From contig NZ_WYEU01000004.1 in the NCBI RefSeq assembly GCF_015143595.1, forward strand, positions 1-64,000: DNA of 64,000 nucleotides. Reading direction: 5' to 3'. The notes beneath the pieces are model-generated. The model had not been told where the DNA came from. It searched no databases and saw only the letters and a program-made list of their open reading frames with translations. The DNA is from Sneathiella sp. P13V-1. Its GTDB lineage: Bacteria; Pseudomonadota; Alphaproteobacteria; Sneathiellales; Sneathiellaceae. This document shows positions 1-64,000 of the stretch, piece after piece. Within the stretch, counting starts at the first letter, position 1. Each line of letters starts with the position of its first letter. A program made the translations under genes and the position numbers.

Positions 1-1956
1 GTCCAGGGACTGAGCGAAGCCCGCATCTGCAAGGGTGGCAGAAAGACCAAGGGAGACTTCCTGAACAGCTTCGCCCTCTGTGATATTGGCAAGGGTAGAG
101 CTTTCCACATCCGCATACTCGTCCAGCACCGCATCAACGATAATTGAGCTGGTTGTAGATGATGAATTGGTGTCAATGTGGGTATCCCCAAAACAATTTA
201 CGCCTGTGTCTTCCACATAGACAGCTACACCCAATTGGGAGAGGTCATAATCACTGTCTTCTGGTGGAGTGACAGAAATAGAAGATGTAGAGAATGTTTC
301 TACACCATCAACAAATGTGATGGTGAGCGTAGCACCATTGAAATCAATAGTGTCAATATCAGGATTGCCGTTCAATTCAGTTGTGTTGACATCCCAGCCT
401 TTCAGGCCCGTGATAACAACAGATGTGAGGTTTTCAGAACCGTCCGCATCTTCACCACTTTTCGCATATTCACCTGTGGAGGCTTTAAAGCCAATATCAA
501 CAGAGTTGTCTTCTTTAACTAGATAAACACCAGATTGAAGATCTACAGTTGTCGTACCAGTGAGTTCAATCACCGGAGTGTCTGCAACTACAGTTATATT
601 GAGGTCAATATTTTCTTGAACAACGGCTTGGTTGTTGGAAAGTGAGAGTTCTTCGTCAGAAGCAGTTTCAGAGGCTGTCGCAGTAACAGTAACCGTCTCA
701 GAACCGGAGTAGTCTTCTGGTGCGGATAGAACAGGAGAGACATTAAGGGCACCTGTTTCGCCAACACCAACTGCAACGTCATATGTTAAAGTGCCGCCAG
801 TACCATCCCCGCCAGGTGTCCAAACACCGCCTTGTGAGTCCACTACAGTCCAACCAGCGGGAACTGTCGCCGTGACAACATGCGTTTCTGAGCCATCAAC
901 ATTGTCGCCAAACTGAACGTTGATGTCGAAACTAATGTTGGTATCTTCAGGAGTACAAGAGATGTTCATCTCAGGATATTGAATAAGGCGTTCTTCTTGT
1001 GAGAAGTCACTTTCAATATCGTCACCATACATGAAGTTGCCATCTACATCGAGATCCGGGCGGTCTGCTGCCGCATCGATGATTGCAGTACCACTTCCAG
1101 AAATAACACCGTCACCGCCCTCAGGGTCAGTGATATCTGCTTGAATGTTTAAGGTGATATCGTTGTCTGAATCTGCCGGAGGTAGCAGGAAGAGATCAGG
1201 AAGGACGCCGCCCGGTGCCAAGATGGTGATTTCACCATCAATTATGGTACCTTCATTGGCTGCCCCTGTGCCGCCGATGAAGATTTTAGCGCCTTCAGGA
1301 ATATTTGAGATAGTGATGAAGTTTAATACTTCATTGTCATCAGGCGTAAACTCAACAACCATCTGCATGGGGACAGTATAACTGCTGCCTTCATTTTGAT
1401 ATGGTTGCCAGTCTTCATAACCACCTTCGATTGGGCCCAGTTCCCCTTCAGGATCGTCTGAGATAAATGTAACTGTGATTGTGCCGTCCGGTGTGTCGCC
1501 GGAGCGTTCTTCGAGTTCTTCAGGTTCTGTGAATTCCAGGTCAGTAGGAGGGAGCAGATCTTCGATGCCGATGCCATCACCGATACCATCGTCAGCATAT
1601 GGGTCAAATGACGCGCCGCCGCCGTCACCGCCACCAGCACCACCAGCAGCAGGAGCGATTGCCGCTGGATCAAAGTTTTCCAGATTTGCGATGATTTCTT
1701 CGACAGACAGGAGAGTACCATTTTCCGAGAACTGAATTGATGAGCCTGCGTCTCCCTCCTCACGTACGAAGAAGTTTTCTAGCACAATCTGGTTGTCCCC
1801 TCCCAACGGGGTTATAACCAGATTGCCAGCGTTTTGAGTGAAGATGACTTCCTCTGCTCCAGAGTAGGGGAGTTGGACAATTGCTCCAGCTTCAACGCTC
1901 ACTGTTGAGTTTGAATTTGATACTGTGATGAGTTGCTTGTTGCTATCACTAGCCAT
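1..1956 (-). CDS. N-terminal part of a giant secreted adhesin (retention-module / type I secretion type), cut by the left edge
   Basis: The frame is open from the ATG at 1956 to base 1 (652 codons, no stop). It has a good ribosome site (AGGAG) and starts MASDSNKQLITV. There is no Sec signal peptide. Residues 1-95 are a compact beta-rich module, followed by FDPAAIAPAAGGAGGG, a Gly-rich hinge, an acidic GIGDGIGIEDLLPPTDLEF-type segment, and then repeated Ig/VCBS-like beta domains rich in Asp, Thr and Gly. This layout is known in large RTX adhesins exported by type I secretion, where a C-terminal signal is used; that end lies outside the window. PAAG at residues 102-105 fits the [T/A/P]AA[G/V] sites cut by the periplasmic protease LapG. 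It probably acts as a surface adhesin in biofilm formation. The family call is strong in style, but no secretion genes are visible here. Confidence 0.8.
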   Translation of the reverse strand, partial: MASDSNKQLITVSNSNSTVSVEAGAIVQLPYSGAEEVIFTQNAGNLVITPLGGDNQIVLENFFVREEGDAGSSIQFSENGTLLSVEEIIANLENFDPAAIAPAAGGAGGGDGGGASFDPYADDGIGDGIGIEDLLPPTDLEFTEPEELEERSGDTPDGTITVTFISDDPEGELGPIEGGYEDWQPYQNEGSSYTVPMQMVVEFTPDDNEVLNFITISNIPEGAKIFIGGTGAANEGTIIDGEITILAPGGVLPDLFLLPPADSDNDITLNIQADITDPEGGDGVISGSGTAIIDAAADRPDLDVDGNFMYGDDIESDFSQEERLIQYPEMNISCTPEDTNISFDINVQFGDNVDGSETHVVTATVPAGWTVVDSQGGVWTPGGDGTGGTLTYDVAVGVGETGALNVSPVLSAPEDYSGSETVTVTATASETASDEELSLSNNQAVVQENIDLNITVVADTPVIELTGTTTVDLQSGVYLVKEDNSVDIGFKASTGEYAKSGEDADGSENLTSVVITGLKGWDVNTTELNGNPDIDTIDFNGATLTITFVDGVETFSTSSISVTPPEDSDYDLSQLGVAVYVEDTGVNCFGDTHIDTNSSSTTSSIIVDAVLDEYADVESSTLANITEGEAVQEVSLGLSATLADAGFAQSLD

Positions 1957-2397
1957 CTTAGTCGCTCCTGACTTAATCACTCCAACCACACATTATGGGA
2001 ATTTCACTGGTACTTATTCAAATGTGGTAGATCTCTATCTCAGAATTTTAGCGCTTCGGAATAAAAGGCTTCATCACCTATATGTATGACGAAGAGAACA
2101 TCCAATTTGCTTAAAATCCTCTGATATCGCTCAAATAGACTATGGCACGTTAAAGAACGCATAAAATGTATAGTAAACAAATACTTAACGATTGTTTTGT
2201 TAAGGGTTTATTAACCTTATTTGGCTTTCTGGGGAGGCTTTTTTCTGCCATTTTCAGGATTTTGGGAAGTTGATACGAATCACAGAAAATTTTAAAAAAA
2301 TTGACCGGGAATTTGCGATTAGAAGGCTTCAAAAGTTACGGACACAGTGTATATTCATCTGCATGTTTTTGAGGCAGGATTTTTCTGGGAGTTAGCA
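1957..2397. other. Intergenic control region between the adhesin and the DUF1244 gene
   Basis: These 441 bases separate two divergent genes. They hold one full CtrA-type site at 2200-2215 and an extra TTAAC half-site at 2185-2189, in an AT-rich stretch. No convincing coding sequence is present; the short minus-strand frame at 2150-2332 has no ribosome site and no recognisable product. No intrinsic terminator is seen. Confidence 0.6.
2200..2215. promoter_or_regulatory. Perfect CtrA full site (TTAA-N7-TTAAC)
   Basis: The sequence reads TTAA, seven bases, TTAAC, which is the full CtrA recognition site of alphaproteobacteria. It lies about 245 bp upstream of the adhesin start (minus) and about 185 bp upstream of the DUF1244 start (plus), so it could serve either gene. 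No other full-spacing site was noticed in the other gene-free stretches of the window. CtrA commonly controls motility and surface genes, which fits the adhesin better. Confidence 0.6.
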
Positions 2398-2697
2398 ATG
2401 TCAAATCAAAATCAACTGGAATTGGAAGCAGCAGCCTTTAGAAGGCTTGTAGCCCATCTTCAAGATAGGACAGATGTACAAAATATAGACCTCATGAACT
2501 TATCGGGATTTTGTAGAAACTGCTTGTCCCGCTGGTATCAGGAAGCGGCAGACGAGAGAGGGATACCAATGGATAAGGAAGCGGCTAGAGAAGTAGTGTA
2601 TGGAATGCCCTATGATGACTGGAAAGAAAAATACCAAATAGAGGCGTCAACAGAGCAGATGGAAAAGTTCAAAGAAAGCCATCCAGATCACAAATAA
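2398..2697 (+). CDS. DUF1244 family protein
   Basis: This is a 99-residue soluble protein of the DUF1244 family, recognised from LMNLSGFCRNCLSRWYQEA and VVYGMPYDDWK. The two cysteines in the GFCRNCL motif suggest a metal or thiol site, but the biochemical role is unknown. I chose the ATG at 2398 because GGGAG lies six bases upstream and family members begin close to this point. A frame extension to 2347 adds 17 residues with no ribosome site. It stands alone downstream of the CtrA site region and upstream of gapR. Confidence 0.85.
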   Translation: MSNQNQLELEAAAFRRLVAHLQDRTDVQNIDLMNLSGFCRNCLSRWYQEAADERGIPMDKEAAREVVYGMPYDDWKEKYQIEASTEQMEKFKESHPDHK

Positions 2698-2864
2698 GAC
2701 TTTACCATTTATGTGTTGGGCAGGCGGATTTTTGACCTCTGGTGAAAGTTGTGGTTGGAAATTGCCAAGAATGTCTAGTTTCCACTGAAAAATAGTGGAG
2801 ATTTTTGCAAAATAAGGCTACACGATAGCCAATCATTTACTAACCTGAATTCATGAGGTGACTT

Positions 2865-3164
2865 ATGCCCGACGTTGGTGGCGTCGCTGCAGATCATTTG
2901 CGCTCCTACATTGAGCGGATCGAGCGCTTGGAAGAAGAAAAAAAGGCTATTGCTGACGATATTAAAGAAATCTTTGCGGAAGCAAAAGGGACGGGTTTCG
3001 ATGTCAAGGCGATGCGGGCCATCCTCCGTCTTAGAAAAATGGACAAGGCGGATTACCAGGAGCAGGAATATATGATCGACTTGTATAAGCACGCTCTGGG
3101 GATGCTGGAAGAAGCCGGGCCATCAGAACAGGATGACATGCCTCCAGAAGGTGATGCCTTTTAA
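2865..3164 (+). CDS. gapR: GapR family DNA-binding protein (DUF2312)
   Basis: A 99-residue protein matching the GapR/DUF2312 family: an N-terminal coiled coil (residues 11-40, IERLEEEKKAIADDIKEIF), then EAKGTGFDVKAMRAILRLRK and a helical tail (YQEQEYMIDLYKHALG). Caulobacter GapR binds overtwisted DNA ahead of polymerases and supports type II topoisomerases during replication. The acidic C-terminal tail after residue 84 goes beyond the shortest family members. The start is set by GAGGTG just upstream of the ATG. The gene appears monocistronic. Confidence 0.88.
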   Translation: MPDVGGVAADHLRSYIERIERLEEEKKAIADDIKEIFAEAKGTGFDVKAMRAILRLRKMDKADYQEQEYMIDLYKHALGMLEEAGPSEQDDMPPEGDAF

Positions 3165-3229
3165 CGAAGATTTTGGAGTCCTCCTGCGCTAGACAAGAGG
3201 CATTGACAGTTTTTCAGTTTGAATGAGAT

Positions 3230-4036
3230 ATGCAAAAACACCCCGTATCAGATCAATTACAGATATTTGTAATTAATCGCAAAAAAGATGCTGAACGGCG
3301 TGCAAACATGTCCAAACGATTGGGGGACTTAGGTCTTGAATTCGAATTTTTCGAGGCTGTTGATGGTCATCAAATAGACGCTTATTCTGTTCCAGAATAT
3401 GATGGGGAAAAGCGCAGACTTTATTTTGGGCGAGATTTGTCTATTGGCGAGATCGGCTGCATACTCTCCCATCGTGCAATCTATAGAAAAATAACCGATG
3501 AGCGAATACCTCTAACGCTCATATTGGAAGATGATACTCACTTTAAAGAAGATTTTCCGGACGTTTTAGAAGCGCTAGTTCGAGAATCCAAGAAATGGGA
3601 TATGATCCGATTTCTTGATAGAAAGAAGATTTTCAAGGCTCCGTATCGCATTCTCAAACAGTTGACAGAGACTTATTCACTGGCGAGAGTGAGGGGGATC
3701 CCCGGGGGAGCGTACGCTTATCTGGTAACAAGCAGAGCAGCTGAAGTTCTCTATAACAATACGAAACGCAACTCTGTTCAGATAGATATTATACACGGAA
3801 GACATTGGGAGACGGGTCTTGATGTGCTCGTGACAAAACCGTCTCCGGTCTCCCCAGATTTGGAAATCCCTTCCACGATCGGAGAAACGAGATTTGACAA
3901 AGAAATAACAGTGTCAGGCTTTAAACGGTTAATATTTCCGGTTTTCCGGTTTTGTTTCAAAGTTAATTCATCCATTCGCTCGAGGTGGTATTTTGCTAAA
4001 AAGAAGCAAGCAGATCGTCGAAACTGGAGAATATGA
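3230..4036 (+). CDS. Glycosyltransferase family 25 (LPS-type sugar transferase)
   Basis: A 268-residue protein with the GT25 signature: IFVINRKKDAERRANM near the start, SIGEIGCILSHRAIYRKI at about 77-94 and the LILEDDTHF metal/nucleotide-binding motif near 104. GT25 enzymes such as LgtB and LpsA add galactose or related sugars to lipooligosaccharide on the cytoplasmic side. There are no membrane segments, and the basic C-terminal tail may associate with the membrane. The coding sequence looks more AT-rich than its neighbours, with more A/T-ending codons, which would fit the horizontal exchange common in surface-sugar genes. No sugar-gene cluster surrounds it, so donor and acceptor are unknown. 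Confidence 0.8.
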   Translation: MQKHPVSDQLQIFVINRKKDAERRANMSKRLGDLGLEFEFFEAVDGHQIDAYSVPEYDGEKRRLYFGRDLSIGEIGCILSHRAIYRKITDERIPLTLILEDDTHFKEDFPDVLEALVRESKKWDMIRFLDRKKIFKAPYRILKQLTETYSLARVRGIPGGAYAYLVTSRAAEVLYNNTKRNSVQIDIIHGRHWETGLDVLVTKPSPVSPDLEIPSTIGETRFDKEITVSGFKRLIFPVFRFCFKVNSSIRSRWYFAKKKQADRRNWRI

Positions 4037-4240
4037 ATTCTGACAGTGGACCTTTTTAGAGAAAATGATTAGAAAAGGGCAAATTTCTTTAAATTGACGA
4101 TGACCTGTGACAGCTCTATTGCCTGCTGAGAAGCAAGTATAAGTCACTAGATAGCTGCGGCGACTGCCGAAAAACTAAAATATTTAGCGCACCCGTTTGG
4201 TTGATGCGCATTCAGTTGTGAGAAGAAGAGGATTAGAAAC

Positions 4241-5311
4241 GTGAGCTTGAAATTACCTGCTGGTGTGGTTTTTGGTGAAGAATATCAAAAGCTTGTCAAG
4301 AACTGTAAAGACAATAACTTCGCGTTGCCTGCCGTTAACGTTGTGGGCACAGATTCCATCAACGCCGTGATGGAAGCAGCCGCGAAAAACGGTGGTGATG
4401 TTATCATCCAGCTTTCCAATGGTGGTGCTGGTTTCTACGCAGGTAAGGGCGCTCCAGATGCTAACGAAGCGATGATCCTGGGTGCAGTTTCTGCCGCGCA
4501 GCATGTTCACTTGCTCGCAAAGCATTACGGCATTTGTGCTGTTCTACACACTGACCATGCTAATCGTAAACTTATCCCTTGGGTGGATGCGTTGATCGAC
4601 CGCGGTGCAGATTACAAAAAGAAAAACGGTGTACCACTGTTCAGTTCTCACATGGTCGATCTGTCTGAAGAACCACTTGAAGAAAATCTTGCAGAATCTG
4701 CGCGCCTCCTTAAACGTGCCGTTGAACTCGACATGAGCATTGAAATTGAGCTTGGTATCACTGGCGGTGAAGAAGATGGTGTGGGTAGCGATATCGACAC
4801 TATTGATAACAGCAAACTCTACACGCAGCCAGAAGACGTGCTGGCTGCATATGACGCGCTTAATGAAATTGGTCATTTCTCGGTAGCGGCCTCTTTCGGC
4901 AATGTCCATGGCGTCTACAAACCCGGTAATGTCAAACTTCGCCCAGAGATTTTGAAATCTTCTCAGGAGATGGTCGCAAAAGAGCGTGGCCTTGGGGATA
5001 AGCCACTTGATCTTGTTTTCCACGGTGGATCTGGATCCGAGCTTTCTGCGATCCGTGATGCGATTGAGTATGGCGTGTTCAAAATGAATATCGATACAGA
5101 TACTCAGTTTGCTTTTGCGGAAGGCGTTGGCAAGTTTGCCGAAGAAAATATGGTGGCTTTCAAGCACCAGATTCACCCTGAAACAGAACAGCCGCTGAAG
5201 AAGCTTTATGACCCTCGTAAATGGCTGCGCATGGGTGAAGAAAGCATGGTCACGCGCCTTACTCAAGCATTTGAGGAGCTCAACGCAACTGGCAAGTCTG
5301 TCGCTGAGTAA
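4241..5311 (+). CDS. fba: Class II fructose-bisphosphate aldolase
   Basis: A 356-residue class IIA aldolase, close in length and motifs to E. coli FbaA. It cleaves fructose 1,6-bisphosphate to glyceraldehyde 3-phosphate and dihydroxyacetone phosphate in glycolysis and gluconeogenesis. Visible motifs are LHTDHANRK (Asp105 catalytic, His106 zinc ligand), EIELGITGGEEDGV, NVHGVYKPGNVKL with a further zinc-ligand His, and VFHGGSGS plus MNIDTDTQ for phosphate binding. The start is GTG, preceded by AGAAGAGGA. It is monocistronic and ends in a strong intrinsic terminator. About 200 bases of leader precede it, in which I see no defined element. Confidence 0.96.
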   Translation: MSLKLPAGVVFGEEYQKLVKNCKDNNFALPAVNVVGTDSINAVMEAAAKNGGDVIIQLSNGGAGFYAGKGAPDANEAMILGAVSAAQHVHLLAKHYGICAVLHTDHANRKLIPWVDALIDRGADYKKKNGVPLFSSHMVDLSEEPLEENLAESARLLKRAVELDMSIEIELGITGGEEDGVGSDIDTIDNSKLYTQPEDVLAAYDALNEIGHFSVAASFGNVHGVYKPGNVKLRPEILKSSQEMVAKERGLGDKPLDLVFHGGSGSELSAIRDAIEYGVFKMNIDTDTQFAFAEGVGKFAEENMVAFKHQIHPETEQPLKKLYDPRKWLRMGEESMVTRLTQAFEELNATGKSVAE

Positions 5312-5333
5312 ATCTGTTTTTGGTAAAAATTTG

Positions 5334-5363
5334 AAAAGGGGTGCGAGATGTGCCCCTTTTTTT
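5334..5363 (+). terminator. Intrinsic terminator of fba
   Basis: AAAAGGGG and CCCCTTTT pair around an 11-base loop and run into a seven-T tract, 23 bases after the fba stop. Confidence 0.85.
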
Positions 5364-5437
5364 ATTGGTATTAACTTTACTGTAAAACTTGGGGCGCTAT
5401 ATGGATGCTAATCCAATAGCTAACAGCGGAGTTTGAA

Positions 5438-5854
5438 ATGGCTAAAAAAGCCCCAGAAGGGATTGCTGATCGGCAGGCACAGCTTGCGAGGGCACCTTAT
5501 GAAGACATGCTTTCTTTCTTTGATTATAAGCATCTGCCAGAAGGGCTGCAGGGCATAAGTATGCCGTTTAATAAGCTGGCAAATTCTCTGGTTGAGCAAT
5601 TACCACATCACCCACAGAAAATGGTGGCCCTTCAAAAACTGCTGGAGGCGAAAGATGCAGCAGTGCGGATCGCTGTCGCGAAAACCCGTATTCGCCGCAA
5701 GGAAATTCAAAACCTGATTTTGGAATGTCATGGAAATGGGGATAACGCAGAGCAGATCCTAGAGAAAGTACAAGGTGAGTTCCCTTCCTCTCGGATTACT
5801 CTGGAGATTTTGAAAGACTTTTTGGAAACCGTAAAGGCTGAAGCAGAAGCCTAA
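5438..5854 (+). CDS. Small protein with an Acb2/Tad1-like helical hairpin domain
   Basis: A 138-residue protein. Residues 27-84 begin FFDYKHLPEGLQ and end with MVALQKLLEAKDAAVRIAV. This pattern (F-x-Y near the start, a long helix, a Pro turn, then A-L-x-K-L-x-E-A-x-x-A-x-R) resembles the Acb2/Tad1 hairpin domain, which in phages forms oligomers that sequester cyclic nucleotides and block CBASS or Thoeris immunity. Related domains also occur in bacterial proteins of unknown function. Residues 85-138 are a second helical region of unknown role. It lies between two terminators, so it is its own transcription unit. The family link is by pattern memory and needs a profile search; no sponge activity is shown. 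Confidence 0.5.
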   Translation: MAKKAPEGIADRQAQLARAPYEDMLSFFDYKHLPEGLQGISMPFNKLANSLVEQLPHHPQKMVALQKLLEAKDAAVRIAVAKTRIRRKEIQNLILECHGNGDNAEQILEKVQGEFPSSRITLEILKDFLETVKAEAEA

Positions 5855-5874
5855 TCCATTGTCCAGATGAAATT

Positions 5875-5902
5875 AAAGCCCGTCATTCTTTGGCGGGCTT
5901 TT
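5875..5902. terminator. Bidirectional terminator between the hairpin protein and the AraC regulator
   Basis: AAAGCCCG and CGGGCTTT form an eight-pair stem with T-rich flanks on the plus side. The loop contains the stop codon of the minus-strand regulator, so one hairpin serves two convergent genes. Confidence 0.75.
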
Positions 5903-6884
5903 GTTTTTTGAACTCAGCGGGTGTGTGGCCGGTAATCTGCTTGAACGCACGTGAGTAGGTGGGGGCATCATGATATCCAATCAGCTCCGCTATGTCGGCA
6001 ATAGAAAGTGGTGTGTTCGCCAAATACTCTTTTGAGATGTGAACCAGTAACTCTTTTTGAATGTGCCTGAAACTGGTCCCAAGGGTGGTTAAGTGTCGCC
6101 GCATGGTACGACTGCTCATCCCAAATTCTGTCGCAATTGTTTCAAGGTCTGCCCTGCCGGAATGGCCCAAGAGGCTATGCCTGACCTTCTCAACGAGGGT
6201 GCTTTCTTTTTTCATACCGCCAAGCAAGACATCGCAATGGGAGTAAAAAGAGGGAGAATGAAAAAGATGCGTGTCAGGAAAGGTTTCTCTTACTGTTTCC
6301 TTCTGCAAAATTAACAAATCCGTTTCTGAGTTTCCAATAACTTCAATTCCCAGTTTTTTTGAATAGGTGGGAGGAATGTGTTCCGCTGGGCGTTTCAAAT
6401 ATAATACGGCACCATCAAGGTTTTTTCTTGAGAGTTCTCGCGATTGGTGGAGAAGAGCGGAGAAGAATAGGTCTATGTAGAAGTAAGGGACTTCAGGCCA
6501 GTGAGGAGGGTTCTCGTAAGAGATTACATATCGACCTTCAGGTTGTGACAATTTCAATGCGTTCTTTTCTGTTGGGTCAAGCACCCACATGTTTTTTTTG
6601 ACCTGTATATATAGCTCCTCAAGGCTTCGGCTTTGCATGAAGCTGTAACCCAAAATACCATAGGAGGCGAGTGAAACGAGCTGACCTGTGTCTATTGCAA
6701 GGCATGGATCGTCGGTCAGTTTTACAGCTATTCCAGCGAGATAGCGTAGTCTTTCCAACCGATTGGGGGATATGTGCTTCAGATGTCTCCTGATCTTACC
6801 TCCATCCTCCCCACGAGAGACAAGCACCTGAAAAAGCCTATGTTCAAACGCTAAATATTTAATTTTGTCCGTTTTTGCCAACAA
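5883..6884 (-). CDS. AraC-family regulator with Arabinose_bd-type sensor domain
   Basis: About 333 residues. The N-terminal 200 residues match the Arabinose_bd-type sensor domain of AraC regulators (RLRYLAGIAVKLTDDPCLAI, later YFYIDLFFSALLH). The C-terminal 100 residues carry two helix-turn-helix units (FGMSSRTMRRHL; LSIADIAELIGYHDAPTYSRAFKQITGHTPAEF). The start is unsure: no ATG fits, and TTG at 6884 gives the family-typical N-terminus but has a weak ribosome site; GTG at 6827 is an alternative that would trim 19 residues. The gene diverges from the oxygenase-like gene at 6959 and probably controls it. Confidence 0.85.
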   Translation of the reverse strand: MLAKTDKIKYLAFEHRLFQVLVSRGEDGGKIRRHLKHISPNRLERLRYLAGIAVKLTDDPCLAIDTGQLVSLASYGILGYSFMQSRSLEELYIQVKKNMWVLDPTEKNALKLSQPEGRYVISYENPPHWPEVPYFYIDLFFSALLHQSRELSRKNLDGAVLYLKRPAEHIPPTYSKKLGIEVIGNSETDLLILQKETVRETFPDTHLFHSPSFYSHCDVLLGGMKKESTLVEKVRHSLLGHSGRADLETIATEFGMSSRTMRRHLTTLGTSFRHIQKELLVHISKEYLANTPLSIADIAELIGYHDAPTYSRAFKQITGHTPAEFKKQKPAKE

Positions 6885-6901
6885 TTTTGTCCGTAAATGC
6901 C
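6861..6901. promoter_or_regulatory. Two direct repeats, likely AraC regulator binding sites
   Basis: AATTTTGTCCGT-N3-TGCC occurs at 6861-6879 and again at 6883-6901, exactly 22 bp apart, or two helical turns. Tandem direct repeats with this period are the usual target of AraC-family dimers. They sit at the regulator's own start codon and about 60-100 bp upstream of the divergent gene at 6959. Confidence 0.6.
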
Positions 6902-6958
6902 CTGTTATTTTAAGAAGTATATGAAGAAACTATTTTTAAAAACAAGAGGGAGAGGAAA

Positions 6959-8119
6959 ATGTCATTCATCAATCTGGTGGAACCATTAGCCGAAGAAATA
7001 AAAACAAGGGCTGGGGAGTTTGAAAAGCAGGGCTATGTCTCTCAGGATATCGTTCGTAAGCTCGCCGAGCAGGGTCTGTATCGTTTATGTAATGAAGAGG
7101 CTTACGGCGGTCTTTCAGGGACTGCAGAAGATTATGCGCAGCTAACTGAATATGTGGCGACCCTTGATGGGTCTACCGCATGGGTTTTGTTTATCGGGAT
7201 CACTTCAGCCCTCTCCTACATGAACCTACCGACGGAAGAAGTAAATGTTGTTTTCAAAGAACAAACAGATATAACGGCCGGAGTCTTTGCCCCGATGGGC
7301 CGGGCTTTTCCTGATCAGAAAGACGGAGTGAAAGGATATCGCCTGTCAGGGCGTTGGCAGTGGGGATCCGGTATCCGCAATTCCACTTTCATTTCGGCTG
7401 GCGGGTTCGTTGTTGACCTGGACGGAAGAATACAGAAAACGCCACAAGGTCTGCCGGACCAGAGAATGTTCCTGTTAGATGTGAAGGATGTGGATGTTCT
7501 TGATACTTGGCACGTGTCTGGTTTGAAAGGAACCGGATCTACGGACTTTCAAACTAAAGATTTATTTGTATCAGAAAGCCGCGCCTTTACACTTTTTTCA
7601 AAGCACACACCGGATACACCGGTACATCGCTTTCCAGCCTTTGGTTTCCTCGCCATTGGGATTGCAGCCGTAGCTCTTGGGCTTGCAAAAGCGTCGCTTG
7701 ATGAACTGACAGACATCGCAATCGCCAAAACCCCGCAAGGCAGCCGCAAACCTCTTGCCATGAGGTCCAGCACGCAGATTAGGATGGCGCTTGCAACGGC
7801 GAAATATCGGGCGGCCCGCAGCTTGATGTATGAGGAAATTCGAAAAATCTGGAGCGAAGCAGAAACCTCATCTGAGCTTTCCGTAGAAGCGCGAAGAGAT
7901 CTGCGTTTGGCGCTGACGTACACGGTCATGCAATGCGTAGAGGTCGTCACTGAAATGTATACATTGGCCGGGGGAAGTTCTGTCTACGAGACAAGTCCGC
8001 TACAGCGATATTTCAGGGATATTCACGTAGCACAGCAGCATATGATGGTGGGGGAGATGACATTGGAACTTACAGGGCGATTGTTCCTTGATGTGGAAAC
8101 AGATACGTCACAGCTTTAA
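6959..8119 (+). CDS. Acyl-CoA dehydrogenase-fold flavin monooxygenase-like protein
   Basis: A 386-residue protein of the acyl-CoA dehydrogenase fold, closest in style to group D flavin monooxygenases (HsaA/DszC type) rather than true dehydrogenases. N-terminal helices (LAEQGLYRLCNEEAYGG), a middle beta domain with the motif GRWQWGSGIRNSTFISAGG, and a C-terminal helical domain (ALATAKYRAARSLMYEEI; MYTLAGGSSVYETSPLQRYFRDIHVAQQH) are visible. The His near the end (IHVAQQHMM) matches the conserved region of these monooxygenases. Such enzymes use reduced flavin from a separate reductase, but none is next to it. GAGGGAGAGG upstream gives a strong start. It is probably controlled by the divergent AraC regulator. 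The substrate is unknown. Confidence 0.75.
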   Translation: MSFINLVEPLAEEIKTRAGEFEKQGYVSQDIVRKLAEQGLYRLCNEEAYGGLSGTAEDYAQLTEYVATLDGSTAWVLFIGITSALSYMNLPTEEVNVVFKEQTDITAGVFAPMGRAFPDQKDGVKGYRLSGRWQWGSGIRNSTFISAGGFVVDLDGRIQKTPQGLPDQRMFLLDVKDVDVLDTWHVSGLKGTGSTDFQTKDLFVSESRAFTLFSKHTPDTPVHRFPAFGFLAIGIAAVALGLAKASLDELTDIAIAKTPQGSRKPLAMRSSTQIRMALATAKYRAARSLMYEEIRKIWSEAETSSELSVEARRDLRLALTYTVMQCVEVVTEMYTLAGGSSVYETSPLQRYFRDIHVAQQHMMVGEMTLELTGRLFLDVETDTSQL

Positions 8120-8216
8120 TACATAATATTTCTGTTTAAATGTTTGGCTTCAAATGTTAGTCATGACATCGAATTTTGGCTGCTTGTGCGGTCCTATTTA
8201 AGTTTTGAGGTTAGAC

Positions 8217-9533
8217 ATGACACGTGAAGTAAAATCCGTCGCGGTACTCGGTGGCGGTACTATGGGTCTTGGTATTGCGGCAGCATCTGCTGATGCGGGT
8301 GCTGATGTTCTGTTGTTGGATGTTACAATGGAAGCCGCAAAAGCATCTCTGGATCGTATGAAAAATATTCGTCCGCCGGCATTTGAAAATCCTGAATCTG
8401 CTAATCGTATCAAATTGGGTAGCTTTGGCGATGATTTGGCGAAAATCGCGGATTATGATTGGATCTGCGAAGCCATTATCGAAGATGTAGACACTAAACG
8501 TGATTTGTTTGCCAAACTGGAACCCCTTCGCAGCGAGGGTTCTGTTGTCTCCACAAATACATCCGGTATCCCACTGAAAGATATTAGCGAAGGTATGCCA
8601 GAGCGTCTTCGCAAAGACATTGTAGTTACGCACTTCTTTAACCCAGTAAAAATCATGCGCCTGATGGAACTTATTCCGGGTGAAGATACGACGGAAGACG
8701 TGACAACAGCACTGGCAGATTTCTGCGCTCAGAAGCTGGGCAAAGGTGTTGTTTATGCCAAAGACACTGTAAATTTCATCGGTAACCGGATCGGCTGTTT
8801 CTTTATGTTGTCCGGCCTGCATAAATCCCGTGCGGCGCTCCAGTCTGGTATGCAGATGGAAAAAGTTGATGCGCTTCTCAGCAAACCTGTGGGCCTTCCG
8901 CCAACCGGTCTTTATGGTCTGATCGATTTGATTGGTTTGGATATCATGGACCTGGTCGGCAAAAACCTTGAAGTAAACCTGCCAGAGGGTGACGTTGGAC
9001 GTGGCTTTACCTCTTTCCCACCGGAAGAGCAGGCAATGCTGGAACGCAAGCAGCTTGGCCGTAAAGTTAAAGGTGGTTTCTACCGTTTGAATATTGCCGA
9101 AGATGGCACCAAAAGCAAAGAGATCTTTGATCTGGTGAAGCAGGACTGGCGCCCTCAGGAAGCTGTCGAATTGACTACTGAGCAACAAACAACTGAACAG
9201 GTATTCTTCGGCGATGATGCTGAAAGCAAGCTTGTTTGGGATGTTATGGGCGGAACATTATTGTATGCAGCGGATCTGATCCCTGAAATTGCAGATGATG
9301 TTGTGAACATCGACCGCGCTATGCGTTGGGGCTTTGGATGGGCGAAAGGTCCATTTGAACTTCTTGATCAACTTTCACCAGCAAAAGTTATTGCGAAACT
9401 TGAAGCAGAAGGCAGTGAATTGCCAGCTATGCTGAAAGTACTGAAAGATGCAGGTGCTGAAAGTTTCTACCGCAATGATGGATCTGAATATCTGACATTG
9501 GATGGTAAATGGGAAGCTGTTCCTGCAGAGTAG
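8217..9533 (+). CDS. 3-hydroxyacyl-CoA dehydrogenase without the usual hydratase half
   Basis: A 438-residue NAD-dependent 3-hydroxyacyl-CoA dehydrogenase of fatty acid beta-oxidation. It has a Rossmann motif at residues 8-17 (VAVLGGGTMG), the catalytic region VVTHFFNPVKIMRLMELIPG, KDTVNFIGNRIG, a first helical 3HCDH domain, and a second partial one (IDRAMRWGFGWAKGPFELLD). In most alphaproteobacterial relatives this layout continues into an enoyl-CoA hydratase domain of about 330 residues. Here a stop follows YLTLDGKWEAVPAE and a terminator comes next, so the hydratase part is absent. The start is set at ATG 8217, six bases after GAGG; the TTG at 8205 overlaps that site and is less likely. 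Confidence 0.88.
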   Translation: MTREVKSVAVLGGGTMGLGIAAASADAGADVLLLDVTMEAAKASLDRMKNIRPPAFENPESANRIKLGSFGDDLAKIADYDWICEAIIEDVDTKRDLFAKLEPLRSEGSVVSTNTSGIPLKDISEGMPERLRKDIVVTHFFNPVKIMRLMELIPGEDTTEDVTTALADFCAQKLGKGVVYAKDTVNFIGNRIGCFFMLSGLHKSRAALQSGMQMEKVDALLSKPVGLPPTGLYGLIDLIGLDIMDLVGKNLEVNLPEGDVGRGFTSFPPEEQAMLERKQLGRKVKGGFYRLNIAEDGTKSKEIFDLVKQDWRPQEAVELTTEQQTTEQVFFGDDAESKLVWDVMGGTLLYAADLIPEIADDVVNIDRAMRWGFGWAKGPFELLDQLSPAKVIAKLEAEGSELPAMLKVLKDAGAESFYRNDGSEYLTLDGKWEAVPAE

Positions 9534-9567
9534 TTCTTGAAATTATTTCTGCAACTATTAAGTGAAG

Positions 9568-9596
9568 AAGGTCGCCTCTTAAGGGCGGCCTTTTTT
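9568..9596 (+). terminator. Intrinsic terminator of the hydroxyacyl-CoA dehydrogenase gene
   Basis: AAGGTCGCC pairs with GGCGGCCTT (one G-U pair) over a short loop and runs into six T's. Confidence 0.85.
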
Positions 9597-9606
9597 ATTG
9601 ACCGAC

Positions 9607-9906
9607 ATGCAGAAATTTTCAGTTGATACAACCGGCTTTGCCGCATTGACCATCACCGAACTCCTACTGCAGGAGTGTGTGATGAAAGGCGTGTTGAGCG
9701 AAAAGGATGTGAAGCGACTACTGAAAGCTGCGGCTAGGCGTCATGAAGATGCCGCCACAGGAAATCTGGATCGGATCCAGATGAATATGGAAACAGCCCG
9801 TCTTATCCGCAGCTTATCTGTTGGGTTGGAGCCATTGTTCAAAAAACAAAGGAAGAAAAAGAAGAAGGCCAAGAAAAAAGCGGCGCAAGCACAAATCAGT
9901 GAATAG
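9607..9906 (+). CDS. Small protein of unknown function with a poly-lysine tail
   Basis: About 99 residues, with no family recognised. The first 80 residues are helical (ITELLLQECVMKGVLSEKDVKRLLKAAARRHED). The last 25 are extremely basic (a KKQRKKKKKAKKK run), so it may bind nucleic acid or another polyanion. The ATG at 9607 and TTG at 9598 are both possible, and neither has a visible ribosome site because the preceding terminator ends right there. The final 11 bases overlap the convergent regulator. Codon use resembles neighbouring genes, but expression is unproven. Confidence 0.5.
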   Translation: MQKFSVDTTGFAALTITELLLQECVMKGVLSEKDVKRLLKAAARRHEDAATGNLDRIQMNMETARLIRSLSVGLEPLFKKQRKKKKKAKKKAAQAQISE

Positions 9907-10825
9907 CACTTTGGCTTTGATAAACCTTTGGGCTGACCCCTACCTTTTTCTTGAACAGCCTGGAGAAATACTGCGGGTATTCAAAACCGAGTTGATAGGC
10001 CACTTGAGAGACAGAGATATTGGGTTGTAGCAATAGGTTCTTCGCTTCATCCAGCAGGTATAAGTGAATATGTTCCTGCGCGGCCATTCCAGTTACAGAT
10101 TTCAACGTATCACTTAAATAGCGTGATGAAATTCCCATTCGGCTTGCGATATCATCAATTTTAGGAACAGCAACTTGAGAACTTGATGTGGGTTCAAACA
10201 GCTCAGCCAATACCTGCTCGAAGCTCACCAATATCTCGTTAGATAACTCCTTGCGGTTTAGGAACTGACGGGAGTAATAGCGCTTTGCATATTTTAACAA
10301 TGTATCCAATTGAGACAGGATAAGGTCCTTACTATATTCATCCTGATTATTTTGATACTCATCATTAATCCCATGCATCAACATGCGAATTTGGCTCTCT
10401 TCTCGCGGTGATAGGTGCAAAGCTTCGTTGACGGCATAAGAGAAAAATCCGGCGTTTTTGAACACATCCCGCATTTTGTGTCCTTGAAGATAGTCTTCAT
10501 GCACCAGGATCATTCCCATATGAGAGGAGATCACCACGTTGGACATTTTCAGTCTTTGACGGGGGGCCAGAAACATCATTGATCCGTTAGAGAAGTCGTA
10601 TTTGGTGCGCCCATAATAGACATCACCCGCAATAATGTTTTTTACCGCGATCATATAGAAGTCAGTGGAATAACTCACCTCTCCCATGCAGCCCACTTGA
10701 CACGCAACATTGGATACTTGCTCGTCCTGAAATTTGACGAACAGATGCGGGTTCTCTGGTTTGTTGCCCCCCATAAACTCACAGAAATCTGCGATATTGT
10801 GGAAATGAAAATGCTGATCGGACAT
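9896..10825 (-). CDS. AraC-family transcriptional regulator
   Basis: A 309-residue regulator. The N-terminal 200 residues are a cupin-like/unassigned sensor region. The C-terminal 110 residues have two helix-turn-helix units (IDDIASRMGISSRYLSDTLKSVTG; ISVSQVAYQLGFEYPQYFSRLFKKKVGVSP), the classic AraC ending. I set the start at 10825 because AGAGG precedes it by seven bases; an in-frame ATG at 10855 has no ribosome site. It lies directly downstream of, and on the same strand as, the molybdenum hydroxylase genes, so it is a likely regulator of them. Confidence 0.88.
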   Translation of the reverse strand: MSDQHFHFHNIADFCEFMGGNKPENPHLFVKFQDEQVSNVACQVGCMGEVSYSTDFYMIAVKNIIAGDVYYGRTKYDFSNGSMMFLAPRQRLKMSNVVISSHMGMILVHEDYLQGHKMRDVFKNAGFFSYAVNEALHLSPREESQIRMLMHGINDEYQNNQDEYSKDLILSQLDTLLKYAKRYYSRQFLNRKELSNEILVSFEQVLAELFEPTSSSQVAVPKIDDIASRMGISSRYLSDTLKSVTGMAAQEHIHLYLLDEAKNLLLQPNISVSQVAYQLGFEYPQYFSRLFKKKVGVSPKVYQSQSAIH

Positions 10826-10863
10826 GGCTACCTCTGCATGAGTAACTTTGAACACTGTATATG

Positions 10864-10895
10864 GTGACGGGCGCGGTGTAAGCCACGTCCGTCAC
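10864..10895. repeat. Inverted repeat between the molybdenum hydroxylase gene and the AraC regulator
   Basis: GTGACGG and CCGTCAC are perfect complements separated by 18 bases. There is no T tract, so this is a weak terminator at best. It could be an operator for the regulator that starts 40 bases away. Confidence 0.4.
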
Positions 10896-10902
10896 AAAAG
10901 GC

Positions 10903-13065
10903 CTAAATAAACTCGAAGCCAGCCTTGGCAAATGGTAGCTCCGTAATCCGTTTGCCAGTGATTGCGTAAATAGCATTCGCGACTGCCGGGCCAGTAGGTG
11001 GCACGGCAGGTTCGCCCACGCCGGTCGGTGCCTCCGTAGAAGGAACGATATGCACGATAATTTCAGGCATTTCGTTAATGCGAAGGGTTGGATAGTCCGG
11101 GAAGTTACTTTGATCTACTTCTCCGTCACTTAAGGTGATTTCACTGTGGAAGATCGCCCCCAGGCCATAACCAACGCCGCCTTCCATCTGTGCTTTAATC
11201 ACATCAGGATTGATGGCAGTGCCGCAATCGACGGCGACATGGATACGGTCCACATGAACCTGATTATCCGTAACGGTTACATCGGCCACAGCAGCCACAT
11301 AGCTGTTGAACGAGAAATGAGCTGCAAAACCTCGTTTGTTTCCTGAAACCCACCCTGATTTCTCTTTCAGTGTTTCGATGACATTTGCAAATCGCGCCTG
11401 CTTAGGGTCTTGCTTATTCAGAAGTGACAGACGCAGATCAATTGGATCTCTCCCGGTTTTCTCCGCGACCATATCCATCAGGCTTTCCATAGCGTAGGCT
11501 GTATGGGTATGGCCTACTGATCTCCACCAAAGCGTTGAGACTTGAGATTTCACATCACTGAGGCCGACAGCAAAATCAGGGATCTGGTAAAGGGAATCTG
11601 CAATGCCCTCGACTGATGTATGATCAACGCCTTCGTGGACCAACGCGGCTTCAAAAGCAGTACCTTTCACGACAGATTTGCAGGCGACCCGATGACTCCA
11701 TCCTTTGAGACTACCGTCTTTATTCAATGCAATCTTTGCTTCGTGGCGCGCGACAGGGCGATAGTAACCACCGCGGATATCGTCTTCTCTGCTCCACACA
11801 AGTTTAACTGGCGTAGTTTGCCCCAAAAGCGCGAAGGCCAACGCAGCTTCCATATGATAATCCGACGTTGGGTTTGCGCGGCGCCCGAAGGAACCACCGG
11901 CATAGACAGTGTTAATTTCAACCTGTTCAGGTTTCAGCCCCAGAACCTGCGCGACAACTGGCTGAGTAAGGGCAGGGAATTGGCACCCATCATGGATAAG
12001 AACACCATTGTCAGTTGGTTCAATCACACAATTTTCCGGCTCCATTGGTGCATGGGCAAGGAAAGGAAATTCAAAGGATGCTTCGATAATGTCGTCTTCG
12101 CCAGTAAAACCGGCTTCCACCTGATCGTTCGTCATGCCTTTGCGGACATTATATTCTGGTGTCGCCGTCAGTTTTTTCATGTCGGCGGAAATAGCGTCAC
12201 TGCTGCGGGTTTCTGCGTTTGAAAAATCCCACTCCACAGTTAGGGCATCTCTGCCTTGAAACGCTGCCCAGGTATTTTTCGCGAAAACGACAACACCCGC
12301 TTTGTTTGGAAGTTCTTTCGCGTCAATGAAACCGCCAACAGATTTTGCCTCGTTGTGGTCAAATGATTTGACGGTGCCCCCAAATTTGGGACTTCTTTTA
12401 ATGGCAGCGTAAACCATGCCTGGAACTTTTACATCAATGGCAAAAGTCGCGGTGCCGTTTGTTTTTGAGTGGGAATCTTTCCGACCAAGATTGGGGTTTC
12501 CAATCAGTTTGAAGTCAGCGCTACTTTTCAGAGTAGGCTTTTCCGGGGCAGTCATTTGCGCTGCCATACCGGCAAACTCACCAAAATGGGCTTTATGATT
12601 ACCATGCATCAAGATGCTGTTTTCAATGCGCACTTCAGCAGGGTTTACTTTCCACATTTTCGCTACGGCTTCGATCAGCAAGTGGCGCGCCGCAGCCCCG
12701 GCTTGGCGATATTGCATGTAGGAGTTGGCAATCGCTGTAGATCCGCCAGTACCTTGCATACCGAAAAACAGATTTGCGTATTTTGTATTATCCGCAGGGG
12801 CAAACTCAGTTTTCACCTTACTCCAGTCAGCGTTCAACTCTTCTGCAACTAGTGTGGTTAATCCTGTTGTCGTACCTTGACCCATTTCAAAATGTTTTAG
12901 AAGAACGGTAATTGTTCCATCCCCGTTTATTTTGACGAACGGGTTTATGTCAGTTGTTTCATTTCCTGCCGCCAGAAGACCTTTGGCATTCAGGCCAACA
13001 ACAAGAACAGCGGAACCGGTTGCAGCAGATTTCAGAAAGCCGCGACGTGAAATATTTGTTTTCAT
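10903..13065 (-). CDS. Molybdopterin-binding large subunit of a molybdenum hydroxylase (IorB type)
   Basis: A 720-residue xanthine dehydrogenase-family large subunit of the isoquinoline 1-oxidoreductase beta / aldehyde dehydrogenase group. A Tat signal is visible (RRGFLK at residues 7-12, then a hydrophobic stretch to about 32), so the complex is probably exported folded to the periplasm. Molybdopterin-domain motifs include GGSFGRRANPTSDYH and the C-terminal EAPTGVGEPAVPPTGPAVANAI containing the catalytic Glu. Such enzymes hydroxylate N-heterocycles or oxidise aldehydes and pass electrons through the partner 2Fe-2S subunit, encoded three bases upstream. No cytochrome subunit is adjacent. The substrate cannot be told from sequence. 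Confidence 0.88.
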   Translation of the reverse strand: MKTNISRRGFLKSAATGSAVLVVGLNAKGLLAAGNETTDINPFVKINGDGTITVLLKHFEMGQGTTTGLTTLVAEELNADWSKVKTEFAPADNTKYANLFFGMQGTGGSTAIANSYMQYRQAGAAARHLLIEAVAKMWKVNPAEVRIENSILMHGNHKAHFGEFAGMAAQMTAPEKPTLKSSADFKLIGNPNLGRKDSHSKTNGTATFAIDVKVPGMVYAAIKRSPKFGGTVKSFDHNEAKSVGGFIDAKELPNKAGVVVFAKNTWAAFQGRDALTVEWDFSNAETRSSDAISADMKKLTATPEYNVRKGMTNDQVEAGFTGEDDIIEASFEFPFLAHAPMEPENCVIEPTDNGVLIHDGCQFPALTQPVVAQVLGLKPEQVEINTVYAGGSFGRRANPTSDYHMEAALAFALLGQTTPVKLVWSREDDIRGGYYRPVARHEAKIALNKDGSLKGWSHRVACKSVVKGTAFEAALVHEGVDHTSVEGIADSLYQIPDFAVGLSDVKSQVSTLWWRSVGHTHTAYAMESLMDMVAEKTGRDPIDLRLSLLNKQDPKQARFANVIETLKEKSGWVSGNKRGFAAHFSFNSYVAAVADVTVTDNQVHVDRIHVAVDCGTAINPDVIKAQMEGGVGYGLGAIFHSEITLSDGEVDQSNFPDYPTLRINEMPEIIVHIVPSTEAPTGVGEPAVPPTGPAVANAIYAITGKRITELPFAKAGFEFI

Positions 13066-13068
13066 GAC

Positions 13069-13530
13069 TTAAGCCTCCAATTTCTGTGATGCGCGTTCAA
13101 TAGCTCGGGTAATGCGAACATATGTAGCGCAGCGACAGGCGTTGCCGTTCATATACTCGTTGATGTCGTCTTTTGACGGTGAAGGGTTTTCGGTTAGCAA
13201 CCCAATGGCGGACATAATCTGTCCTGATTGGCAGTAACCACATTGAACAACATCTTCCTCACGCCATGCGTCTTGAACAGCTTTTGCAACTTTACTGTTT
13301 ACGCCTTCAATTGTTGTTACTGATTGTTCGGAGACATCTTCGATCGCGGTTTGGCAGGATCGCACGGGCTCCCCATCCAGATGAACAGTGCAAGATCCAC
13401 AAGATGCAACACCACACCCAAATTTTGTACCCGTGAGATCCAGTTCATCCCGGATCACCCACAGAAGCGGCGTGCCTGGCTCGGCCTCAACCTTCTTCTT
13501 TTCCCCGTTTATTTTTATCTCGTATTGCAT
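13069..13530 (-). CDS. 2Fe-2S small subunit of a molybdenum hydroxylase (IorA type)
   Basis: A 153-residue iron-sulfur subunit. The N-terminal plant-ferredoxin cluster uses Cys39, 44, 47 and 59 (FGCGVASCGSC). The C-terminal helical cluster uses Cys97, 100, 132 and 134 (QCGYCQSG; NACRC). Two 2Fe-2S clusters carry electrons from the molybdenum site of the large subunit, whose gene begins three bases after this stop. The subunit has no signal peptide of its own and would be carried by its Tat-tagged partner. Confidence 0.93.
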   Translation of the reverse strand: MQYEIKINGEKKKVEAEPGTPLLWVIRDELDLTGTKFGCGVASCGSCTVHLDGEPVRSCQTAIEDVSEQSVTTIEGVNSKVAKAVQDAWREEDVVQCGYCQSGQIMSAIGLLTENPSPSKDDINEYMNGNACRCATYVRITRAIERASQKLEA

Positions 13531-13623
13531 ACCATCCTCGCAGTCTCAGACAAATTAGTATGCATTAGAATGTGGAGAGGAGACCGCCGTAAAGGAATAG
13601 ACGATTTTACATATTACGAACAC

Positions 13624-13646
13624 TTTTTGACGAGGCGCGTCAAAAA
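13624..13646. promoter_or_regulatory. Operator-like dyad upstream of the molybdenum hydroxylase genes
   Basis: TTTTTGACG and CGTCAAAAA are perfect nine-base arms around AGGCG. The T-first, A-last order is wrong for a terminator on either strand, so a regulator-binding site is more likely. The centre is about 105 bp upstream of the iron-sulfur subunit start. Confidence 0.5.
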
Positions 13647-13658
13647 TGAACCCGCAGC

Positions 13659-13868
13659 TTAGTTGGTCTGTGGGTTGTTTTCCATGTATTTGCCCGGACG
13701 AGTGGGGCGGAGGACCAAGTTACCACCGCAGTTGGGGCAAATCCCTTTATGTTGGTTTTCTGTGCAAGGCGCACAGAAGGTGCATTCAAAGGTACAGATG
13801 TAAGCATCCGCTTCCCCATTGATCAGTGGGGTTTCACATGTCTCGCAATTTGGTTTTAGTTTCAGCAT
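13659..13868 (-). CDS. DUF1272 zinc-ribbon-like protein
   Basis: A 69-residue protein with four CxxC-type pairs (NCETCETP, CTFECTFCAPC, CPNCGGN), matching DUF1272, a small family likely to bind zinc. Function is unknown. I chose ATG 13868 because GGAGG lies eight bases upstream and family members start with the same MLxLxPNC pattern. Its ribosome site lies inside the descending arm of the terminator hairpin of the upstream oxidoreductase gene, and the T tract ends at the ATG, so expression may depend on read-through. Confidence 0.85.
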   Translation of the reverse strand: MLKLKPNCETCETPLINGEADAYICTFECTFCAPCTENQHKGICPNCGGNLVLRPTRPGKYMENNPQTN

Positions 13869-13910
13869 AAAAAAATCCTCCGCCGTCACTATAGGACAGC
13901 GAAGGATTTT
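13869..13910 (-). terminator. Strong terminator hairpin that contains the DUF1272 ribosome site
   Basis: On the minus strand, AAAATCCT-U-CGC-U-GUC pairs with GAC-G-GCG-G-AGGAUUUU over a seven-base loop, followed by U's. Two positions are G-U pairs on the minus RNA but C-A mismatches on the plus RNA, which indicates selection for the minus-strand transcript. Confidence 0.8.
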
Positions 13911-13947
13911 GCTTTAGATCCAATTGTCGTTAGATCTCAGGTCCAAT

Positions 13948-16900
13948 TTACTCAGCAGCTTTTGCGAGCAACGATGGATTGTTAAACTGCTCCATCATGT
14001 GCTGGCGCTGTTTGTGGAAACTATCGACAGCTTTTTCTTTCACATGACCATAACCGCGAACCTTCATTGGTAGTTCTGCGATTTCAACGGCAATGGCGTA
14101 GTTGTCTTCGTTCAGGCCATCCAAAAGTTTTGTCAGATCACCTTCAAATTCTTGAATGAGGCGGCGCTCTTCTTTGCGCTCTTCCAAATATCCAAACGGG
14201 TCAAAGGGCGTGCCGCGCAGGAACTTGAATTTTGAAAGATGTTTAAAGGCTTTCAGCATCCAAGGTCCATATTCAGATTTCACCATGTGACCTGTATTTG
14301 CGTCTTTTTTGGCAAATAGAGGTGGTGCCAGATTGAACTTTAGGGTGTAATCCCCCTCCATCATCTGTTCAACCCGCTTGGTGAAGCTGGTGTCCGCATA
14401 AAGACGTGCAACTTCATACTCATCCTTGTAGGCCATCAGCTTGAACAGGGACTTGGCAACGGCTTCTGTTAGTGCTTTGTCATCGCCAAACTGCTCATCT
14501 TTAGAGATCACTTTGTTTAAAAGATCACGATAGCGTTTTGCGTAAGCCGCATTTTGGTAATCTGTTAAAAATGCTTCTCTGCGGGCGATCATTTCATCCA
14601 GATTTTCCGTTGGTGGAGTGATGAATTTTGGCCCTGACAAACGGTTTACTTCTTCTAAGACGCCCTCTGGATCAAACGCCATCTTACGTCCCCAAGCAAA
14701 GGCCTGTTTGTTGAAGTCGATAGCTACACCGTTAAGTTCAATGGCTTTCAGCAAAGCTTCCATGGAAAGCGGAATAAAACCTTTCTGGAAGGCATACCCG
14801 ACCATAAACAGGTTCGTCGCAATGGAGTCGCCCATTAGTGTCGTTGCAATCTCGTTGGCATCTACAAGGTGACATGCCTGATCACCAACCGCATCTTTAA
14901 TGGTCTGGATCGTATCAGCAACCGGGAAAGGGGCATCCGGGTTCAGTGTGAAGTCCATTGTTGGCGCTGGATGTGCGTTTACCACTGCGTTTGCAACACC
15001 GCGATCCAGTTTTGCAAGAGAATCGTAGGATCCTGCAACCACCATGTCACAACCGATCAGAAGGTCTGCACGGCCCGCTGGAATGCGAACGGCGCTGATA
15101 TTTTCTGGCTCAGGTGCAATGTGAACGTGGCTGGTCACTGCACCGCCTTTTTGGGCGAGGCCAGCCTGATCCAGAACCGTGACGCCTTTACCTTCCAAAT
15201 GTGCCGCCATTGACATCAGTGCACCGATGGTCACAACACCTGTACCACCAATACCAGTGATCAGAATGCGATACGGGTTTTTAAGCTCAATGGGTTGCGG
15301 CATTGGCAGATCCGCCGATGGATCTGCATTTTCACTTCCTGCAGGTTTGCGAAGTTCACCGCCTTCGATGGTGACAAAGCTAGGGCAGAAACCGTTCACA
15401 CAGGAAAAGTCCTTGTTACATGTGGATTGGTTGATGATCCGTTTGCGGCCAAACTCAGTTTCCAGCGGTTCCACAGAGATACAGTTGGACTGAACTGAAC
15501 AGTCACCGCACCCTTCACAGACAAGATCGTTGATGATCACGCGTTTCGCTGGGTCCGGGAACTGCCCCCGTTTACGACGACGGCGTTTCTCAGCTGCGCA
15601 TGTCTGATCGTAGAGGAGAATGGTAACTCCTTCGATTTCACGAAGTTCTTTTTGGACAGCATCCAGATCATCGCGGTGATCAAAAGTCGTGCCTTTTGGC
15701 CATTCAATATCAGAGCTGTATTTGTTTGGCTCGTCGGAAACCACTTTGATTTTCTTGACACCTTCACCAGCAACCTGCTGGGCGATTTGCCATGGTGTCA
15801 GTTGGTCATCAAGTGGCTGGCCACCTGTCATGGCAACGGCATCGTTGTATAGAATTTTGTATGTGATGTTGGCTTTTGCCGCAATCGCCTGACGAATAGC
15901 AAGCAAGCCGGAGTGATGATACGTGCCATCACCAAGGTTTGCAAAGATATGCGTTTCGTCTGTGAAATGTTGCTGACCAACCCAAGGGACACCTTCGCCG
16001 CCCATCTGGGTAAACTCGGTGGTCTTACGATCCATCCACGTCACCATATAGTGACAACCAATGCCGGCAACAGCACGGCTGCCATCTGGAACAACAGTTG
16101 AGCGGTTATGCGGGCAACCCGAACAGTAGAAAGGTGTACGGGTTAGCTTCGCAGGAGTTTGATTGAGTTGCTCTTCTTTTCGGTCCAGAAATTTCAAGCG
16201 GTTCTGGATGGATTCAGAAGTGTAGAACTTATCAATACGGGCGGCGATAACACGAGCAACACTTGCAGGAGTTAGTTCCCCAGCTGAAGAAAAAATAACA
16301 TTTCCAAGATCATCGAATTTACCAATTATCCTAGGACGCACAGCCGTATCCCAGTTGTAAAGCTGTTCCTTCATCTGGTTTTCAACAAGCGCGCGCTTTT
16401 CTTCGACGACCAGAACCTCTTCCAGCCCTTCAGCAAACTGACGGATACCAGTAGGGTCCATTGGCCAAGGCATCCCAACTTTATAAACGGTAAGTCCAAT
16501 ATCTGCAGCTTGAGCATCGTCAATACCAAGGTCACGAAGGGCCTGACGGACATCCAGGTAGGCTTTACCTGTAGTGACAATACCAAAACGGCGTTTTGGC
16601 GAATCCATGACGACCTTATCAAGGCCGTTCACCCGGGCAAATTCCCGGGCAGCATAGATTTTATGTTTGGTGAGGCGTTCTTCCTGCTCGAACCGGTTAT
16701 CATTTGGTCGAATGTTGAGGCCGCCTGCTGGAAGCTCAATATCTGGAAGTTTCACATTGACGCGATCTGGTCCTACATAAACGGACGCGCCGCCTTCGAT
16801 GGTTTCTGAAATACACTTAAAACCAACCCAAAGGCCTGAATAGCGGGACATCGCAATGCCAAGAAGACCATAATCCAGAACTTCCTGAACACTGGCAGGA

Positions 16901-17415
16901 TGCAATACTGGCATCATCCAACTCATGAAGCCATGTTCACTTTGGTGCGCAACGGTAGACGATACGATTCCGTGGTCATCACCTGCGAGCGCCAATACAC
17001 CGCCAAACTTAGATGTGCCATTGGAGTTTGCGTGGCGGAACACATCACCAGTCCGGTCAACACCTGGGCCTTTGCCGTACCACATGCTGAAGACGCCATC
17101 ATACTGGGCTCCTTTGTACATGTTCAGCTGCTGGCTACCCCATACAGCTGTTGCAGCCAGATCTTCATTGATCCCGGGTTCAAAATGGATGTCATTCTCT
17201 TTCAGGTATGGGCGAATTTTCCAAAGCGCCTGATCGTACCCACCCAAAGGAGAGCCACGGTAACCTGAAATAAAACCTGCAGTATTCAGACCAGCGGCAC
17301 GATCCCGCTCTTTCTGCATCAAGGGTAAGCGAACCAGAGCCTGAATACCGGTCAGGAAAACACGACCTTCTTCCAGCTTGTACTTGTCATCCAGCGAGAC
17401 GTTAGCAAGCGCCAT
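13948..17415 (-). CDS. Single-chain indolepyruvate ferredoxin oxidoreductase
   Basis: A 1155-residue fused enzyme that oxidises indolepyruvate and other aryl pyruvates to aryl-acetyl-CoA with ferredoxin as acceptor, in aromatic amino acid breakdown. In order: a pyrimidine-binding thiamine domain (GYRGSPLGGYDQALW near the start), a core region, a thiamine-diphosphate domain (NLGDGTYHHSG, YNDAVAMTGGQP), a cysteine-rich 4Fe-4S region (CEGCGDCSVQSNC) and the gamma domain (ITGIGGTGVVTIGAL; GLAQKGGAVTSHV). The length is typical for the fused proteobacterial form. I set the start at ATG 17415, eight bases after GGGAG; a TTG at 17430 overlaps that site. Confidence 0.93.
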   Translation of the reverse strand: MALANVSLDDKYKLEEGRVFLTGIQALVRLPLMQKERDRAAGLNTAGFISGYRGSPLGGYDQALWKIRPYLKENDIHFEPGINEDLAATAVWGSQQLNMYKGAQYDGVFSMWYGKGPGVDRTGDVFRHANSNGTSKFGGVLALAGDDHGIVSSTVAHQSEHGFMSWMMPVLHPASVQEVLDYGLLGIAMSRYSGLWVGFKCISETIEGGASVYVGPDRVNVKLPDIELPAGGLNIRPNDNRFEQEERLTKHKIYAAREFARVNGLDKVVMDSPKRRFGIVTTGKAYLDVRQALRDLGIDDAQAADIGLTVYKVGMPWPMDPTGIRQFAEGLEEVLVVEEKRALVENQMKEQLYNWDTAVRPRIIGKFDDLGNVIFSSAGELTPASVARVIAARIDKFYTSESIQNRLKFLDRKEEQLNQTPAKLTRTPFYCSGCPHNRSTVVPDGSRAVAGIGCHYMVTWMDRKTTEFTQMGGEGVPWVGQQHFTDETHIFANLGDGTYHHSGLLAIRQAIAAKANITYKILYNDAVAMTGGQPLDDQLTPWQIAQQVAGEGVKKIKVVSDEPNKYSSDIEWPKGTTFDHRDDLDAVQKELREIEGVTILLYDQTCAAEKRRRRKRGQFPDPAKRVIINDLVCEGCGDCSVQSNCISVEPLETEFGRKRIINQSTCNKDFSCVNGFCPSFVTIEGGELRKPAGSENADPSADLPMPQPIELKNPYRILITGIGGTGVVTIGALMSMAAHLEGKGVTVLDQAGLAQKGGAVTSHVHIAPEPENISAVRIPAGRADLLIGCDMVVAGSYDSLAKLDRGVANAVVNAHPAPTMDFTLNPDAPFPVADTIQTIKDAVGDQACHLVDANEIATTLMGDSIATNLFMVGYAFQKGFIPLSMEALLKAIELNGVAIDFNKQAFAWGRKMAFDPEGVLEEVNRLSGPKFITPPTENLDEMIARREAFLTDYQNAAYAKRYRDLLNKVISKDEQFGDDKALTEAVAKSLFKLMAYKDEYEVARLYADTSFTKRVEQMMEGDYTLKFNLAPPLFAKKDANTGHMVKSEYGPWMLKAFKHLSKFKFLRGTPFDPFGYLEERKEERRLIQEFEGDLTKLLDGLNEDNYAIAVEIAELPMKVRGYGHVKEKAVDSFHKQRQHMMEQFNNPSLLAKAAE

Positions 17416-17593
17416 AACATCAACTCCCAAAGCTCAGATTTGTATTATGTAATATATGAAAAATAGCACCATTTTCAATTAAGGTCAACATTGCTGACAT
17501 TTCGAAAGAAAATTACTCGTAATAAAATTTTGACTTTTGCGTGGAATAAGGGTTTCTGAATAGAAAATTCATCTCAATTATCACGGAAAAACG

Positions 17594-18583
17594 ATGGCAA
17601 TTCTCGTTACAGGTGCAGCAGGGTTCGTAGGAATGCATGTCTGCGAATATCTTTTGCGCGCCGGTGAGGTCGTGGTTGGGGTGGATAATTTGACGGATTA
17701 CTATGATGTCCGGTTGAAGGAAGCTCGCTTAGGGCGGATTCAAGAATATGAAAACTTCAGTTTCCACAAAATTGATATCAGCGATTCTGAGACCTTTCTA
17801 ACGGAAATGAACACGATACCGGACATTAGCAAAGTGGCCCATATGGCGGCTCAGGCTGGTGTCCGATACAGTTTGGAAAATCCGTTTTCTTATGCACGAT
17901 CCAATCTGGATGGTTTCCTCACTATTCTTGAATATTGCCGTCATAACAAGAAGCTGGAGCATTTGGTTTATGCAAGTTCCAGCTCTGTTTATGGGGGGAA
18001 CAAGGTTCTTCCCTATTCGACAGATCAACAGGTGGATCATCCGGTCTCCCTGTATGCGGCGACAAAGAAATCCAATGAATTGATGGCTCACTCCTATAGC
18101 CATTTATATCGTTTTCCGACCACAGGTCTTCGGTTCTTTACCGTTTACGGACCGTGGGGGCGGCCTGATATGGCTTACTGGTCATTTACAGAAGCCCTGC
18201 TTGCTGGAAAGACACTAAAGATATTTAACAATGGGGAAATGAAGCGCGACTTTACCTATATTGACGATATTGTCAGTGGGGTTGTAAAGGTGCTAAGTAA
18301 CCCACCAAAAGACGAAGGCGAGAGCGGCGCGCCCTACCGGATTTACAATATTGGAAACCATCGTTCCGAGCCTTTAATGGAACTGGTCCATAATCTGGAA
18401 AAGGCCTTGAACGTGACAGCCAATCTGGAGTTTCTACCCATGCAACCGGGTGATGTTAAGGAAACTTTTGCAGATATTGATCCATTATCACGGGATGTTG
18501 GTTATGCCCCGACAACGAAATTGTCTGACGGTATTCCCAAATTTGTGGAATGGTACAAAACATATTTTAAGGACAAGTTCTGA
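17594..18583 (+). CDS. NAD-dependent epimerase, probable UDP-glucuronate 4-epimerase
   Basis: A 329-residue extended short-chain dehydrogenase. It has TGAAGFVG at residues 6-13, NLTDYYD, the catalytic SSSSVYG and YAATKKSNE (Y-x3-K), and RFFTVYGPWGRPDMA, the signature of UDP-glucuronate (or UDP-galacturonate) 4-epimerases. The product, UDP-galacturonate, feeds capsule or LPS synthesis in the cytoplasm. Its stop overlaps the next start by one base (TGATG), so it is translationally linked to two thioesterases, an unusual partnership for a sugar epimerase. Confidence 0.88.
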   Translation: MAILVTGAAGFVGMHVCEYLLRAGEVVVGVDNLTDYYDVRLKEARLGRIQEYENFSFHKIDISDSETFLTEMNTIPDISKVAHMAAQAGVRYSLENPFSYARSNLDGFLTILEYCRHNKKLEHLVYASSSSVYGGNKVLPYSTDQQVDHPVSLYAATKKSNELMAHSYSHLYRFPTTGLRFFTVYGPWGRPDMAYWSFTEALLAGKTLKIFNNGEMKRDFTYIDDIVSGVVKVLSNPPKDEGESGAPYRIYNIGNHRSEPLMELVHNLEKALNVTANLEFLPMQPGDVKETFADIDPLSRDVGYAPTTKLSDGIPKFVEWYKTYFKDKF

Positions 18584-19050
18584 TGTCATTGCCATTTGAT
18601 GTGAAGCAGATACAGCATATCATCGACACCGGTATCCCGCATTGTTCGGATATCGGCATTAAACTGGAAGAAATTGATGGTTCCGCTGTTGTTATGCGAT
18701 TGCCATATGATACACGCTTTGTTGGAAATCCTGTATCAGGGGTCTTGCATGGCGGAATTATCACCACACTGATTGATACTGCGTCCGGCATGTGTGTTTA
18801 TGCAAAAAAACAGGCATATCTTCCAATTGCGACATTGGATCTCAGGATTGATTATCTAAAAGCCGCGGAACCAGAACGTGATGTTTTGACGCGTGCAGAA
18901 TGTTATCGTCTTACCAGACAGATTGCTTTTGTAAAAGCGGTTGCTTATCACGATGATGTGGAAGATCCGATCGCAAATAGCGTAAGTACTTTTATGCTGC
19001 AATCCACCCCAACACCGCCCCTCAGCGAAATGACAAAGAAGGTGGGTTAA
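18583..19050 (+). CDS. PaaI-type hotdog thioesterase, first of two
   Basis: A 155-residue hotdog-fold protein of the PaaI thioesterase group, which hydrolyses acyl- or aryl-CoA. The motif GVLHGGIITTLIDTASG near residue 47 carries the usual HGG and the Asp expected at the active site. TGATG overlap with the epimerase gene upstream and a two-base gap to the second thioesterase make this a coupled three-gene operon. Confidence 0.88.
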   Translation: MSLPFDVKQIQHIIDTGIPHCSDIGIKLEEIDGSAVVMRLPYDTRFVGNPVSGVLHGGIITTLIDTASGMCVYAKKQAYLPIATLDLRIDYLKAAEPERDVLTRAECYRLTRQIAFVKAVAYHDDVEDPIANSVSTFMLQSTPTPPLSEMTKKVG

Positions 19051-19052
19051 TC

Positions 19053-19508
19053 ATGGCGACAGTTGATCAAGAAAAATTCCTGAACGCGATTTTGGAAGCT
19101 AAAGCCAATAACGATTATGCTTCCATCGCTGATTCCATTCCGTATCTAAAATATCTAGGGATGACCGTTGAAGAGGATGAAAACGGTCAGATGATCTGCC
19201 ATCTTCCTCAAAATAAAAAATTCACAGGAAACCCTGTACTTCCTGCGATCCATGGCGGGGTTGTCGGTGCATTTATGGAGAGTACCGCACTGATCCATGT
19301 GATTGTCAGTCAGGACATAAAAACACTTCCTAAAATTATCACATTTACAACAGATTATCTCCGCTCTGCCAAGGTAACTGATCTCTATGCAGAGGCTGTG
19401 ATCACAAAACCTGGTCGCCGCGTGATGAATATTCGCGTGCGTGCCTGGCAGGATGATCGCAGCAAGCCGGTTGCCACAGCAAATGCGAACTTTCTTGTGA
19501 GTGAATAA
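19053..19508 (+). CDS. PaaI-type hotdog thioesterase, second of two
   Basis: A 151-residue relative of the preceding gene, with about 25 extra N-terminal residues. The HGG motif is kept (PAIHGGVVGAFMESTALI), but the position of the first copy's Asp holds Glu. Hotdog enzymes work as dimers or tetramers, so the two products could pair. The substrate is unknown. It ends the epimerase-thioesterase operon. Confidence 0.83.
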   Translation: MATVDQEKFLNAILEAKANNDYASIADSIPYLKYLGMTVEEDENGQMICHLPQNKKFTGNPVLPAIHGGVVGAFMESTALIHVIVSQDIKTLPKIITFTTDYLRSAKVTDLYAEAVITKPGRRVMNIRVRAWQDDRSKPVATANANFLVSE

Positions 19509-19555
19509 AAACTACATATCTATAAATCTCCGACACATGATGGAGCGAAAAATCA

Positions 19556-21331
19556 ATGTCTGAACAGGGATTAGCAAATCTGCCTGAGTGGGATTTGTCC
19601 GACCTATATCCGGGGCGCGATAGCACGGAACTTAAAACTGACCTTTCAAGCGCTGCGGATGACGCTGGTGTTTTCCAAGAAGAGTTTAAAGGAAAACTGG
19701 GGTCACTGGACGGTGAAGCGCTTGGCGCTGCAATTGTCCGCTATGAACAAATCGAAGAGGTTTTGGGACGGATTATGTCATACGCCTACCTTGTGTATGC
19801 GGGGGACATGGCAGACCCGGAAATCGGTAAGTTTTTCCAGAACTTGCAGGAGAAGGTCAATGACATCTCCACTGATTTGTTGTTCTTTACGCTGGAAATA
19901 AATAAGCTGGAAGAAGACGCACTTCAGAAGGCGTATGAGGCTTCAAGCCTTCTTCAAAAATACCAGCCTTGGGTTGAGAATATCCGTGTGCTCAAGCCAT
20001 ATCAGCTGGATGACAATATCGAAAAACTCCTTCACGAAAAGTCGGTTTCCGGACGCGGCTCCTGGGTTCGTTTGTTTGACGAAACCATGGCGGGGTTGAA
20101 GTTTGATCTTGATGGTCAGCAATTGGCATCACAGGAAGTTTTGCATCTGCTGTCGGACAAGGATGGTGCTGTCCGCAAAAAAGCCGCGAAAAGCCTTGGT
20201 AAGGTTTTCGCTGAAAATGTCCGTCTTTTCGCTCTGATCACCAATACCCTAGCAAAAGATAAATCCATTGAAGATGAATGGCGGAAAGCTGAAAGCCCGA
20301 TGACCATGCGGCACTTGTCCAATCAAGTTGAAGCAGAAGTTGTTGAAGCATTGACGGATGCAGTGAAAGCCTCCTATCCGAAACTTTCTCATCGCTATTA
20401 CAAGCTCAAAGCCAAGTGGATGGGGCAGGAGAAACTGGATTACTGGGATCGTAATGCGCCACTCCCGGAAGATGATGATCGCCTGATCACATGGGATGAG
20501 GCGCGGGACACAGTGCTTGAAGCTTACGGTCGTTTTTCACCCGAGCTTGCGACAATGGGTCAGGAGTTTTTTGACAAACCCTGGATTGATGCCTCGGTTC
20601 GCCCAGGAAAATCACCGGGTGCTTTCGCCCATCCAACGGTTCCAAGTGCCCACCCGTATCTGCTGGTAAATTATCAGGGTAAAGTCCGTGATGTGATGAC
20701 ACTTGCTCATGAGCTTGGGCATGGAGTGCATCAGGTTTTGGCCGCGCCTCAAGGGGCGCTTTTGTCGGACACACCGCTCACACTTGCGGAAACGGCCAGC
20801 GTCTTTGGGGAACAACTTACCTTCCGGGCATTGCTTGAAAAAGAGACAGATCCAACCCGTCGCCGTGTCATGTTGGCCGGTAAGGTTGAGGATATGATCA
20901 ACACGGTTGTACGCCAAATTGCCTTCTACGAGTTTGAAGTTCGCCTGCATAAGGCGCGCCGCAAAGAAGAACTTTCACCGGATCAAATCGGTGAGATTTG
21001 GATGGATGTTCAAAAAGAAAGTCTGGGCCCAGCCATTAAAATGCATGATGAGTATCAGTATTTCTGGTCCTACATTCCACATTTCATCCATTCACCCTTT
21101 TATGTCTATGCCTACGCCTTTGGTGATTGTCTGGTAAATGCCCTTTATGCGGTTTATCAGGATAGTAATGAAGGTTTCCAGGCCAAATATTTTGATATGC
21201 TTCGTGCTGGTGGAACGTTGCGTCACAAAGAACTTCTAGCCCCATTTGGGCTGGATGCCTCTGATCCTTCCTTCTGGTCAAAAGGTCTTGGCGTCATAGA
21301 AGGATTTATCGATGAGTTGGAGGAATTATAA
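19556..21331 (+). CDS. M3-family oligoendopeptidase (PepF type)
   Basis: A 591-residue cytosolic zinc peptidase of family M3 that degrades short peptides. An N-terminal helical region covers residues 1-200. The catalytic motif LAHELGHGVHQ carries His385, Glu386 and His389, with the third zinc ligand (ETASVFGEQL) about 27 residues on. The C-terminal FIHSPFYVYAYAFGDCLVNALY block is typical. Length fits the family. GGAG lies about 11 bases before the ATG. A strong terminator follows. Confidence 0.93.
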   Translation: MSEQGLANLPEWDLSDLYPGRDSTELKTDLSSAADDAGVFQEEFKGKLGSLDGEALGAAIVRYEQIEEVLGRIMSYAYLVYAGDMADPEIGKFFQNLQEKVNDISTDLLFFTLEINKLEEDALQKAYEASSLLQKYQPWVENIRVLKPYQLDDNIEKLLHEKSVSGRGSWVRLFDETMAGLKFDLDGQQLASQEVLHLLSDKDGAVRKKAAKSLGKVFAENVRLFALITNTLAKDKSIEDEWRKAESPMTMRHLSNQVEAEVVEALTDAVKASYPKLSHRYYKLKAKWMGQEKLDYWDRNAPLPEDDDRLITWDEARDTVLEAYGRFSPELATMGQEFFDKPWIDASVRPGKSPGAFAHPTVPSAHPYLLVNYQGKVRDVMTLAHELGHGVHQVLAAPQGALLSDTPLTLAETASVFGEQLTFRALLEKETDPTRRRVMLAGKVEDMINTVVRQIAFYEFEVRLHKARRKEELSPDQIGEIWMDVQKESLGPAIKMHDEYQYFWSYIPHFIHSPFYVYAYAFGDCLVNALYAVYQDSNEGFQAKYFDMLRAGGTLRHKELLAPFGLDASDPSFWSKGLGVIEGFIDELEEL

Positions 21332-21363
21332 GCTCTAACATCTTAGGATAAGAACATTTACGA

Positions 21364-21396
21364 GCCCGGTTCTGTTGTAAACAGAGCCGGGTTTTT
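21364..21396 (+). terminator. Intrinsic terminator of the oligoendopeptidase gene
   Basis: CCCGGTTCTGTT pairs with AACAGAGCCGGG (one G-U pair) over a three-base loop and runs into five T's. Confidence 0.9.
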
Positions 21397-21427
21397 CTAT
21401 GGCTATTTTCGGATTAACTACATTTTG

Positions 21428-21455
21428 TTGCCCTGATCGCTGGTTTTGCTATATT
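21428..21455 (+). promoter_or_regulatory. Probable promoter of the cytochrome oxidase subunit IV gene
   Basis: TTGCCC at 21428-21433 and TATATT at 21450-21455 are 16 bp apart, placing a transcript start about 35 bases before the ATG at 21499. The unit is isolated by terminators on both sides, so a promoter is required in this gap. Confidence 0.5.
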
Positions 21456-21498
21456 GCGATGCAACGTGGAGATTAACTTTATTAAAGGTAGAGGAAAT

Positions 21499-21627
21499 AT
21501 GCAGGAACACGGCAACATGAATATTGAAGCTCAGCAAAGCTCTTATGCATCCTTTGTTAAGCTGACAACATGGGGCACAATTTTAGCCGCAGCCATCACA
21601 GTTGTGGTGGTACTGGTCATTACCTGA
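21499..21627 (+). CDS. aa3-type cytochrome c oxidase subunit IV peptide
   Basis: A 42-residue single-span membrane peptide. A short polar N-terminus ends in SYASFVKLTTWGT, followed by one hydrophobic helix (ILAAAITVVVVLVIT). This matches the alphaproteobacterial aa3 oxidase subunit IV family, a small helix attached to the oxidase in the inner membrane. AGAGGA sits just before the ATG. The gene sits beside the transhydrogenase genes, away from the other oxidase subunits. It is too short for most gene callers but is well bounded by its own promoter and terminator. Confidence 0.8.
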   Translation: MQEHGNMNIEAQQSSYASFVKLTTWGTILAAAITVVVVLVIT

Positions 21628-21645
21628 TTTAAGGTTTGATCTTTC

Positions 21646-21680
21646 ACCGCTTTCAGGCGCAGTTGAAAGCGGTACTTTTT
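21646..21680 (+). terminator. Intrinsic terminator after the subunit IV gene
   Basis: ACCGCTTTCA and TGAAAGCGGT are perfect ten-base arms around an eight-base loop, followed by ACTTTTT. Confidence 0.85.
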
Positions 21681-21743
21681 GTTTGACGTAGACAGGGGCG
21701 TCAGCAAACCCACTTAAAACATATAACGATAAGAGGATCTAAT

Positions 21744-22898
21744 ATGCAGATCGCTATCCCGAAGGAGTTGAGGGAACACGAAAAACGTGTTGCAGCATCT
21801 CCGGAGACTGTAAAGAAGTTTGTGGGTCTGGGAGCTGAAGTCGTAGTAGAGACGGGGGCAGGTCGCCTCAGTACCTTCTCCGACCAGGAATATATCGACG
21901 CAGGTGCGAAAATCGCCGGAGATGCCGCAGCAACTCTGAAAGACGCCGATGTAATCTTGAAAGTGCAGCGCCCTTTGACCGAGGCCGAAGGCGGGCCAGA
22001 TGAACTATCCCTGATGAAAAAAGGGGCAACCCTGATTTCTGTACTGGCACCTGTTCAGAATCCTGATCAGGTGAAGGCGTATGCCGATGCCGGTATTGAA
22101 GCCCACGCAATGGAACTTGTACCGCGTATCAGCCGTGCACAGTCCATGGACGTTCTTTCTTCCCAATCCAACCTTGCGGGCTATAAAGCGGTTATTGATG
22201 CCGCTGCTGAGTATGGCAAGGCGATGCCAATGATGATGACGGCGGCGGGTACAATTGCACCTGCTAAAGCCTTTATCATGGGTGTTGGTGTTGCGGGCCT
22301 TCAGGCTATTGCGACAGCCAAGCGCCTGGGTGCCGTTGTAACGGCGACCGACGTGCGTGCGGCAACTAAAGAACAGGTGGAAAGCCTTGGTGGTAAATTC
22401 ATCATGGTTGAAAGTGATGAAAGCGGTGACGGTGAAGGCGGTTACGCCAAGGAAATGTCCGATGAATATAAGAAAAAACAGGCAGAGCTTGTTTTTGAAC
22501 ATATCAAAAAGCAGGACATCGTCATTACAACGGCCCTTATTCCGGGGCGCGAAGCACCTATTCTGATCTCAGATGAAATGCTCGCGGTTATGAAGCCGGG
22601 CTCAGTAATTATCGACCTTGCTGTTGAAGCTGGCGGTAACGTGACGCAGTCTAAAGTCGGCGAAATCGTTGTCACAGATAACGGTGTGAAAATCGTTGGT
22701 CACATTAACGTTCCAAGCCGCCTGGCAAGTGACGCATCCAGCCTTTATGCCAAAAATCTTTTCAATTTCCTGCAGCCTATGATCAATAAAGAAAATGGTG
22801 CGCTGGAAATGAATTGGGAAGATGAAATTATCCTGGGTACGGGCCTCACACGTGATGGAAAAGTTGTCCATCCACTTCTGACTGAAGGGGGGAATTAA
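21744..22898 (+). CDS. pntA: NAD(P) transhydrogenase subunit alpha part 1 (NAD-binding)
   Basis: A 384-residue soluble domain I of the proton-pumping transhydrogenase, which passes hydride from NADH to NADP+ using the proton gradient. Visible features are [19 protein letters not shown] at the start, the Rossmann motif [18 protein letters not shown] near residue 175, and [10 protein letters not shown]. In this lineage the alpha chain is split, with the membrane part encoded by the next gene two bases on. The start follows AAGAGGATCTAAT. Confidence 0.95.
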
Positions 22899-22900
22899 TC

Positions 22901-23194
22901 ATGGAATCAGTAGATCCTACAGTTTTCCGGTTGGCAATTTTCGTTCTTGCGATCTTTGTCGGCTACTACGTGGTCTGGAGCGTGACACCCGCCCTGCATA
23001 CCCCACTGATGGCGGTTACAAACGCCATTTCGTCTGTGATTATCGTTGGTGCATTGATCGCGGCCGGTCCGGCTGAGGTTAATCTTGCTAAAATCTTTGG
23101 CTTCGTTGCCATCGTTTTGGCCTCGGTAAACATTTTTGGTGGCTTCCTTGTGACGCAACGGATGCTCGCCATGTACAAGAAAAAACAGAAATAA
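22901..23194 (+). CDS. pntAB: NAD(P) transhydrogenase subunit alpha part 2 (membrane)
   Basis: A 97-residue membrane protein with three predicted helices ([58 protein letters not shown]). It is the membrane half of the split alpha subunit and forms the proton channel together with PntB. The Thr-Asn-Ala-Ile-Ser region is highly conserved. It sits between pntA and pntB in a tight operon. Confidence 0.94.
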
Positions 23195-23206
23195 GGGGGG
23201 CGAGAC

Positions 23207-24598
23207 GTGTCAGCTAATTTAACGGCGCTTGCCTATCTGGTTTCCGCTATTCTTTTCGTTTTGTCCCTTCGCGGACTGTCTTCTCCTGAGAGCTCCCGCC
23301 GTGGTAACTTGATGGGTATGCTGGGTATGGGGATTGCCATCGTCGTGACCATTCTGAACCCAACGGTTTTGTCATATGAATGGATTATCGGCGGTATTGT
23401 TGTTGGTGGTGCCATCGGTGCAGTTATTGCGCAGCGTATTGCCATGACAGCCATGCCACAGCTTGTGGCGGCCTTCCACTCACTAGTTGGTCTGGCAGCG
23501 GTTCTCGTGGCTGCAGCGGCTTTCTACAACCCGGAAGCTTATGGTATTGTCGGCGAAGGCGGCGAACTTACTGTTCTCAGCCGTATTGAGATGGCCATCG
23601 GTATCGTTGTTGGTGCCATTACCTTCTCAGGCTCCGTGATTGCATTTACCAAGTTGCAGGGCCTTGTGTCAGGTAACCCGGTTGTCTTCCCAGGTCAGCA
23701 TATGTTGAACCTTCTGATTGGTGTGACGATCGTTGGTTTGATCATCTGGTTCTGTATTGATCTGAACCCAACTATCTTCTGGGGAATGACAGCATTGGCT
23801 TTCCTGATCGGTTTCCTGATCATCATTCCAATTGGTGGTGCGGATATGCCGGTGGTTGTGTCCATGCTGAACTCCTATTCTGGTTGGGCGGCAGCAGGTA
23901 TCGGCTTTACCCTTGAAAACACCGCGTTGATCATTGTGGGTGCTCTCGTGGGCTCCTCTGGTGCGATCCTCTCTTACATCATGTGTAAGGCGATGAACCG
24001 CTCCTTCTTCAGCGTTATCCTTGGTGGTTTCGGTGGTGATGATGCGGCGGCTTCAGGTGGTCAACAGGTTGACCGTCCTTACAAAGCAGGTTCCGCTGAT
24101 GACGCGGCCTTCATTATGAAGAACGCGGGTAAAGTGATCATCGTTCCAGGTTACGGCCTTGCTGTGGCGCAAGCTCAGCACGCGCTTCGTGAAATGGTGG
24201 ACGAGCTTAAAGCCGAAGGTGTTGAAGTGGCTTACGCCATTCACCCGGTTGCGGGCCGTATGCCAGGTCACATGAACGTTCTTCTGGCCGAAGCAAATGT
24301 GCCATATGATGAAGTGTTCGAACTGGAAGAGATCAACTCTGACTTTACAACTGCCGATGTGGCGCTTGTGGTAGGTGCGAACGACGTGACCAACCCAGCC
24401 GCCCGTGATGATCCGCAAAGCCCGATTTACGGTATGCCGATCCTCGACGTGGATAAAGCCGGAACCGTTCTTTTCGTAAAACGTTCCATGTCTTCCGGTT
24501 ATGCCGGTATCGACAACGAACTGTTCTACAAAGACAACACAATGATGCTTCTGGCCGACGCCAAGAAGATGGTGGAAGATGTGGTGAAAGCCCTCTAA
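23207..24598 (+). CDS. pntB: NAD(P) transhydrogenase subunit beta
   Basis: A 463-residue subunit. About nine membrane helices in the first 270 residues carry the proton path (including VAAFHSLVGLAAVLVA and ADMPVVVSMLNSYSGWAAAG). The C-terminal NADP-binding domain III shows GYGLAVAQAQHALREM, HPVAGRMPGHMNVLLAEA and VGANDVTNPAARDDP. It completes the pntA-pntAB-pntB operon that supplies NADPH. A strong terminator follows. Confidence 0.96.
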   Translation: MSANLTALAYLVSAILFVLSLRGLSSPESSRRGNLMGMLGMGIAIVVTILNPTVLSYEWIIGGIVVGGAIGAVIAQRIAMTAMPQLVAAFHSLVGLAAVLVAAAAFYNPEAYGIVGEGGELTVLSRIEMAIGIVVGAITFSGSVIAFTKLQGLVSGNPVVFPGQHMLNLLIGVTIVGLIIWFCIDLNPTIFWGMTALAFLIGFLIIIPIGGADMPVVVSMLNSYSGWAAAGIGFTLENTALIIVGALVGSSGAILSYIMCKAMNRSFFSVILGGFGGDDAAASGGQQVDRPYKAGSADDAAFIMKNAGKVIIVPGYGLAVAQAQHALREMVDELKAEGVEVAYAIHPVAGRMPGHMNVLLAEANVPYDEVFELEEINSDFTTADVALVVGANDVTNPAARDDPQSPIYGMPILDVDKAGTVLFVKRSMSSGYAGIDNELFYKDNTMMLLADAKKMVEDVVKAL

Positions 24599-24622
24599 TC
24601 CACCGGTCATTACGATCTAACG

Positions 24623-24657
24623 AAGCCGCCGCAGGTCAAACTGCGGCGGCTTTTTTT
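24623..24657 (+). terminator. Intrinsic terminator of the pnt operon
   Basis: AGCCGCCGCAG and CTGCGGCGGCT are perfect arms around a six-base loop and run into T's. Confidence 0.93.
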
Positions 24658-24745
24658 ATGCATAAAAACCATCTGAACTAGGCAGGATTGAAGCTGTCCT
24701 GTAAATAGAAGAAAGCCCATGTAGTATTTAATGAAGGAGCCTTCT

Positions 24746-26116
24746 GTGTCTGATCTAGTCCGTGAATTGCAAAAAATCGTTGGGGAGGCTCATGTTCTGA
24801 CGGGGGAGGAGATAACTGACAGGCACAGCCCATATTGCCACGAAGCTTATGATGCTGGATTGCTGGTGCGTCCCGAAACTGTTGAAGAGGTGTCTGCTGT
24901 TTGTAAGGCAGCGAAGGACGCCGGTGTTGCGCTGGTCCCTCATGGTGGTCTCACCGGGTTGGTTGAGGGAACTGTTAGTCACGCTGGTGATGTGATCATC
25001 AGTTTTGAGCGCATGAACAAAGTTCTGCGGCTTGATCCCGACCAAATGGTGATGGTGGTAGAAGCTGGGGTGACCCTTCAAAACGCGATTGAGGCTGCGG
25101 CTGAGGTTGGGATGATGCCTGGCGTTGATATTCCCTCCCGCGGCTCCGCGACCATTGGCGGCATGACATCGACAAATGCGGGCGGTGTTCGTGTTCTTCG
25201 CTATGGGATGATGCGGGAAAATATTCTGGGGCTGGAAGCCGTCCTTTCGGATGGAACCATTATTTCCTCCCTCAATACGTTGATGAAAAATAACGCAGGT
25301 TTTGACCTCAAACAGTTGTTCATTGGCAGCGAAGGGAAAATGGGGTTGGTGACTAAGGTTGCCCTTAAACTCCATCCAAAGCCTGCGAAAGAAGACACGG
25401 CGCTGGTCGCTACAAACAGTTTCGAAGATTTGGTAAAGCTTCTGGGTAGGGCGCGGACCGCACTTGGGTCTGACCTTTTGTCATTTGAGGCGATGTGGGC
25501 GGATTATTATCGGGTGACAACGGGGCAGCCGGGATTTGGGGCGGTGCCGTTGCCATATGATTATCCGCTTTATGGAATCATAGAAACAGCGGCCGATGTC
25601 GACAGAGAGGATAGCCGCCTTCAATCCTTCCTGGAAAAAGCGTTTGAAGATGAATTGGTTGTTGATGCTGTCTTCGCAAACTCAGTCGCGGAACAGCAGC
25701 GTATCTGGCGATCCCGCGAGGATAGCGATGCCTTGATGGGAAGTTTCCCTGTCAGTTTGACTTATGATATCGGGTTCGAGCTTAAAGACATGGATGCTTA
25801 CGCCAAGGAACTGACCTCCAATATTAACGAAGCGTATCCGCAAGTTTCCATTTTCTTCTTTGGCCATATGGGGGACGGGAACCTTCACATTATGGTGGGG
25901 GCCGATCAGGAGACAGGCGCAAAGAGGGAGAGCATTGATCAAATTGTGTATGCATGTGCTGCGGACTACCAAAACAGCACATTGTCGGCGGAACATGGTA
26001 TTGGCCTTGAGAAAAAAGCCTTTCTTCACACATCAAGGTCCCCGGAAGAGATTGCCTTGATGCATCAACTGGTGAAGGCGATGGGCGGGAACATCAATGC
26101 CGGTAAAGTTATTTAA
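24746..26116 (+). CDS. FAD-linked hydroxyacid dehydrogenase (GlcD / D-2-hydroxyglutarate dehydrogenase type), first copy
   Basis: About 456 residues with an FAD-binding type 4 domain (PHGGLTGLVEGTV; SRGSATIGGMTSTNAGG) and the C-terminal FAD-oxidase cap (HMGDGNLHIMVG; AEHGIGLEKKAFL with its metal-binding His residues). Family members oxidise D-lactate, glycolate or D-2-hydroxyglutarate. I prefer GTG 24746: GAAGGAG lies six bases upstream, whereas ATG 24731 has no ribosome site and itself overlaps that motif. A paralogue lies at 44337-45758. The final stop overlaps the convergent membrane-protein gene by four bases. Confidence 0.87.
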   Translation: MSDLVRELQKIVGEAHVLTGEEITDRHSPYCHEAYDAGLLVRPETVEEVSAVCKAAKDAGVALVPHGGLTGLVEGTVSHAGDVIISFERMNKVLRLDPDQMVMVVEAGVTLQNAIEAAAEVGMMPGVDIPSRGSATIGGMTSTNAGGVRVLRYGMMRENILGLEAVLSDGTIISSLNTLMKNNAGFDLKQLFIGSEGKMGLVTKVALKLHPKPAKEDTALVATNSFEDLVKLLGRARTALGSDLLSFEAMWADYYRVTTGQPGFGAVPLPYDYPLYGIIETAADVDREDSRLQSFLEKAFEDELVVDAVFANSVAEQQRIWRSREDSDALMGSFPVSLTYDIGFELKDMDAYAKELTSNINEAYPQVSIFFFGHMGDGNLHIMVGADQETGAKRESIDQIVYACAADYQNSTLSAEHGIGLEKKAFLHTSRSPEEIALMHQLVKAMGGNINAGKVI

Positions 26117-26448
26117 CTGCTTTGTGCCGTAGGTGTCTGCTTTTGACGGTCAGCTTTACCGCTGGCCCGTCCACCTAGCACATATCCAGCGATGCCGCTT
26201 AATATGGTGATGACGGCTTCCCCTTCGATAATTTTCAGAAGGGCCAGGAAGGTGACGGCGACAATGATCAAAACGATTGTCGCCAATTTAGGGATTTCTG
26301 TTCGCTCGATGATTTTTGCAAGGCTTTCACCGGACAAACGGTGACCCTTGAAGGTAATCCAGACGATTACCATGGCGACCATGAAGACAGTAAAGGCGAT
26401 GGTGGTGTACATGACCATCTGCCGAATGAAATCGAGTGTAATTTCCAT
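26113..26448 (-). CDS. Small membrane protein of unknown function
   Basis: A 111-residue protein with three hydrophobic segments (TTIAFTVFMVAMVIVWITF; LATIVLIIVAVTFLALLKII; VITILSGIAGYVLGG) and a polar, basic C-terminal tail. No family is recognised. The size and three-span layout recall small holin-like or scaffold proteins, but nothing phage-like surrounds it. The start at 26448 is supported by GGAGGGG; an ATG at 26472 lies upstream without a ribosome site. Confidence 0.65.
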   Translation of the reverse strand: MEITLDFIRQMVMYTTIAFTVFMVAMVIVWITFKGHRLSGESLAKIIERTEIPKLATIVLIIVAVTFLALLKIIEGEAVITILSGIAGYVLGGRASGKADRQKQTPTAQSS

Positions 26449-26528
26449 CTGAACCCCTCCAGAGTATTTCATGATAAAATGATATACAGAAAGCGGAAGT
26501 TCAGCGAGTTGAATTTACACAAACACCG

Positions 26529-26560
26529 AAAGCCGCTATCTGGCGAACCAGAGCGGCTTT
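26529..26560. terminator. Hairpin between rpsU and the small membrane protein
   Basis: AAAGCCGC-TA-TCTGG pairs with CCAGA-GCGGCTTT over a CGAA loop. There is no clean T tract, so it is a likely but imperfect terminator for rpsU (minus strand). Confidence 0.55.
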
Positions 26561-26600
26561 GAGAATCTTCTTTTAAGGGAAATCCCTTAAGGGAAGTGGC

Positions 26601-26801
26601 TTAACCTTCGCGCAGTGCGCGTTTACGAGCCAGTTTGCGAGCGCGGCGAATTGCTTCAGCCTTTTGGCGAGCGCGCTTCTCGGATGGCTTTTCGTATGCG
26701 CCACGGAGTTTCAGCTCACGGAAGATACCTTCGCGTTGCATTTTCTTTTTCAGGGCGCGAAGCGCTTGGTCGACATTGTTGTCGCGAACATGTACCTGCA
26801 C
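26601..26801 (-). CDS. rpsU: Ribosomal protein S21
   Basis: A 66-residue small-subunit ribosomal protein matching S21 end to end ([39 protein letters not shown]). It binds near the 3' end of 16S rRNA and helps initiation. The start codon is GTG, with AGGAG about ten bases upstream. The C-terminal basic region is typical of the alphaproteobacterial form. Confidence 0.95.
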
Positions 26802-26965
26802 AGTAACAGTGCTCCTATCTAGTAATGTGGTTAAGTCAGTTCACAAAGTGGCGTGTCTAGTAACACGGCAGGGCACACTTGTGAAGGCGTAATCCAAGAA
26901 AAATATGGAAAACGCGAAAATGAAGGGTCAATATAGCACATCAGAGCGATTATAGGGACCAAAAA

Positions 26966-27520
26966 ATGACAGCAATGCCCATCCTGAAAATGGGAAACCC
27001 GAAACTTAGGGAAAAGGCCCGTCCAATTGAGTTACCCATTCCCCATGAGATTCGGGATTTGGTGGAGGTGATGAAGGAGAGTATGGCAGCCGCGGGTGGT
27101 GTGGGACTGGCAGCACCGCAGATCGGTATTTCCAAGCAACTTGTGATCTTTTCGGTACCCGAAGCGCGTATGAAGCAAGAGGATGGCAATGACGCACTTG
27201 GGATAGACCAAACGGTGCTCATTAATCCTGTCATCGAGCCTTTAAGTAATGAGCAGGTGAAAGGCTGGGAAGGGTGCTTGTCTGTACCGGGGCTTAGAGG
27301 TCTCGTCCCGCGATACACCCATATCCGGTATTCTGGGTATGATCTGGATGGCAACAAAATGACAAGAGAGGCAAAAGGCTTTCATGCACGCGTTGTTCAA
27401 CATGAGTGCGACCATTTGACCGGAATATTATATCTGGAACGCATGACAGATATGACTGAACTGGTGTATGAAAGTGAAATGAAGACCTATATGGAGAACT
27501 ATGGTCTGAATAATGATTAA
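26966..27520 (+). CDS. def: Peptide deformylase
   Basis: A 184-residue metal peptidase that removes the formyl group from new proteins. All three family motifs are present: [10 protein letters not shown] at residues 45-54, EGCLSVPG with metal-binding Cys104, and QHECDH with His146, Glu147 and His150. The chain is slightly longer than E. coli Def because of an insert around 68-82. Its stop overlaps a possible upstream start of the COQ9 gene (TAATG), so the genes are likely coupled. Confidence 0.96.
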
Positions 27521-27531
27521 TGAGGTTAGAA

Positions 27532-28188
27532 ATGCTGTCTGATCAGGAACAGAGACAACGTCTGCTGGATGCGACGCTTCCCCACGTCATGTTTGATGGC
27601 TGGTCAGCGAAGGCTATGAAAGAAGCAGCTAAAGACCTTGGTGAGGATTACTTTACCTTCGAGCGCTATTTTCCGGGCGGGCCAATTGATCTGATTAGCT
27701 TCTTTGTCGAGCAGGCTGATGACAAAATGGAAGAAGAACTGATCAAGAGAGATGTTCTTTCCATGAAGATCAGGGACCGTATTACGCTCGCCGTTCGGCT
27801 TCGCCTTGAAATGTATACCCCGTACCGTGAAGAAATTCGCAAAGCACTGACCTTGCTTGCTTTGCCTCAAAATACGGCCAAAGGGATTAAACTTACTGCG
27901 GAAACTGTAAGTCGCATGTGGTACGCAACAGGCGATACCTCAACTGACTATAATTATTATACAAAACGCATGACACTTTCTGCTGTCTATAGTTCAACTC
28001 TGCTTTATTGGTTGGATGATCACTCAGAGAATTTTGAACAGACTTGGGAGTTTCTGGATCGACGTATTGAAAATGCCATGCAGTTTGAAACGGCGAAGTT
28101 CAAGGCCAAACAGTTCTTTTCAAAGAAGCCTGCTGGGCCTGATATTTTTTCTCCGGCCCGCTTTATGAGACATCTTCGGGTGCGGTAA
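27532..28188 (+). CDS. COQ9 family protein
   Basis: A 218-residue helical protein with the COQ9/TetR-like fold (LLDATLPHVMFDGWSAKAMKEAAKDLGE; later DYNYYTKRMTLSAVYSSTLLYWLDD). COQ9 proteins bind lipid and assist ubiquinone biosynthesis, presenting substrate to the COQ7 hydroxylase at the membrane. I chose the ATG at 27532 with GAGG six bases upstream; an in-frame ATG at 27520 overlaps the def stop. It sits between def and the halohydrin dehalogenase-like gene on one strand. Confidence 0.9.
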   Translation: MLSDQEQRQRLLDATLPHVMFDGWSAKAMKEAAKDLGEDYFTFERYFPGGPIDLISFFVEQADDKMEEELIKRDVLSMKIRDRITLAVRLRLEMYTPYREEIRKALTLLALPQNTAKGIKLTAETVSRMWYATGDTSTDYNYYTKRMTLSAVYSSTLLYWLDDHSENFEQTWEFLDRRIENAMQFETAKFKAKQFFSKKPAGPDIFSPARFMRHLRVR

Positions 28189-28232
28189 CGCTGCTTCGCC
28201 TAAACCAATAATAACAATAAAGGGAGGCGTAA

Positions 28233-28964
28233 ATGCTTCAAAACAAGGTTATCCTGATTACGGATGCGACGCATTTTCTTGGAAAGCCAGGAACTTCGGT
28301 TTTAATCCGCGAAGGGGCAACTGTTTATGCACAGGATGCAAGCTTTACGAATGATGGCGCCCGCGCTGATTACGAAAAGCTGGTGCCAGGTGTTAAAACA
28401 TTAACCGAACAGATCCCGGAAGATGTGGTAGCCAAGGTTGTTGAGTTGGAAGGCCATCTTGATGTGATGGTCAACAACGACGCTTACCCTGCTGTGAAAT
28501 CTTCAATTGATGAGGCGGATGTGGAAGAGTTTCGCCGTGCTCTGGATGGCTTGCTCGTCCGTGGTTTTAGTTATGCAAAGCTCGCCAGTGCTCAGATGAA
28601 GAAGCAGGGCCACGGGAAAATCCTGTTTATCTCTTCCGCTGTTCCTAAACATGGTTTACCGAATTATTCCATGTATGTAGCGGGAAGGGGCGGTGCGAAC
28701 GCGCTGGCGGTGTCTTTGGCTAAAGAATTGGGGCCATTTGGCATCCGAGTAAATGCGTTGGCGCCAAATTTCATTGAAAGTCCGACTTATTTTCCGAAAG
28801 AACTTCTGGAAAATGAGGAAATATACAAGAAGATCACTAAGCCCATTCCCCTTGGTCGCCTAGGAAAACCTGAGGAGGCTGGTGAGTATCTTGCGTTCCT
28901 GTCCTCTGACAAATCTGATTATATCACAGGACAGGTTTTGTATTTTGCAGGTGGTTGGGCTTAA
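28233..28964 (+). CDS. Probable halohydrin dehalogenase (short-chain dehydrogenase fold)
   Basis: A 243-residue protein that would usually be named a short-chain dehydrogenase, but the cofactor motif TGxxxGxG is replaced by T10-x4-F15-x-G17 (TDATHFLG). The catalytic set is Ser135-x12-Tyr148-x3-Arg152, with Arg in place of the usual Lys. These are exactly the two published signatures that separate halohydrin dehalogenases (HheC type) from dehydrogenases. P178-N179-F180 matches the halide-pocket Pro-Asn-Tyr of HheC, and the C-terminus keeps YITGQVLYFAGG. Such enzymes convert vicinal halohydrins to epoxides, releasing halide, and can reverse this with azide, cyanide or nitrite. No epoxide hydrolase gene is adjacent. 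GGGAGG lies upstream. It probably shares an operon with def and COQ9. Confidence 0.85.
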   Translation: MLQNKVILITDATHFLGKPGTSVLIREGATVYAQDASFTNDGARADYEKLVPGVKTLTEQIPEDVVAKVVELEGHLDVMVNNDAYPAVKSSIDEADVEEFRRALDGLLVRGFSYAKLASAQMKKQGHGKILFISSAVPKHGLPNYSMYVAGRGGANALAVSLAKELGPFGIRVNALAPNFIESPTYFPKELLENEEIYKKITKPIPLGRLGKPEEAGEYLAFLSSDKSDYITGQVLYFAGGWA

Positions 28965-28980
28965 TATCAGCCCAATTCAT

Positions 28981-30069
28981 TTATGCTGTTGGCAGGGTAT
29001 CCAAGGAAAAGAGGCGCGTGACATGACCCATTTTGCGGCCGGCACGCGCTTCCGCTTTGCCGTACATATGTAGACTCATGTCTGGATGAGCTAAAATTTC
29101 CTGCCAATGTTCTACATCATCCCCGATCAAGTTGCGCATTACAGCGTTTGAGTGACGTTCTGGGTTGCCCAGTGGCAAACCCGCCGCGGCGCGAATACTT
29201 TGTTTGAACTGGCTAGTAGCGCAGGCTTCAATTGTCCAATGACCGGAATTATGGGGGCGCGGCGCCATTTCATTAACCAGAACACTCCCATCGGCGGTCA
29301 CAAACATCTCAACAGCAATCAAGCCGACAAGTTCCAGTCGATCTGCGATACGCTGAGCGAGGTCCTCGGCATGTTCGGAAACACTTTCCAAAATGTTCGC
29401 AGGGGCAAGTGTAATGTCCAGAATGTGGTTCTTGTGAATATTCTCAACCGGGACATAGCTTTGAACATTGCCGTTGATATCGCGAGCGGCAATCACAGAA
29501 ATCTCTAACTCGAACGGGACAAATCCTTCCAGAATTGAAGGTTGTTCGCCAACCTGTTTCCACGCTTCGTCAATTTCTGTCGCGCTGTCGATTTTTACCT
29601 GACCTTTGCCGTCATACCCGAAGCGGCGGGTTTTCAATATGCAGGGGGTACCAATCCGCTCAATTCCTTTTTGCAGATCTTCAAGACTTTCAACATTGCA
29701 GAATTGGGCCGTTCCAGCCCCAAGGCTATTCAGGAAAGTTTTTTCTACAAACCGGTCCTGGGTGATTTCCAGAACTTTTCTGCCAGGGCGAACTGGGACT
29801 TTGCTTTCGAGAAAACTAAGCGTTTCGCTTGGGATGTTTTCAAATTCCAAAGTGACCACATCCACATCCTCAGCAAATGCGTCGAGGGCCTGTTGGTCAG
29901 TATAGGGGGCAACGGTCATCTTTGTGCAGATTTGCGCAGCTGGCCCGTCTGCATCCTGACCAAACACATGGGTTTTGTAACCCAATTCAGCGGCAGCGAT
30001 TGCCATCATCCGTCCAAGTTGTCCATCGCCTAGAATTCCGATGGTTCCGCCAGGGGCAACTGTGGTCAT
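28981..30069 (-). CDS. purK: N5-carboxyaminoimidazole ribonucleotide synthase
   Basis: A 362-residue ATP-grasp enzyme of purine biosynthesis that converts AIR, bicarbonate and ATP to N5-CAIR. The start TIGILGDGQLGRMMAIAAAELG is diagnostic, followed by the ATP-grasp core (ILKTRRFGYDGKGQVKI; NEMAPRPHNSGHWTIEAC). It is downstream of purE by four bases, forming purEK. Confidence 0.96.
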   Translation of the reverse strand: MTTVAPGGTIGILGDGQLGRMMAIAAAELGYKTHVFGQDADGPAAQICTKMTVAPYTDQQALDAFAEDVDVVTLEFENIPSETLSFLESKVPVRPGRKVLEITQDRFVEKTFLNSLGAGTAQFCNVESLEDLQKGIERIGTPCILKTRRFGYDGKGQVKIDSATEIDEAWKQVGEQPSILEGFVPFELEISVIAARDINGNVQSYVPVENIHKNHILDITLAPANILESVSEHAEDLAQRIADRLELVGLIAVEMFVTADGSVLVNEMAPRPHNSGHWTIEACATSQFKQSIRAAAGLPLGNPERHSNAVMRNLIGDDVEHWQEILAHPDMSLHMYGKAEARAGRKMGHVTRLFSLDTLPTA

Positions 30070-30073
30070 TTAT

Positions 30074-30577
30074 TTATCCTTCAGGATTGTCGACAGGAAT
30101 TTCTGCTACAGCACTTGTTTGCTTTTCACGCCATGCGTCAATTGCTTTGGCGATCTCATCGTCATGTAATGCTAGAATTTGTGCAGCAAAGAGGGCCGCG
30201 TTGATGGCACCTGCTTTACCAATGGCCAGTGTTCCGACAGGAACCCCGCCCGGCATTTGAACGATTGAAAGAAGACTATCCATCCCTTTAAGGGCTTTGC
30301 TTTCAACTGGAACACCCAATACTGGAACAGGTGTCATTGAAGCTGTCATGCCGGGGAGGTGAGCTGCCCCACCTGCACCTGCAATAATGGCTTTCAGTCC
30401 GCGTTCCTTTGCTGACTTTGCATAGTCATATAAACGATCTGGTGTTCTATGGGCGGAGACAATTCTGCTTTCGAACTTCACACCCAATTCTTCGAGTGTG
30501 TCAGCGGCATGTTTCATGATCGGCCAGTCAGACTGACTGCCCATGATAATTCCAACATCTACTTTTTCATTTGTCAT
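30074..30577 (-). CDS. purE: N5-carboxyaminoimidazole ribonucleotide mutase
   Basis: A 167-residue enzyme that rearranges N5-CAIR to CAIR. Motifs are [10 protein letters not shown] near residue 9, [14 protein letters not shown] and [13 protein letters not shown] set the start at ATG 30577, which matches the family length; a TTG at 30595 would add six residues. Neither has a strong ribosome site. Confidence 0.95.
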
Positions 30578-30765
30578 CGCTGAAATAGGCCCCAAATCAT
30601 ATGTAATATCGGTCGCGCGGATTATATGCGGGTGCCGCTAATAATCAAGGAAAGCGTGAAAGTGACACTTTTTGTTTAAATTTTAGATTTTTGGATAGCT
30701 GTTTTGTAATTCTTTAAGAAATGCCGTACAAGATTCCGAAGATAGTATTCTTTTCAGGTTAGCTT

Positions 30766-31503
30766 ATGAAAATCGGACCAACCGGCCGTCCCACTGTAAC
30801 GGCGCCAACACGTAAAACCAGCCCGTCTGCTGCCAGCGCAGCATACTCAGGTGTGTCTGCGCCAAGGCAAATTCAGGATACCAGTTCTGTAATGGGTATT
30901 CCTGAGACTGAATTTACGCCGAAAGTGAAAGAAGCCATCATGACATTGATGGCGGAAGTGGACAATCTCCGTCAAAATATCGAAGGTCTGAACAAGCGCC
31001 TTGAAGAAGCAGAACGCCTCGCCGATCAGGATGCTTTGCTTCCCATTTACAATCGACGTGCTTTCGTGCGTGAATTGACACGTATTCAGGCCTCCGTCGA
31101 ACGTTACGGGGAACATGCCAGCCTGATCTATATCGACCTTAATGGTTTTAAAGGCGTGAATGACAATTTTGGCCATCAGGCCGGTGACTATGTGTTGGGT
31201 GAATTTGCAAACCGTCTTGTTCGCAGCGTTCGTGAAACGGACGTTGTTGGCCGTTTGGGCGGCGATGAATTTGGTCTAATTCTGTCCCAGACGACAGTTG
31301 ACTCTGCAATGGTATTGGCGTCACGGTTGCCGCAACATCTGGAGGCCAACCCTATTTTTTGGGAAGGACAGAAGATGGATGTAGGGATGGCTTATGGTGT
31401 GGTGGCTATTGAGGCTGGCGTGCATCCGGAAGAAGCGCTTACAGAAGCAGACAGCAAAATGTATGCGCAGAAGAAAATTTCCAAACAACAAAGAGAAAGC
31501 TGA
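30766..31503 (+). CDS. Diguanylate cyclase (GGDEF domain) with I-site
   Basis: A 245-residue cytoplasmic protein that should make cyclic di-GMP. Residues 1-45 are a low-complexity Ser/Thr/Pro region, 52-88 a coiled coil likely to drive dimerisation, and 89-240 the GGDEF domain. The active motif GGDEF is intact at 165-169, and the inhibitory RETD sits at 156-159 with the standard five-residue spacing, so product feedback is expected. No membrane or sensor domain is present. It is transcribed away from purE. Confidence 0.92.
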   Translation: MKIGPTGRPTVTAPTRKTSPSAASAAYSGVSAPRQIQDTSSVMGIPETEFTPKVKEAIMTLMAEVDNLRQNIEGLNKRLEEAERLADQDALLPIYNRRAFVRELTRIQASVERYGEHASLIYIDLNGFKGVNDNFGHQAGDYVLGEFANRLVRSVRETDVVGRLGGDEFGLILSQTTVDSAMVLASRLPQHLEANPIFWEGQKMDVGMAYGVVAIEAGVHPEEALTEADSKMYAQKKISKQQRES

Positions 31504-31522
31504 CGTTTCTTGAGCTTACTGA

Positions 31523-31732
31523 TCAGGCAATAATGTCTGGGGTCAGTGCATTTTCTGTCAGGAAAATCTGGTCTTTTAAGGTCAGTTTTCGTTTTTTCAG
31601 CCGTTGTAGCTGCAGGCTATTGTAATTTCCCGAATTGATAAGCGCATCAATGGCGATGTCTAGGTCCCGGTGCTCTGTCTTTAATTCAGCAAGACGCTGC
31701 CGCAGGGCTTCCTGTTCATCAATCACTGTCAT
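31523..31732 (-). CDS. YdcH-like DUF465 protein
   Basis: A 69-residue helical hairpin of the DUF465/YdcH family (LAELKTEHRDLDIAIDALI; LQLQRLKKRKLTLKDQI). Function is unknown; members are small coiled coils common in alphaproteobacteria. It converges with the diguanylate cyclase gene 20 bases away. A second DUF465 gene lies at 33078. Confidence 0.87.
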   Translation of the reverse strand: MTVIDEQEALRQRLAELKTEHRDLDIAIDALINSGNYNSLQLQRLKKRKLTLKDQIFLTENALTPDIIA

Positions 31733-31888
31733 TTAATTACGATCCTAAATCCTGGCTGTTCAGCCGCAATGAGCTCTGTGCTCTTTTATCGGAAGGTGCG
31801 TATTATATCACTTAATGACTGTTCAAACTACCTTTTTGCATCTTAAATAGTGTTCGGTTTTGCGAACATTTTAAGCGGGAGTACCTTT

Positions 31889-32380
31889 ATGTCAGAACGA
31901 CAGTCTTTCTGGGATTTTGCCTGTGAAGTATATGACAATCCATCTGTTCAAAAGGTATGTTTGGAACTTCAAAATGAAGAAAGTTTGGATGTAAATTGCC
32001 TTCTTTTTTGCCTATGGATCGCTGCGAGTGGGAGAGGGATCTGCGAAGATAGGTTTTGGGCAGATCTGGTGTCGAAATGCGATCTTTGGCAAAAAGAAAT
32101 ATTGGCACCACTTCGTGCGGTTAGAGACTCATTGAGATCCAAAAGTTTTTTGACGCAGGATTTTTCCAGTAGTGAATTGCGCACGGGCATATTGGAAAAA
32201 GAACTAGTTGCTGAAAAACACCAAATTCTGTGGATGGAGTCTCAGCATTCAGCGGAAATAGAAAAACATGAAGCTTTCACGGCGGAAGAATGTCTGCAAG
32301 CCTACTTAGACGCACTGCCATTTAGAATAACAGCCGCGGGGCGGAAGAAAGTTTTGTCTCTCTCAACGATCGGTTTTTAG
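31889..32380 (+). CDS. TIGR02444 family protein
   Basis: A 163-residue helical protein of the TIGR02444 family, recognised from FWDFACEVYDNPSVQKVCLELQ and VNCLLFCLWIAASGRG. Function is unknown. The ATG at 31889 is preceded by GGGAG and matches the family N-terminus; a frame extension to 31850 lacks a ribosome site. Its last 18 bases overlap the convergent ubiX gene. Confidence 0.8.
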   Translation: MSERQSFWDFACEVYDNPSVQKVCLELQNEESLDVNCLLFCLWIAASGRGICEDRFWADLVSKCDLWQKEILAPLRAVRDSLRSKSFLTQDFSSSELRTGILEKELVAEKHQILWMESQHSAEIEKHEAFTAEECLQAYLDALPFRITAAGRKKVLSLSTIGF

Positions 32381-32944
32381 CCCTGCCCACCGTTCTGCCA
32401 GGTTATTCTCAAATTGCAGCAGATCCAGAACCCGGCCAACAGTGTGGGTGACCATCTCGTCTATGCTTTTGGGGTGGGTGTAAAAGGCTGGTACAGGCGG
32501 AGCAATAATAGCTCCCATATCTGACAGATTTGCCAAGTTTCTTAAATGGCCGCTGTGAAGAGGAGTTTCACGAAGCATTAGGACGAGCTTTCGGCGCTCT
32601 TTCAAGGCGACATCAGCGGCACGTGTTAAGAGGCTGCTTGTTGTACCTGTTGCAATTTCAGACATTGTCCTGACGGAGCAGGGGGCAATTACCATTCCAG
32701 CGTTTTGAAAAGAACCGGAGGCAATAGCGGCACCAATATCCGCCGACTTGTATGTTTCCGTTGCCAGTTCCCTCAGTTTGGATGCGGGTTCGCCAGTTTC
32801 ATGCAAAATGGTAATTTCAGCAGCTCTACTGATTACCAGATGAGTATCGATATCTAAATCGAGACAAGCTTCAAGTAGTCGTTTTCCATAGATAGCACCC
32901 GAAGCACCTGATATTCCTATAATAAGTTTCCGGTTGTTACTCAT
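32363..32944 (-). CDS. ubiX: Flavin prenyltransferase UbiX
   Basis: A 193-residue UbiX-type protein that attaches a dimethylallyl group to FMN, making the prenylated cofactor for UbiD decarboxylases in ubiquinone synthesis. The motif IGISGASGAIYGKRLLE at the start and APCSVRTMSEIATG with LLTRAADVALKERRKLVLMLRETP are diagnostic. No ubiD lies in the window. It overlaps the convergent TIGR02444 gene. Confidence 0.94.
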   Translation of the reverse strand: MSNNRKLIIGISGASGAIYGKRLLEACLDLDIDTHLVISRAAEITILHETGEPASKLRELATETYKSADIGAAIASGSFQNAGMVIAPCSVRTMSEIATGTTSSLLTRAADVALKERRKLVLMLRETPLHSGHLRNLANLSDMGAIIAPPVPAFYTHPKSIDEMVTHTVGRVLDLLQFENNLAERWAGLKTDR

Positions 32945-33077
32945 AGCTTGCCATATTTTGAAAAAAAATTTCGTTTGATGCGTTGATTTATATCATTTTG
33001 CTTCATATTTGTGTAACATACACTTTTGTAAGGCCGAGTTATCGGCTCCCACAATACCTTTCTAGAGGAGACATGAA

Positions 33078-33245
33078 ATGAGCACAACTGAGTATGTTGC
33101 CCAGCTGACTGAAAAACATCACCGCCTAGATGAAGAAATTCGTTCAGAAATGAACCACCCGGCGGCAGATCAGCTTCATATCTCAGAGCTTAAGAAAGAG
33201 AAACTCCGACTTAAGGAGAAAATAAGGGAGCTTTCACCGCATTAA
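33078..33245 (+). CDS. Short DUF465 coiled-coil protein
   Basis: A 55-residue helical hairpin (VAQLTEKHHRLDEEIRSEM; ISELKKEKLRLKEKIREL) of the YdcH/DUF465 family, smaller than the copy at 31523. GAGGAG lies before the start, although an ATG at 33073 followed at once by a stop also sits there. It has its own terminator. Function is unknown. Confidence 0.8.
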   Translation: MSTTEYVAQLTEKHHRLDEEIRSEMNHPAADQLHISELKKEKLRLKEKIRELSPH

Positions 33246-33269
33246 CTTGAGCAAACAGGTTTGTTCATT

Positions 33270-33300
33270 AAAGCGCCAGCAAATTTCTGGCGCTTTTTTT
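33270..33300 (+). terminator. Intrinsic terminator of the short DUF465 gene
   Basis: AAGCGCCAG pairs with CTGGCGCTT around a seven-base loop and runs into T's. Confidence 0.9.
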
Positions 33301-33653
33301 GTGTGAAGTCTCAAGTTGTTTCTTCTAATGCATGAAATTTAATCGAAAAAATTGAGCGGTTGGTCAGAAACTGAGCGTGTTTTATGAACTAAATGAGCAA
33401 AGTTATTGAAACAGCGTCAAAAATGAAAAAAATGAAAAAGGTCAAGTGATTTTTTTGCGAAAAAAAATCTACAACTTGTTGACGGGTGGCCCCTCCTTCT
33501 ACAATATATAGTGGTTCCGGCGCGCTGTGCGGGGGTGCTGGAGCTTACAACTAAATTACTGCGAATATTGAATTTTTAGCCCTGTAGAGGCGCTGTTTTG
33601 GCGACTTGCGGGTGGGTAATTTGCTGGATTTAAGTCGGGCAAGGGGATGTCTT
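33301..33653. other. Leader and control region of nrdAB
   Basis: These 353 bases have no gene. The left part is A-rich. The middle holds the tandem NrdR boxes and overlapping promoter elements at 33469-33514. The remaining 139 bases would be an untranslated leader with GC-rich segments but no recognised riboswitch. Confidence 0.5.
33469..33514 (+). promoter_or_regulatory. Tandem NrdR boxes overlapping the nrdAB promoter
   Basis: The downstream box ACAATATATAGTG (33501-33513) fits the NrdR core CwATATATwG. The upstream box ACAACTTGTTG (33471-33481) is a weaker match. Their matching C positions (33472 and 33502) are 30 bp apart, about three helical turns, as known for NrdR pairs. TTGTTG (33476-33481) and TACAAT (33500-33505), 18 bp apart, are plausible -35 and -10 elements covered by the boxes, fitting repression. 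Confidence 0.75.
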
Positions 33654-35537
33654 ATGTTGGATGCGGTTGACAGGTTAACGGATGTTGTTCAGGTAAAGGG
33701 AGGTGCCCGGGTTCATATCGATCATAGTCGGGACCAATACCTGACTGACTTCGGTAGAGCCGTCCTTGAAGACCGCTACCTATTACCTGGTGAGAGCTTT
33801 CAGGATCTTTTTGGCCGTGTTGCCAGCGCTTATGGTGAAGGCGATGGGCACGCCCAACGTATCTACAATTACATCAGTAAACTGTGGTTCATGCCTTCTA
33901 CGCCTGTTCTCAGCAATGGTGGTAGCTCCCGTGGTTTGCCAATTTCCTGCTTTTTGAATGAATCTAACGATAGCCTTCATAGTATTGTGGATCTTTGGAC
34001 GGAAAATGTCTGGCTGGCCTCAAAAGGTGGTGGTATCGGAAGTTACTGGGGTAATCTACGTTCTATTGGTGAAGGTGTCGGTGCCGTTGGTAAAACATCG
34101 GGTGTTGTCCCGTTCATTCGTGTGATGGACAGCCTGACACTGGCGATTAGCCAAGGGTCTCTTCGTCGTGGTTCTGCAGCGGTCTACTTGCCGGTAACGC
34201 ACCCGGAAATAGAAGAGTTTGTTGAAATTCGTCGCCCAACCGGTGGTGATCCGAACCGTAAAACGCCAAACCTGCATCATGGTATTCTGGTTTCCGACGA
34301 TTTTATGCGTGCTGTTGAAAATGACGAAGAGTGGGGGCTGACTAGCCCGAAAGATGGCTCTGTAATCCGTAAAATCAGCGCGCGCAGCCTATGGATTCGA
34401 ATCCTGACAGCGCGAGTGGAGACCGGTGAGCCATATATCATTTTCAATGATCGTGTGAACAGCCTGATCCCTGAGCATCACAAGTTGGCTGGTTTGAGTG
34501 TGAAGACCTCTAACTTATGCGCTGAGATTACGTTGCCGACAGGTAAGGACCATCTTGGTAATGACCGAACTGCGGTTTGTTGTCTGTCTTCTTTGAATTT
34601 GGAGAAATATGACGAATGGGAAGGTGATGAAACCTTCATTGATGACGTCATGCTGTTCCTTGACAACGTTCTGCAGGACTTTATCGATCGCGCGCCTGAC
34701 CAGATGGAGCGGGCGAAATACGCCGCAATGCGTGAGCGTAGCGTCGGCCTTGGCGTGATGGGTTTCCATTCCTTCCTTCAGGCAAAGCGTATTCCAATGG
34801 AATCCGTCATGGCAAAGGTATGGAATAACCGTATCTTCAAACACATCCAGAAAGGTGTGGATGCAGCATCTAAAACACTAGCTGACCTTCGGGGCCCTTG
34901 CCCGGATGCCGCTGATTACGGTTTCCATGAACGCTTCTCCAACAAAACGGCGATCGCGCCAACGGCTTCAATTTCCATTATTTGTGGCGGTGCAAGCCCG
35001 GGAATTGAACCTACTGCCGCCAATAGCTACACCCACAAAACACTGTCTGGATCTTTCAATGTACGCAATCCGCATCTGAAAGCATTGCTTGCAGAAAAAG
35101 GACATGATGATGAGGAAACCTGGTCCTCCATTACGGTGAATGAGGGATCAGTGCAGCACCTTGATTTTCTGGATGATCTTGAAAAAGATGTGTTTAAAAC
35201 GGCGTTTGAACTTGATCAGCGCTGGATTATTGAACATGCGGCTGACCGTACACCAATGATCGACCAGTCTCAGTCTGTGAATATCTTCTTGCCAGCTAAC
35301 GTTCATAAACGTGACTTGCATCAAATCCATTTCCAAGCCTGGAAACAGGGTGTGAAGAGCCTTTACTACTGCCGTTCCAAGTCCATGCAACGTGCCGAAG
35401 TGGTGGCAACCAAGGGTGATGTGCCGGATAGCCTCAAGGAATTGCTTAAAAATGCGGAAGCGGGTAAGAAGCCGCAGTTGGAAGTTGTGGGCAGCGGTTC
35501 TACAACAGATTATGAAGAATGTCTGGCCTGCCAATAA
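33654..35537 (+). CDS. nrdA: Ribonucleotide reductase class I alpha subunit
   Basis: A 627-residue catalytic subunit that reduces ribonucleotides to deoxyribonucleotides. The redox Cys pair is Cys99 (LPISCF) and Cys309 (AVCCLSSLN). The radical-site motif N287-L-C289-A-E291 is intact, and the C-terminal ECLACQ supplies the swinging thiols. The N-terminus reaches the barrel (DRYLLPGESFQDLF) after only about 40 residues, so there is no ATP-cone, the domain that gives overall dATP inhibition. ATG 33654 follows AAGGGGA; a TTG at 33606 would add 16 residues. Confidence 0.94.
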   Translation: MLDAVDRLTDVVQVKGGARVHIDHSRDQYLTDFGRAVLEDRYLLPGESFQDLFGRVASAYGEGDGHAQRIYNYISKLWFMPSTPVLSNGGSSRGLPISCFLNESNDSLHSIVDLWTENVWLASKGGGIGSYWGNLRSIGEGVGAVGKTSGVVPFIRVMDSLTLAISQGSLRRGSAAVYLPVTHPEIEEFVEIRRPTGGDPNRKTPNLHHGILVSDDFMRAVENDEEWGLTSPKDGSVIRKISARSLWIRILTARVETGEPYIIFNDRVNSLIPEHHKLAGLSVKTSNLCAEITLPTGKDHLGNDRTAVCCLSSLNLEKYDEWEGDETFIDDVMLFLDNVLQDFIDRAPDQMERAKYAAMRERSVGLGVMGFHSFLQAKRIPMESVMAKVWNNRIFKHIQKGVDAASKTLADLRGPCPDAADYGFHERFSNKTAIAPTASISIICGGASPGIEPTAANSYTHKTLSGSFNVRNPHLKALLAEKGHDDEETWSSITVNEGSVQHLDFLDDLEKDVFKTAFELDQRWIIEHAADRTPMIDQSQSVNIFLPANVHKRDLHQIHFQAWKQGVKSLYYCRSKSMQRAEVVATKGDVPDSLKELLKNAEAGKKPQLEVVGSGSTTDYEECLACQ

Positions 35538-35575
35538 GCAGGCCCTCAAAACCATAACAAAGATCAGAGTTTATT

Positions 35576-36535
35576 ATGTCACTGCTTGATGCGAAGCCGG
35601 TTTACAAACCTTTCTCCTATCCTTGGTGTTATGATGCATGGTTGATGCAGCAACAGATCCATTGGTTGCCAGAGGAAGTGCCCCTTGCAGATGATGTAAA
35701 AGACTGGCACCAAAATCTATCTGAAGATGAGCAGCACCTGCTCACCCAAATTTTCCGCTTCTTTACGCAATCTGACATCGAAGTGAATAACTGCTACATG
35801 CGTCACTACACACGTGTGTTTCAGCCTACAGAAGTGCAGATGATGTTGGCGGCGTTTTCCAATATGGAAACAGTGCATATTGCCGCTTATTCCCATCTTC
35901 TGGATACCATTGGTATGCCAGAAACCGAATATTCTGCGTTCCTTCACTATAAAGAGATGAAGGATAAATATGATTACATGCAGCAGTTCAATGTGGACAA
36001 TAAGGCCGAAGTTGCAAAGACATTGGCAGTGTTTGGCGCCTTTACAGAAGGTCTGCAACTTTTCGCAAGTTTTGCGATCCTGCTGAACTTCCCGCGTCAT
36101 GGAAAGATGAAGGGGATGGGCCAGATTGTAACCTGGTCTGTGCGTGATGAAACGCTTCACTGCAATTCTATTGTGAAGCTGTTCCGGACTTTTGTGAGTG
36201 AAAATCCTGAAATCTGGACGGATGAGCTGGAAGCAGAGCTATATCAGGCCTGTAAAGATATCGTCTCCCACGAAGATGCGTTTATTGATCTGGCTTTTGG
36301 CGCTGGTGATATCGAAGGTATTACCGCGGACGAGATCAAAACCTATATTCGCTATATCGCGGATCGTCGTTTGGGGCAGCTCGGTCTCGAAGAGATTTAT
36401 CACGTTGAGAAAAATCCACTTCCGTGGTTGGATGCGATTTTGAACGCAGTTGAGCACACAAATTTCTTTGAAAACCGTTCAACAGAGTATTCCAAAGCAG
36501 CGACACAAGGTGATTGGGAAGACGCGTTTAACTAG
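35576..36535 (+). CDS. nrdB: Ribonucleotide reductase class I beta subunit
   Basis: A 319-residue ferritin-like subunit that makes the tyrosyl radical for NrdA. Metal ligands visible include Asp67 (TQSDIEV), Glu98 and His101 (METVHIAAY), then Glu in FTEGLQLF and Glu/His in RDETLHCNS. The radical Tyr is at Tyr105, spaced E-x2-H-x3-Y as in E. coli NrdB. It has no ATP-cone at either end. It lies 38 bases after nrdA and shares its NrdR-controlled promoter. Confidence 0.95.
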   Translation: MSLLDAKPVYKPFSYPWCYDAWLMQQQIHWLPEEVPLADDVKDWHQNLSEDEQHLLTQIFRFFTQSDIEVNNCYMRHYTRVFQPTEVQMMLAAFSNMETVHIAAYSHLLDTIGMPETEYSAFLHYKEMKDKYDYMQQFNVDNKAEVAKTLAVFGAFTEGLQLFASFAILLNFPRHGKMKGMGQIVTWSVRDETLHCNSIVKLFRTFVSENPEIWTDELEAELYQACKDIVSHEDAFIDLAFGAGDIEGITADEIKTYIRYIADRRLGQLGLEEIYHVEKNPLPWLDAILNAVEHTNFFENRSTEYSKAATQGDWEDAFN

Positions 36536-36538
36536 GCT

Positions 36539-37087
36539 CTATTCCGCCATTTTTACAAGTTGCTGGATCGTGGATTTTAAAATATCAGAGTCTTGTTGAC
36601 TGACGGCGAGGGCCATACTGCCCTGCAGTGATCCAATAATGAAGGTGGCTCCCAGAGGGCTGTCTTTTCTCTTGTCCAATACGGTCTCAGTCCATCCAGA
36701 TACTTTCTTATAAAAAGACTGTATGTGAGGGCGTAACTCTTCAGGCAGGCTTGGGCTTTCCGAACCTAACATACATGCAAGGCATACGCTGTTCGCTTGC
36801 TTTAGGCTGGCAAGGTACGCATCGCCTAGTGCTTGAACACCTTCTTTGATACTTGAAAATCGTTTGGGGTCACCAAGCGCCTCTAAAAAACGATCTCCGT
36901 ACCGTTCGATAACAGCTTTTCCAAGATCTGATTTCTGTGGGAAATGATAGTGAACGCTTGAGCTTTTGATATCCACTGCCTTGGCAATATCCCTAAAGCT
37001 CACCGCGTCATATCCACCGCGGCGCATCTCTTCCTCCGCGAAGTCGAGGATAGCGTCAATCCGTTCTTTTGTTTTTGCATGAACCAT
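36539..37087 (-). CDS. TetR-family regulator of the GST/cupin unit
   Basis: A 182-residue repressor. The N-terminal helix-turn-helix is YDAVSFRDIAKAVDIKSSSVHYHFPQKSDL. The ligand domain contains a closely spaced Cys pair (VCLACMLG), which may sense thiols or electrophiles as in some TetR proteins. It diverges from the glutathione S-transferase gene and probably controls it through the CTATC-N4-GATAG sites. The start is unsure: ATG 37087 or GTG 37105, neither with a clear ribosome site. Confidence 0.87.
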   Translation of the reverse strand: MVHAKTKERIDAILDFAEEEMRRGGYDAVSFRDIAKAVDIKSSSVHYHFPQKSDLGKAVIERYGDRFLEALGDPKRFSSIKEGVQALGDAYLASLKQANSVCLACMLGSESPSLPEELRPHIQSFYKKVSGWTETVLDKRKDSPLGATFIIGSLQGSMALAVSQQDSDILKSTIQQLVKMAE

Positions 37088-37098
37088 TTTTTTAATAT

Positions 37099-37160
37099 CT
37101 ATCACCTGATAGGTATTGACAAGAGGGTTTTGTTAGCTAAATCTATCTATCAGTAGATAG
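37099..37160. promoter_or_regulatory. Two TetR operator copies flanking a sigma-70-like promoter
   Basis: CTATC-N4-GATAG occurs at 37099-37112 and at 37147-37160. Between them TTGACA (37116-37121) and a weaker TAAATC (37138-37143) make a promoter reading toward the GST gene. The first copy abuts the regulator's own start, so both autoregulation and repression of the GST are expected. Confidence 0.7.
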
Positions 37161-37177
37161 AGAAAAGGAACTACTCG

Positions 37178-37804
37178 ATGAAAATTTACGAATTTAATGG
37201 CTTTCCCAATCCTGCCCGTGTTCGCATTGCTCTGAAGGAAAAGGGATTATTGGACAATGTTGAGTTTATTCAGGTGAACGTCCCGGAAGGGGAACACCGC
37301 ACGCCAGAGTTTCTGAAAAAGAACCCTTCAGGTGCGGTACCGGTATTGGAATTGGAGGACGGTACTTTCATTTCTGAAAGCAATGCGATCACCGAATATC
37401 TGGATCACTTAACTGGTGAGACAACATTAACCGGGGCAACTGCAAAGCAGCGTGCCATTATTTCAATGTTGAACCGTAAAGTGGAAGCAGGTCTTCTTGA
37501 AGGCATTGGTGCTTTCTTCCATCATGCGACAGATGGTTTGGGTCCAGTGCTTGAAACATACCAGAATAAAGAATGGGGTGAAAAACAGAAGGAGCGCGCT
37601 CTTGAAACGCTTCGTTGGATGGAAACGGTTCTTGAAGGACAGGATTATCTGGCGGGTGATAAGATTTCGGTCGCGGATATTACGGCGAGAGCTGGGTTTC
37701 TTTTTGCTGGATTTGTCGGCATTGACATCCCTGAGGATTGTCCAAATGTAAAAGCTTATGCAAATCGGTTAAGCGATCGGACAGATGCCGCGCTTGCAGC
37801 CTGA
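37178..37804 (+). CDS. Glutathione S-transferase
   Basis: A 208-residue GST. The thioredoxin-like N-terminal half shows NPARVRIALKEKG, then KNPSGAVPVLELEDGTFISESNAITEYLD (cis-Pro and glutathione-binding Glu-Ser). The helical C-terminal half has the YLAGDKISVADITARAG folding motif. It conjugates glutathione to electrophiles in the cytoplasm. It forms an operon with the cupin gene 14 bases downstream, under the divergent TetR regulator. Confidence 0.92.
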   Translation: MKIYEFNGFPNPARVRIALKEKGLLDNVEFIQVNVPEGEHRTPEFLKKNPSGAVPVLELEDGTFISESNAITEYLDHLTGETTLTGATAKQRAIISMLNRKVEAGLLEGIGAFFHHATDGLGPVLETYQNKEWGEKQKERALETLRWMETVLEGQDYLAGDKISVADITARAGFLFAGFVGIDIPEDCPNVKAYANRLSDRTDAALAA

Positions 37805-37818
37805 TAAATAGGTGAGAT

Positions 37819-38490
37819 ATGGAAATTAACGCTGATTTTACGAAAATAGCCACCGAAAAAACTAACGAACTTCCTTGGATCCCTTCACCAATGAAGGGTG
37901 TGGATCGGCGTATGCTTGATCGAATTGGAGGTGAAGTTGCCAGAGCGACGACGATTGTGCGATATGCCGTTGGCTCTGCTTTCAGCTCCCACACCCACAT
38001 AGGTGGGGAGGAGTTCATTGTCCTGGAAGGCGTCTTTCAGGATGAGCATGGTGATTACCCTGCGGGGACTTATGTGCGAAATCCCATTGGGACAGCGCAT
38101 ACCCCGAGGTCTGATGATGGATGTACTATTTTTGTAAAACTCTGGCAGTTCCGTGATGATGACAAACTGCAATTTGCCAAAAACCTGGATGAAGTTGAGT
38201 TATTCAGCGTAAACGATCGGTTCTCTTCCGCTGTTCTTTTTGAAAATGAGGAGGAGAAGGTGGAATTGCAGCAATGGTCAAAAGGGATTGTTGAATTAGG
38301 GTCTGATGGCGGCGTTGAGCTACTGATTCTGGACGGCGGTTTTGAAATGAACGGAACCCAATATCAAAAAAATGATTGGGTTCGGCTGCCGGATGGGAAA
38401 GTGGTGCAAGCCAATGTGACTGATGCCGGGGTCAGATTCTGGATGAAGTCAGGCCACCTCTCTCACGTTAAGGTTCCAAATCAAAAATAG
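37819..38490 (+). CDS. Double cupin protein (ChrR-like)
   Basis: A 223-residue protein with two cupin domains. The first (about 40-110) holds the metal motif HTHIGGEEFIVLEG and a later His in IGTAHTPR; the second (about 140-215) is degenerate (LLILDGGFEMNGTQYQKNDWVRLP) with no His ligands. It resembles the cupin part of ChrR anti-sigma factors but lacks the sigma-binding zinc domain, so an enzyme or sensor role is more likely. It is co-transcribed with the GST and ends at a UUCG-loop terminator. Confidence 0.8.
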   Translation: MEINADFTKIATEKTNELPWIPSPMKGVDRRMLDRIGGEVARATTIVRYAVGSAFSSHTHIGGEEFIVLEGVFQDEHGDYPAGTYVRNPIGTAHTPRSDDGCTIFVKLWQFRDDDKLQFAKNLDEVELFSVNDRFSSAVLFENEEEKVELQQWSKGIVELGSDGGVELLILDGGFEMNGTQYQKNDWVRLPDGKVVQANVTDAGVRFWMKSGHLSHVKVPNQK

Positions 38491-38499
38491 TCTCCACTG

Positions 38500-38527
38500 A
38501 AAAGGCAGCGCTTCGGCGCTGCCTTTT
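38500..38527. terminator. Bidirectional terminator with a UUCG loop
   Basis: AAAAGGCAGCGC and GCGCTGCCTTTT are perfect 12-base arms closed by TTCG. It serves the cupin gene (plus) and the VPLPA-CTERM gene (minus). Confidence 0.95.
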
Positions 38528-38531
38528 TGGT

Positions 38532-39113
38532 TTAGGAACTTTGACGGCGACGACGCCAACCCATAAACCCAAGTAGACCAACCCCAGCGGCGTAAAGTGG
38601 GAGAGCTGCGGGAAGGGGAACAGCGGAGGGCGTGGTTACATCCATGGAGACGATTGAGTAACCAAAATCAGAGAAAGGTACGGTGAATAAGGTTATGATG
38701 TAGCTCCAATTGAGAAATATGACTGGATTAGCGGCGGATGTCAGCGTGATTGTTTCATCAGTTGCACCGTTGGCATCCCATTTTACTAATTCGACTGAGT
38801 TCAGGACTACGGGTTCAAAAAAAACGAAAGAAAAATTGTCGTCTTCTTTGAAGCCTCTTTCTTTTGGTTGGAGCCAGTGGAGGTAGAAAACATGTAGTCC
38901 GTGTTCCTTCGACAAGTCAAATACGTGGGTGAGGCCTTTAGGCGATCCTTCCAGAGTAAAGGGAAGAAACTCGTCTCCTTCATCGGCAATGCAACCCTTT
39001 GGAATTTCAAGAAACTGGCATGAATCAGGGTTTGAAAAATCAAAACTGAAAGTGGCGGCGTTTGCTGTTGATGTGAAAAGCAAAGAGGCCAATAGCAGAA
39101 CAAAAATGCGCAT
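38532..39113 (-). CDS. VPLPA-CTERM sorting-signal protein
   Basis: A 193-residue exported protein. It has an N-terminal signal peptide (about 20 residues, ending TANAA), a beta-rich middle domain, and at the C-terminus VPLPAALPLYAAGVGLLGF followed by WRRRRQ, the VPLPA variant of PEP-CTERM sorting signals. Such proteins are processed by an exosortase in the inner membrane and placed on the surface. No exosortase gene is in the window. ATG 39113 is favoured by AGGA seven bases upstream; ATG 39119 is too close to it. Confidence 0.85.
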   Translation of the reverse strand: MRIFVLLLASLLFTSTANAATFSFDFSNPDSCQFLEIPKGCIADEGDEFLPFTLEGSPKGLTHVFDLSKEHGLHVFYLHWLQPKERGFKEDDNFSFVFFEPVVLNSVELVKWDANGATDETITLTSAANPVIFLNWSYIITLFTVPFSDFGYSIVSMDVTTPSAVPLPAALPLYAAGVGLLGFMGWRRRRQSS

Positions 39114-39197
39114 CGTCATGTCCTTTTAAAATTGGTTAGCTCCCCTTAGACCGCTTCATGCTCTTTCATGTGATTTGCTCCAGCACACAGGGGTATG

Positions 39198-39226
39198 TAT
39201 TATATTGAGTTGAGCTCAATATAATA
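39198..39226. promoter_or_regulatory. Long palindromic operator before the TetR/Rieske operon
   Basis: TATTATATTGAG and CTCAATATAATA are perfect 12-base arms around five bases, ending 38 bases before the TetR start. This size and position fit an autoregulatory TetR operator. Confidence 0.7.
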
Positions 39227-39264
39227 ATTTGCTATAGAAGTGGCGTTGCGGAGAAGGAGCAAAC

Positions 39265-39864
39265 ATGACTGAAGCAAAGCGCAAGCGTCGATCAGCTAAG
39301 GAAACACGTAGTTTGATTGTCCAAACAGCCGTTAAAGAACTTGTTTCAGGAGGTGGCACGCTTGAGATGGCGGCACTTGCCAAGAAAGCGGGTTTGTCCG
39401 AGGGGTTGGCGTATCACTATTTTGGTAACCGGGGAGGCGTAGTCGCCGCGGTTGTTGATGATTTTTATGACCGCTTTGAAGAGAGGGTTATTGATATCCG
39501 CTTTGAAGGGGAGGCATGGCAGCAGCGTGAAGAAAAACGGGTCTCCGCGCTGATCGACTTCTATTTCGAAGAGCCTCTCACCCCTATCATTTTTAATAGC
39601 CTTGGAAGTGAAGCAGAAGTGATTGAGGTCGAGGCGCGGCGTTTCAAACGACAGATTGATCTGGCTGAGCAGAATATTAGAGACGCGCAGGAAACTGGTG
39701 ATATTCCAGATGAGCGGGATGCCCGAATGCTGGGTGCCATGATGCTCGGCGCAATTAGGTGGGGGGTAATGGCGAACCTTGAAATTTCAAAAGATCTCGA
39801 CCGTACCCATTTGAAGACGGAAATTTGGATGGCTGTGAAAGCCATGTCCACCAGTGTGAAGTGA
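39265..39864 (+). CDS. TetR-family regulator of the Rieske operon
   Basis: A 199-residue TetR regulator with its DNA-binding region in residues 8-55 (TRSLIVQTAVKELV; LAKKAGLSEGLAYHYFGNRGG). The ligand domain is unassigned. It has AAGGAG before the ATG and heads an operon, 11 bases from the Rieske oxygenase gene, with the palindrome at 39198-39226 in front. The natural inducer is likely the oxygenase substrate or a product. Confidence 0.9.
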   Translation: MTEAKRKRRSAKETRSLIVQTAVKELVSGGGTLEMAALAKKAGLSEGLAYHYFGNRGGVVAAVVDDFYDRFEERVIDIRFEGEAWQQREEKRVSALIDFYFEEPLTPIIFNSLGSEAEVIEVEARRFKRQIDLAEQNIRDAQETGDIPDERDARMLGAMMLGAIRWGVMANLEISKDLDRTHLKTEIWMAVKAMSTSVK

Positions 39865-39875
39865 AAGAAATAATA

Positions 39876-41024
39876 ATGAAAAGAGAAACTGAGCTGGAAT
39901 TGATTGAGCGCTGCGCGGAACTTGCTAAATCCAATACGCGTGAAATGACAGATGAAAGGGGAAGTGATGCCACCCAATATACTGACCCTGAAAAATTTAA
40001 AGCCGAATTGGCCTATATGAAGACGTTGCCGCAAATGGTGGCTCACAGTTCAGAACTTCCAGAATTTGGGAGTTTTAGGGCGCTCGACTGGTTTGACAAT
40101 TTTCCATTGCTCTTGGTGAGAGATGCTGAGGGGAAAGTTCACGCTTTTGCAAATGCCTGCCGTCATCGCGGTAGTAGGTTGGAAGCTAACGGAAGTGGGT
40201 GTAAGAAGCGTTTTATCTGTCCCTACCACGCTTGGAGTTATGACCTGTCAGGACAGCTTAAGAATATCCCCCATAAAGAAGGTTTTCCGTCAATTGATTT
40301 GGATGATATCAAGTTGAAGGAGCTTCCTTCTGAAGAGTTTGGCGGTTTTATCTGGGTCCGTCTTCAAGGAGAGGAGTCGATTGATATGGAGGCGTCTCTT
40401 GCGGGGCTTGGAGCAGATTTTGACTGGTTTGATAGCGAAAACCATGTGCTATTTGCCGAAGAAGAAAAAGTCTGGAAAACAAACTGGAAAATCTTGGTGG
40501 AAGGGGGGATTGAATCCTACCACTTCAAGATGGCTCATAAAAACACCATTGCGCCGCTGTTTCGCGATACTTTATCTGTTTTTGATGAATTTGGACCCCA
40601 CTTTCGTTCAGTGCTTGCGAAAAACACGATCAAGAGAGCGATGGGCGATCCTGAAGAGGAGCGTGAGATCAGGAATTATGCCAATATCCTCTACAGTTTC
40701 TTTCCGATGAGTTCGGTCCTGGTGCAACCTGATCACTTCGCTGTCGTGCAAAATATACCGCTTTCTGAAGGTGAATGCCGCGTGAAAGTACAGACCTTTG
40801 TTCCGAAGGGTTCAGTGGAAACGGATAAACAAAAAGCCCATTGGCAGGCTAATTTCGAATTTACCAGAGACACGCTTTTGGAAGACTTTGTGTTGGCTGA
40901 AGAGATTTATCACGGGATGAAAACGGGTGCGACGGATCGCATTTATTTTGGTCGCTTTGAAAATGCGCTGACCCGGCTGCATGAGATAAATGAGGCTCAT
41001 ATCGAGGCAATGAATTCCGCTTGA
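39876..41024 (+). CDS. Rieske non-heme iron oxygenase alpha subunit
   Basis: A 382-residue oxygenase. The Rieske 2Fe-2S ligands are Cys95-x-His97 (CRHRGS) and Cys115-x2-His118 (CPYHAW), correctly 17 residues apart. The catalytic domain has ESYHFKMAH with His216 and His221 as iron ligands. It resembles choline or carnitine monooxygenase-like and aromatic ring-hydroxylating members. It needs a reductase, which is not next to it. ATG 39876 gives the family-typical start, although the ribosome site is weak; a frame extension to 39825 overlaps the TetR gene. Confidence 0.88.
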   Translation: MKRETELELIERCAELAKSNTREMTDERGSDATQYTDPEKFKAELAYMKTLPQMVAHSSELPEFGSFRALDWFDNFPLLLVRDAEGKVHAFANACRHRGSRLEANGSGCKKRFICPYHAWSYDLSGQLKNIPHKEGFPSIDLDDIKLKELPSEEFGGFIWVRLQGEESIDMEASLAGLGADFDWFDSENHVLFAEEEKVWKTNWKILVEGGIESYHFKMAHKNTIAPLFRDTLSVFDEFGPHFRSVLAKNTIKRAMGDPEEEREIRNYANILYSFFPMSSVLVQPDHFAVVQNIPLSEGECRVKVQTFVPKGSVETDKQKAHWQANFEFTRDTLLEDFVLAEEIYHGMKTGATDRIYFGRFENALTRLHEINEAHIEAMNSA

Positions 41025-41114
41025 GGATTGACGAAGCAGGGGCGGGTCTTTAGCCTGTTGGGATGATGTGGGTAGAAAATTAATAACAACCCTGATCCTG
41101 AGGAGGTCGCCCCA

Positions 41115-41717
41115 ATGTCTAAGATCGAGTTCTTCTTCGATTGTTCCAGCCCATGGACCTATCTGGCGTTTGAGCAGATGGAACAATTTTCGGAACGTCA
41201 TCCAGATGTAGAAATTGACTACCGCCCTATTCTGGTCGGTGGAGTGTTTAACACTGTTAATCCTTCGGTCTACCAGAACCGGGATAACCCAGTCCCAGCA
41301 AAAGCCGCCTATGCGCAGAAAGATATGCAGGATTGGGCACGTGTTGTTGGGATCGAAATCGGTCAGCCACCTGTCTTCCCGGTGAATAGTGTTAAAGCAA
41401 TGCGGGGAGCTTTTGTGGCGCTGGAAGAGGGATGCCTTGTTCCGTATGCGAGGGCTGTCTTCAAACGTTACTGGACAGATCTTGAAGATATCTCTCAAGC
41501 GAAAGTTCTTGCGCCCATCGTAAAATCAGTTGGTTTGAATGAAGACGAGTTCTTTCAAAAGATTGCAGACCAGAAATATAAGGATCTTCTGCGAGACACT
41601 ACCGAAGAGCTGATCAAGCGCGGTGGTTTTGGATCACCCACCATGTACCTGGATGGAGAGGACATGTATTTTGGGAATGATCGCATTACTCTCATCGAAC
41701 AAAAAATTGCAGGGTAA
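41115..41717 (+). CDS. 2-hydroxychromene-2-carboxylate isomerase-like DsbA-fold protein
   Basis: A 200-residue kappa-class-like protein of the DsbA superfamily. It starts EFFFDCSSPWTYLAFEQM, with Ser at the glutathione-thiolate position, and later has PPVFPVNSVKAMRGAF and GGFGSPTMYLDGEDMYFGNDRI. Relatives isomerise ring-cleavage products of naphthalene and related aromatics using glutathione. A strong GAGGAGG precedes it. With the Rieske oxygenase and a GST it suggests oxidation and glutathione-dependent handling of an aromatic or similar compound. Confidence 0.9.
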   Translation: MSKIEFFFDCSSPWTYLAFEQMEQFSERHPDVEIDYRPILVGGVFNTVNPSVYQNRDNPVPAKAAYAQKDMQDWARVVGIEIGQPPVFPVNSVKAMRGAFVALEEGCLVPYARAVFKRYWTDLEDISQAKVLAPIVKSVGLNEDEFFQKIADQKYKDLLRDTTEELIKRGGFGSPTMYLDGEDMYFGNDRITLIEQKIAG

Positions 41718-41720
41718 GCC

Positions 41721-42416
41721 ATGATTGATCTGTATTATTGGCCGACACCAAACGGCTGGAAAATCTCAATCGCTCTTGAGGAAATGGAGCTCCCTTACAA
41801 CGTTATCCCTGTGAATATCGGGCGCGGTGATCAATTCAAGGAAGACTTCCTTAAAATCAGTCCTAACAATCGGATGCCGGCAATTGTGGATCAGGATCCA
41901 GAAGATGGCGGGGAACCGGTGTCGGTGTTTGAGACAGGTGCGATTTTGATATACCTCGCTGAAAAAACGGGAAAGTTCCTGCCCAAAGATTTGCGGGGCA
42001 GAAATGAAGTGATCGAGTGGGTGATGTGGCAGATGGGCGGTCTGGGGCCGATGCTGGGCCAAAATGGACACTTTAAATTCTATGCGCCTGAACAGATCCC
42101 TTATGCGCAGGAAAGATATACCAACGAAGCCCTTCGTCTTTTTGGAGTTCTGGACCGCCGACTTGAAGGGCGTGATTATATTTGCGGAGAGTACTCCATT
42201 GCAGATATGGCATGCTGGCCATGGATCATTACGTATAAGCAGCAGGAAATTGATCTTGATAAATTCCCCAACCTAAGGCGTTGGTATGATTTATGTAAAA
42301 CGCGTCCCGCCTTGCGCCGTGGCTATGTGGTTGGCAGGGAATTTGGCAAACCCAAAGGAAAGTGGGATGACGAAGCCCGGAAGTATTTGATGGCTCAGGC
42401 AGAGGCTCCAAAATAA
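41721..42416 (+). CDS. Glutathione S-transferase, YfcG-like (Nu class)
   Basis: A 231-residue GST. WPTPNGWKISIALEEM and SPNNRMPAIVDQDP with FETGAILIYLAEK fit the YfcG/YghU group, which uses glutathione as a disulfide reductant or bond cleaver. The helical half shows DYICGEYSIADMACWPWI. It lies three bases after the isomerase gene in the same operon. The substrate is unknown. Confidence 0.9.
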   Translation: MIDLYYWPTPNGWKISIALEEMELPYNVIPVNIGRGDQFKEDFLKISPNNRMPAIVDQDPEDGGEPVSVFETGAILIYLAEKTGKFLPKDLRGRNEVIEWVMWQMGGLGPMLGQNGHFKFYAPEQIPYAQERYTNEALRLFGVLDRRLEGRDYICGEYSIADMACWPWIITYKQQEIDLDKFPNLRRWYDLCKTRPALRRGYVVGREFGKPKGKWDDEARKYLMAQAEAPK

Positions 42417-42550
42417 TATGATTTTAGATTGTGAAAAATCTTCAAAAGCCGTTTGTTTTTAATTTTCTAAATCACTAGAATGAAATCTCACGGTAAGTTG
42501 AAAATTTGCCACTTGTATTATTTTAAGTATGTGTGAAGCGGTCATTAAAA

Positions 42551-44332
42551 ATGGCATCCGTTTTAGAAAGCCTGTCCGATCAGGCCCAAAATAGCAATGA
42601 AGCCGGTACTGCTGAGAAGCTGTTAAAAGCCTTGTCAGTTATGCAGGCGTGTCGTGGGACCCGACAATTTTGCAATATTACGCTTCAGCAACTCACACAT
42701 ATTTACCCCCATATTGAATTTTCTGCTTTTTTGCGATCACCCGAAGAAGGACGTCCTTTTGAGGTTGTTGCAAGACTTGGCGGCCTTGGCGGTAGCTTGC
42801 AGAAATCGCAACTTGAACTACTCCGGAAGGCTTTAAGTGAAGGAGCAACTTTATACAAGGGCGGTGATGCTGCTATCTGCTTAATGCGGGAAGAAATCGT
42901 TTTGGGGGCGCTCTTTCTGACTTCTTCTGAGGTGTGGAAAGAAGAAGATAAGTCCTTACTTGAGCAGTTTTCAATAAATGCCTCACGTGGCTTCGAGACC
43001 ACCAATATCCTTCAGGAAGCCGAAAATCTTGCGTTTCATGATGCTCTTACACAGCTGGATAATCGTGTGAGTTTTAAGAAGACGCTGGCCCGGGAGATTT
43101 CTAGATTTGCACAAGGTGAAGAGCAACCTTTAGCGGTCGTCCAATTTGTCCTTGATAACTTGCCAGAGCTTAATATCGCTCTTGGGTATTCAGTTGGAGA
43201 TGATTTGCTCCGCATTACTGCACAGAAATTGCATGAACTTTTCCCAATGGCGTTGTCCATTGCTCGTTCGTCTGGAAACGGTTTCGCAATTTGTATTCCG
43301 GTAAGCGAAAACACAAATCTTGCTGATATTCCTCGCAGGATAAATGAGCTCTTTGACGTAATTTTGCCGGAAGATTATCAGATGCCACATTTGGCGTTGA
43401 GAATGGGAATTTCATATTTTCCCGATGACGGCAAAACTGCTGATAGGTTATGGAAAAACACCAGTACAGCGCTTGCAAATACACGGCGTATGCATAACGG
43501 CAACTACTGTTTTTATGATAGTGAAATTGAACAGGAAATTCATGGCCGTGTAACGCTTAATAAAGCGCTGCGTGATGGCATGAATCAGCAAGAACTTTCC
43601 CTCAATTATCAGCCTCAGATTTGCCTTCAAACTGGTGAAATGATTGGGGTGGAAGCCTTGCTTCGTTGGGAAAAGGAAGAAGGTAAATATATTCCAGCAG
43701 ATGTGTTTATTCCAATTGCGGAAGCTTCTGGCTTATTAGGGCCTATCAGTGAATGGGTGCTGCGTGAAGCGTGCCTACAGCGCATGGAATGGACGAAAGC
43801 TGGTGTACCGGAGTTTCCAGTGGCGGTGAATATATCACTTAACGAATTTCAGGCAGAAGATTTTGTGCCGCAGGTAAGTAGGGCATTGTCAGAAACAGGG
43901 TTACCGGCTTCTCTTTTGCATATTGAGCTGACTGAAAGCGTCATCATGCATGACAGTGGTCAAACTCGTAAGAATATGTTGAAGTTGAAAGAACTTGGTA
44001 TCAGCCTCTGCATTGATGATTTTGGAACAGGTTATTCATCCCTCAGCTACTTAAGCCAACTGCCTGCGTCCATTTTGAAAATTGACAAAAGCTTCATTGA
44101 TGGCGTTATTTCCAACGAAAATGATGCGGCAATTGCCATGACTATTATTTCCCTTGGATTTAACCTTGGAATGCGAGTTCTGGCTGAAGGTGTAGAAAGC
44201 TCTGATCAGGTAAGGTTCCTGAAAAAAGCAGGATGCCACGACGCGCAAGGTTATGTGTTTTCAAAACCGGTTATCGCTGAAAAAATTCCGGCCATCGCTA
44301 GTGTTCAGAACCATCTGCTGACAATCGCCTAA
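42551..44332 (+). CDS. Cyclic di-GMP phosphodiesterase (GAF-like, degenerate GGDEF, EAL)
   Basis: About 593 residues. A GAF-like sensor covers roughly residues 30-155. A GGDEF domain follows, with the catalytic motif replaced by SSGNGF, so cyclase activity is not expected. The EAL domain is intact: EALLRW, NISLNEFQ, ELTESVIM, DDFGTGYSS with the following Lys, and AEGVES. It should degrade cyclic di-GMP, opposing the cyclase at 30766. ATG 42551 or GTG 42533 is possible; neither has a clear ribosome site. Confidence 0.9.
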   Translation: MASVLESLSDQAQNSNEAGTAEKLLKALSVMQACRGTRQFCNITLQQLTHIYPHIEFSAFLRSPEEGRPFEVVARLGGLGGSLQKSQLELLRKALSEGATLYKGGDAAICLMREEIVLGALFLTSSEVWKEEDKSLLEQFSINASRGFETTNILQEAENLAFHDALTQLDNRVSFKKTLAREISRFAQGEEQPLAVVQFVLDNLPELNIALGYSVGDDLLRITAQKLHELFPMALSIARSSGNGFAICIPVSENTNLADIPRRINELFDVILPEDYQMPHLALRMGISYFPDDGKTADRLWKNTSTALANTRRMHNGNYCFYDSEIEQEIHGRVTLNKALRDGMNQQELSLNYQPQICLQTGEMIGVEALLRWEKEEGKYIPADVFIPIAEASGLLGPISEWVLREACLQRMEWTKAGVPEFPVAVNISLNEFQAEDFVPQVSRALSETGLPASLLHIELTESVIMHDSGQTRKNMLKLKELGISLCIDDFGTGYSSLSYLSQLPASILKIDKSFIDGVISNENDAAIAMTIISLGFNLGMRVLAEGVESSDQVRFLKKAGCHDAQGYVFSKPVIAEKIPAIASVQNHLLTIA

Positions 44333-44336
44333 CAGT

Positions 44337-45758
44337 TTACTCATCAGGTAGAAGTTTACCTGGGTTCATGATGTTTGCCGGGTCGATGACTGACTTTATT
44401 TTTCGCATCAAATCCAGTTCGGCCGCTGATTTATAACGCGCCATTTCGTTTTTCTTCATGCGGCCAATGCCGTGTTCTGCGCTGATACTGCCGTTCATGT
44501 CATGAACAATATCGTGAACCACGCGATTAACACTTTCCCATTTGGCTAGATATTCGGCTTTGTCGGCGCCTTCAGGTTGTAGCGGATTATAATGAAGGTT
44601 CCCATCTCCGATATGGCCAAATGTGACAGGGCGGAAACCGGGGATCACTTCTTGTAATGCGGCATCTGCGCGCTGGATAAACTCCGGAATATCTGCAACG
44701 GGTACAGAAATGTCATGCTTTATACTGCCGCCTTCTGGCTTTTGTGCACCCGAGATTTCCTCCCGTAAGGCCCAAAGTTTTTGTTGCTGGGTGTCACTTG
44801 CCGGAACAATGGCATCCAAAATGATCTCATCTTCAAAACCGCGTTCCAGAATTTCCTGCATCAAATCATGGAGATTGTCGCTGGCGCTGGAGGAAAGCTC
44901 AACAAGGACCTGCCAATCGTACCTATCCGGCATGGGATCGCTGAAACCGTCAACATGTTTAACAACAAGATCAATGGCGATCCGGGGGATGATTTCCATG
45001 GCGGTCACCTGATCACCGCTCATTTCGCGAGCAAGACCTAACAACTCAACCGCAGCGGTTGGATCAGGCACTGCAATCATGGCCAGCTGTTGATATTTCG
45101 GTCGTGGATACATCTTGACAACGGCTGCAGTTACGATCCCCAAAGTGCCTTCGCCGCCAATGAAAAGATGCTTTAGATCGTAGCCGGTATTGTTTTTCCG
45201 AAGATTGGTAAGACCATCCCAGATCTGTCCATCTGGTAAAACGACTTCCAGTCCAAGGATTTGTTCACGGGTATTGCCATAATGCAAGACCTGTACGCCA
45301 CCGGCATTGGTGGAAATGTTGCCGCCAATCTGACAACTTCCCTCTGATCCAATACGAAGTGGGAACATATATCCCAACTCTTCCGCTTTGTTCTGCAGGT
45401 CCGCTAAGATGCAGCCCGCTTCAACGGTTAGCGTCCCGCCTTTAGTATCTACAGTGCGGATATTATTCATGCGTTTCAGGGAGATGATAATCTCGTCACC
45501 TGCATCAAAAGGAATGCTGCCGCCCACAAGGCTGGTATTGCCACCTTGTGGGACAATTGGGGTTTTGGTGTCGGCGCAGATTTTTACGACTTTTGAGACT
45601 TCTTCCGTTGTTTTGGGAAGGACTACCGCCCTTGACCTCCCGACATATTTATCGCGCCATTCAACTAAAAACCCCTGCATGTCGGTTTCGTCAGTGATGA
45701 CGTTTTTTTCTCCGACAACTTCTGTGATGGATTCAATAACTGACATGGTTTTTCTCAT
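44337..45758 (-). CDS. FAD-linked hydroxyacid dehydrogenase, second copy
   Basis: A 473-residue paralogue of the protein at 24746. FAD domain motifs are PQGGNTSLVGGSIPF and GSCQIGGNISTNAGGVQVLHYGN. The cap shows FGHIGDGNLHYNPLQP and SAEHGIGRMKKNEMARY. NAGG-x-LxYG plus this cap is typical of D-2-hydroxyglutarate dehydrogenase or D-lactate dehydrogenase (cytochrome type) proteins. It lies just downstream of tsaC, starting three bases after its stop. An in-frame ATG at 45746 is an alternative start. Confidence 0.9.
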   Translation of the reverse strand: MRKTMSVIESITEVVGEKNVITDETDMQGFLVEWRDKYVGRSRAVVLPKTTEEVSKVVKICADTKTPIVPQGGNTSLVGGSIPFDAGDEIIISLKRMNNIRTVDTKGGTLTVEAGCILADLQNKAEELGYMFPLRIGSEGSCQIGGNISTNAGGVQVLHYGNTREQILGLEVVLPDGQIWDGLTNLRKNNTGYDLKHLFIGGEGTLGIVTAAVVKMYPRPKYQQLAMIAVPDPTAAVELLGLAREMSGDQVTAMEIIPRIAIDLVVKHVDGFSDPMPDRYDWQVLVELSSSASDNLHDLMQEILERGFEDEIILDAIVPASDTQQQKLWALREEISGAQKPEGGSIKHDISVPVADIPEFIQRADAALQEVIPGFRPVTFGHIGDGNLHYNPLQPEGADKAEYLAKWESVNRVVHDIVHDMNGSISAEHGIGRMKKNEMARYKSAAELDLMRKIKSVIDPANIMNPGKLLPDE

Positions 45759-45760
45759 TT

Positions 45761-46717
45761 TTATTCTTTTGGTGCGGCAGCGCGGTTAAGGCGATCATTG
45801 ATCGCGATCCCAATTCCTTCATTTGGAATGGGGGTAACAGCGATAACCGTTGGCTTCATCTTATCCAGCTTATGAAGCGCTGAAAACAGGTTGGCGGCGG
45901 CTTCTTTTAAGTCCCCTTCAGCGCTCAAATTTAAATCTTCAATTTCTTCAAAGCCTGAACCGAAAGACAGAAAAGCTTCCCCGTCGTTTTTCTGCATGGC
46001 GTTGAGCCTCACTGAGCAGCCCGGTGCGTAGTGACTTAAAAGCATCCCGGGACTTGAAATTTCGGCGTCGGCTTCGGCTTCTTCCACAGGATATCCAAAT
46101 GGCAATAAATCTTCGCGGGAGATGCCGCCCGGTCTCAGGATCGTAATCTTGTTATCCGCCAAAGAAATAACGGTGCTTTCCAGACCAACGGCGCAGGATC
46201 CTCCATCCAGAATACAGGCGACTTTATCGCCGAGGTCATCTGCAACATGTTGGGCTTCTGTGGGGCTGATTTTACCGGAAAGGTTTGCGCTAGGGGCCGC
46301 GACAGGAATACCTGCCTCTTTTAGAAGTGTTCTCGCCAAAGGGTTTGCTGGAATGCGGATGGCCAAGGTTGGCAGGCCAGCGCTTGCCAACTCAGAAATA
46401 CTGCAATCCTCAACGCGTGGCAGAACCATAGTGATAGGACCAGGCCAGAGTTTTACGGCGAGCTCCTCTGCCAGCTTGTTAAAGGTTACGTATCGTTTTG
46501 CGGTCTCAATGTCCGGCACATGTACAATTAGCGGATTAAAACTTGGACGGCCCTTTGCTTCAAAGATATTGGCAACGGCGTTGCCTTTCGTTGCATCTGC
46601 ACCAAGTCCATAAACAGTTTCTGTTGGGAAGGAGACAAGCGCGCCGGACCGCAACGCCCTTGCGGCGAGGGCAATGTTTTCCTGATTAATCGGTAATATC
46701 ATTGAATTATCTGTCAT
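45761..46717 (-). CDS. L-threonylcarbamoyladenylate synthase, Sua5 type
   Basis: About 318 residues. The N-terminal YrdC domain (SGALVSFPTETVYGLGADA; EAKGRPSFNPLIVHV; GIPVAAPSANLSGKISPT) makes threonylcarbamoyl-AMP from threonine, bicarbonate and ATP, the first step to the t6A base of tRNAs. A C-terminal Sua5 domain follows (SSPGMLLSHYAPG). The start is uncertain (ATG 46717 or 46702); a frame extension to 46801 has no supporting site. Confidence 0.92.
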   Translation of the reverse strand: MTDNSMILPINQENIALAARALRSGALVSFPTETVYGLGADATKGNAVANIFEAKGRPSFNPLIVHVPDIETAKRYVTFNKLAEELAVKLWPGPITMVLPRVEDCSISELASAGLPTLAIRIPANPLARTLLKEAGIPVAAPSANLSGKISPTEAQHVADDLGDKVACILDGGSCAVGLESTVISLADNKITILRPGGISREDLLPFGYPVEEAEADAEISSPGMLLSHYAPGCSVRLNAMQKNDGEAFLSFGSGFEEIEDLNLSAEGDLKEAAANLFSALHKLDKMKPTVIAVTPIPNEGIGIAINDRLNRAAAPKE

Positions 46718-46836
46718 CTGGAAGAGGCTATGGGTCGTATATTGGGGCTGTACATAAAATTTCATTTTTTTGCGCGGCTCAATATGGCATAAGAGCAGCA
46801 ATATAGATAAGTAAAAATATTAGAAGGACTATCCTA

Positions 46837-48639
46837 ATGGGCGAATATAACGCACCACTGAAAGATATGCGCTTTGTTCTCAATCATGTCATTGGGCTTG
46901 ATGAACTAAACAGCATGGAAGCGTTTGCACATGCTGAGAGTGATGTCGTGGATGCTGTTTTGGAAGAGGCTTCCAAACTGGCGACCAACGTCCTCTCTCC
47001 TCTGAATAAAGCCGGTGATCTGGCAGGTACTTCTGTGACAGATGGTGTTGTTAAATCTCCTGAAGGCTGGAGTGATGCCTATAAACAGTTTGCTGAAGGC
47101 GGTTGGAATGGTGTTTCTGGTCCGGAAGATTATGACGGCGGTGCAATGCCTCAGGCGGTCACGCTTGCAACTGTCGAAATGTGGAACTCCTCCAACATGG
47201 CTTTTGCCCTTTGCCCATTGCTGACACAGGGTGCGATTGAGTCTCTGATTGCCCATGGCACGGATGAGCAGAAAGAAACTTATCTGCAGAAGCTGGTCAC
47301 GGGTGAGTGGACAGCTACAATGAACCTGACAGAAAGCCATGCAGGTTCTGATGTGGGCGCACTTCGTACAAAAGCTGAGCCTGCTGACGATGGGTCCTGG
47401 AGAATTAAAGGTCAGAAGATTTTCATCACCTATGGTGAACATGAAATGGCTGACAATATTATTCACCTTGTACTGGCTCGCACTCCAGGTTCGCCAGCGG
47501 GTACAAAAGGCATTTCCCTTTTCATCGTACCGAAATTCCTTGTGAACGAAGATGGATCTTTAGGCGCGCGTAACGACTTGAAATGCGTATCTGTTGAAGA
47601 GAAAATTGGTATTCACGCCAGCCCAACCTGTGTCATGTCCTATGGCGATAACGATGAGTGCGTAGGTTACCTGATCGGCGGTGAAAACAAAGGTATGGCC
47701 TGCATGTTCACAATGATGAACAATGCCCGCCTGAATGTTGGCCTGCAAGGTTTGGCAATTGCTGAACGGGCGTATCAGCAGTCTGTAGAATACGCGCTGG
47801 ATCGTAAACAGGGCCGGGCGATCGGTGCTGAAAAAGGTGAAAGCTCTTCAATTGTTAAGCACGCGGATGTTCGCCGCAACCTGATGAGCATGCGTTCGCA
47901 GATCGAAGCAATGCGCTGCCTTGTATATCTGAACGGTGCTGCACTTGATAAAGGGCACAACCATCCTGACGAAGACGTCCGCAAAGAAGCAATGGGCCTT
48001 GCGGAACTTTTGACACCACTATCAAAAGCATGGTGTACAGATCTGGGTGTTGAGCTGTCATCAACTGCTGTCCAAATCCACGGCGGTATGGGCTTTATCG
48101 AAGAAACCGGTGTTGGTCAATATTACCGCGATGCCCGTATTCTTCCTATTTATGAAGGTACAAACGGCATTCAGGCGCTGGATCTGATCGGCCGTAAACT
48201 TTCCATGCAAGGCGGTGAGCCTGTTCGCAAACTAATGACGGAAATGGAAGAACTGTCCCATCAGATGAACAGCAGTGATGATGAAGACCTGCAGGGCATT
48301 TCCCGTCATCTTGGTGTGGCTGTGACTGCGCTTAAAGACGCAACGGACTGGATGTACACAAATGCACCAAATGATCCAAACTCCGCCCCAGCAGGTGCAA
48401 CGCCTTACCTGCGTATGTTCGCGACAACTGTCGGCGGATATCTGATGGCGAAATCAGCTGTGAAAGCGAAAGAATTACTTGGCGCTGCGGATGCTGATAC
48501 GAAATTCCTGAACAGCAAAGTGACGACAGCCCGCTACTTCGCGGCACAAATCCTGCCGCAGGTGGCTGCATTGCTTGGCCCTGTTACAGAAGGCCCTGAA
48601 TTGCTGTTTGCAATCGACGAGGATGACCTTGTTGCGTAA
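46837..48639 (+). CDS. Acyl-CoA dehydrogenase, DmdC-like long form
   Basis: A 600-residue FAD enzyme with the extra C-terminal domain typical of the long (about 590-600) group that includes DmdC, the 3-methylmercaptopropionyl-CoA dehydrogenase of DMSP breakdown. Motifs are MNLTESHAGSDVGALRTKA, GQKIFITYGEHEMADNI, NARLNVGLQGLAIAERAYQQ and the catalytic-region GGMGFIEETGVGQYYRDARI followed by IYEGTNGIQALDL. Many such paralogues act on ordinary acyl-CoAs, so DMSP use cannot be claimed. AAGGA precedes the start. Confidence 0.9.
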   Translation: MGEYNAPLKDMRFVLNHVIGLDELNSMEAFAHAESDVVDAVLEEASKLATNVLSPLNKAGDLAGTSVTDGVVKSPEGWSDAYKQFAEGGWNGVSGPEDYDGGAMPQAVTLATVEMWNSSNMAFALCPLLTQGAIESLIAHGTDEQKETYLQKLVTGEWTATMNLTESHAGSDVGALRTKAEPADDGSWRIKGQKIFITYGEHEMADNIIHLVLARTPGSPAGTKGISLFIVPKFLVNEDGSLGARNDLKCVSVEEKIGIHASPTCVMSYGDNDECVGYLIGGENKGMACMFTMMNNARLNVGLQGLAIAERAYQQSVEYALDRKQGRAIGAEKGESSSIVKHADVRRNLMSMRSQIEAMRCLVYLNGAALDKGHNHPDEDVRKEAMGLAELLTPLSKAWCTDLGVELSSTAVQIHGGMGFIEETGVGQYYRDARILPIYEGTNGIQALDLIGRKLSMQGGEPVRKLMTEMEELSHQMNSSDDEDLQGISRHLGVAVTALKDATDWMYTNAPNDPNSAPAGATPYLRMFATTVGGYLMAKSAVKAKELLGAADADTKFLNSKVTTARYFAAQILPQVAALLGPVTEGPELLFAIDEDDLVA

Positions 48640-48700
48640 CACAGCTTATCAACAAAGTTGACGTGCACGTTAACTGCGCTAATATTGATATATTAGATTT

Positions 48701-48728
48701 TGTGGCGGCTTTGGCCGCCACATTTTTT
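48701..48728 (+). terminator. Intrinsic terminator of the DmdC-like gene
   Basis: TGTGGCGGC and GCCGCCACA are perfect arms around TTTG, running into six T's. A longer reading frame for the next gene would cross it, which argues for the ATG at 48742. Confidence 0.93.
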
Positions 48729-48741
48729 GCGTGGAAGCATA

Positions 48742-49803
48742 ATGAATAATAAAAAAGAACTGACTTACCCCCTCGGCACGCGCCCTGAACCTGGTGATGT
48801 TATCGAAGTCTCCGAAGGTGTTTTATGGACAAGAATACCTATTCCTTTCGCAGGGCTTGATTTTATCAACGTCTATTTACTGGAAGGAAAGGATGGTTGG
48901 ACAATTATCGATTCCGGTGTAAACACCAGTAAAGTCCGCGCCATCTGGGAAAGTGTTTTTGAAAAACATCTGAAGGGTAAACCTGTTACCCAGATGATTT
49001 GCACCCATTTCCATCCTGATCATGTAGGCGCAGCCACATGGATCACTGAAAAATGGGGCATTGATCTGACCATGAGTATGGGGGAATGGTCATTTGGCCG
49101 GATGCTTTTCCTGGAAGCGCAGCCGGAAGTTCCAGAGTCCGTGATCGCTTTTTATCGGAAGGTCGGACTGCCGGAGAAGATGATCGATGCCATGCGTGAA
49201 CGTGGTTACGACAATATCCGCAAAATCATTCACGGGTACGGAAACAGTATTATACGCCTTGACGAAGGGCAGGTACTGGAAATTGGTGACAATAAATGGG
49301 AAGTGATTGTCGGGCAAGGACACTCGCCGGAACATGTATGTCTTTACTGTGAAGAAAAAGGTCTTCTGATTTCAGGGGATCAGGTTCTTCCTAAGATCAG
49401 CCCACATATCGGGGTCTACCCAACTGAACCACTGGCAAATCCACTTGGGAAGTTTTTGGGATCCATTGATAAGTTCCGCCATCTACCTGAAGATACGTTG
49501 GTGCTGCCTTCACATAATGATGTATTTGTCGGCTTGCATAACCAGCTGGATTACTATGAAAGTCATCATATAAAACGACTTGAACAGTTGAAATTGGCTT
49601 GTTCGTCTCCAAAGACGGTACAAGATATTCTTCCCGTTCTTTTTGAACGCAAACTGGATGAAAACAATATGGGCTTGGCCATGGCAGAAGCACTAGCCCA
49701 TTGCCATTATCTTGTCGGAACGGGTGAATTAAATCGCCTCGTTGGTGATGACGGCGTGTGGCGCTTTCAAATGCAAAAGAATGTCCAAACCGCCGTTGCG
49801 TAA
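48742..49803 (+). CDS. Metallo-beta-lactamase-fold hydrolase
   Basis: A 353-residue MBL-fold protein. Zinc ligands are in THFHPDH (His89, His91, Asp93, His94), then GQGHSPEHVCLY, SGDQVLP, and a final His in LPSHNDVF. A C-terminal helical region of about 90 residues suggests a winged-helix-like extension as in some acyl-CoA or lactone hydrolases. GGAAG precedes ATG 48742. Between an acyl-CoA dehydrogenase and an enoyl-CoA hydratase, a thioester or lactone substrate is plausible but not shown. Confidence 0.88.
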   Translation: MNNKKELTYPLGTRPEPGDVIEVSEGVLWTRIPIPFAGLDFINVYLLEGKDGWTIIDSGVNTSKVRAIWESVFEKHLKGKPVTQMICTHFHPDHVGAATWITEKWGIDLTMSMGEWSFGRMLFLEAQPEVPESVIAFYRKVGLPEKMIDAMRERGYDNIRKIIHGYGNSIIRLDEGQVLEIGDNKWEVIVGQGHSPEHVCLYCEEKGLLISGDQVLPKISPHIGVYPTEPLANPLGKFLGSIDKFRHLPEDTLVLPSHNDVFVGLHNQLDYYESHHIKRLEQLKLACSSPKTVQDILPVLFERKLDENNMGLAMAEALAHCHYLVGTGELNRLVGDDGVWRFQMQKNVQTAVA

Positions 49804-49848
49804 CATGTCAAACCTTGAAAAATAAATAACATAAAAAGGGAGGGAGCT

Positions 49849-50646
49849 ATGACAGATCATCTACTTATTGAGAAAAATGGAAGCATCGCAACGCTGACGA
49901 TGAACCGGCCTGACAGTCGAAACGCTTTATCGCTGGAAATGAGAGCAAAGCTGAACGAAGCTGTTATCGATCTGGAAGCGGATGATAGTATTCGATGTGT
50001 TGTTATTAAAGGTGCAGGCGAGCATTTCATGGCAGGTGGCGATGTGAAATCCTTCAAGGATTTTGTGGAACTGGACCCTGATAATCGCCGGAAAACCTTT
50101 GAGGCCCGTATTCATAATCTGACTCCAACACTTGTCGCCCTTCGACGCATGAAGAAGCCAGTTATCGCCAGTGTTCAAGGGGCTGCAGCTGGTTTCGGCC
50201 TGTCTCTTGCAATGGCCTGCGATATTGTAATCGCAGGTGAAAGCTCTTTCTACACAATGGGTTATATCGGCATCGGTGCGACACCAGATGGATCTGGATC
50301 TTATTCACTGCCACGAATTGTTGGCCTGAAAAAAGCCATGGAAATTGCCATGCTTGGTGACCGCTTTGGCGCAGAAGCAGCAAAAGAATATGGATTGATC
50401 AATTTCATTGTACCTGATGATGAATTGGAAGCTGAAACCAAGAAACTGGCTGAGCGCCTTGCAAGTGGTCCAACATTTGCCCTTGGCAAAACGAAAGAGC
50501 TGATGCACGCGTCTATGGTCAACGGGCTTGAACAGCAGCTTGCGTTGGAGGCTGAAAGCTTCTCGCAATGTGCCGCTACGGAAGACTGGGCGGAAGCCAT
50601 TGTTGCCTTTTCAGAAAAAAGAAAACCTTCGTTCAAGGGTAAGTAA
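49849..50646 (+). CDS. Enoyl-CoA hydratase/isomerase family protein
   Basis: A 265-residue crotonase-fold protein. It begins with the family motif ATLTMNRPDSRNALSLEM. Oxyanion-hole segments are EHFMAGGDVKSF and VQGAAAGFGLSLAMACD. The first catalytic Glu region (GATPDGSGSYSLPRIVG) has Asp-Gly rather than the classical Glu-x2-Gly, so isomerase or another crotonase reaction is possible. GGGAGGGAG precedes the ATG. It likely works with the neighbouring acyl-CoA genes. Confidence 0.88.
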   Translation: MTDHLLIEKNGSIATLTMNRPDSRNALSLEMRAKLNEAVIDLEADDSIRCVVIKGAGEHFMAGGDVKSFKDFVELDPDNRRKTFEARIHNLTPTLVALRRMKKPVIASVQGAAAGFGLSLAMACDIVIAGESSFYTMGYIGIGATPDGSGSYSLPRIVGLKKAMEIAMLGDRFGAEAAKEYGLINFIVPDDELEAETKKLAERLASGPTFALGKTKELMHASMVNGLEQQLALEAESFSQCAATEDWAEAIVAFSEKRKPSFKGK

Positions 50647-50655
50647 TTAATTTCA

Positions 50656-50693
50656 GGCCTTGTTCAGTAATTCGAGCAGGGCCAAAATTTTTT
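50656..50693 (+). terminator. Probable terminator of the enoyl-CoA hydratase gene
   Basis: GGCCTTG pairs with CAGGGCC (one G-U pair) around a 14-base loop, followed by AAAATTTTTT. Confidence 0.6.
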
Positions 50694-50698
50694 CTTGA

Positions 50699-50745
50699 TA
50701 TAATACCTTTTGGTATTATTTATATGAAACCAAACGGTATTATTT
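50699..50745 (+). promoter_or_regulatory. Promoter and tandem operators of the ArsR/SRPBCC unit
   Basis: AATACC-TTTT-GGTATT is a perfect dyad at 50702-50717. ACC-AAAC-GGTATTATT at 50729-50744 repeats the right half. The shared GGTATTATTT copies are 24 bp apart. TATAAT at 50699-50704 overlaps the first dyad and looks like a -10 element. They precede an ArsR-type gene and fit autorepression. Confidence 0.65.
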
Positions 50746-50758
50746 TGGAGTGAGTTAC

Positions 50759-51091
50759 ATGAATACTGGAAACCAAGGGGTGTTTCGTGCTCTGTCAGAT
50801 CCAACACGACGTGAAATTCTGATGCATCTCAGCCGACGAGATATGACTATAGGTGAGGTGTCGGAGAAGTTCGATATGACACGTGCAGCGGTGAAAAAAC
50901 ACCTGACAATCCTTGAAGAAGGTAAGTTGATTTCCGTAAATCCTCATGGAAGAGAAAGAATTAATCACCTGGAACCTCAAGGACTTCAATCTGTTTCGGA
51001 TTGGGTAAGTTATTTCAGTCGCTTCTGGGATGACCGTTTGGCTGATCTTGGGAAGGCCATTGAAATGGAAGGAAAAGGAAGTGATGACTGA
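50759..51091 (+). CDS. ArsR-family regulator
   Basis: A 110-residue winged-helix protein (FRALSDPTRREILMHLSRR; MTIGEVSEKFDMTRAAVKKHLTILEEGKLI). It lacks the metal-binding Cys motif of classic ArsR, so it belongs to the metal-free group that is often paired with SRPBCC proteins. The start is ATG 50759, eight bases after GGAG; GTG 50750 overlaps that site. The end overlaps the SRPBCC gene by eight bases, so the two are co-translated. Confidence 0.92.
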   Translation: MNTGNQGVFRALSDPTRREILMHLSRRDMTIGEVSEKFDMTRAAVKKHLTILEEGKLISVNPHGRERINHLEPQGLQSVSDWVSYFSRFWDDRLADLGKAIEMEGKGSDD

Positions 51092-51512
51092 AACCAAAAT
51101 TGTAAAAACTGTATTTTTTAAAGCGCCAGCCAATACGGTTTGGTCATTCCTCACAGACAAAGAGAAGCTAGGCAAATGGTATCATCCAGCTGAAGAGGAT
51201 CTTGAAGCAGGACAGGAATATACGCTACTCGAACAAAATGATGATGGATCCTATCGGAAAATAGTTTGGGGAAAAGTTCTGGAAATGAACGCTCCATACC
51301 ACATGGTTCAGACCTTCTGCATAAATCCGTTTCAAGGGAAAGAGACAACAGTTACCTGGCAACTTGAAGAAACATTTGGTGGAACCGTGCTTACATTAAC
51401 CCATGAAGGTGTTGCCGAAGCTGCAGGGGAAGGGGCGCTCGGCATTTTCTGTGCTTTGGATATGGGATGGGACTCTCATTTTGGACGCTTGAGAAACAAT
51501 GTTAATCATTAG
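51084..51512 (+). CDS. SRPBCC (AHSA1-like) ligand-binding protein
   Basis: A 142-residue SRPBCC-domain protein with the usual pattern (TVFFKAPANTVWSFLTDKEKLGKWY; VTWQLEETFGGTVLTLTHEG). These proteins have a deep hydrophobic cavity. When paired with an ArsR regulator they are thought to bind the inducing small molecule, but the ligand is unknown. ATG 51084 follows AAGGAAG and matches the family start. Confidence 0.9.
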   Translation: MTETKIVKTVFFKAPANTVWSFLTDKEKLGKWYHPAEEDLEAGQEYTLLEQNDDGSYRKIVWGKVLEMNAPYHMVQTFCINPFQGKETTVTWQLEETFGGTVLTLTHEGVAEAAGEGALGIFCALDMGWDSHFGRLRNNVNH

Positions 51513-51532
51513 GATAATTACACTTCACAAAA

Positions 51533-51560
51533 AAAAAGGCGACCATTTGGTCGCCTTTTT
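51533..51560. terminator. Bidirectional terminator between the SRPBCC gene and flgH
   Basis: AAAAAGGCGACC and GGTCGCCTTTTT are perfect 12-base arms around ATTT, T-rich on both strands. Confidence 0.93.
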
Positions 51561-51580
51561 CTCGGGGTTGTCCTCCCAGA

Positions 51581-52342
51581 TTAGAATGGGAAGATGATAT
51601 CGAATAGTTGTTGTCCGTAACGGGCTTGCTGAACATCTGTCAGGTGGCCACGTCCGCCATAGGCAACTCTTGCCTCTGCGATTTTTGAACTGTCTATAGT
51701 GTTGCCAGAGGATATATCTTCTGGGCGGATAACGCCGGTTACATAAAGGTCGCGGCTTTCAAAATTGACACGAACTTCCTGTTTGCCGGAAATCACCATA
51801 TTTCCGTTTGGCAGTACCTGTGTAACGATCGCGGCAATCTCCAGTTCAATAGTCTCGTTGCGGGTAACCGCACCGGTTCCGTTCACAGAATGCTCGCTGC
51901 CCAGATCCGCCAAGGAGGCAGGGTTTACAGCTTCGGGCAGAACTTTGGCAAGTTGGCTTTCAAGGCCCAACAAGGCGGTTGTGTTCGCCGTTTCTGCTGT
52001 AGAACGGCTTGTGGATGTTGAATTGTTCAAAGTTGCTTTGTCTTCAATCTTCACATTAACTGTCAAGATGTCGCCGATACGACTGGCGCGCTGATCTTTA
52101 AAGAAGGCGCGGGAGCCAGGCCGCCAAAGGGAATTGGCTTGTTTCAGGACCGGCTCAGGGCGTGGCATTGGCAGCGAGACCGGTTGATAGTTTTTAGATG
52201 TCATTGGGTTTTCAATTTGGGACAGCGGAGGTTCCGATCCAATTGAAGCGATACGGCTATACGCGTTACAGCCGGCAAGAGTGGCGACCAATCCAAGAAG
52301 GGCTGTTGAGCGAACTATTTTTTTAAGTGCTGTGTGGTTCAT
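51581..52342 (-). CDS. flgH: Flagellar L-ring protein FlgH
   Basis: A 253-residue outer-membrane lipoprotein forming the L-ring around the flagellar rod. The lipobox LAGC places the lipid on Cys25. Later motifs SLWRPGSRAFFKDQRASRIGDILTV and VSGVIRPEDI-like VTGVIRPEDISSGNTIDS are typical. It is last in the minus-strand operon flgF-flgG-flgA-flgH, twelve bases after flgA, with GGAG before the ATG. Confidence 0.95.
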   Translation of the reverse strand: MNHTALKKIVRSTALLGLVATLAGCNAYSRIASIGSEPPLSQIENPMTSKNYQPVSLPMPRPEPVLKQANSLWRPGSRAFFKDQRASRIGDILTVNVKIEDKATLNNSTSTSRSTAETANTTALLGLESQLAKVLPEAVNPASLADLGSEHSVNGTGAVTRNETIELEIAAIVTQVLPNGNMVISGKQEVRVNFESRDLYVTGVIRPEDISSGNTIDSSKIAEARVAYGGRGHLTDVQQARYGQQLFDIIFPF

Positions 52343-52354
52343 TTTTAATCTCCA

Positions 52355-53314
52355 CTATTGGATTGTTGCCAGGCGTTGCTGGGCGGTAATGATGCGGACT
52401 TGCTGGTCATCAATGACTTCTGCCTGAATGACTTTACGGCTGTGAGCGTTTTCAACACGGATTATGTCACCTTCTGAGCCGTTCTCCAGGGCTCTTCCTG
52501 TCATGGTGAGGGCGATTCCGCCGCGTTTGAAGATCACAGAGATGATTTTGCCTTTAGCGATGGTCACAGGATCACCAAGGTTGTTGAGGTGGAAGGTGCC
52601 GCCTGCTCGCATAGAGCGGCGGGGGGACTTACCTACTAGTTCGTCAACATCTAGAACGATATTACGTCCAACTCGGTTTTTACGAACCAGTTGAAATTCC
52701 ACATCTTGCTCACGGATTTTTTCTCCAGTCCGAATAAGGCGGGTGCTTACGGGAACCATTGCTTGTGGGTAAAATTTGCCTACAACACGGTAGTTAGTCG
52801 CGTTATCTGAATTTGCAGGCGCAGAAATTATCGCGCTAAAGCTGTTTTTCCGCTCGTTATAGGATAGGCTCTCCACAACAATTTCAGGCTCGTCCAGAAC
52901 GCTAATCTGAATTTTTGTAAAACGGCTCGGCATATCCAACTCAAACTGATCTGTGGCCAGTTCCATTTCCAAGGCTGCACGAATATGCTCCTCGACCCGT
53001 TCTTGCGGAATGATCTGGCCTTTGCGAAGAACAGAAATCATGGAAACAGATCGTGTAGGTTGCCAATCCAGACCGTGTTTTTGCGCGACAAAGGCGACCG
53101 ATGACGCTTTAAAAGAAACGGTTTTTCCGGGCGCAGGGGAAGCGGCAATCACGTAGTCAGATTTTTCACCTACTCCTGTAAATATATCACCAAAGGTAAT
53201 GTTTTCCCCTTCCACAACCGGCTTGGATTTAAGCGTAACGGTGTTTGCCGCAGAGGCCGTCATAGCCCCCATAAGACAGGAAATGAAAAGGATAAAGATG
53301 CCGATATGTTTCAT
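52355..53314 (-). CDS. flgA: Flagellar P-ring assembly protein FlgA
   Basis: A 319-residue periplasmic chaperone for FlgI. It has an N-terminal signal peptide (IGIFILFISCLMGAMTASA), an N-terminal domain to about 190, and the SAF/ChapFlgA domain near the end (FYPQAMVPVSTRLIRTGEKI; SPRRSMRAGGTFHLNNL; VIFKRGGIALTMTGRALENG). The extra N-terminal region makes it longer than enterobacterial FlgA, as usual in alphaproteobacteria. flgI is not in the window. Confidence 0.93.
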   Translation of the reverse strand: MKHIGIFILFISCLMGAMTASAANTVTLKSKPVVEGENITFGDIFTGVGEKSDYVIAASPAPGKTVSFKASSVAFVAQKHGLDWQPTRSVSMISVLRKGQIIPQERVEEHIRAALEMELATDQFELDMPSRFTKIQISVLDEPEIVVESLSYNERKNSFSAIISAPANSDNATNYRVVGKFYPQAMVPVSTRLIRTGEKIREQDVEFQLVRKNRVGRNIVLDVDELVGKSPRRSMRAGGTFHLNNLGDPVTIAKGKIISVIFKRGGIALTMTGRALENGSEGDIIRVENAHSRKVIQAEVIDDQQVRIITAQQRLATIQ

Positions 53315-53342
53315 AACTGGACCTCTATTCTAGGGTTCAAGC

Positions 53343-54128
53343 TTATCTAAGCTGGTTGGTTACAGACATCATTTCGTCTGCTGTGGTGATGACTTTTGAA
53401 TTCATCTCGTATGCCCGTTGCGCGCTGATCAAAGAAGTGATCTCACCAACTGCATTAACATTGGATGTTTCAAGGTAACCCTGACGAACGGTACCAAAAC
53501 CAACAGATCCCGGAACACCAACACTTGGGGCGCCGGATGCTGGACTCTCGGTATAAAGGTTGTCACCCATTGGCTGTAGACCTGCTTCGTTGAAGAAAAT
53601 CGCCAAGTCAATCTGTCCAACTGTTTGAAGGGCGACCTGTCCATCAAGTTGAACCTGCACTTCACCGCTTGTGTTGACTTCAACGCTAATGGCGTCTTGC
53701 GGAACTGTGATGCTTGGCAGAACGGTATAACCGTCTTGCGTTACAATCTCGCCGGTTGGACTTACCTGGAAGGAGCCTGCACGAGTGTAGGCTTCATCAC
53801 CGCTTGGCAAAAGAACGCGGAAGTAACCTTCGCCTTGAATGGCAAGATCGTAGGTGTTCTGGGTTGCTTCCATGCCACCTTGGTCGGTGATGCGGTATAC
53901 GGATGCAGTTTTCACACCAACACCGATCTGAATACCTGAGGGAACGATGGTTCCGGCATCCGATGAGGAAGCACCTGCACGGCGCATATCCTGATATAGA
54001 AGGTCCTGAAATTCTGCCCGTTGGCGTTTGAAGCCAGTTGTGGTCATGTTCGCGATGTTATTGGAGATGACATCAACATTAAGCTGTTGAGCCAACATAC
54101 CTGTGGAAGCTGTTCCTAGTGCACGCAT
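53343..54128 (-). CDS. flgG: Flagellar distal rod protein FlgG
   Basis: A 261-residue rod protein with the conserved start (MRALGTASTGMLAQQLNVDVISNNIANM), central GEGYFRVLLPSGDEAYTRAGSF and C-terminal helix (SNVNAVGEITSLISAQRAYEMNSK). It forms the outer part of the axial rod and lies 14 bases after flgF. Confidence 0.97.
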   Translation of the reverse strand: MRALGTASTGMLAQQLNVDVISNNIANMTTTGFKRQRAEFQDLLYQDMRRAGASSSDAGTIVPSGIQIGVGVKTASVYRITDQGGMEATQNTYDLAIQGEGYFRVLLPSGDEAYTRAGSFQVSPTGEIVTQDGYTVLPSITVPQDAISVEVNTSGEVQVQLDGQVALQTVGQIDLAIFFNEAGLQPMGDNLYTESPASGAPSVGVPGSVGFGTVRQGYLETSNVNAVGEITSLISAQRAYEMNSKVITTADEMMSVTNQLR

Positions 54129-54142
54129 TACTTAATCCTCTC

Positions 54143-54865
54143 CTAATTCATCGCCGGTAGTTCTTCGATGGCTTTCATCTGCATTTCGTGTTCTGCATCC
54201 AAAAGTTTCTGCGCGGCTTGATAGGTCCGCATAATTTCGATCATGGTTGTCATTTCCAAAACGGGTGTGACATTGGAGCCTTCAAGAGACCCCTGCATGA
54301 TACGGCTTTCTTCAGCGGGGATTGGGGCGGCACCATTTGGATTATAGTAACCGTTACCTTCCTGCTTCATGATCTGTTCGTTGTCGAAACGGTATAGTTG
54401 GATTTTTACAGTATCTTCTGTCCCGAGGTTGACCGTGCCGTCACTTGCAATTTCGATATTGGGGTTGGAGAGTTCTACCTGAATACGATCATTCCGATCG
54501 TCAACCAGATAATCACCAGCGGCAGTGATGACATTGCCTTCAGTATCGAATTTGAAGTTACCGTTTCGCGTATAACGAATACCCTGATCGGTTTGGATGG
54601 AGAAGTACCCATCCCCGCTAATTGCCAGATCAAGCGGACGACCAGTTTCCGTAAATGTACCTTCTGTACGATCGTGGTAAACACCGTAATCCTGTACGAA
54701 CGCCATCTTGTCCTTAAATGGTTCGTCAACCAGATATTCCTGAAATACTGGACGAACAACCTTGTAGGCTGTGGTGTTCATATTGGCGATGTTGTTGGCA
54801 ACAATATCAAGGTGCCGTTTTAGCGCCATTTGTTGCGACAATCCGATGTAGACTGCATTTTCCAT
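54143..54865 (-). CDS. flgF: Flagellar proximal rod protein FlgF
   Basis: A 240-residue rod protein (YIGLSQQMALKRHLDIVANNIANMNT; SGDGYFSIQTDQGIRYTRNGNF; C-terminal VLEMTTMIEIMRTYQAAQKL). It is the first gene of the minus-strand operon, with GGAG before the ATG and a strong sigma-54 promoter match about 45 bases upstream. Confidence 0.95.
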   Translation of the reverse strand: MENAVYIGLSQQMALKRHLDIVANNIANMNTTAYKVVRPVFQEYLVDEPFKDKMAFVQDYGVYHDRTEGTFTETGRPLDLAISGDGYFSIQTDQGIRYTRNGNFKFDTEGNVITAAGDYLVDDRNDRIQVELSNPNIEIASDGTVNLGTEDTVKIQLYRFDNEQIMKQEGNGYYNPNGAAPIPAEESRIMQGSLEGSNVTPVLEMTTMIEIMRTYQAAQKLLDAEHEMQMKAIEELPAMN

Positions 54866-54909
54866 TTACGTCTCCGCCCTTTTGGCAAATAAATCGATGC
54901 CATACCATA

Positions 54910-54926
54910 TGCACGTATCGTGCCAA
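54910..54926 (-). promoter_or_regulatory. Sigma-54 promoter of flgFGAH
   Basis: The minus strand reads TTGGCACGATACGTGCA, matching YTGGCACGRNNNTTGCW at every defined base except one (G for T). The GG and GC pairs have the required spacing. The predicted transcript start is about 35 bases before flgF. No matching site was found on the plus strand for fliL. Two TTAAC half-sites near 55054 and 55103 are not at CtrA full-site spacing. Confidence 0.8.
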
Positions 54927-55163
54927 ATAAATTATGCAGTTAAATCATATATTTATGGGTATTCGGCAATATTGGGGAGGCGGCTGAATAGGTATAATCA
55001 GCCGAAAGGGCGGAAAAAAATTCCATTGCTGTTACTTCCGGTTGAATTTATGGTTAACGGAACGAAAAAAATGTGAGAAAAGCTAATTCGTGCAACCTCT
55101 TGTTAACCAAGTTTTCATAGACTGAACAAAATTTTTGCATGAGTTTTCATTCTAGAGGCCTTT

Positions 55164-55682
55164 ATGTCAGACGAAAATGAAGCACCAGAAGGTGAAGATG
55201 GTGAAGAGAAGGTCAAGAAGAAGGGCTTAAGTGGTAAGGCGCTTATTCTCTTTATTGTTCTACCAATTCTGCTGATAGGTGGCGGCGTAGGCGGTGCTTT
55301 TTTCGCAGGCGTGTTCGATAGCGAAGAGACAACTGAGGAAGTTGTCGAAGAGGAAGTCGTTGAGGAAGTTGACAAGGTTGTCGTTTTTTACGATATGCCT
55401 GAGCTTCTCGTAAACTTAAGTGTGTCTGGTAACAAAACTGCATTTCTCAAGCTGGGCGTCTCACTTGAGCTGGACGATGAGACTGTTCTTCCAGAACTTG
55501 AAAAGCTGTTGCCTCGGGTTATGGATAATTTTCAGGTCTACCTTCGCGAGTTGCGCCCATCAGACCTTCAGGGGTCAGCGGGCATCTATAGACTTAAAGA
55601 AGAGTTGCTGTATCGCATAAACAGCTCGGTTAAACCTATACAGGTCAAGGATGTCCTGTTTAAGGAAATGTTGGTTCAGTAG
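55164..55682 (+). CDS. fliL: Flagellar basal body-associated protein FliL
   Basis: A 172-residue inner-membrane protein. An acidic cytoplasmic start (SDENEAPEGEDGEE), one membrane helix at about 28-53 (ALILFIVLPILLIGGGVGG), a run of Glu/Val residues, and the periplasmic FliL domain (VNLSVSGNKTAFLKLGVSLEL; VYLRELRPSDLQGSAGIYRLKEELL). FliL sits around the stator and supports torque. It heads the plus-strand motility operon, eight bases before fliM. Confidence 0.94.
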   Translation: MSDENEAPEGEDGEEKVKKKGLSGKALILFIVLPILLIGGGVGGAFFAGVFDSEETTEEVVEEEVVEEVDKVVVFYDMPELLVNLSVSGNKTAFLKLGVSLELDDETVLPELEKLLPRVMDNFQVYLRELRPSDLQGSAGIYRLKEELLYRINSSVKPIQVKDVLFKEMLVQ

Positions 55683-55690
55683 GAGTATCC

Positions 55691-56875
55691 ATGACTGACG
55701 AAGAAGAAATGGATATGGCTGCTGCCATGGCAGCCGAAGAAGACGGCGAGATGGACATGGCCGCGGCTATGGCTGCGGACGAAGAAATGGATATGGCTGC
55801 CGCTATGGGCGGGGGCGGCGATGACATGGACATGGCCGCAGCCATGGGCGGTGAAGCCGAAGCAGAAGAAGAGGCGCCTGGCGGTGCCAGCATCAATGAA
55901 GCTGCAAGTGGTGGCGCAACCCGTGTTCTGAACCAGGACGAAATTGATAGCCTTCTCGGTTTTGATATGGACGGTGATGGCGGTGGCGATAAGTCCGGCA
56001 TTAAAGCCATTATCAACTCTGCCCTTGTCAACTATGAACGTCTTCCAATGCTTGAGGTGGTCTTTGACCGCCTTGTCCGTATGATGACGACATCTCTTCG
56101 CAACTTTACGTCCGATAATGTGGAAGTCAGCCTCGACAATATTACATCCATTCGTTTCGGTGATTATCTGAACTCAATCCCTTTGCCTGCGATCCTTAGT
56201 GTGTTCAGAGCGGAAGAGTGGGATAACTATGGACTGATCATGGTCGACAGTTCATTGATTTACTCAATCGTGGATGTGTTGCTCGGCGGGCGCCGAGGAA
56301 CTGCGGCTATGAGAATTGAAGGCCGACCTTATACGACAATTGAACGAAATCTTGTAGAGCGGATGGTCAGTGTTATCCTCGCCGATATGTCCGCTGCATT
56401 TGAGCCTTTGAGCCCGGTAAGTTTCAGGCAGGAACGTGTGGAGACCAACCCACGTTTTGCAACAATCGCGCGTCCAGCGAACGCTGCCATTTTAATCAAG
56501 CTACGGATTGATATGGAAGATCGCGGTGGTCGTTTGGAACTCTTGTTGCCATACGCCACACTCGAGCCCGTTCGTGAACTTCTGCTGCAAATGTTCATGG
56601 GTGAGAAATTTGGTCGTGACAGTATTTGGGAAAACCATCTGGCGACGGAACTATGGGCGACTGAGGTTGATATTCTGGCTGTCCTTGATGAGCAGGAATT
56701 GTCACTCAATCGCATTTTGAACCTTGAAATCGGCGATACGATCATGCTGAACGCGTCACCGGCAAGTCCTGTTATTCTTCGCTGTGGCGGTATCGGCATG
56801 GTGTCCGGCAAGATGGGTCGTTCAGGGCAGAATATTGCCGTTAAGGTGGACAAGACGCTTCGCAACCTAGGGTAA
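55691..56875 (+). CDS. fliM: Flagellar motor switch protein FliM with a repeat-bearing N-terminus
   Basis: A 394-residue C-ring protein. Residues 1-60 are an acidic Met/Ala-rich extension with four MDMAAAM repeats. The CheY-binding peptide LNQDEIDSLLGF follows at 80-91, much further in than in E. coli, where it is at the very start. The core FliM domain follows (LVRMMTTSLRNFT; ILSVFRAEEWDNYGLIMVDSSLI; TNPRFATIARPANAAILIKL) and the C-terminal SpoA domain (LNLEIGDTIMLN). It switches rotation when phospho-CheY binds. It is part of the fliL to TPR-protein operon. Confidence 0.95.
   Translation: MTDEEEMDMAAAMAAEEDGEMDMAAAMAADEEMDMAAAMGGGGDDMDMAAAMGGEAEAEEEAPGGASINEAASGGATRVLNQDEIDSLLGFDMDGDGGGDKSGIKAIINSALVNYERLPMLEVVFDRLVRMMTTSLRNFTSDNVEVSLDNITSIRFGDYLNSIPLPAILSVFRAEEWDNYGLIMVDSSLIYSIVDVLLGGRRGTAAMRIEGRPYTTIERNLVERMVSVILADMSAAFEPLSPVSFRQERVETNPRFATIARPANAAILIKLRIDMEDRGGRLELLLPYATLEPVRELLLQMFMGEKFGRDSIWENHLATELWATEVDILAVLDEQELSLNRILNLEIGDTIMLNASPASPVILRCGGIGMVSGKMGRSGQNIAVKVDKTLRNLG
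55709..55846 (+). repeat. Four in-frame MDMAAAM repeats in fliM
   Basis: The peptide MDMAAAM is encoded at FliM residues 7-13, 21-27, 33-39 and 46-52, with acidic or Gly spacers of five to seven residues. The codons differ between copies, so the repeats are not recent exact duplications. Confidence 0.85.
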
Positions 56876-56880
56876 GTGTT

Positions 56881-57336
56881 ATGGCAGAGTTTTTGAGTAT
56901 TCCTGTTTTATTGGACCTGTTACTGATTTTCATGCTGGGCGCAACGATTGCCTATTGTGTCAACCTAAGCCGCAAATTATCGGTTATGAGGGATGCTCAG
57001 CAGGAGTTACATAAAGTTGCTGAAGACTTTGATCGTGCGATTGTCCGGTCAAAATTGGGAATTGAAGAACTGAAAAGTGCCAGTGAGACCATCGGGCAGG
57101 ATCTACAACAGGAATTGGATGAAGCCAAAGGTTTGCTCGAAGAGTTAAAACTTATCAATGCTTCCAGTTCTCGAATTGCAGATAAATTGCAGGAAAGCGT
57201 GGATGGCTCTGGACGCCAGATCGCCTCTCGCCAAGAAGATACAGCTACAGATTCTTCTGAGGAAACCAGCAGTGGCATTGAGCCGAGAACAGAAGCTGAG
57301 CGCGAACTTCTCCAAATGTTGACAAAATCCAAGTAA
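56881..57336 (+). CDS. DUF6468 flagellar-cluster protein
   Basis: A 151-residue protein with one N-terminal membrane helix (LLDLLLIFMLGATIAYCVNL), a long coiled coil (residues 30-110) and a polar tail ending AERELLQMLTKSK. This matches DUF6468, found between fliM and motE in alphaproteobacterial flagellar operons. The exact role is unknown; the membrane anchor plus coiled coil suggests a link between the C-ring and the membrane. It begins five bases after the fliM stop. Confidence 0.85.
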   Translation: MAEFLSIPVLLDLLLIFMLGATIAYCVNLSRKLSVMRDAQQELHKVAEDFDRAIVRSKLGIEELKSASETIGQDLQQELDEAKGLLEELKLINASSSRIADKLQESVDGSGRQIASRQEDTATDSSEETSSGIEPRTEAERELLQMLTKSK

Positions 57337-57349
57337 CAGGGGCAACGCG

Positions 57350-58027
57350 ATGATGAGACATATTCGAATATTGCCTGTTACCATTTTAGCGATGATTATG
57401 GTTTTTGGCCTGAAACTTGGTAGTTTCTATTCTACGACGAAAGAAAATATCCTGTCGTTGGAAGTTACAGGTGTGCAGGCGCAGGAAGAAAAGAAAGAAG
57501 TTGATGCCAGCACAGAAGGTGATGGCACAGGTGAAACTTCAGCTACTGATGATACAGCTACTCCCAAGGAGAAAAATGAAGAAGCAGATATCGATGTTAC
57601 GAACTTAAGTGCCAGTGAAATTGAAGTTTTGCAGCGCCTTGTCGAGCGTCGTGATCAGCTGGAGGCCAGATCTGTAGAACTTGACCTGCGGGAAAATCTT
57701 CTGAAAGCTACTGAAAAACGCATTGATACCAAGATTGCGAAGCTGAAAGAGATAGAAGCAACAATTGCAGAGCTTTTGAAGAAATATGACAAGCAGGAGC
57801 TTGAAAAGCTGAAAAGTCTTGTGGCTATCTACGAGAAAATGAAACCAAAAGATGCAGCGCGGATCTTTAATTCTCTGGATATGGAAGTGTTGCTGGATGT
57901 CAGTGGTTTGATGAAGGAGTCAAAACTGGCTGCCATATTGGGCAAGATGAACGGTGCCAGAGCTAAAGAACTAACTGTCGAGTTGGCGACAAGGAAACAA
58001 TTGCCAGAGGTTGGGAAAGGGAGCTAA
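57350..58027 (+). CDS. motE: MotE-like stator chaperone
   Basis: A 225-residue protein. An N-terminal signal or anchor (LPVTILAMIMVFGLKLG) is followed by an acidic linker, a coiled coil (about 90-155), and a C-terminal MgtE-N-like helical domain (IYEKMKPKDAARIFNSLDMEVLLDVSGLM; LGKMNGARAKELTVELA). MotE is known as a periplasmic chaperone for a MotC-type partner in rhizobia. The gene order fliM-DUF6468-motE supports a motility role. Two adjacent ATGs (57350 and 57353) are possible starts. Confidence 0.85.
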   Translation: MMRHIRILPVTILAMIMVFGLKLGSFYSTTKENILSLEVTGVQAQEEKKEVDASTEGDGTGETSATDDTATPKEKNEEADIDVTNLSASEIEVLQRLVERRDQLEARSVELDLRENLLKATEKRIDTKIAKLKEIEATIAELLKKYDKQELEKLKSLVAIYEKMKPKDAARIFNSLDMEVLLDVSGLMKESKLAAILGKMNGARAKELTVELATRKQLPEVGKGS

Positions 58028-58108
58028 ACGAAGAGCCGTCTTTACCAGCATTTAACCTATAGTAACTAGGTTGAAAGGCTGGGCGAAGCTTTTCTAGCAG
58101 GTGAAAAA

Positions 58109-58771
58109 ATGGATTCAGCCGCATTTGCAAAACATTTATCTGACCGGGTTGACGCAATTCGTGAAACTCATGGGGAAATGGTCAATATCGGTGATGTTGC
58201 TGATTTGGTCGGAACCCTGATGGAAAATATGGAAGGGGATATTTCTGCGCAAGATATCCATATCCACCACCAAATCTTTGAACTTGTCGAATTTATCAAG
58301 AAAGCACGCGGTGAAATTGCCGCATTGCAGCCGCAAGAAATCAATGAACAGCACATTCCCGCGGCGACCGACGAATTAAGCGCGATTGTTGAAGCCACCG
58401 AAGAAGCAACGAATACCATTTTGGATGCTGCGGAAAAGCTTGGTGAAATCGGTGCAGAAGTTGGAGGGGAACAGGAAGAGAAAATCACAGATGTGATAAC
58501 AAGTATCTACGAAGCTTCAAACTTCCAGGATATTACTGGCCAACGTATCAACAAGGTAGTGTCTACGCTTAAGCATATTGAAACGACAATTAACAAAATG
58601 GCACAATCTATCGGTGCTGAGATCAATGCAGATGCGGAGAGAAAAGATATCGGGGACGACCTGAAAGTAAATGACGAGCGTGCAGATGCAGATTTACTGA
58701 ACGGTCCGCAACTTGAAGGCGATGGCGTTTCTCAAGATGAAATTGATGCTTTGTTGGCCAGCTTTGATTAG
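58109..58771 (+). CDS. cheZ: Chemotaxis protein phosphatase CheZ
   Basis: A 220-residue helical protein that removes phosphate from CheY-P. The active segment NFQDITGQ carries the catalytic Asp141 and Gln145 (EYxxxQ-type QDxTGQ of CheZ). The C-terminal peptide SQDEIDALLASFD (208-220) is the CheY-docking tail and nearly repeats the FliM CheY-binding peptide. It sits in the motility operon between motE and the first motB-like gene. Confidence 0.9.
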   Translation: MDSAAFAKHLSDRVDAIRETHGEMVNIGDVADLVGTLMENMEGDISAQDIHIHHQIFELVEFIKKARGEIAALQPQEINEQHIPAATDELSAIVEATEEATNTILDAAEKLGEIGAEVGGEQEEKITDVITSIYEASNFQDITGQRINKVVSTLKHIETTINKMAQSIGAEINADAERKDIGDDLKVNDERADADLLNGPQLEGDGVSQDEIDALLASFD

Positions 58772-58788
58772 GTGACTTTAGAGGAATA

Positions 58789-59472
58789 ATGGAAGAGCAA
58801 CTGGTAGAATCAAATGAAACGCGACATGGCAACAACAATACAGCGATCGTTTTCGTCTCCCTGTATTTTTTGCTGCTGGCGTTTTTTATCTACCTGACTT
58901 CCATTTCAGTTCCAAAAGAAGATAGAATTCAAAAGGTTATCGGGAGTATTGAAGTAACTTTCTCAGGCGAGAAAGTCACGCCTTCTTATATTTCGGAACC
59001 TAATGTGCCGGGTTCTGACTTAGGGTTGGCTCAGTTCCACGCTGAGCTTAGACAAGTTTTCGAAGCCGCCATCCCGCTTGTTGAAAATGAAGTAAATGAA
59101 GAAGGGGCGCAGCTTCTATTTAGAGTTCCAGTTAGTCAACTCTATGTTAGAGGAGAAGTAGCATACCGCGAAAATCGCGAAGAGCTTTTCTCTGAAGTTG
59201 CCCGTATCCTTGTAAAACGTGCCAGTGTTCAGCCAACAGATGTTGAACTCCTCTATGACCAGTCAATTAACCTGCCGAAAAGCAACTCCTTGGAAGGGGA
59301 TCTCTCCGTTAAGAGGTTAGGGCATCTTGTAAGCTCGTTTCTCGATAAAGGTGTCGCAAAACGTAATATTTTTATCGGATTAGGTGAGCAAGGACGTGAT
59401 GAAGTAATCTTTCGGTTCTATGAGCGCAATGCTGTCACAAATTTGTTTTTTGAGGAGGCCCCAGTGCAATGA
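58789..59472 (+). CDS. MotB-like protein lacking the proton-binding aspartate
   Basis: A 227-residue inner-membrane protein with one N-terminal helix (AIVFVSLYFLLLAFFIYL). Through residues 15-33 it aligns without gaps to the next gene's MotB helix (NN at 15-16, LLLAFF at 28-33), but residue 24 is Ser instead of the proton-carrying Asp. The periplasmic part ends in a degenerate OmpA-like region (SVKRLGHLVSSFLDKG; GLGEQGRDEVIFRFYERN). It cannot carry protons by itself in the usual way; a partner or structural role with the following MotB is likely. The stop overlaps the motB start (ATGA). GAGG precedes the ATG. Confidence 0.75.
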   Translation: MEEQLVESNETRHGNNNTAIVFVSLYFLLLAFFIYLTSISVPKEDRIQKVIGSIEVTFSGEKVTPSYISEPNVPGSDLGLAQFHAELRQVFEAAIPLVENEVNEEGAQLLFRVPVSQLYVRGEVAYRENREELFSEVARILVKRASVQPTDVELLYDQSINLPKSNSLEGDLSVKRLGHLVSSFLDKGVAKRNIFIGLGEQGRDEVIFRFYERNAVTNLFFEEAPVQ

Positions 59473-60191
59473 TTACTGATGCCATTTTCCCTCATAAGAA
59501 AAGAAAAAGGAACAATATCTGGCTAACCTCATTGGCTGATTTGCTCGCTTTGCTGCTTGCCTTCTTTGTTTTGGTGTTTTCCATGAATGAGGTTCACAAA
59601 GACAAATGGATGAACATTACAGAGTTGCTCGGACAAAAATTGAATGATGCGACAACCTCTAACGAAGAAGGGCTTGCGGCCGATAAGAATGTTGAATTGT
59701 TCAAAGAGCAAAAAGCTTTTGATCTGGACTATCTGGAAAACATCCTCAAAGCTAAAATAACGTCAAATGAAGTGCTGAAAGACGCCAATATTTTCCATTC
59801 AAGCGGTCGCCTCATCATTTCATTTGCTGGCACATCCTATTTTGAAAGCGGTAGTGTGACGCTGTCGGAAAATCTGGATCAAGCAGTTCGGCTTTTAGGT
59901 GAAAGCCTAAGATATGTAAAGAACAGGGTGGAGGTGTACGGGCACTCCGATCCTTCCGTGGCCGCACAAACGTCAAAAGAAGATTTGGGGAATTGGGGAT
60001 TGTCTCTGTCTCGCGCCCTTTCTGTGGCAGATGGTCTCAAGCGGGCGGGATACAGTTTCCCGGTGCAAGCCTTTGGTATGTCAGATTCCCGTTTCTTTGA
60101 ACTTTCAGGAAATTTGTCTGAAGAGGAAAGATATTCACTTGCTAGGCGTGTAGATATTGTTATCCGTGAAGCAGAAGGACGAGGTCGTTAA
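59469..60191 (+). CDS. motB: Flagellar stator protein MotB
   Basis: A 240-residue stator subunit. The N-terminus is basic (HKKRKRNN), and the single helix WLTSLADLLALLLAFFVLVFSM carries the essential Asp24. A linker follows, then the OmpA-like peptidoglycan-binding domain (VEVYGHSDPS; NWGLSLSRALSVADGLKRAG). It anchors the torque-generating complex to the cell wall. No motA is adjacent, so its partner must be encoded elsewhere. Translation is coupled to the preceding MotB-like gene by a four-base overlap. Confidence 0.9.
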   Translation: MITDAIFPHKKRKRNNIWLTSLADLLALLLAFFVLVFSMNEVHKDKWMNITELLGQKLNDATTSNEEGLAADKNVELFKEQKAFDLDYLENILKAKITSNEVLKDANIFHSSGRLIISFAGTSYFESGSVTLSENLDQAVRLLGESLRYVKNRVEVYGHSDPSVAAQTSKEDLGNWGLSLSRALSVADGLKRAGYSFPVQAFGMSDSRFFELSGNLSEEERYSLARRVDIVIREAEGRGR

Positions 60192-60197
60192 AGCGAG

Positions 60198-63100
60198 ATG
60201 ACAGGTTTGGTTCGTCACATATCTAAGCTCCTATTTGTTGGCGCTCTAGTGTTCCTTGCCAATGGCAGTATGACTTTGGCCGCTGATAATGTTGCCGTGC
60301 GCGCAGGTGAGCATCCGGATTACGGCCGCATCGTTATGGATTGGGGTAAGGATGTTGCACATCAAGCTTCCATTAGTAATGGTGCACTCATCGTCACATT
60401 TGATCAGCCTTTTACTGCGAATTTCAATGCAGTAACCAGAGTACTGGATGACTATATCTCTGGTGCGGAATTAATTAATTCCGGGAAGTCTGTTCGTTTT
60501 AGTCTCCGCGGTGACTATGCTCTAAAAACCGCAAAATATGGCACCGCGCTCGCTTTCGATCTAAAGAAGAAAAGTGGCTTAAAACCTTCGACTGACCAAG
60601 CCATTCCTGTCCGGGTTGGCGAACATGTAAAATATACCCGTATCGTTGTAGATTGGCCGAAACGTACAGACTTTAAAGTTTCAGGAGCAGATCAGGAATA
60701 TCAGTTTTCTTTTGATGCACCAGGAAGACTTGCTTTGGCAGAAATTCAGCGTGATCTTCCCGATCGCGTGCAATCAATCCAGCAAGTCCAAGTGGATAAT
60801 GGCTCTTCTATCTCGCTCAAGACAAGCACTCCTACAAGGATCAAGAGTTTCAGAAGCGGAAATAGTGTTGTATTTGACGTCATTACTGTAGACCAGCCTG
60901 TTGAGGAAGAAGCGCCTGCGGCCCAACAAGTGGTAAAAGCAGAACCCGTCCAGAAGACACCTGTCAAAAAACTAACGGATAATCCACCAGCAAAGCCGGA
61001 AGAGCAAGAGTTAGCTGAGTCTGAGCCTGAAAAAGTTACTGTTACGAAGGCCGAAGAAGCCCCTGTGGTTGAAGATGTCTCTGCTGTGGCAGCACCTGAA
61101 AAAAAGGAAAATGCTCCTAAACTTCTAATTCCAGAAAGTAATTTGGCATCGAACAATCCTCAGAATGCCAAAGCACCGACAGACAAGCTCACGATCAATG
61201 TGGCAAACCTGAAGGATGGTTTTCGGATGATATTTCCGTGGGAAAAACCTGCGGCAATGGCCTTATTTGAGCGTAGTGGTAAATTCTGGCTGGTCTTCAA
61301 TGAACCGGTAAGGCTTGATTTCTCCAGATTGTCAGGCCCATATAAATTTCTTCTGATTAAGAAAAAGCAGATGCCGCACCCTAGCGCAACTGTTGCAAGT
61401 CTTGTCGTGCGGGAAGGGTATACCCCTTCGGTTGCCCGTGTTGAAAATGAATGGCGGATTGATTTCAGACTTGGTGAAGCGCTCAGAATTAAAAACACGA
61501 TTGATATACAGTCCCAGCCTGCCTCGGCTGTTGGCGCGCGTGTATTTATCCCCGCAGTGAACAACGGTAAAAAAGTTACCTTTATGGATCCGGAAGCCGG
61601 TGATGAACTGACAGCTGTCCCGTTATATGCACCGGGATGGGGACTTGGCGTGCGGCGTACTTTTGCACAGTTTGTTGTCCTGCCGTCCATGCAGGGCATC
61701 GGCATGTACAAACGGGATTCCAGTGTGAAAATGGCGGTGGAGAGAAACGGGGTTTCCATTACTGCAGACAAAGGATTGCAGCTTACACGTGAAATTTCAA
61801 AAGATGATTTATTTGCTTCTGGCGACCAGTCCGACAGATTTTCAGGGAAGAAAGATGCTGCACAACTTGTGAAACTGCAAGAATGGGCTCAAGTTCCTGA
61901 AAAAGAATTTTGGGAGAGGAAGCAGCTTTTACAGCGAAAAGTTGCCCGCGCTCCGCAAGGAGGGCGTAATGCGGCCCGAATGGGATTGGCCAAATTTTTC
62001 ATCGCGCATAAATACCATGCAGACGCATTTGCTGTGCTTGAAAGGATCAGGAAAGATGATCCACGTGCGGATGAGGATGGGGTCTATAGGTTGCTTCGCG
62101 GGCTCGCGAATCTGGGGCTTCATCATATGGATGAAGCGCAGACTGATTTAATGCATCCTGTATTTAATGGTGTCGCCGAGGTTGCACCATGGCGCGCCAA
62201 GGTCGCCGCTGAGCGCGATGATTGGAAAACTGCGCTGCGTGAGATGAAGCTGGGGCAGGAAGCACTTGGTGTCTACAATGAAGATCTCAAAAATGAGTTC
62301 AACTTGATTGCTGCGGAAGCGGCCCTTGAAGATTTTGACGTGGAATCCGCGAATAAATCCTTGGAAAAAATAAGGACATCACTTGAGAAAGGAACAAATA
62401 TCTCTATTGCCGCACGTCGGGAATATCTGGAAGGTTTGGGGGCGCTTAAGTCGGGTGATATCGAACGAGCGATTGGCAAATTTGATCAAGTGATAGAACT
62501 TGATTACCGACCCCTCACGACCCATGCGAAATTCCGTCGTGTAAACGCGATGTTGTCTCAACAGGAAATCACACCGGACGAAGCAATTGAAGAGCTTCTG
62601 GATATGTCCTATGCATGGCGCGGGGACCATCTGGAACTTGATATTCTAAAGCGTGTTGGTGATCTGCAGATTGCACAAGGTAATATTGACGAAGGGCTTA
62701 AGACCTTCCGCAATATTGTCATGACATTCCCGAAAAACCCGCAAGCGCGTGATATTGCCCGTGAAATGAACGATTTGTTCAATCAGTTGTTCCTTGAAGG
62801 TAAGGCAGAGGACCTGCCTCCCGTTAAGGCCTTGGCTCTCTACTACGAATATCGAGAGTTGACGCCGCTTGGTAAGCAAGGTGACAAAATGATCCGTGGT
62901 CTTGCAGACCGGTTGATCAAAGTAGATTTGCTGGAACAGGCAGCACAGCTTCTGGATCACCAGATTAATTTCCGCCTGAAAGGTGATCTGAAAGCCCTGA
63001 CGGGTACTAAATTGGCAGTTGTTCATCTGTGGAACGGAAACCCTCAAGAGAGCCTGAACGTACTTTACAAAACAAGATGGAAAGCCCTTCCTGAGGAGGT

Positions 63101-63584
63101 GAAACGTGAGCGTTTGTTCATTCAGGCAAGAGCGCATTCAGATCTTGGGGACTATGAAGAAGCATTGGAATTGCTGATTGATGAGAAAGGCAGGCAAGCA
63201 GAAAAATTGAAAGCTGACATCTATTGGAAAGCCAAAATGTGGCCGAAAGCCATCGCGACATTGGATAAGCTGTTGCAAGATACAAATGTGAGGGCTGCTG
63301 AGAAGCTGAACCCTGAGCAAAGACAATATCTGATGCAGTTGGCGGTGGCCAGAAATCTGTCAAATGACCAATCCGGCCTTGAAGCGATGCGTCGTACCTA
63401 CCGCAAGAAATTTGTAGGCTCGCCCGATTTGGATGCCTTTGACCTGATTACCGAACAGCCAGATGGTTCCGAGATGGAGTTCCGGAAACGTGCAACTGCA
63501 ATCGCCAAGGTAAACCAGCTTGAATCTTTCATGACGGGTTACCGTGATCAGCTGGAAAATGGTGAGTTTTGGAGCACGAACTAG
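60198..63584 (+). CDS. Large envelope protein with AMIN-like repeats and TPR region, motility operon
   Basis: A 1128-residue exported protein. A signal peptide ends near residue 29 (ANGSMTLAADN). Two related beta units follow (VAVRAGEHPDYGRIVMDWGK near 33-52; IPVRVGEHVKYTRIVVDWPK near 136-155), resembling AMIN-type modules that bind peptidoglycan. A Pro/Glu/Ala linker covers about 235-320, with a third similar unit near 330-420. From about 550 to the end it is helical and TPR-like (AKFFIAHKYHADAFAVLERI; LRGLANLGLHHMDEAQTDL; GDIERAIGKFDQVIELDY). Placed seven bases after motB, it could scaffold the stator or basal body at the cell wall. No close named family is recalled. The ribosome site is weak. 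Confidence 0.7.
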   Translation: MTGLVRHISKLLFVGALVFLANGSMTLAADNVAVRAGEHPDYGRIVMDWGKDVAHQASISNGALIVTFDQPFTANFNAVTRVLDDYISGAELINSGKSVRFSLRGDYALKTAKYGTALAFDLKKKSGLKPSTDQAIPVRVGEHVKYTRIVVDWPKRTDFKVSGADQEYQFSFDAPGRLALAEIQRDLPDRVQSIQQVQVDNGSSISLKTSTPTRIKSFRSGNSVVFDVITVDQPVEEEAPAAQQVVKAEPVQKTPVKKLTDNPPAKPEEQELAESEPEKVTVTKAEEAPVVEDVSAVAAPEKKENAPKLLIPESNLASNNPQNAKAPTDKLTINVANLKDGFRMIFPWEKPAAMALFERSGKFWLVFNEPVRLDFSRLSGPYKFLLIKKKQMPHPSATVASLVVREGYTPSVARVENEWRIDFRLGEALRIKNTIDIQSQPASAVGARVFIPAVNNGKKVTFMDPEAGDELTAVPLYAPGWGLGVRRTFAQFVVLPSMQGIGMYKRDSSVKMAVERNGVSITADKGLQLTREISKDDLFASGDQSDRFSGKKDAAQLVKLQEWAQVPEKEFWERKQLLQRKVARAPQGGRNAARMGLAKFFIAHKYHADAFAVLERIRKDDPRADEDGVYRLLRGLANLGLHHMDEAQTDLMHPVFNGVAEVAPWRAKVAAERDDWKTALREMKLGQEALGVYNEDLKNEFNLIAAEAALEDFDVESANKSLEKIRTSLEKGTNISIAARREYLEGLGALKSGDIERAIGKFDQVIELDYRPLTTHAKFRRVNAMLSQQEITPDEAIEELLDMSYAWRGDHLELDILKRVGDLQIAQGNIDEGLKTFRNIVMTFPKNPQARDIAREMNDLFNQLFLEGKAEDLPPVKALALYYEYRELTPLGKQGDKMIRGLADRLIKVDLLEQAAQLLDHQINFRLKGDLKALTGTKLAVVHLWNGNPQESLNVLYKTRWKALPEEVKRERLFIQARAHSDLGDYEEALELLIDEKGRQAEKLKADIYWKAKMWPKAIATLDKLLQDTNVRAAEKLNPEQRQYLMQLAVARNLSNDQSGLEAMRRTYRKKFVGSPDLDAFDLITEQPDGSEMEFRKRATAIAKVNQLESFMTGYRDQLENGEFWSTN

Positions 63585-63663
63585 TTTTTAATTTATTCCC
63601 TTGCATCACTTGTTCAGGCTGATATGTGTTGGCCAAAGATGTTTTTTGTATAAGGAATAAGCC

Positions 63664-64000
63664 ATGGCTGGTTTGAACCAAGATGTTGATCCAGATGGAT
63701 TACTTGAGTATTCGGTTGTTTTCACAGATCGCTCTTTGAACCATATGTCGAAGTCGTTTCAAACGGTAATGAATGACATTTCAAGGCTTCTGAAATCTGT
63801 ATATAACGCCGATGCTGTGGCTATCGTTCCTGGTGGTGGAACTTACGGCATGGAAGCTGTGGCACGTCAATTTGCGACAGATAAGAGCGTTTTGGTTATT
63901 CGAAACGGCTGGTTCAGCTATCGTTGGTCCCAGATTTTCGAAGCTGGCCGTATTCCAGCAAAAGAGACTGTCCTGAAAGCCTCTCAGGTTTCAGAAGGTC
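63664..64000 (+). CDS. Class V aminotransferase, N-terminal part cut by the right edge
   Basis: The frame is open from ATG 63664 to the window end (112 codons). It begins with LEYSVVFTDRSLNHMSKSF and continues ADAVAIVPGGGTYGMEAVARQF and VLVIRNGWFSYRWSQIFE. These match the alphaproteobacterial alanine-glyoxylate aminotransferase-like class V PLP enzymes, in which GGGTYGMEA binds the cofactor phosphate. The PLP lysine lies beyond the edge. TAAGG-type sequence precedes the start. The amino donor and acceptor cannot be told. Confidence 0.85.
   Translation, partial: MAGLNQDVDPDGLLEYSVVFTDRSLNHMSKSFQTVMNDISRLLKSVYNADAVAIVPGGGTYGMEAVARQFATDKSVLVIRNGWFSYRWSQIFEAGRIPAKETVLKASQVSEG

Follow-up and report, generated by a model that had tools for sequence, protein, structure and literature searches.

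The HHDH-type gene and its locus

In the window, the whole 64,000-nucleotide stretch of Sneathiella DNA analyzed here, an open reading frame at 28233..28964 (+) encodes an SDR-fold protein of 243 amino acids (P0001) that is predicted to be a halohydrin dehalogenase (HHDH) on the basis of the frame itself, its motifs, PDB matches, a phylogenetic tree and a structural model. The frame starts with an ATG that is immediately preceded by a purine-rich stretch, and position 28964 is the last base of the stop codon. According to two papers (PMC11976700; PMC4989007), HHDHs are defined by the motifs T-x4-F/Y-x-G and S-x12-Y-x3-R. The initial annotation had reported both in this frame and both are exact. 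The first, TDATHFLG (residues 10-17; codons 28260..28283, +), reads T10-x4-F15-x-G17 and lies where the NAD-binding glycine motif would be. The second, SAVPKHGLPNYSMYVAGR, begins at residue 135 (codons 28635..28688, +) and supplies the catalytic triad S135-x12-Y148-x3-R152, which aligns to S132/Y145/R149 of HheC. A search of the protein for the SDR cofactor motif T-G/A-x3-G/A-x-G gave no match, the SDR Y-x3-K is absent with Y148-x3-R152 standing in its place, and the NNAG-type SDR motif reads NNDA. The halide-pocket region, as located by alignment, extends from P178-N179-F180 to P188 (codons 28764..28796, +).

Upstream of the HHDH gene are a peptide deformylase-family gene, def (26966..27520, +; Pfam PF01327), and a COQ9 family gene (27520..28188, +; PF08511), as the initial annotation had named them; these two overlap by one base, and 44 bases separate the end of COQ9 from the HHDH start. 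Downstream and convergent to the HHDH gene is purK (28981..30069, -), identified by the Pfam ATP-grasp and PurK_C domains and by synteny, and purK is adjoined by purE (30074..30595, -), identified by AIRC (PF00731) and its conserved position. Each of the 20 Sneathiella loci read has purK downstream of the HHDH gene, and the sister genus has the same arrangement; 19 of these 20 were seen within 3.7-kb stretches and the twentieth (L016/L071) has two ORFs inserted. In 19 of the 20 purE follows purK, and the stretch for L018 begins inside purK. COQ9 is found upstream in 10/20 genus loci (def was seen in seven of these) as well as in the sister genus. The context that had been called unexpected is in fact an ordinary conserved locus of half the genus and of its sister genus. 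In nine other genus loci (L011-L017, L019 and L020; wider stretches L063-L071) the gene immediately upstream encodes a SulP-type anion transporter, assigned from the Pfam domains Sulfate_transp (PF00916) and STAS on the L065 copy, and in L018 the upstream neighbor is another open frame that is neither COQ9 nor SulP. The SulP pairing may reflect a link to anion transport or mere position, as the pair occurs in only 9/20 genus loci.

Both HHDH motifs are present in all 20 Sneathiella loci read (L001-L020, the locus of the window included) and in the sister-genus locus L054. The other 19 genus proteins are 65-81% identical to the window protein and the L054 protein is 48% identical; Sneathiella glossodoripedis (L024, 74%) and a Sneathiellales MAG are among the relatives at 74-79% identity. 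The host genome has a single match to the window protein, and across the order 22/25 genomes match at 1e-35. Genome G002 (91% complete) is without an HHDH match and purK was likewise not found in it, and genome G008 (98% complete) has no HHDH match and a purK terminating 294 bases short of a contig end. In genome G010 (65% complete; L134) purK and the SulP gene abut and the HHDH gene is missing. This is a real loss, which makes the gene dispensable there or in some niche. The unusual part is the deep conservation, as the HHDH gene looks like an old, vertically inherited chromosomal gene in most Sneathiella species.

The motifs are not a general property of SDR genes. Neither was found in any of 24 SDR loci of other bacteria (L025-L048). 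The host genome has 40 matches to PF13561. Apart from this gene itself, 30 of them were read and nine were not. None of the 30 carries both motifs in one frame, with two of them (L160 and L163) matching no motif pattern whatever.

Relation to known dehalogenases and SDRs

A sequence search of the PDB returned dehalogenases as its ten top matches (6a41; HheC and its variants; HheA) with E values from 1e-64 to 3e-35. These were followed by 7b73 (HheD2 by title) at 4e-29 and by the first FabG, 4nbu, at 6e-29, so that in sequence score the window protein is much nearer to HheA/HheC than to HheD2. The top match, 6a41 ('dehalogenation enzyme', 2019; E 1e-64), is the closest solved relative with 46% identity over 244 columns, and its depositors name it a 'dehalogenase'; no open paper on it was found. 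It shares both motifs and the Y-F-P pocket stretch with the window protein but has Ser in place of P178. Genomic relatives nearly identical to 6a41 (L108, L111 and L132) lack def, COQ9, purK and purE as neighbors, unlike the gene in the window.

HheC from Agrobacterium radiobacter AD1 (1pwx) is 36% identical and shares the T-x4-F-x-G motif, the S-Y-R triad and the P-N-aromatic pocket. In the alignment, F15, P178-N179-F180, P184 and F187 fall on pocket residues of HheC/HheA2. The initial annotation had matched P178-N179-F180 to the halide pocket of HheC, and this is right as to position, P175-N176-Y177, but not as to the third residue, where F replaces Y; the P-N-F form is that of HheA2. HheA and HheA2 (4z9f, 1zmo) have the same motifs and identical PNF and PTYFP stretches at 33-34% identity. 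Relative to HheC the window protein has a three-residue gap in the halide loop, and P84, F86, W139 and W192, which we take to line the HheC pocket, are not kept, being replaced by A87, K89, L142 and L192, respectively. The substrate range may therefore differ from that of HheC. Additionally, the C-terminal extension with Trp249, described as a feature of HheC in PMC4989007, is absent from the window protein.

A phylogeny had been proposed as a check on the family assignment, and in a maximum-likelihood tree of 91 rows one branch (100/100) parts 58 HHDH-like rows, the window protein included, from 33 SDR rows. The 58 rows are made up of ten Sneathiella sequences, 44 sequences of other Alphaproteobacteria (the sister genus among them) and the references 6a41, HheC, HheA and HheA2; the tree is midpoint rooted, its bootstrap is not fully settled, and subtypes B and D-G (HheB and HheD-G sequences) were left out. 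The window protein thus groups with HheA, HheC and 6a41 and away from the NAD-type SDRs. The ten Sneathiella rows cluster together (100/97), and the tree gives no firm branching order between this clade, the HheA line and the HheC line.

The second proposed check, structure prediction, was consistent with an HHDH but not decisive. The AlphaFold2 model of the window protein (pLDDT 92.3), for which 14 of the 19 rows of the input alignment were ordinary SDRs, has the SDR (Rossmann) fold. In structure comparison 6a41 (Z 35.4) and HheC (Z 32.8-33.4; 32.8 for the bromide complex 1pwx) were best, but FabG 4nbu (Z 32.0) followed closely and HheA (Z 31.4) ranked below several FabG chains. The fold does not separate an HHDH from an SDR, since FabG comes close behind HheC and above HheA. 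Classical SDRs such as FabG have the Rossmann fold and the Ser-Tyr catalytic core in common with the window protein, whereas the NAD glycine motif is theirs alone, their Lys is replaced by Arg in the window protein, and they lie on the other side of the tree. Taken together, the motifs, the PDB matches and the tree support the HHDH family, and the window gene is very probably a new Sneathiella member of this known enzyme family, its activity being predicted from sequence. Our searches of the open-access literature on this protein (Sneathiella HHDH, physiological role, natural function, proteobacterial phylogeny) found nothing, although work may be published elsewhere.

Distribution and variants beyond the order

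HHDH genes had been described as rare in the initial annotation. They are not very rare in the Alphaproteobacteria: 48/387 genomes of the class match the window protein at E 1e-30, six of them Sneathiella. Outside the order, tblastn gave 49 ORFs in 43 loci, of which 30 have both motifs, three have motif 1 only, ten have motif 2 only (two of these are cut at contig ends) and six have neither (three SDR neighbors and three tandem-pair partners). In a phylum-wide sample 2/397 genomes match at 1e-35, namely the window genome and another alphaproteobacterium.

When the neighbors in the window and SulP were compared with the 43 loci outside the order, def, COQ9, purK, purE and SulP had no match, and an FAD-oxidase protein alone matched, in two loci. 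The locus is therefore a feature of the order, and the gene is wider. Clustering of the neighbors of 44 loci showed that genes resembling recJ, sirtuin genes and alpha-glucosidase genes (identified by eye in the translations) recur in at most nine loci, and none of these was observed in the window. The largest cluster, of 32 loci, was set aside; in it the HHDH rows are mingled with other ORFs and shadow ORFs.

Several variants of the HHDH pattern were observed in other genomes. Four proteins of one alphaproteobacterial family (L098, L104, L105 and L107) have Trp in motif 1 (T-x4-W-x-G) with S-x12-Y-x3-R intact, and a search with the published motif would miss them on account of this residue. 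In L110 and L115 Ser replaces the Thr that opens motif 1, and motif 2 is intact. Tandem pairs of HHDH-like genes are found in three genomes of one genus (L120:5863-7337, L123 at 5783 and 6527, and L125 at 5647 and 6412); one member has the S-Y-R motif 2, and its partner lacks both motif 2 and the motif-1 aromatic residue. Such a pair may be an active and an inactive subunit joined in one complex. Three HheA-side relatives (L057:6720-7442, L127 and L129) have motif 1 without S-x12-Y-x3-R, and in L057 the catalytic position of the alignment is not occupied by Tyr. L096 and L100, from two genomes of one genus, have an NAD-type SDR gene adjoining the HHDH gene.

Predicted chemistry and proposed physiological role

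We consider the window protein to be a cofactor-free HHDH that falls on the family's A/C side, with a probability of roughly 0.86 as far as the enzyme chemistry is concerned. By analogy with HheC, as described in PMC4989007, Ser135 would hold the substrate hydroxyl, and Arg152 would make Tyr148 more acidic so that Tyr148 could take the hydroxyl proton. The alkoxide oxygen would then displace the neighboring halogen to give an epoxide, and the halide would leave into an anion pocket at the old nicotinamide site. In the reverse reaction, also modeled on HheC, the enzyme might open an epoxide with halide, azide, nitrite or cyanide.

Automatic annotation treats the gene as an ordinary SDR, as had been predicted. 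The Pfam match is adh_short_C2 (124 bits). Of 205 NCBIfam matches the 25 listed are all SDR models, and not one of them reaches its curated cut-off. These matches and a fold near that of FabG speak for an NAD(P)-dependent SDR oxidoreductase whose motifs have drifted, but such an enzyme would be expected neither to lack both the glycine motif and YxxxK and read NNDA for NNAG, nor to fall on the HHDH side of the 100/100 branch. With motifs and tree against it we reject this identity as highly improbable. A recently acquired pollutant-degrading gene is, if anything, more improbable still. HheA-type genes do travel, as illustrated by a plasmid of the activated-sludge isolate Microbacterium sp. J1-1 (L166:1257-10567), on which genes for DsrE, an EHN-type epoxide hydrolase, a haloalcohol dehalogenase (so annotated, and near-identical to HheA by eye) and glpK lie between two IS1634 transposase genes that share one protein accession. 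This group resembles a composite transposon for the use of haloalcohols, and the setting of the window gene is the opposite of its epoxide hydrolase-HHDH-glpK arrangement. PMC4989007 traces HheA and HheA2, in distinction from the window protein, to isolates that degrade haloalcohols or epihalohydrins. In the window no transposase was recognized by eye among the ORFs, the neighbors are conserved through the genus and its sister genus, and a search of 72,556 plasmid records gave only seven matches at E 1e-25, with a best identity of 36.1% and one annotated dehalogenase. The syntenic locus and the want of a close plasmid relative lead us to reject a recent mobile catabolic origin.

A more serious alternative accepts the HHDH chemistry and differs on the native reaction. 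In that case the protein would be a cofactor-free SDR-fold enzyme with an HHDH site and a different native reaction, such as the opening of a cell-made epoxide by a non-halide anion or another Tyr/Arg-catalyzed proton transfer, and its action on halides would be secondary. It fits an old syntenic chromosomal gene carried by 22 of the 25 genomes of the order, and a SulP-type transporter gene directly upstream in nine of 20 genus loci. It also fits the host genome, where no EHN- or LEH-type epoxide hydrolase was found (each search was positive in 1/14 control genomes), although other hydrolase types are possible; a search of the same genome with the Microbacterium epoxide hydrolase, run without a positive control, was likewise empty. 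PMC4989007 itself concedes that other physiological functions of HHDHs cannot be excluded. Against a different native reaction, the alignment shows the chief pocket residues of known HHDHs retained, and the same review reports that relatives found by their motifs and chosen for assay, a selection of 19 enzymes, had confirmed HHDH activity. The neighboring genes suggest no substrate for it. We regard this alternative as a real but minority possibility, a little behind the role proposed next.

The preferred reading, a true HHDH, is accompanied by a more tentative proposal for its role. The enzyme may have a housekeeping function in its marine alphaproteobacterial host, with natural vicinal haloalcohols or epoxides as the likeliest substrates, because the gene is old, syntenic and chromosomal and the genome gave no EHN- or LEH-type epoxide hydrolase of the kind that goes with some degradative copies. 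According to PMC4989007, from 2016, just two of the HHDH genes then known shared an operon with an epoxide hydrolase gene. That the gene has stayed at one locus speaks for steady physiological use, and the chromosomal setting points to a physiological role and not to recent pollutant degradation.

HHDHs were first known from pollutant-degrading bacteria. It is conceivable, though we would not yet call it probable, that HHDHs in Alphaproteobacteria are old physiological enzymes whose substrate is made by the cell or occurs naturally in the sea, with a possible coupling to anion handling through SulP, and that HheA and HheC are offshoots recruited for pollutant degradation. The value of HHDHs lies in epoxide chemistry, and automatic annotation overlooks the family. 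A marine genus with cultured members, in which the gene is kept at one locus in most species and has been clearly lost once, offers a route to the natural job of an HHDH.
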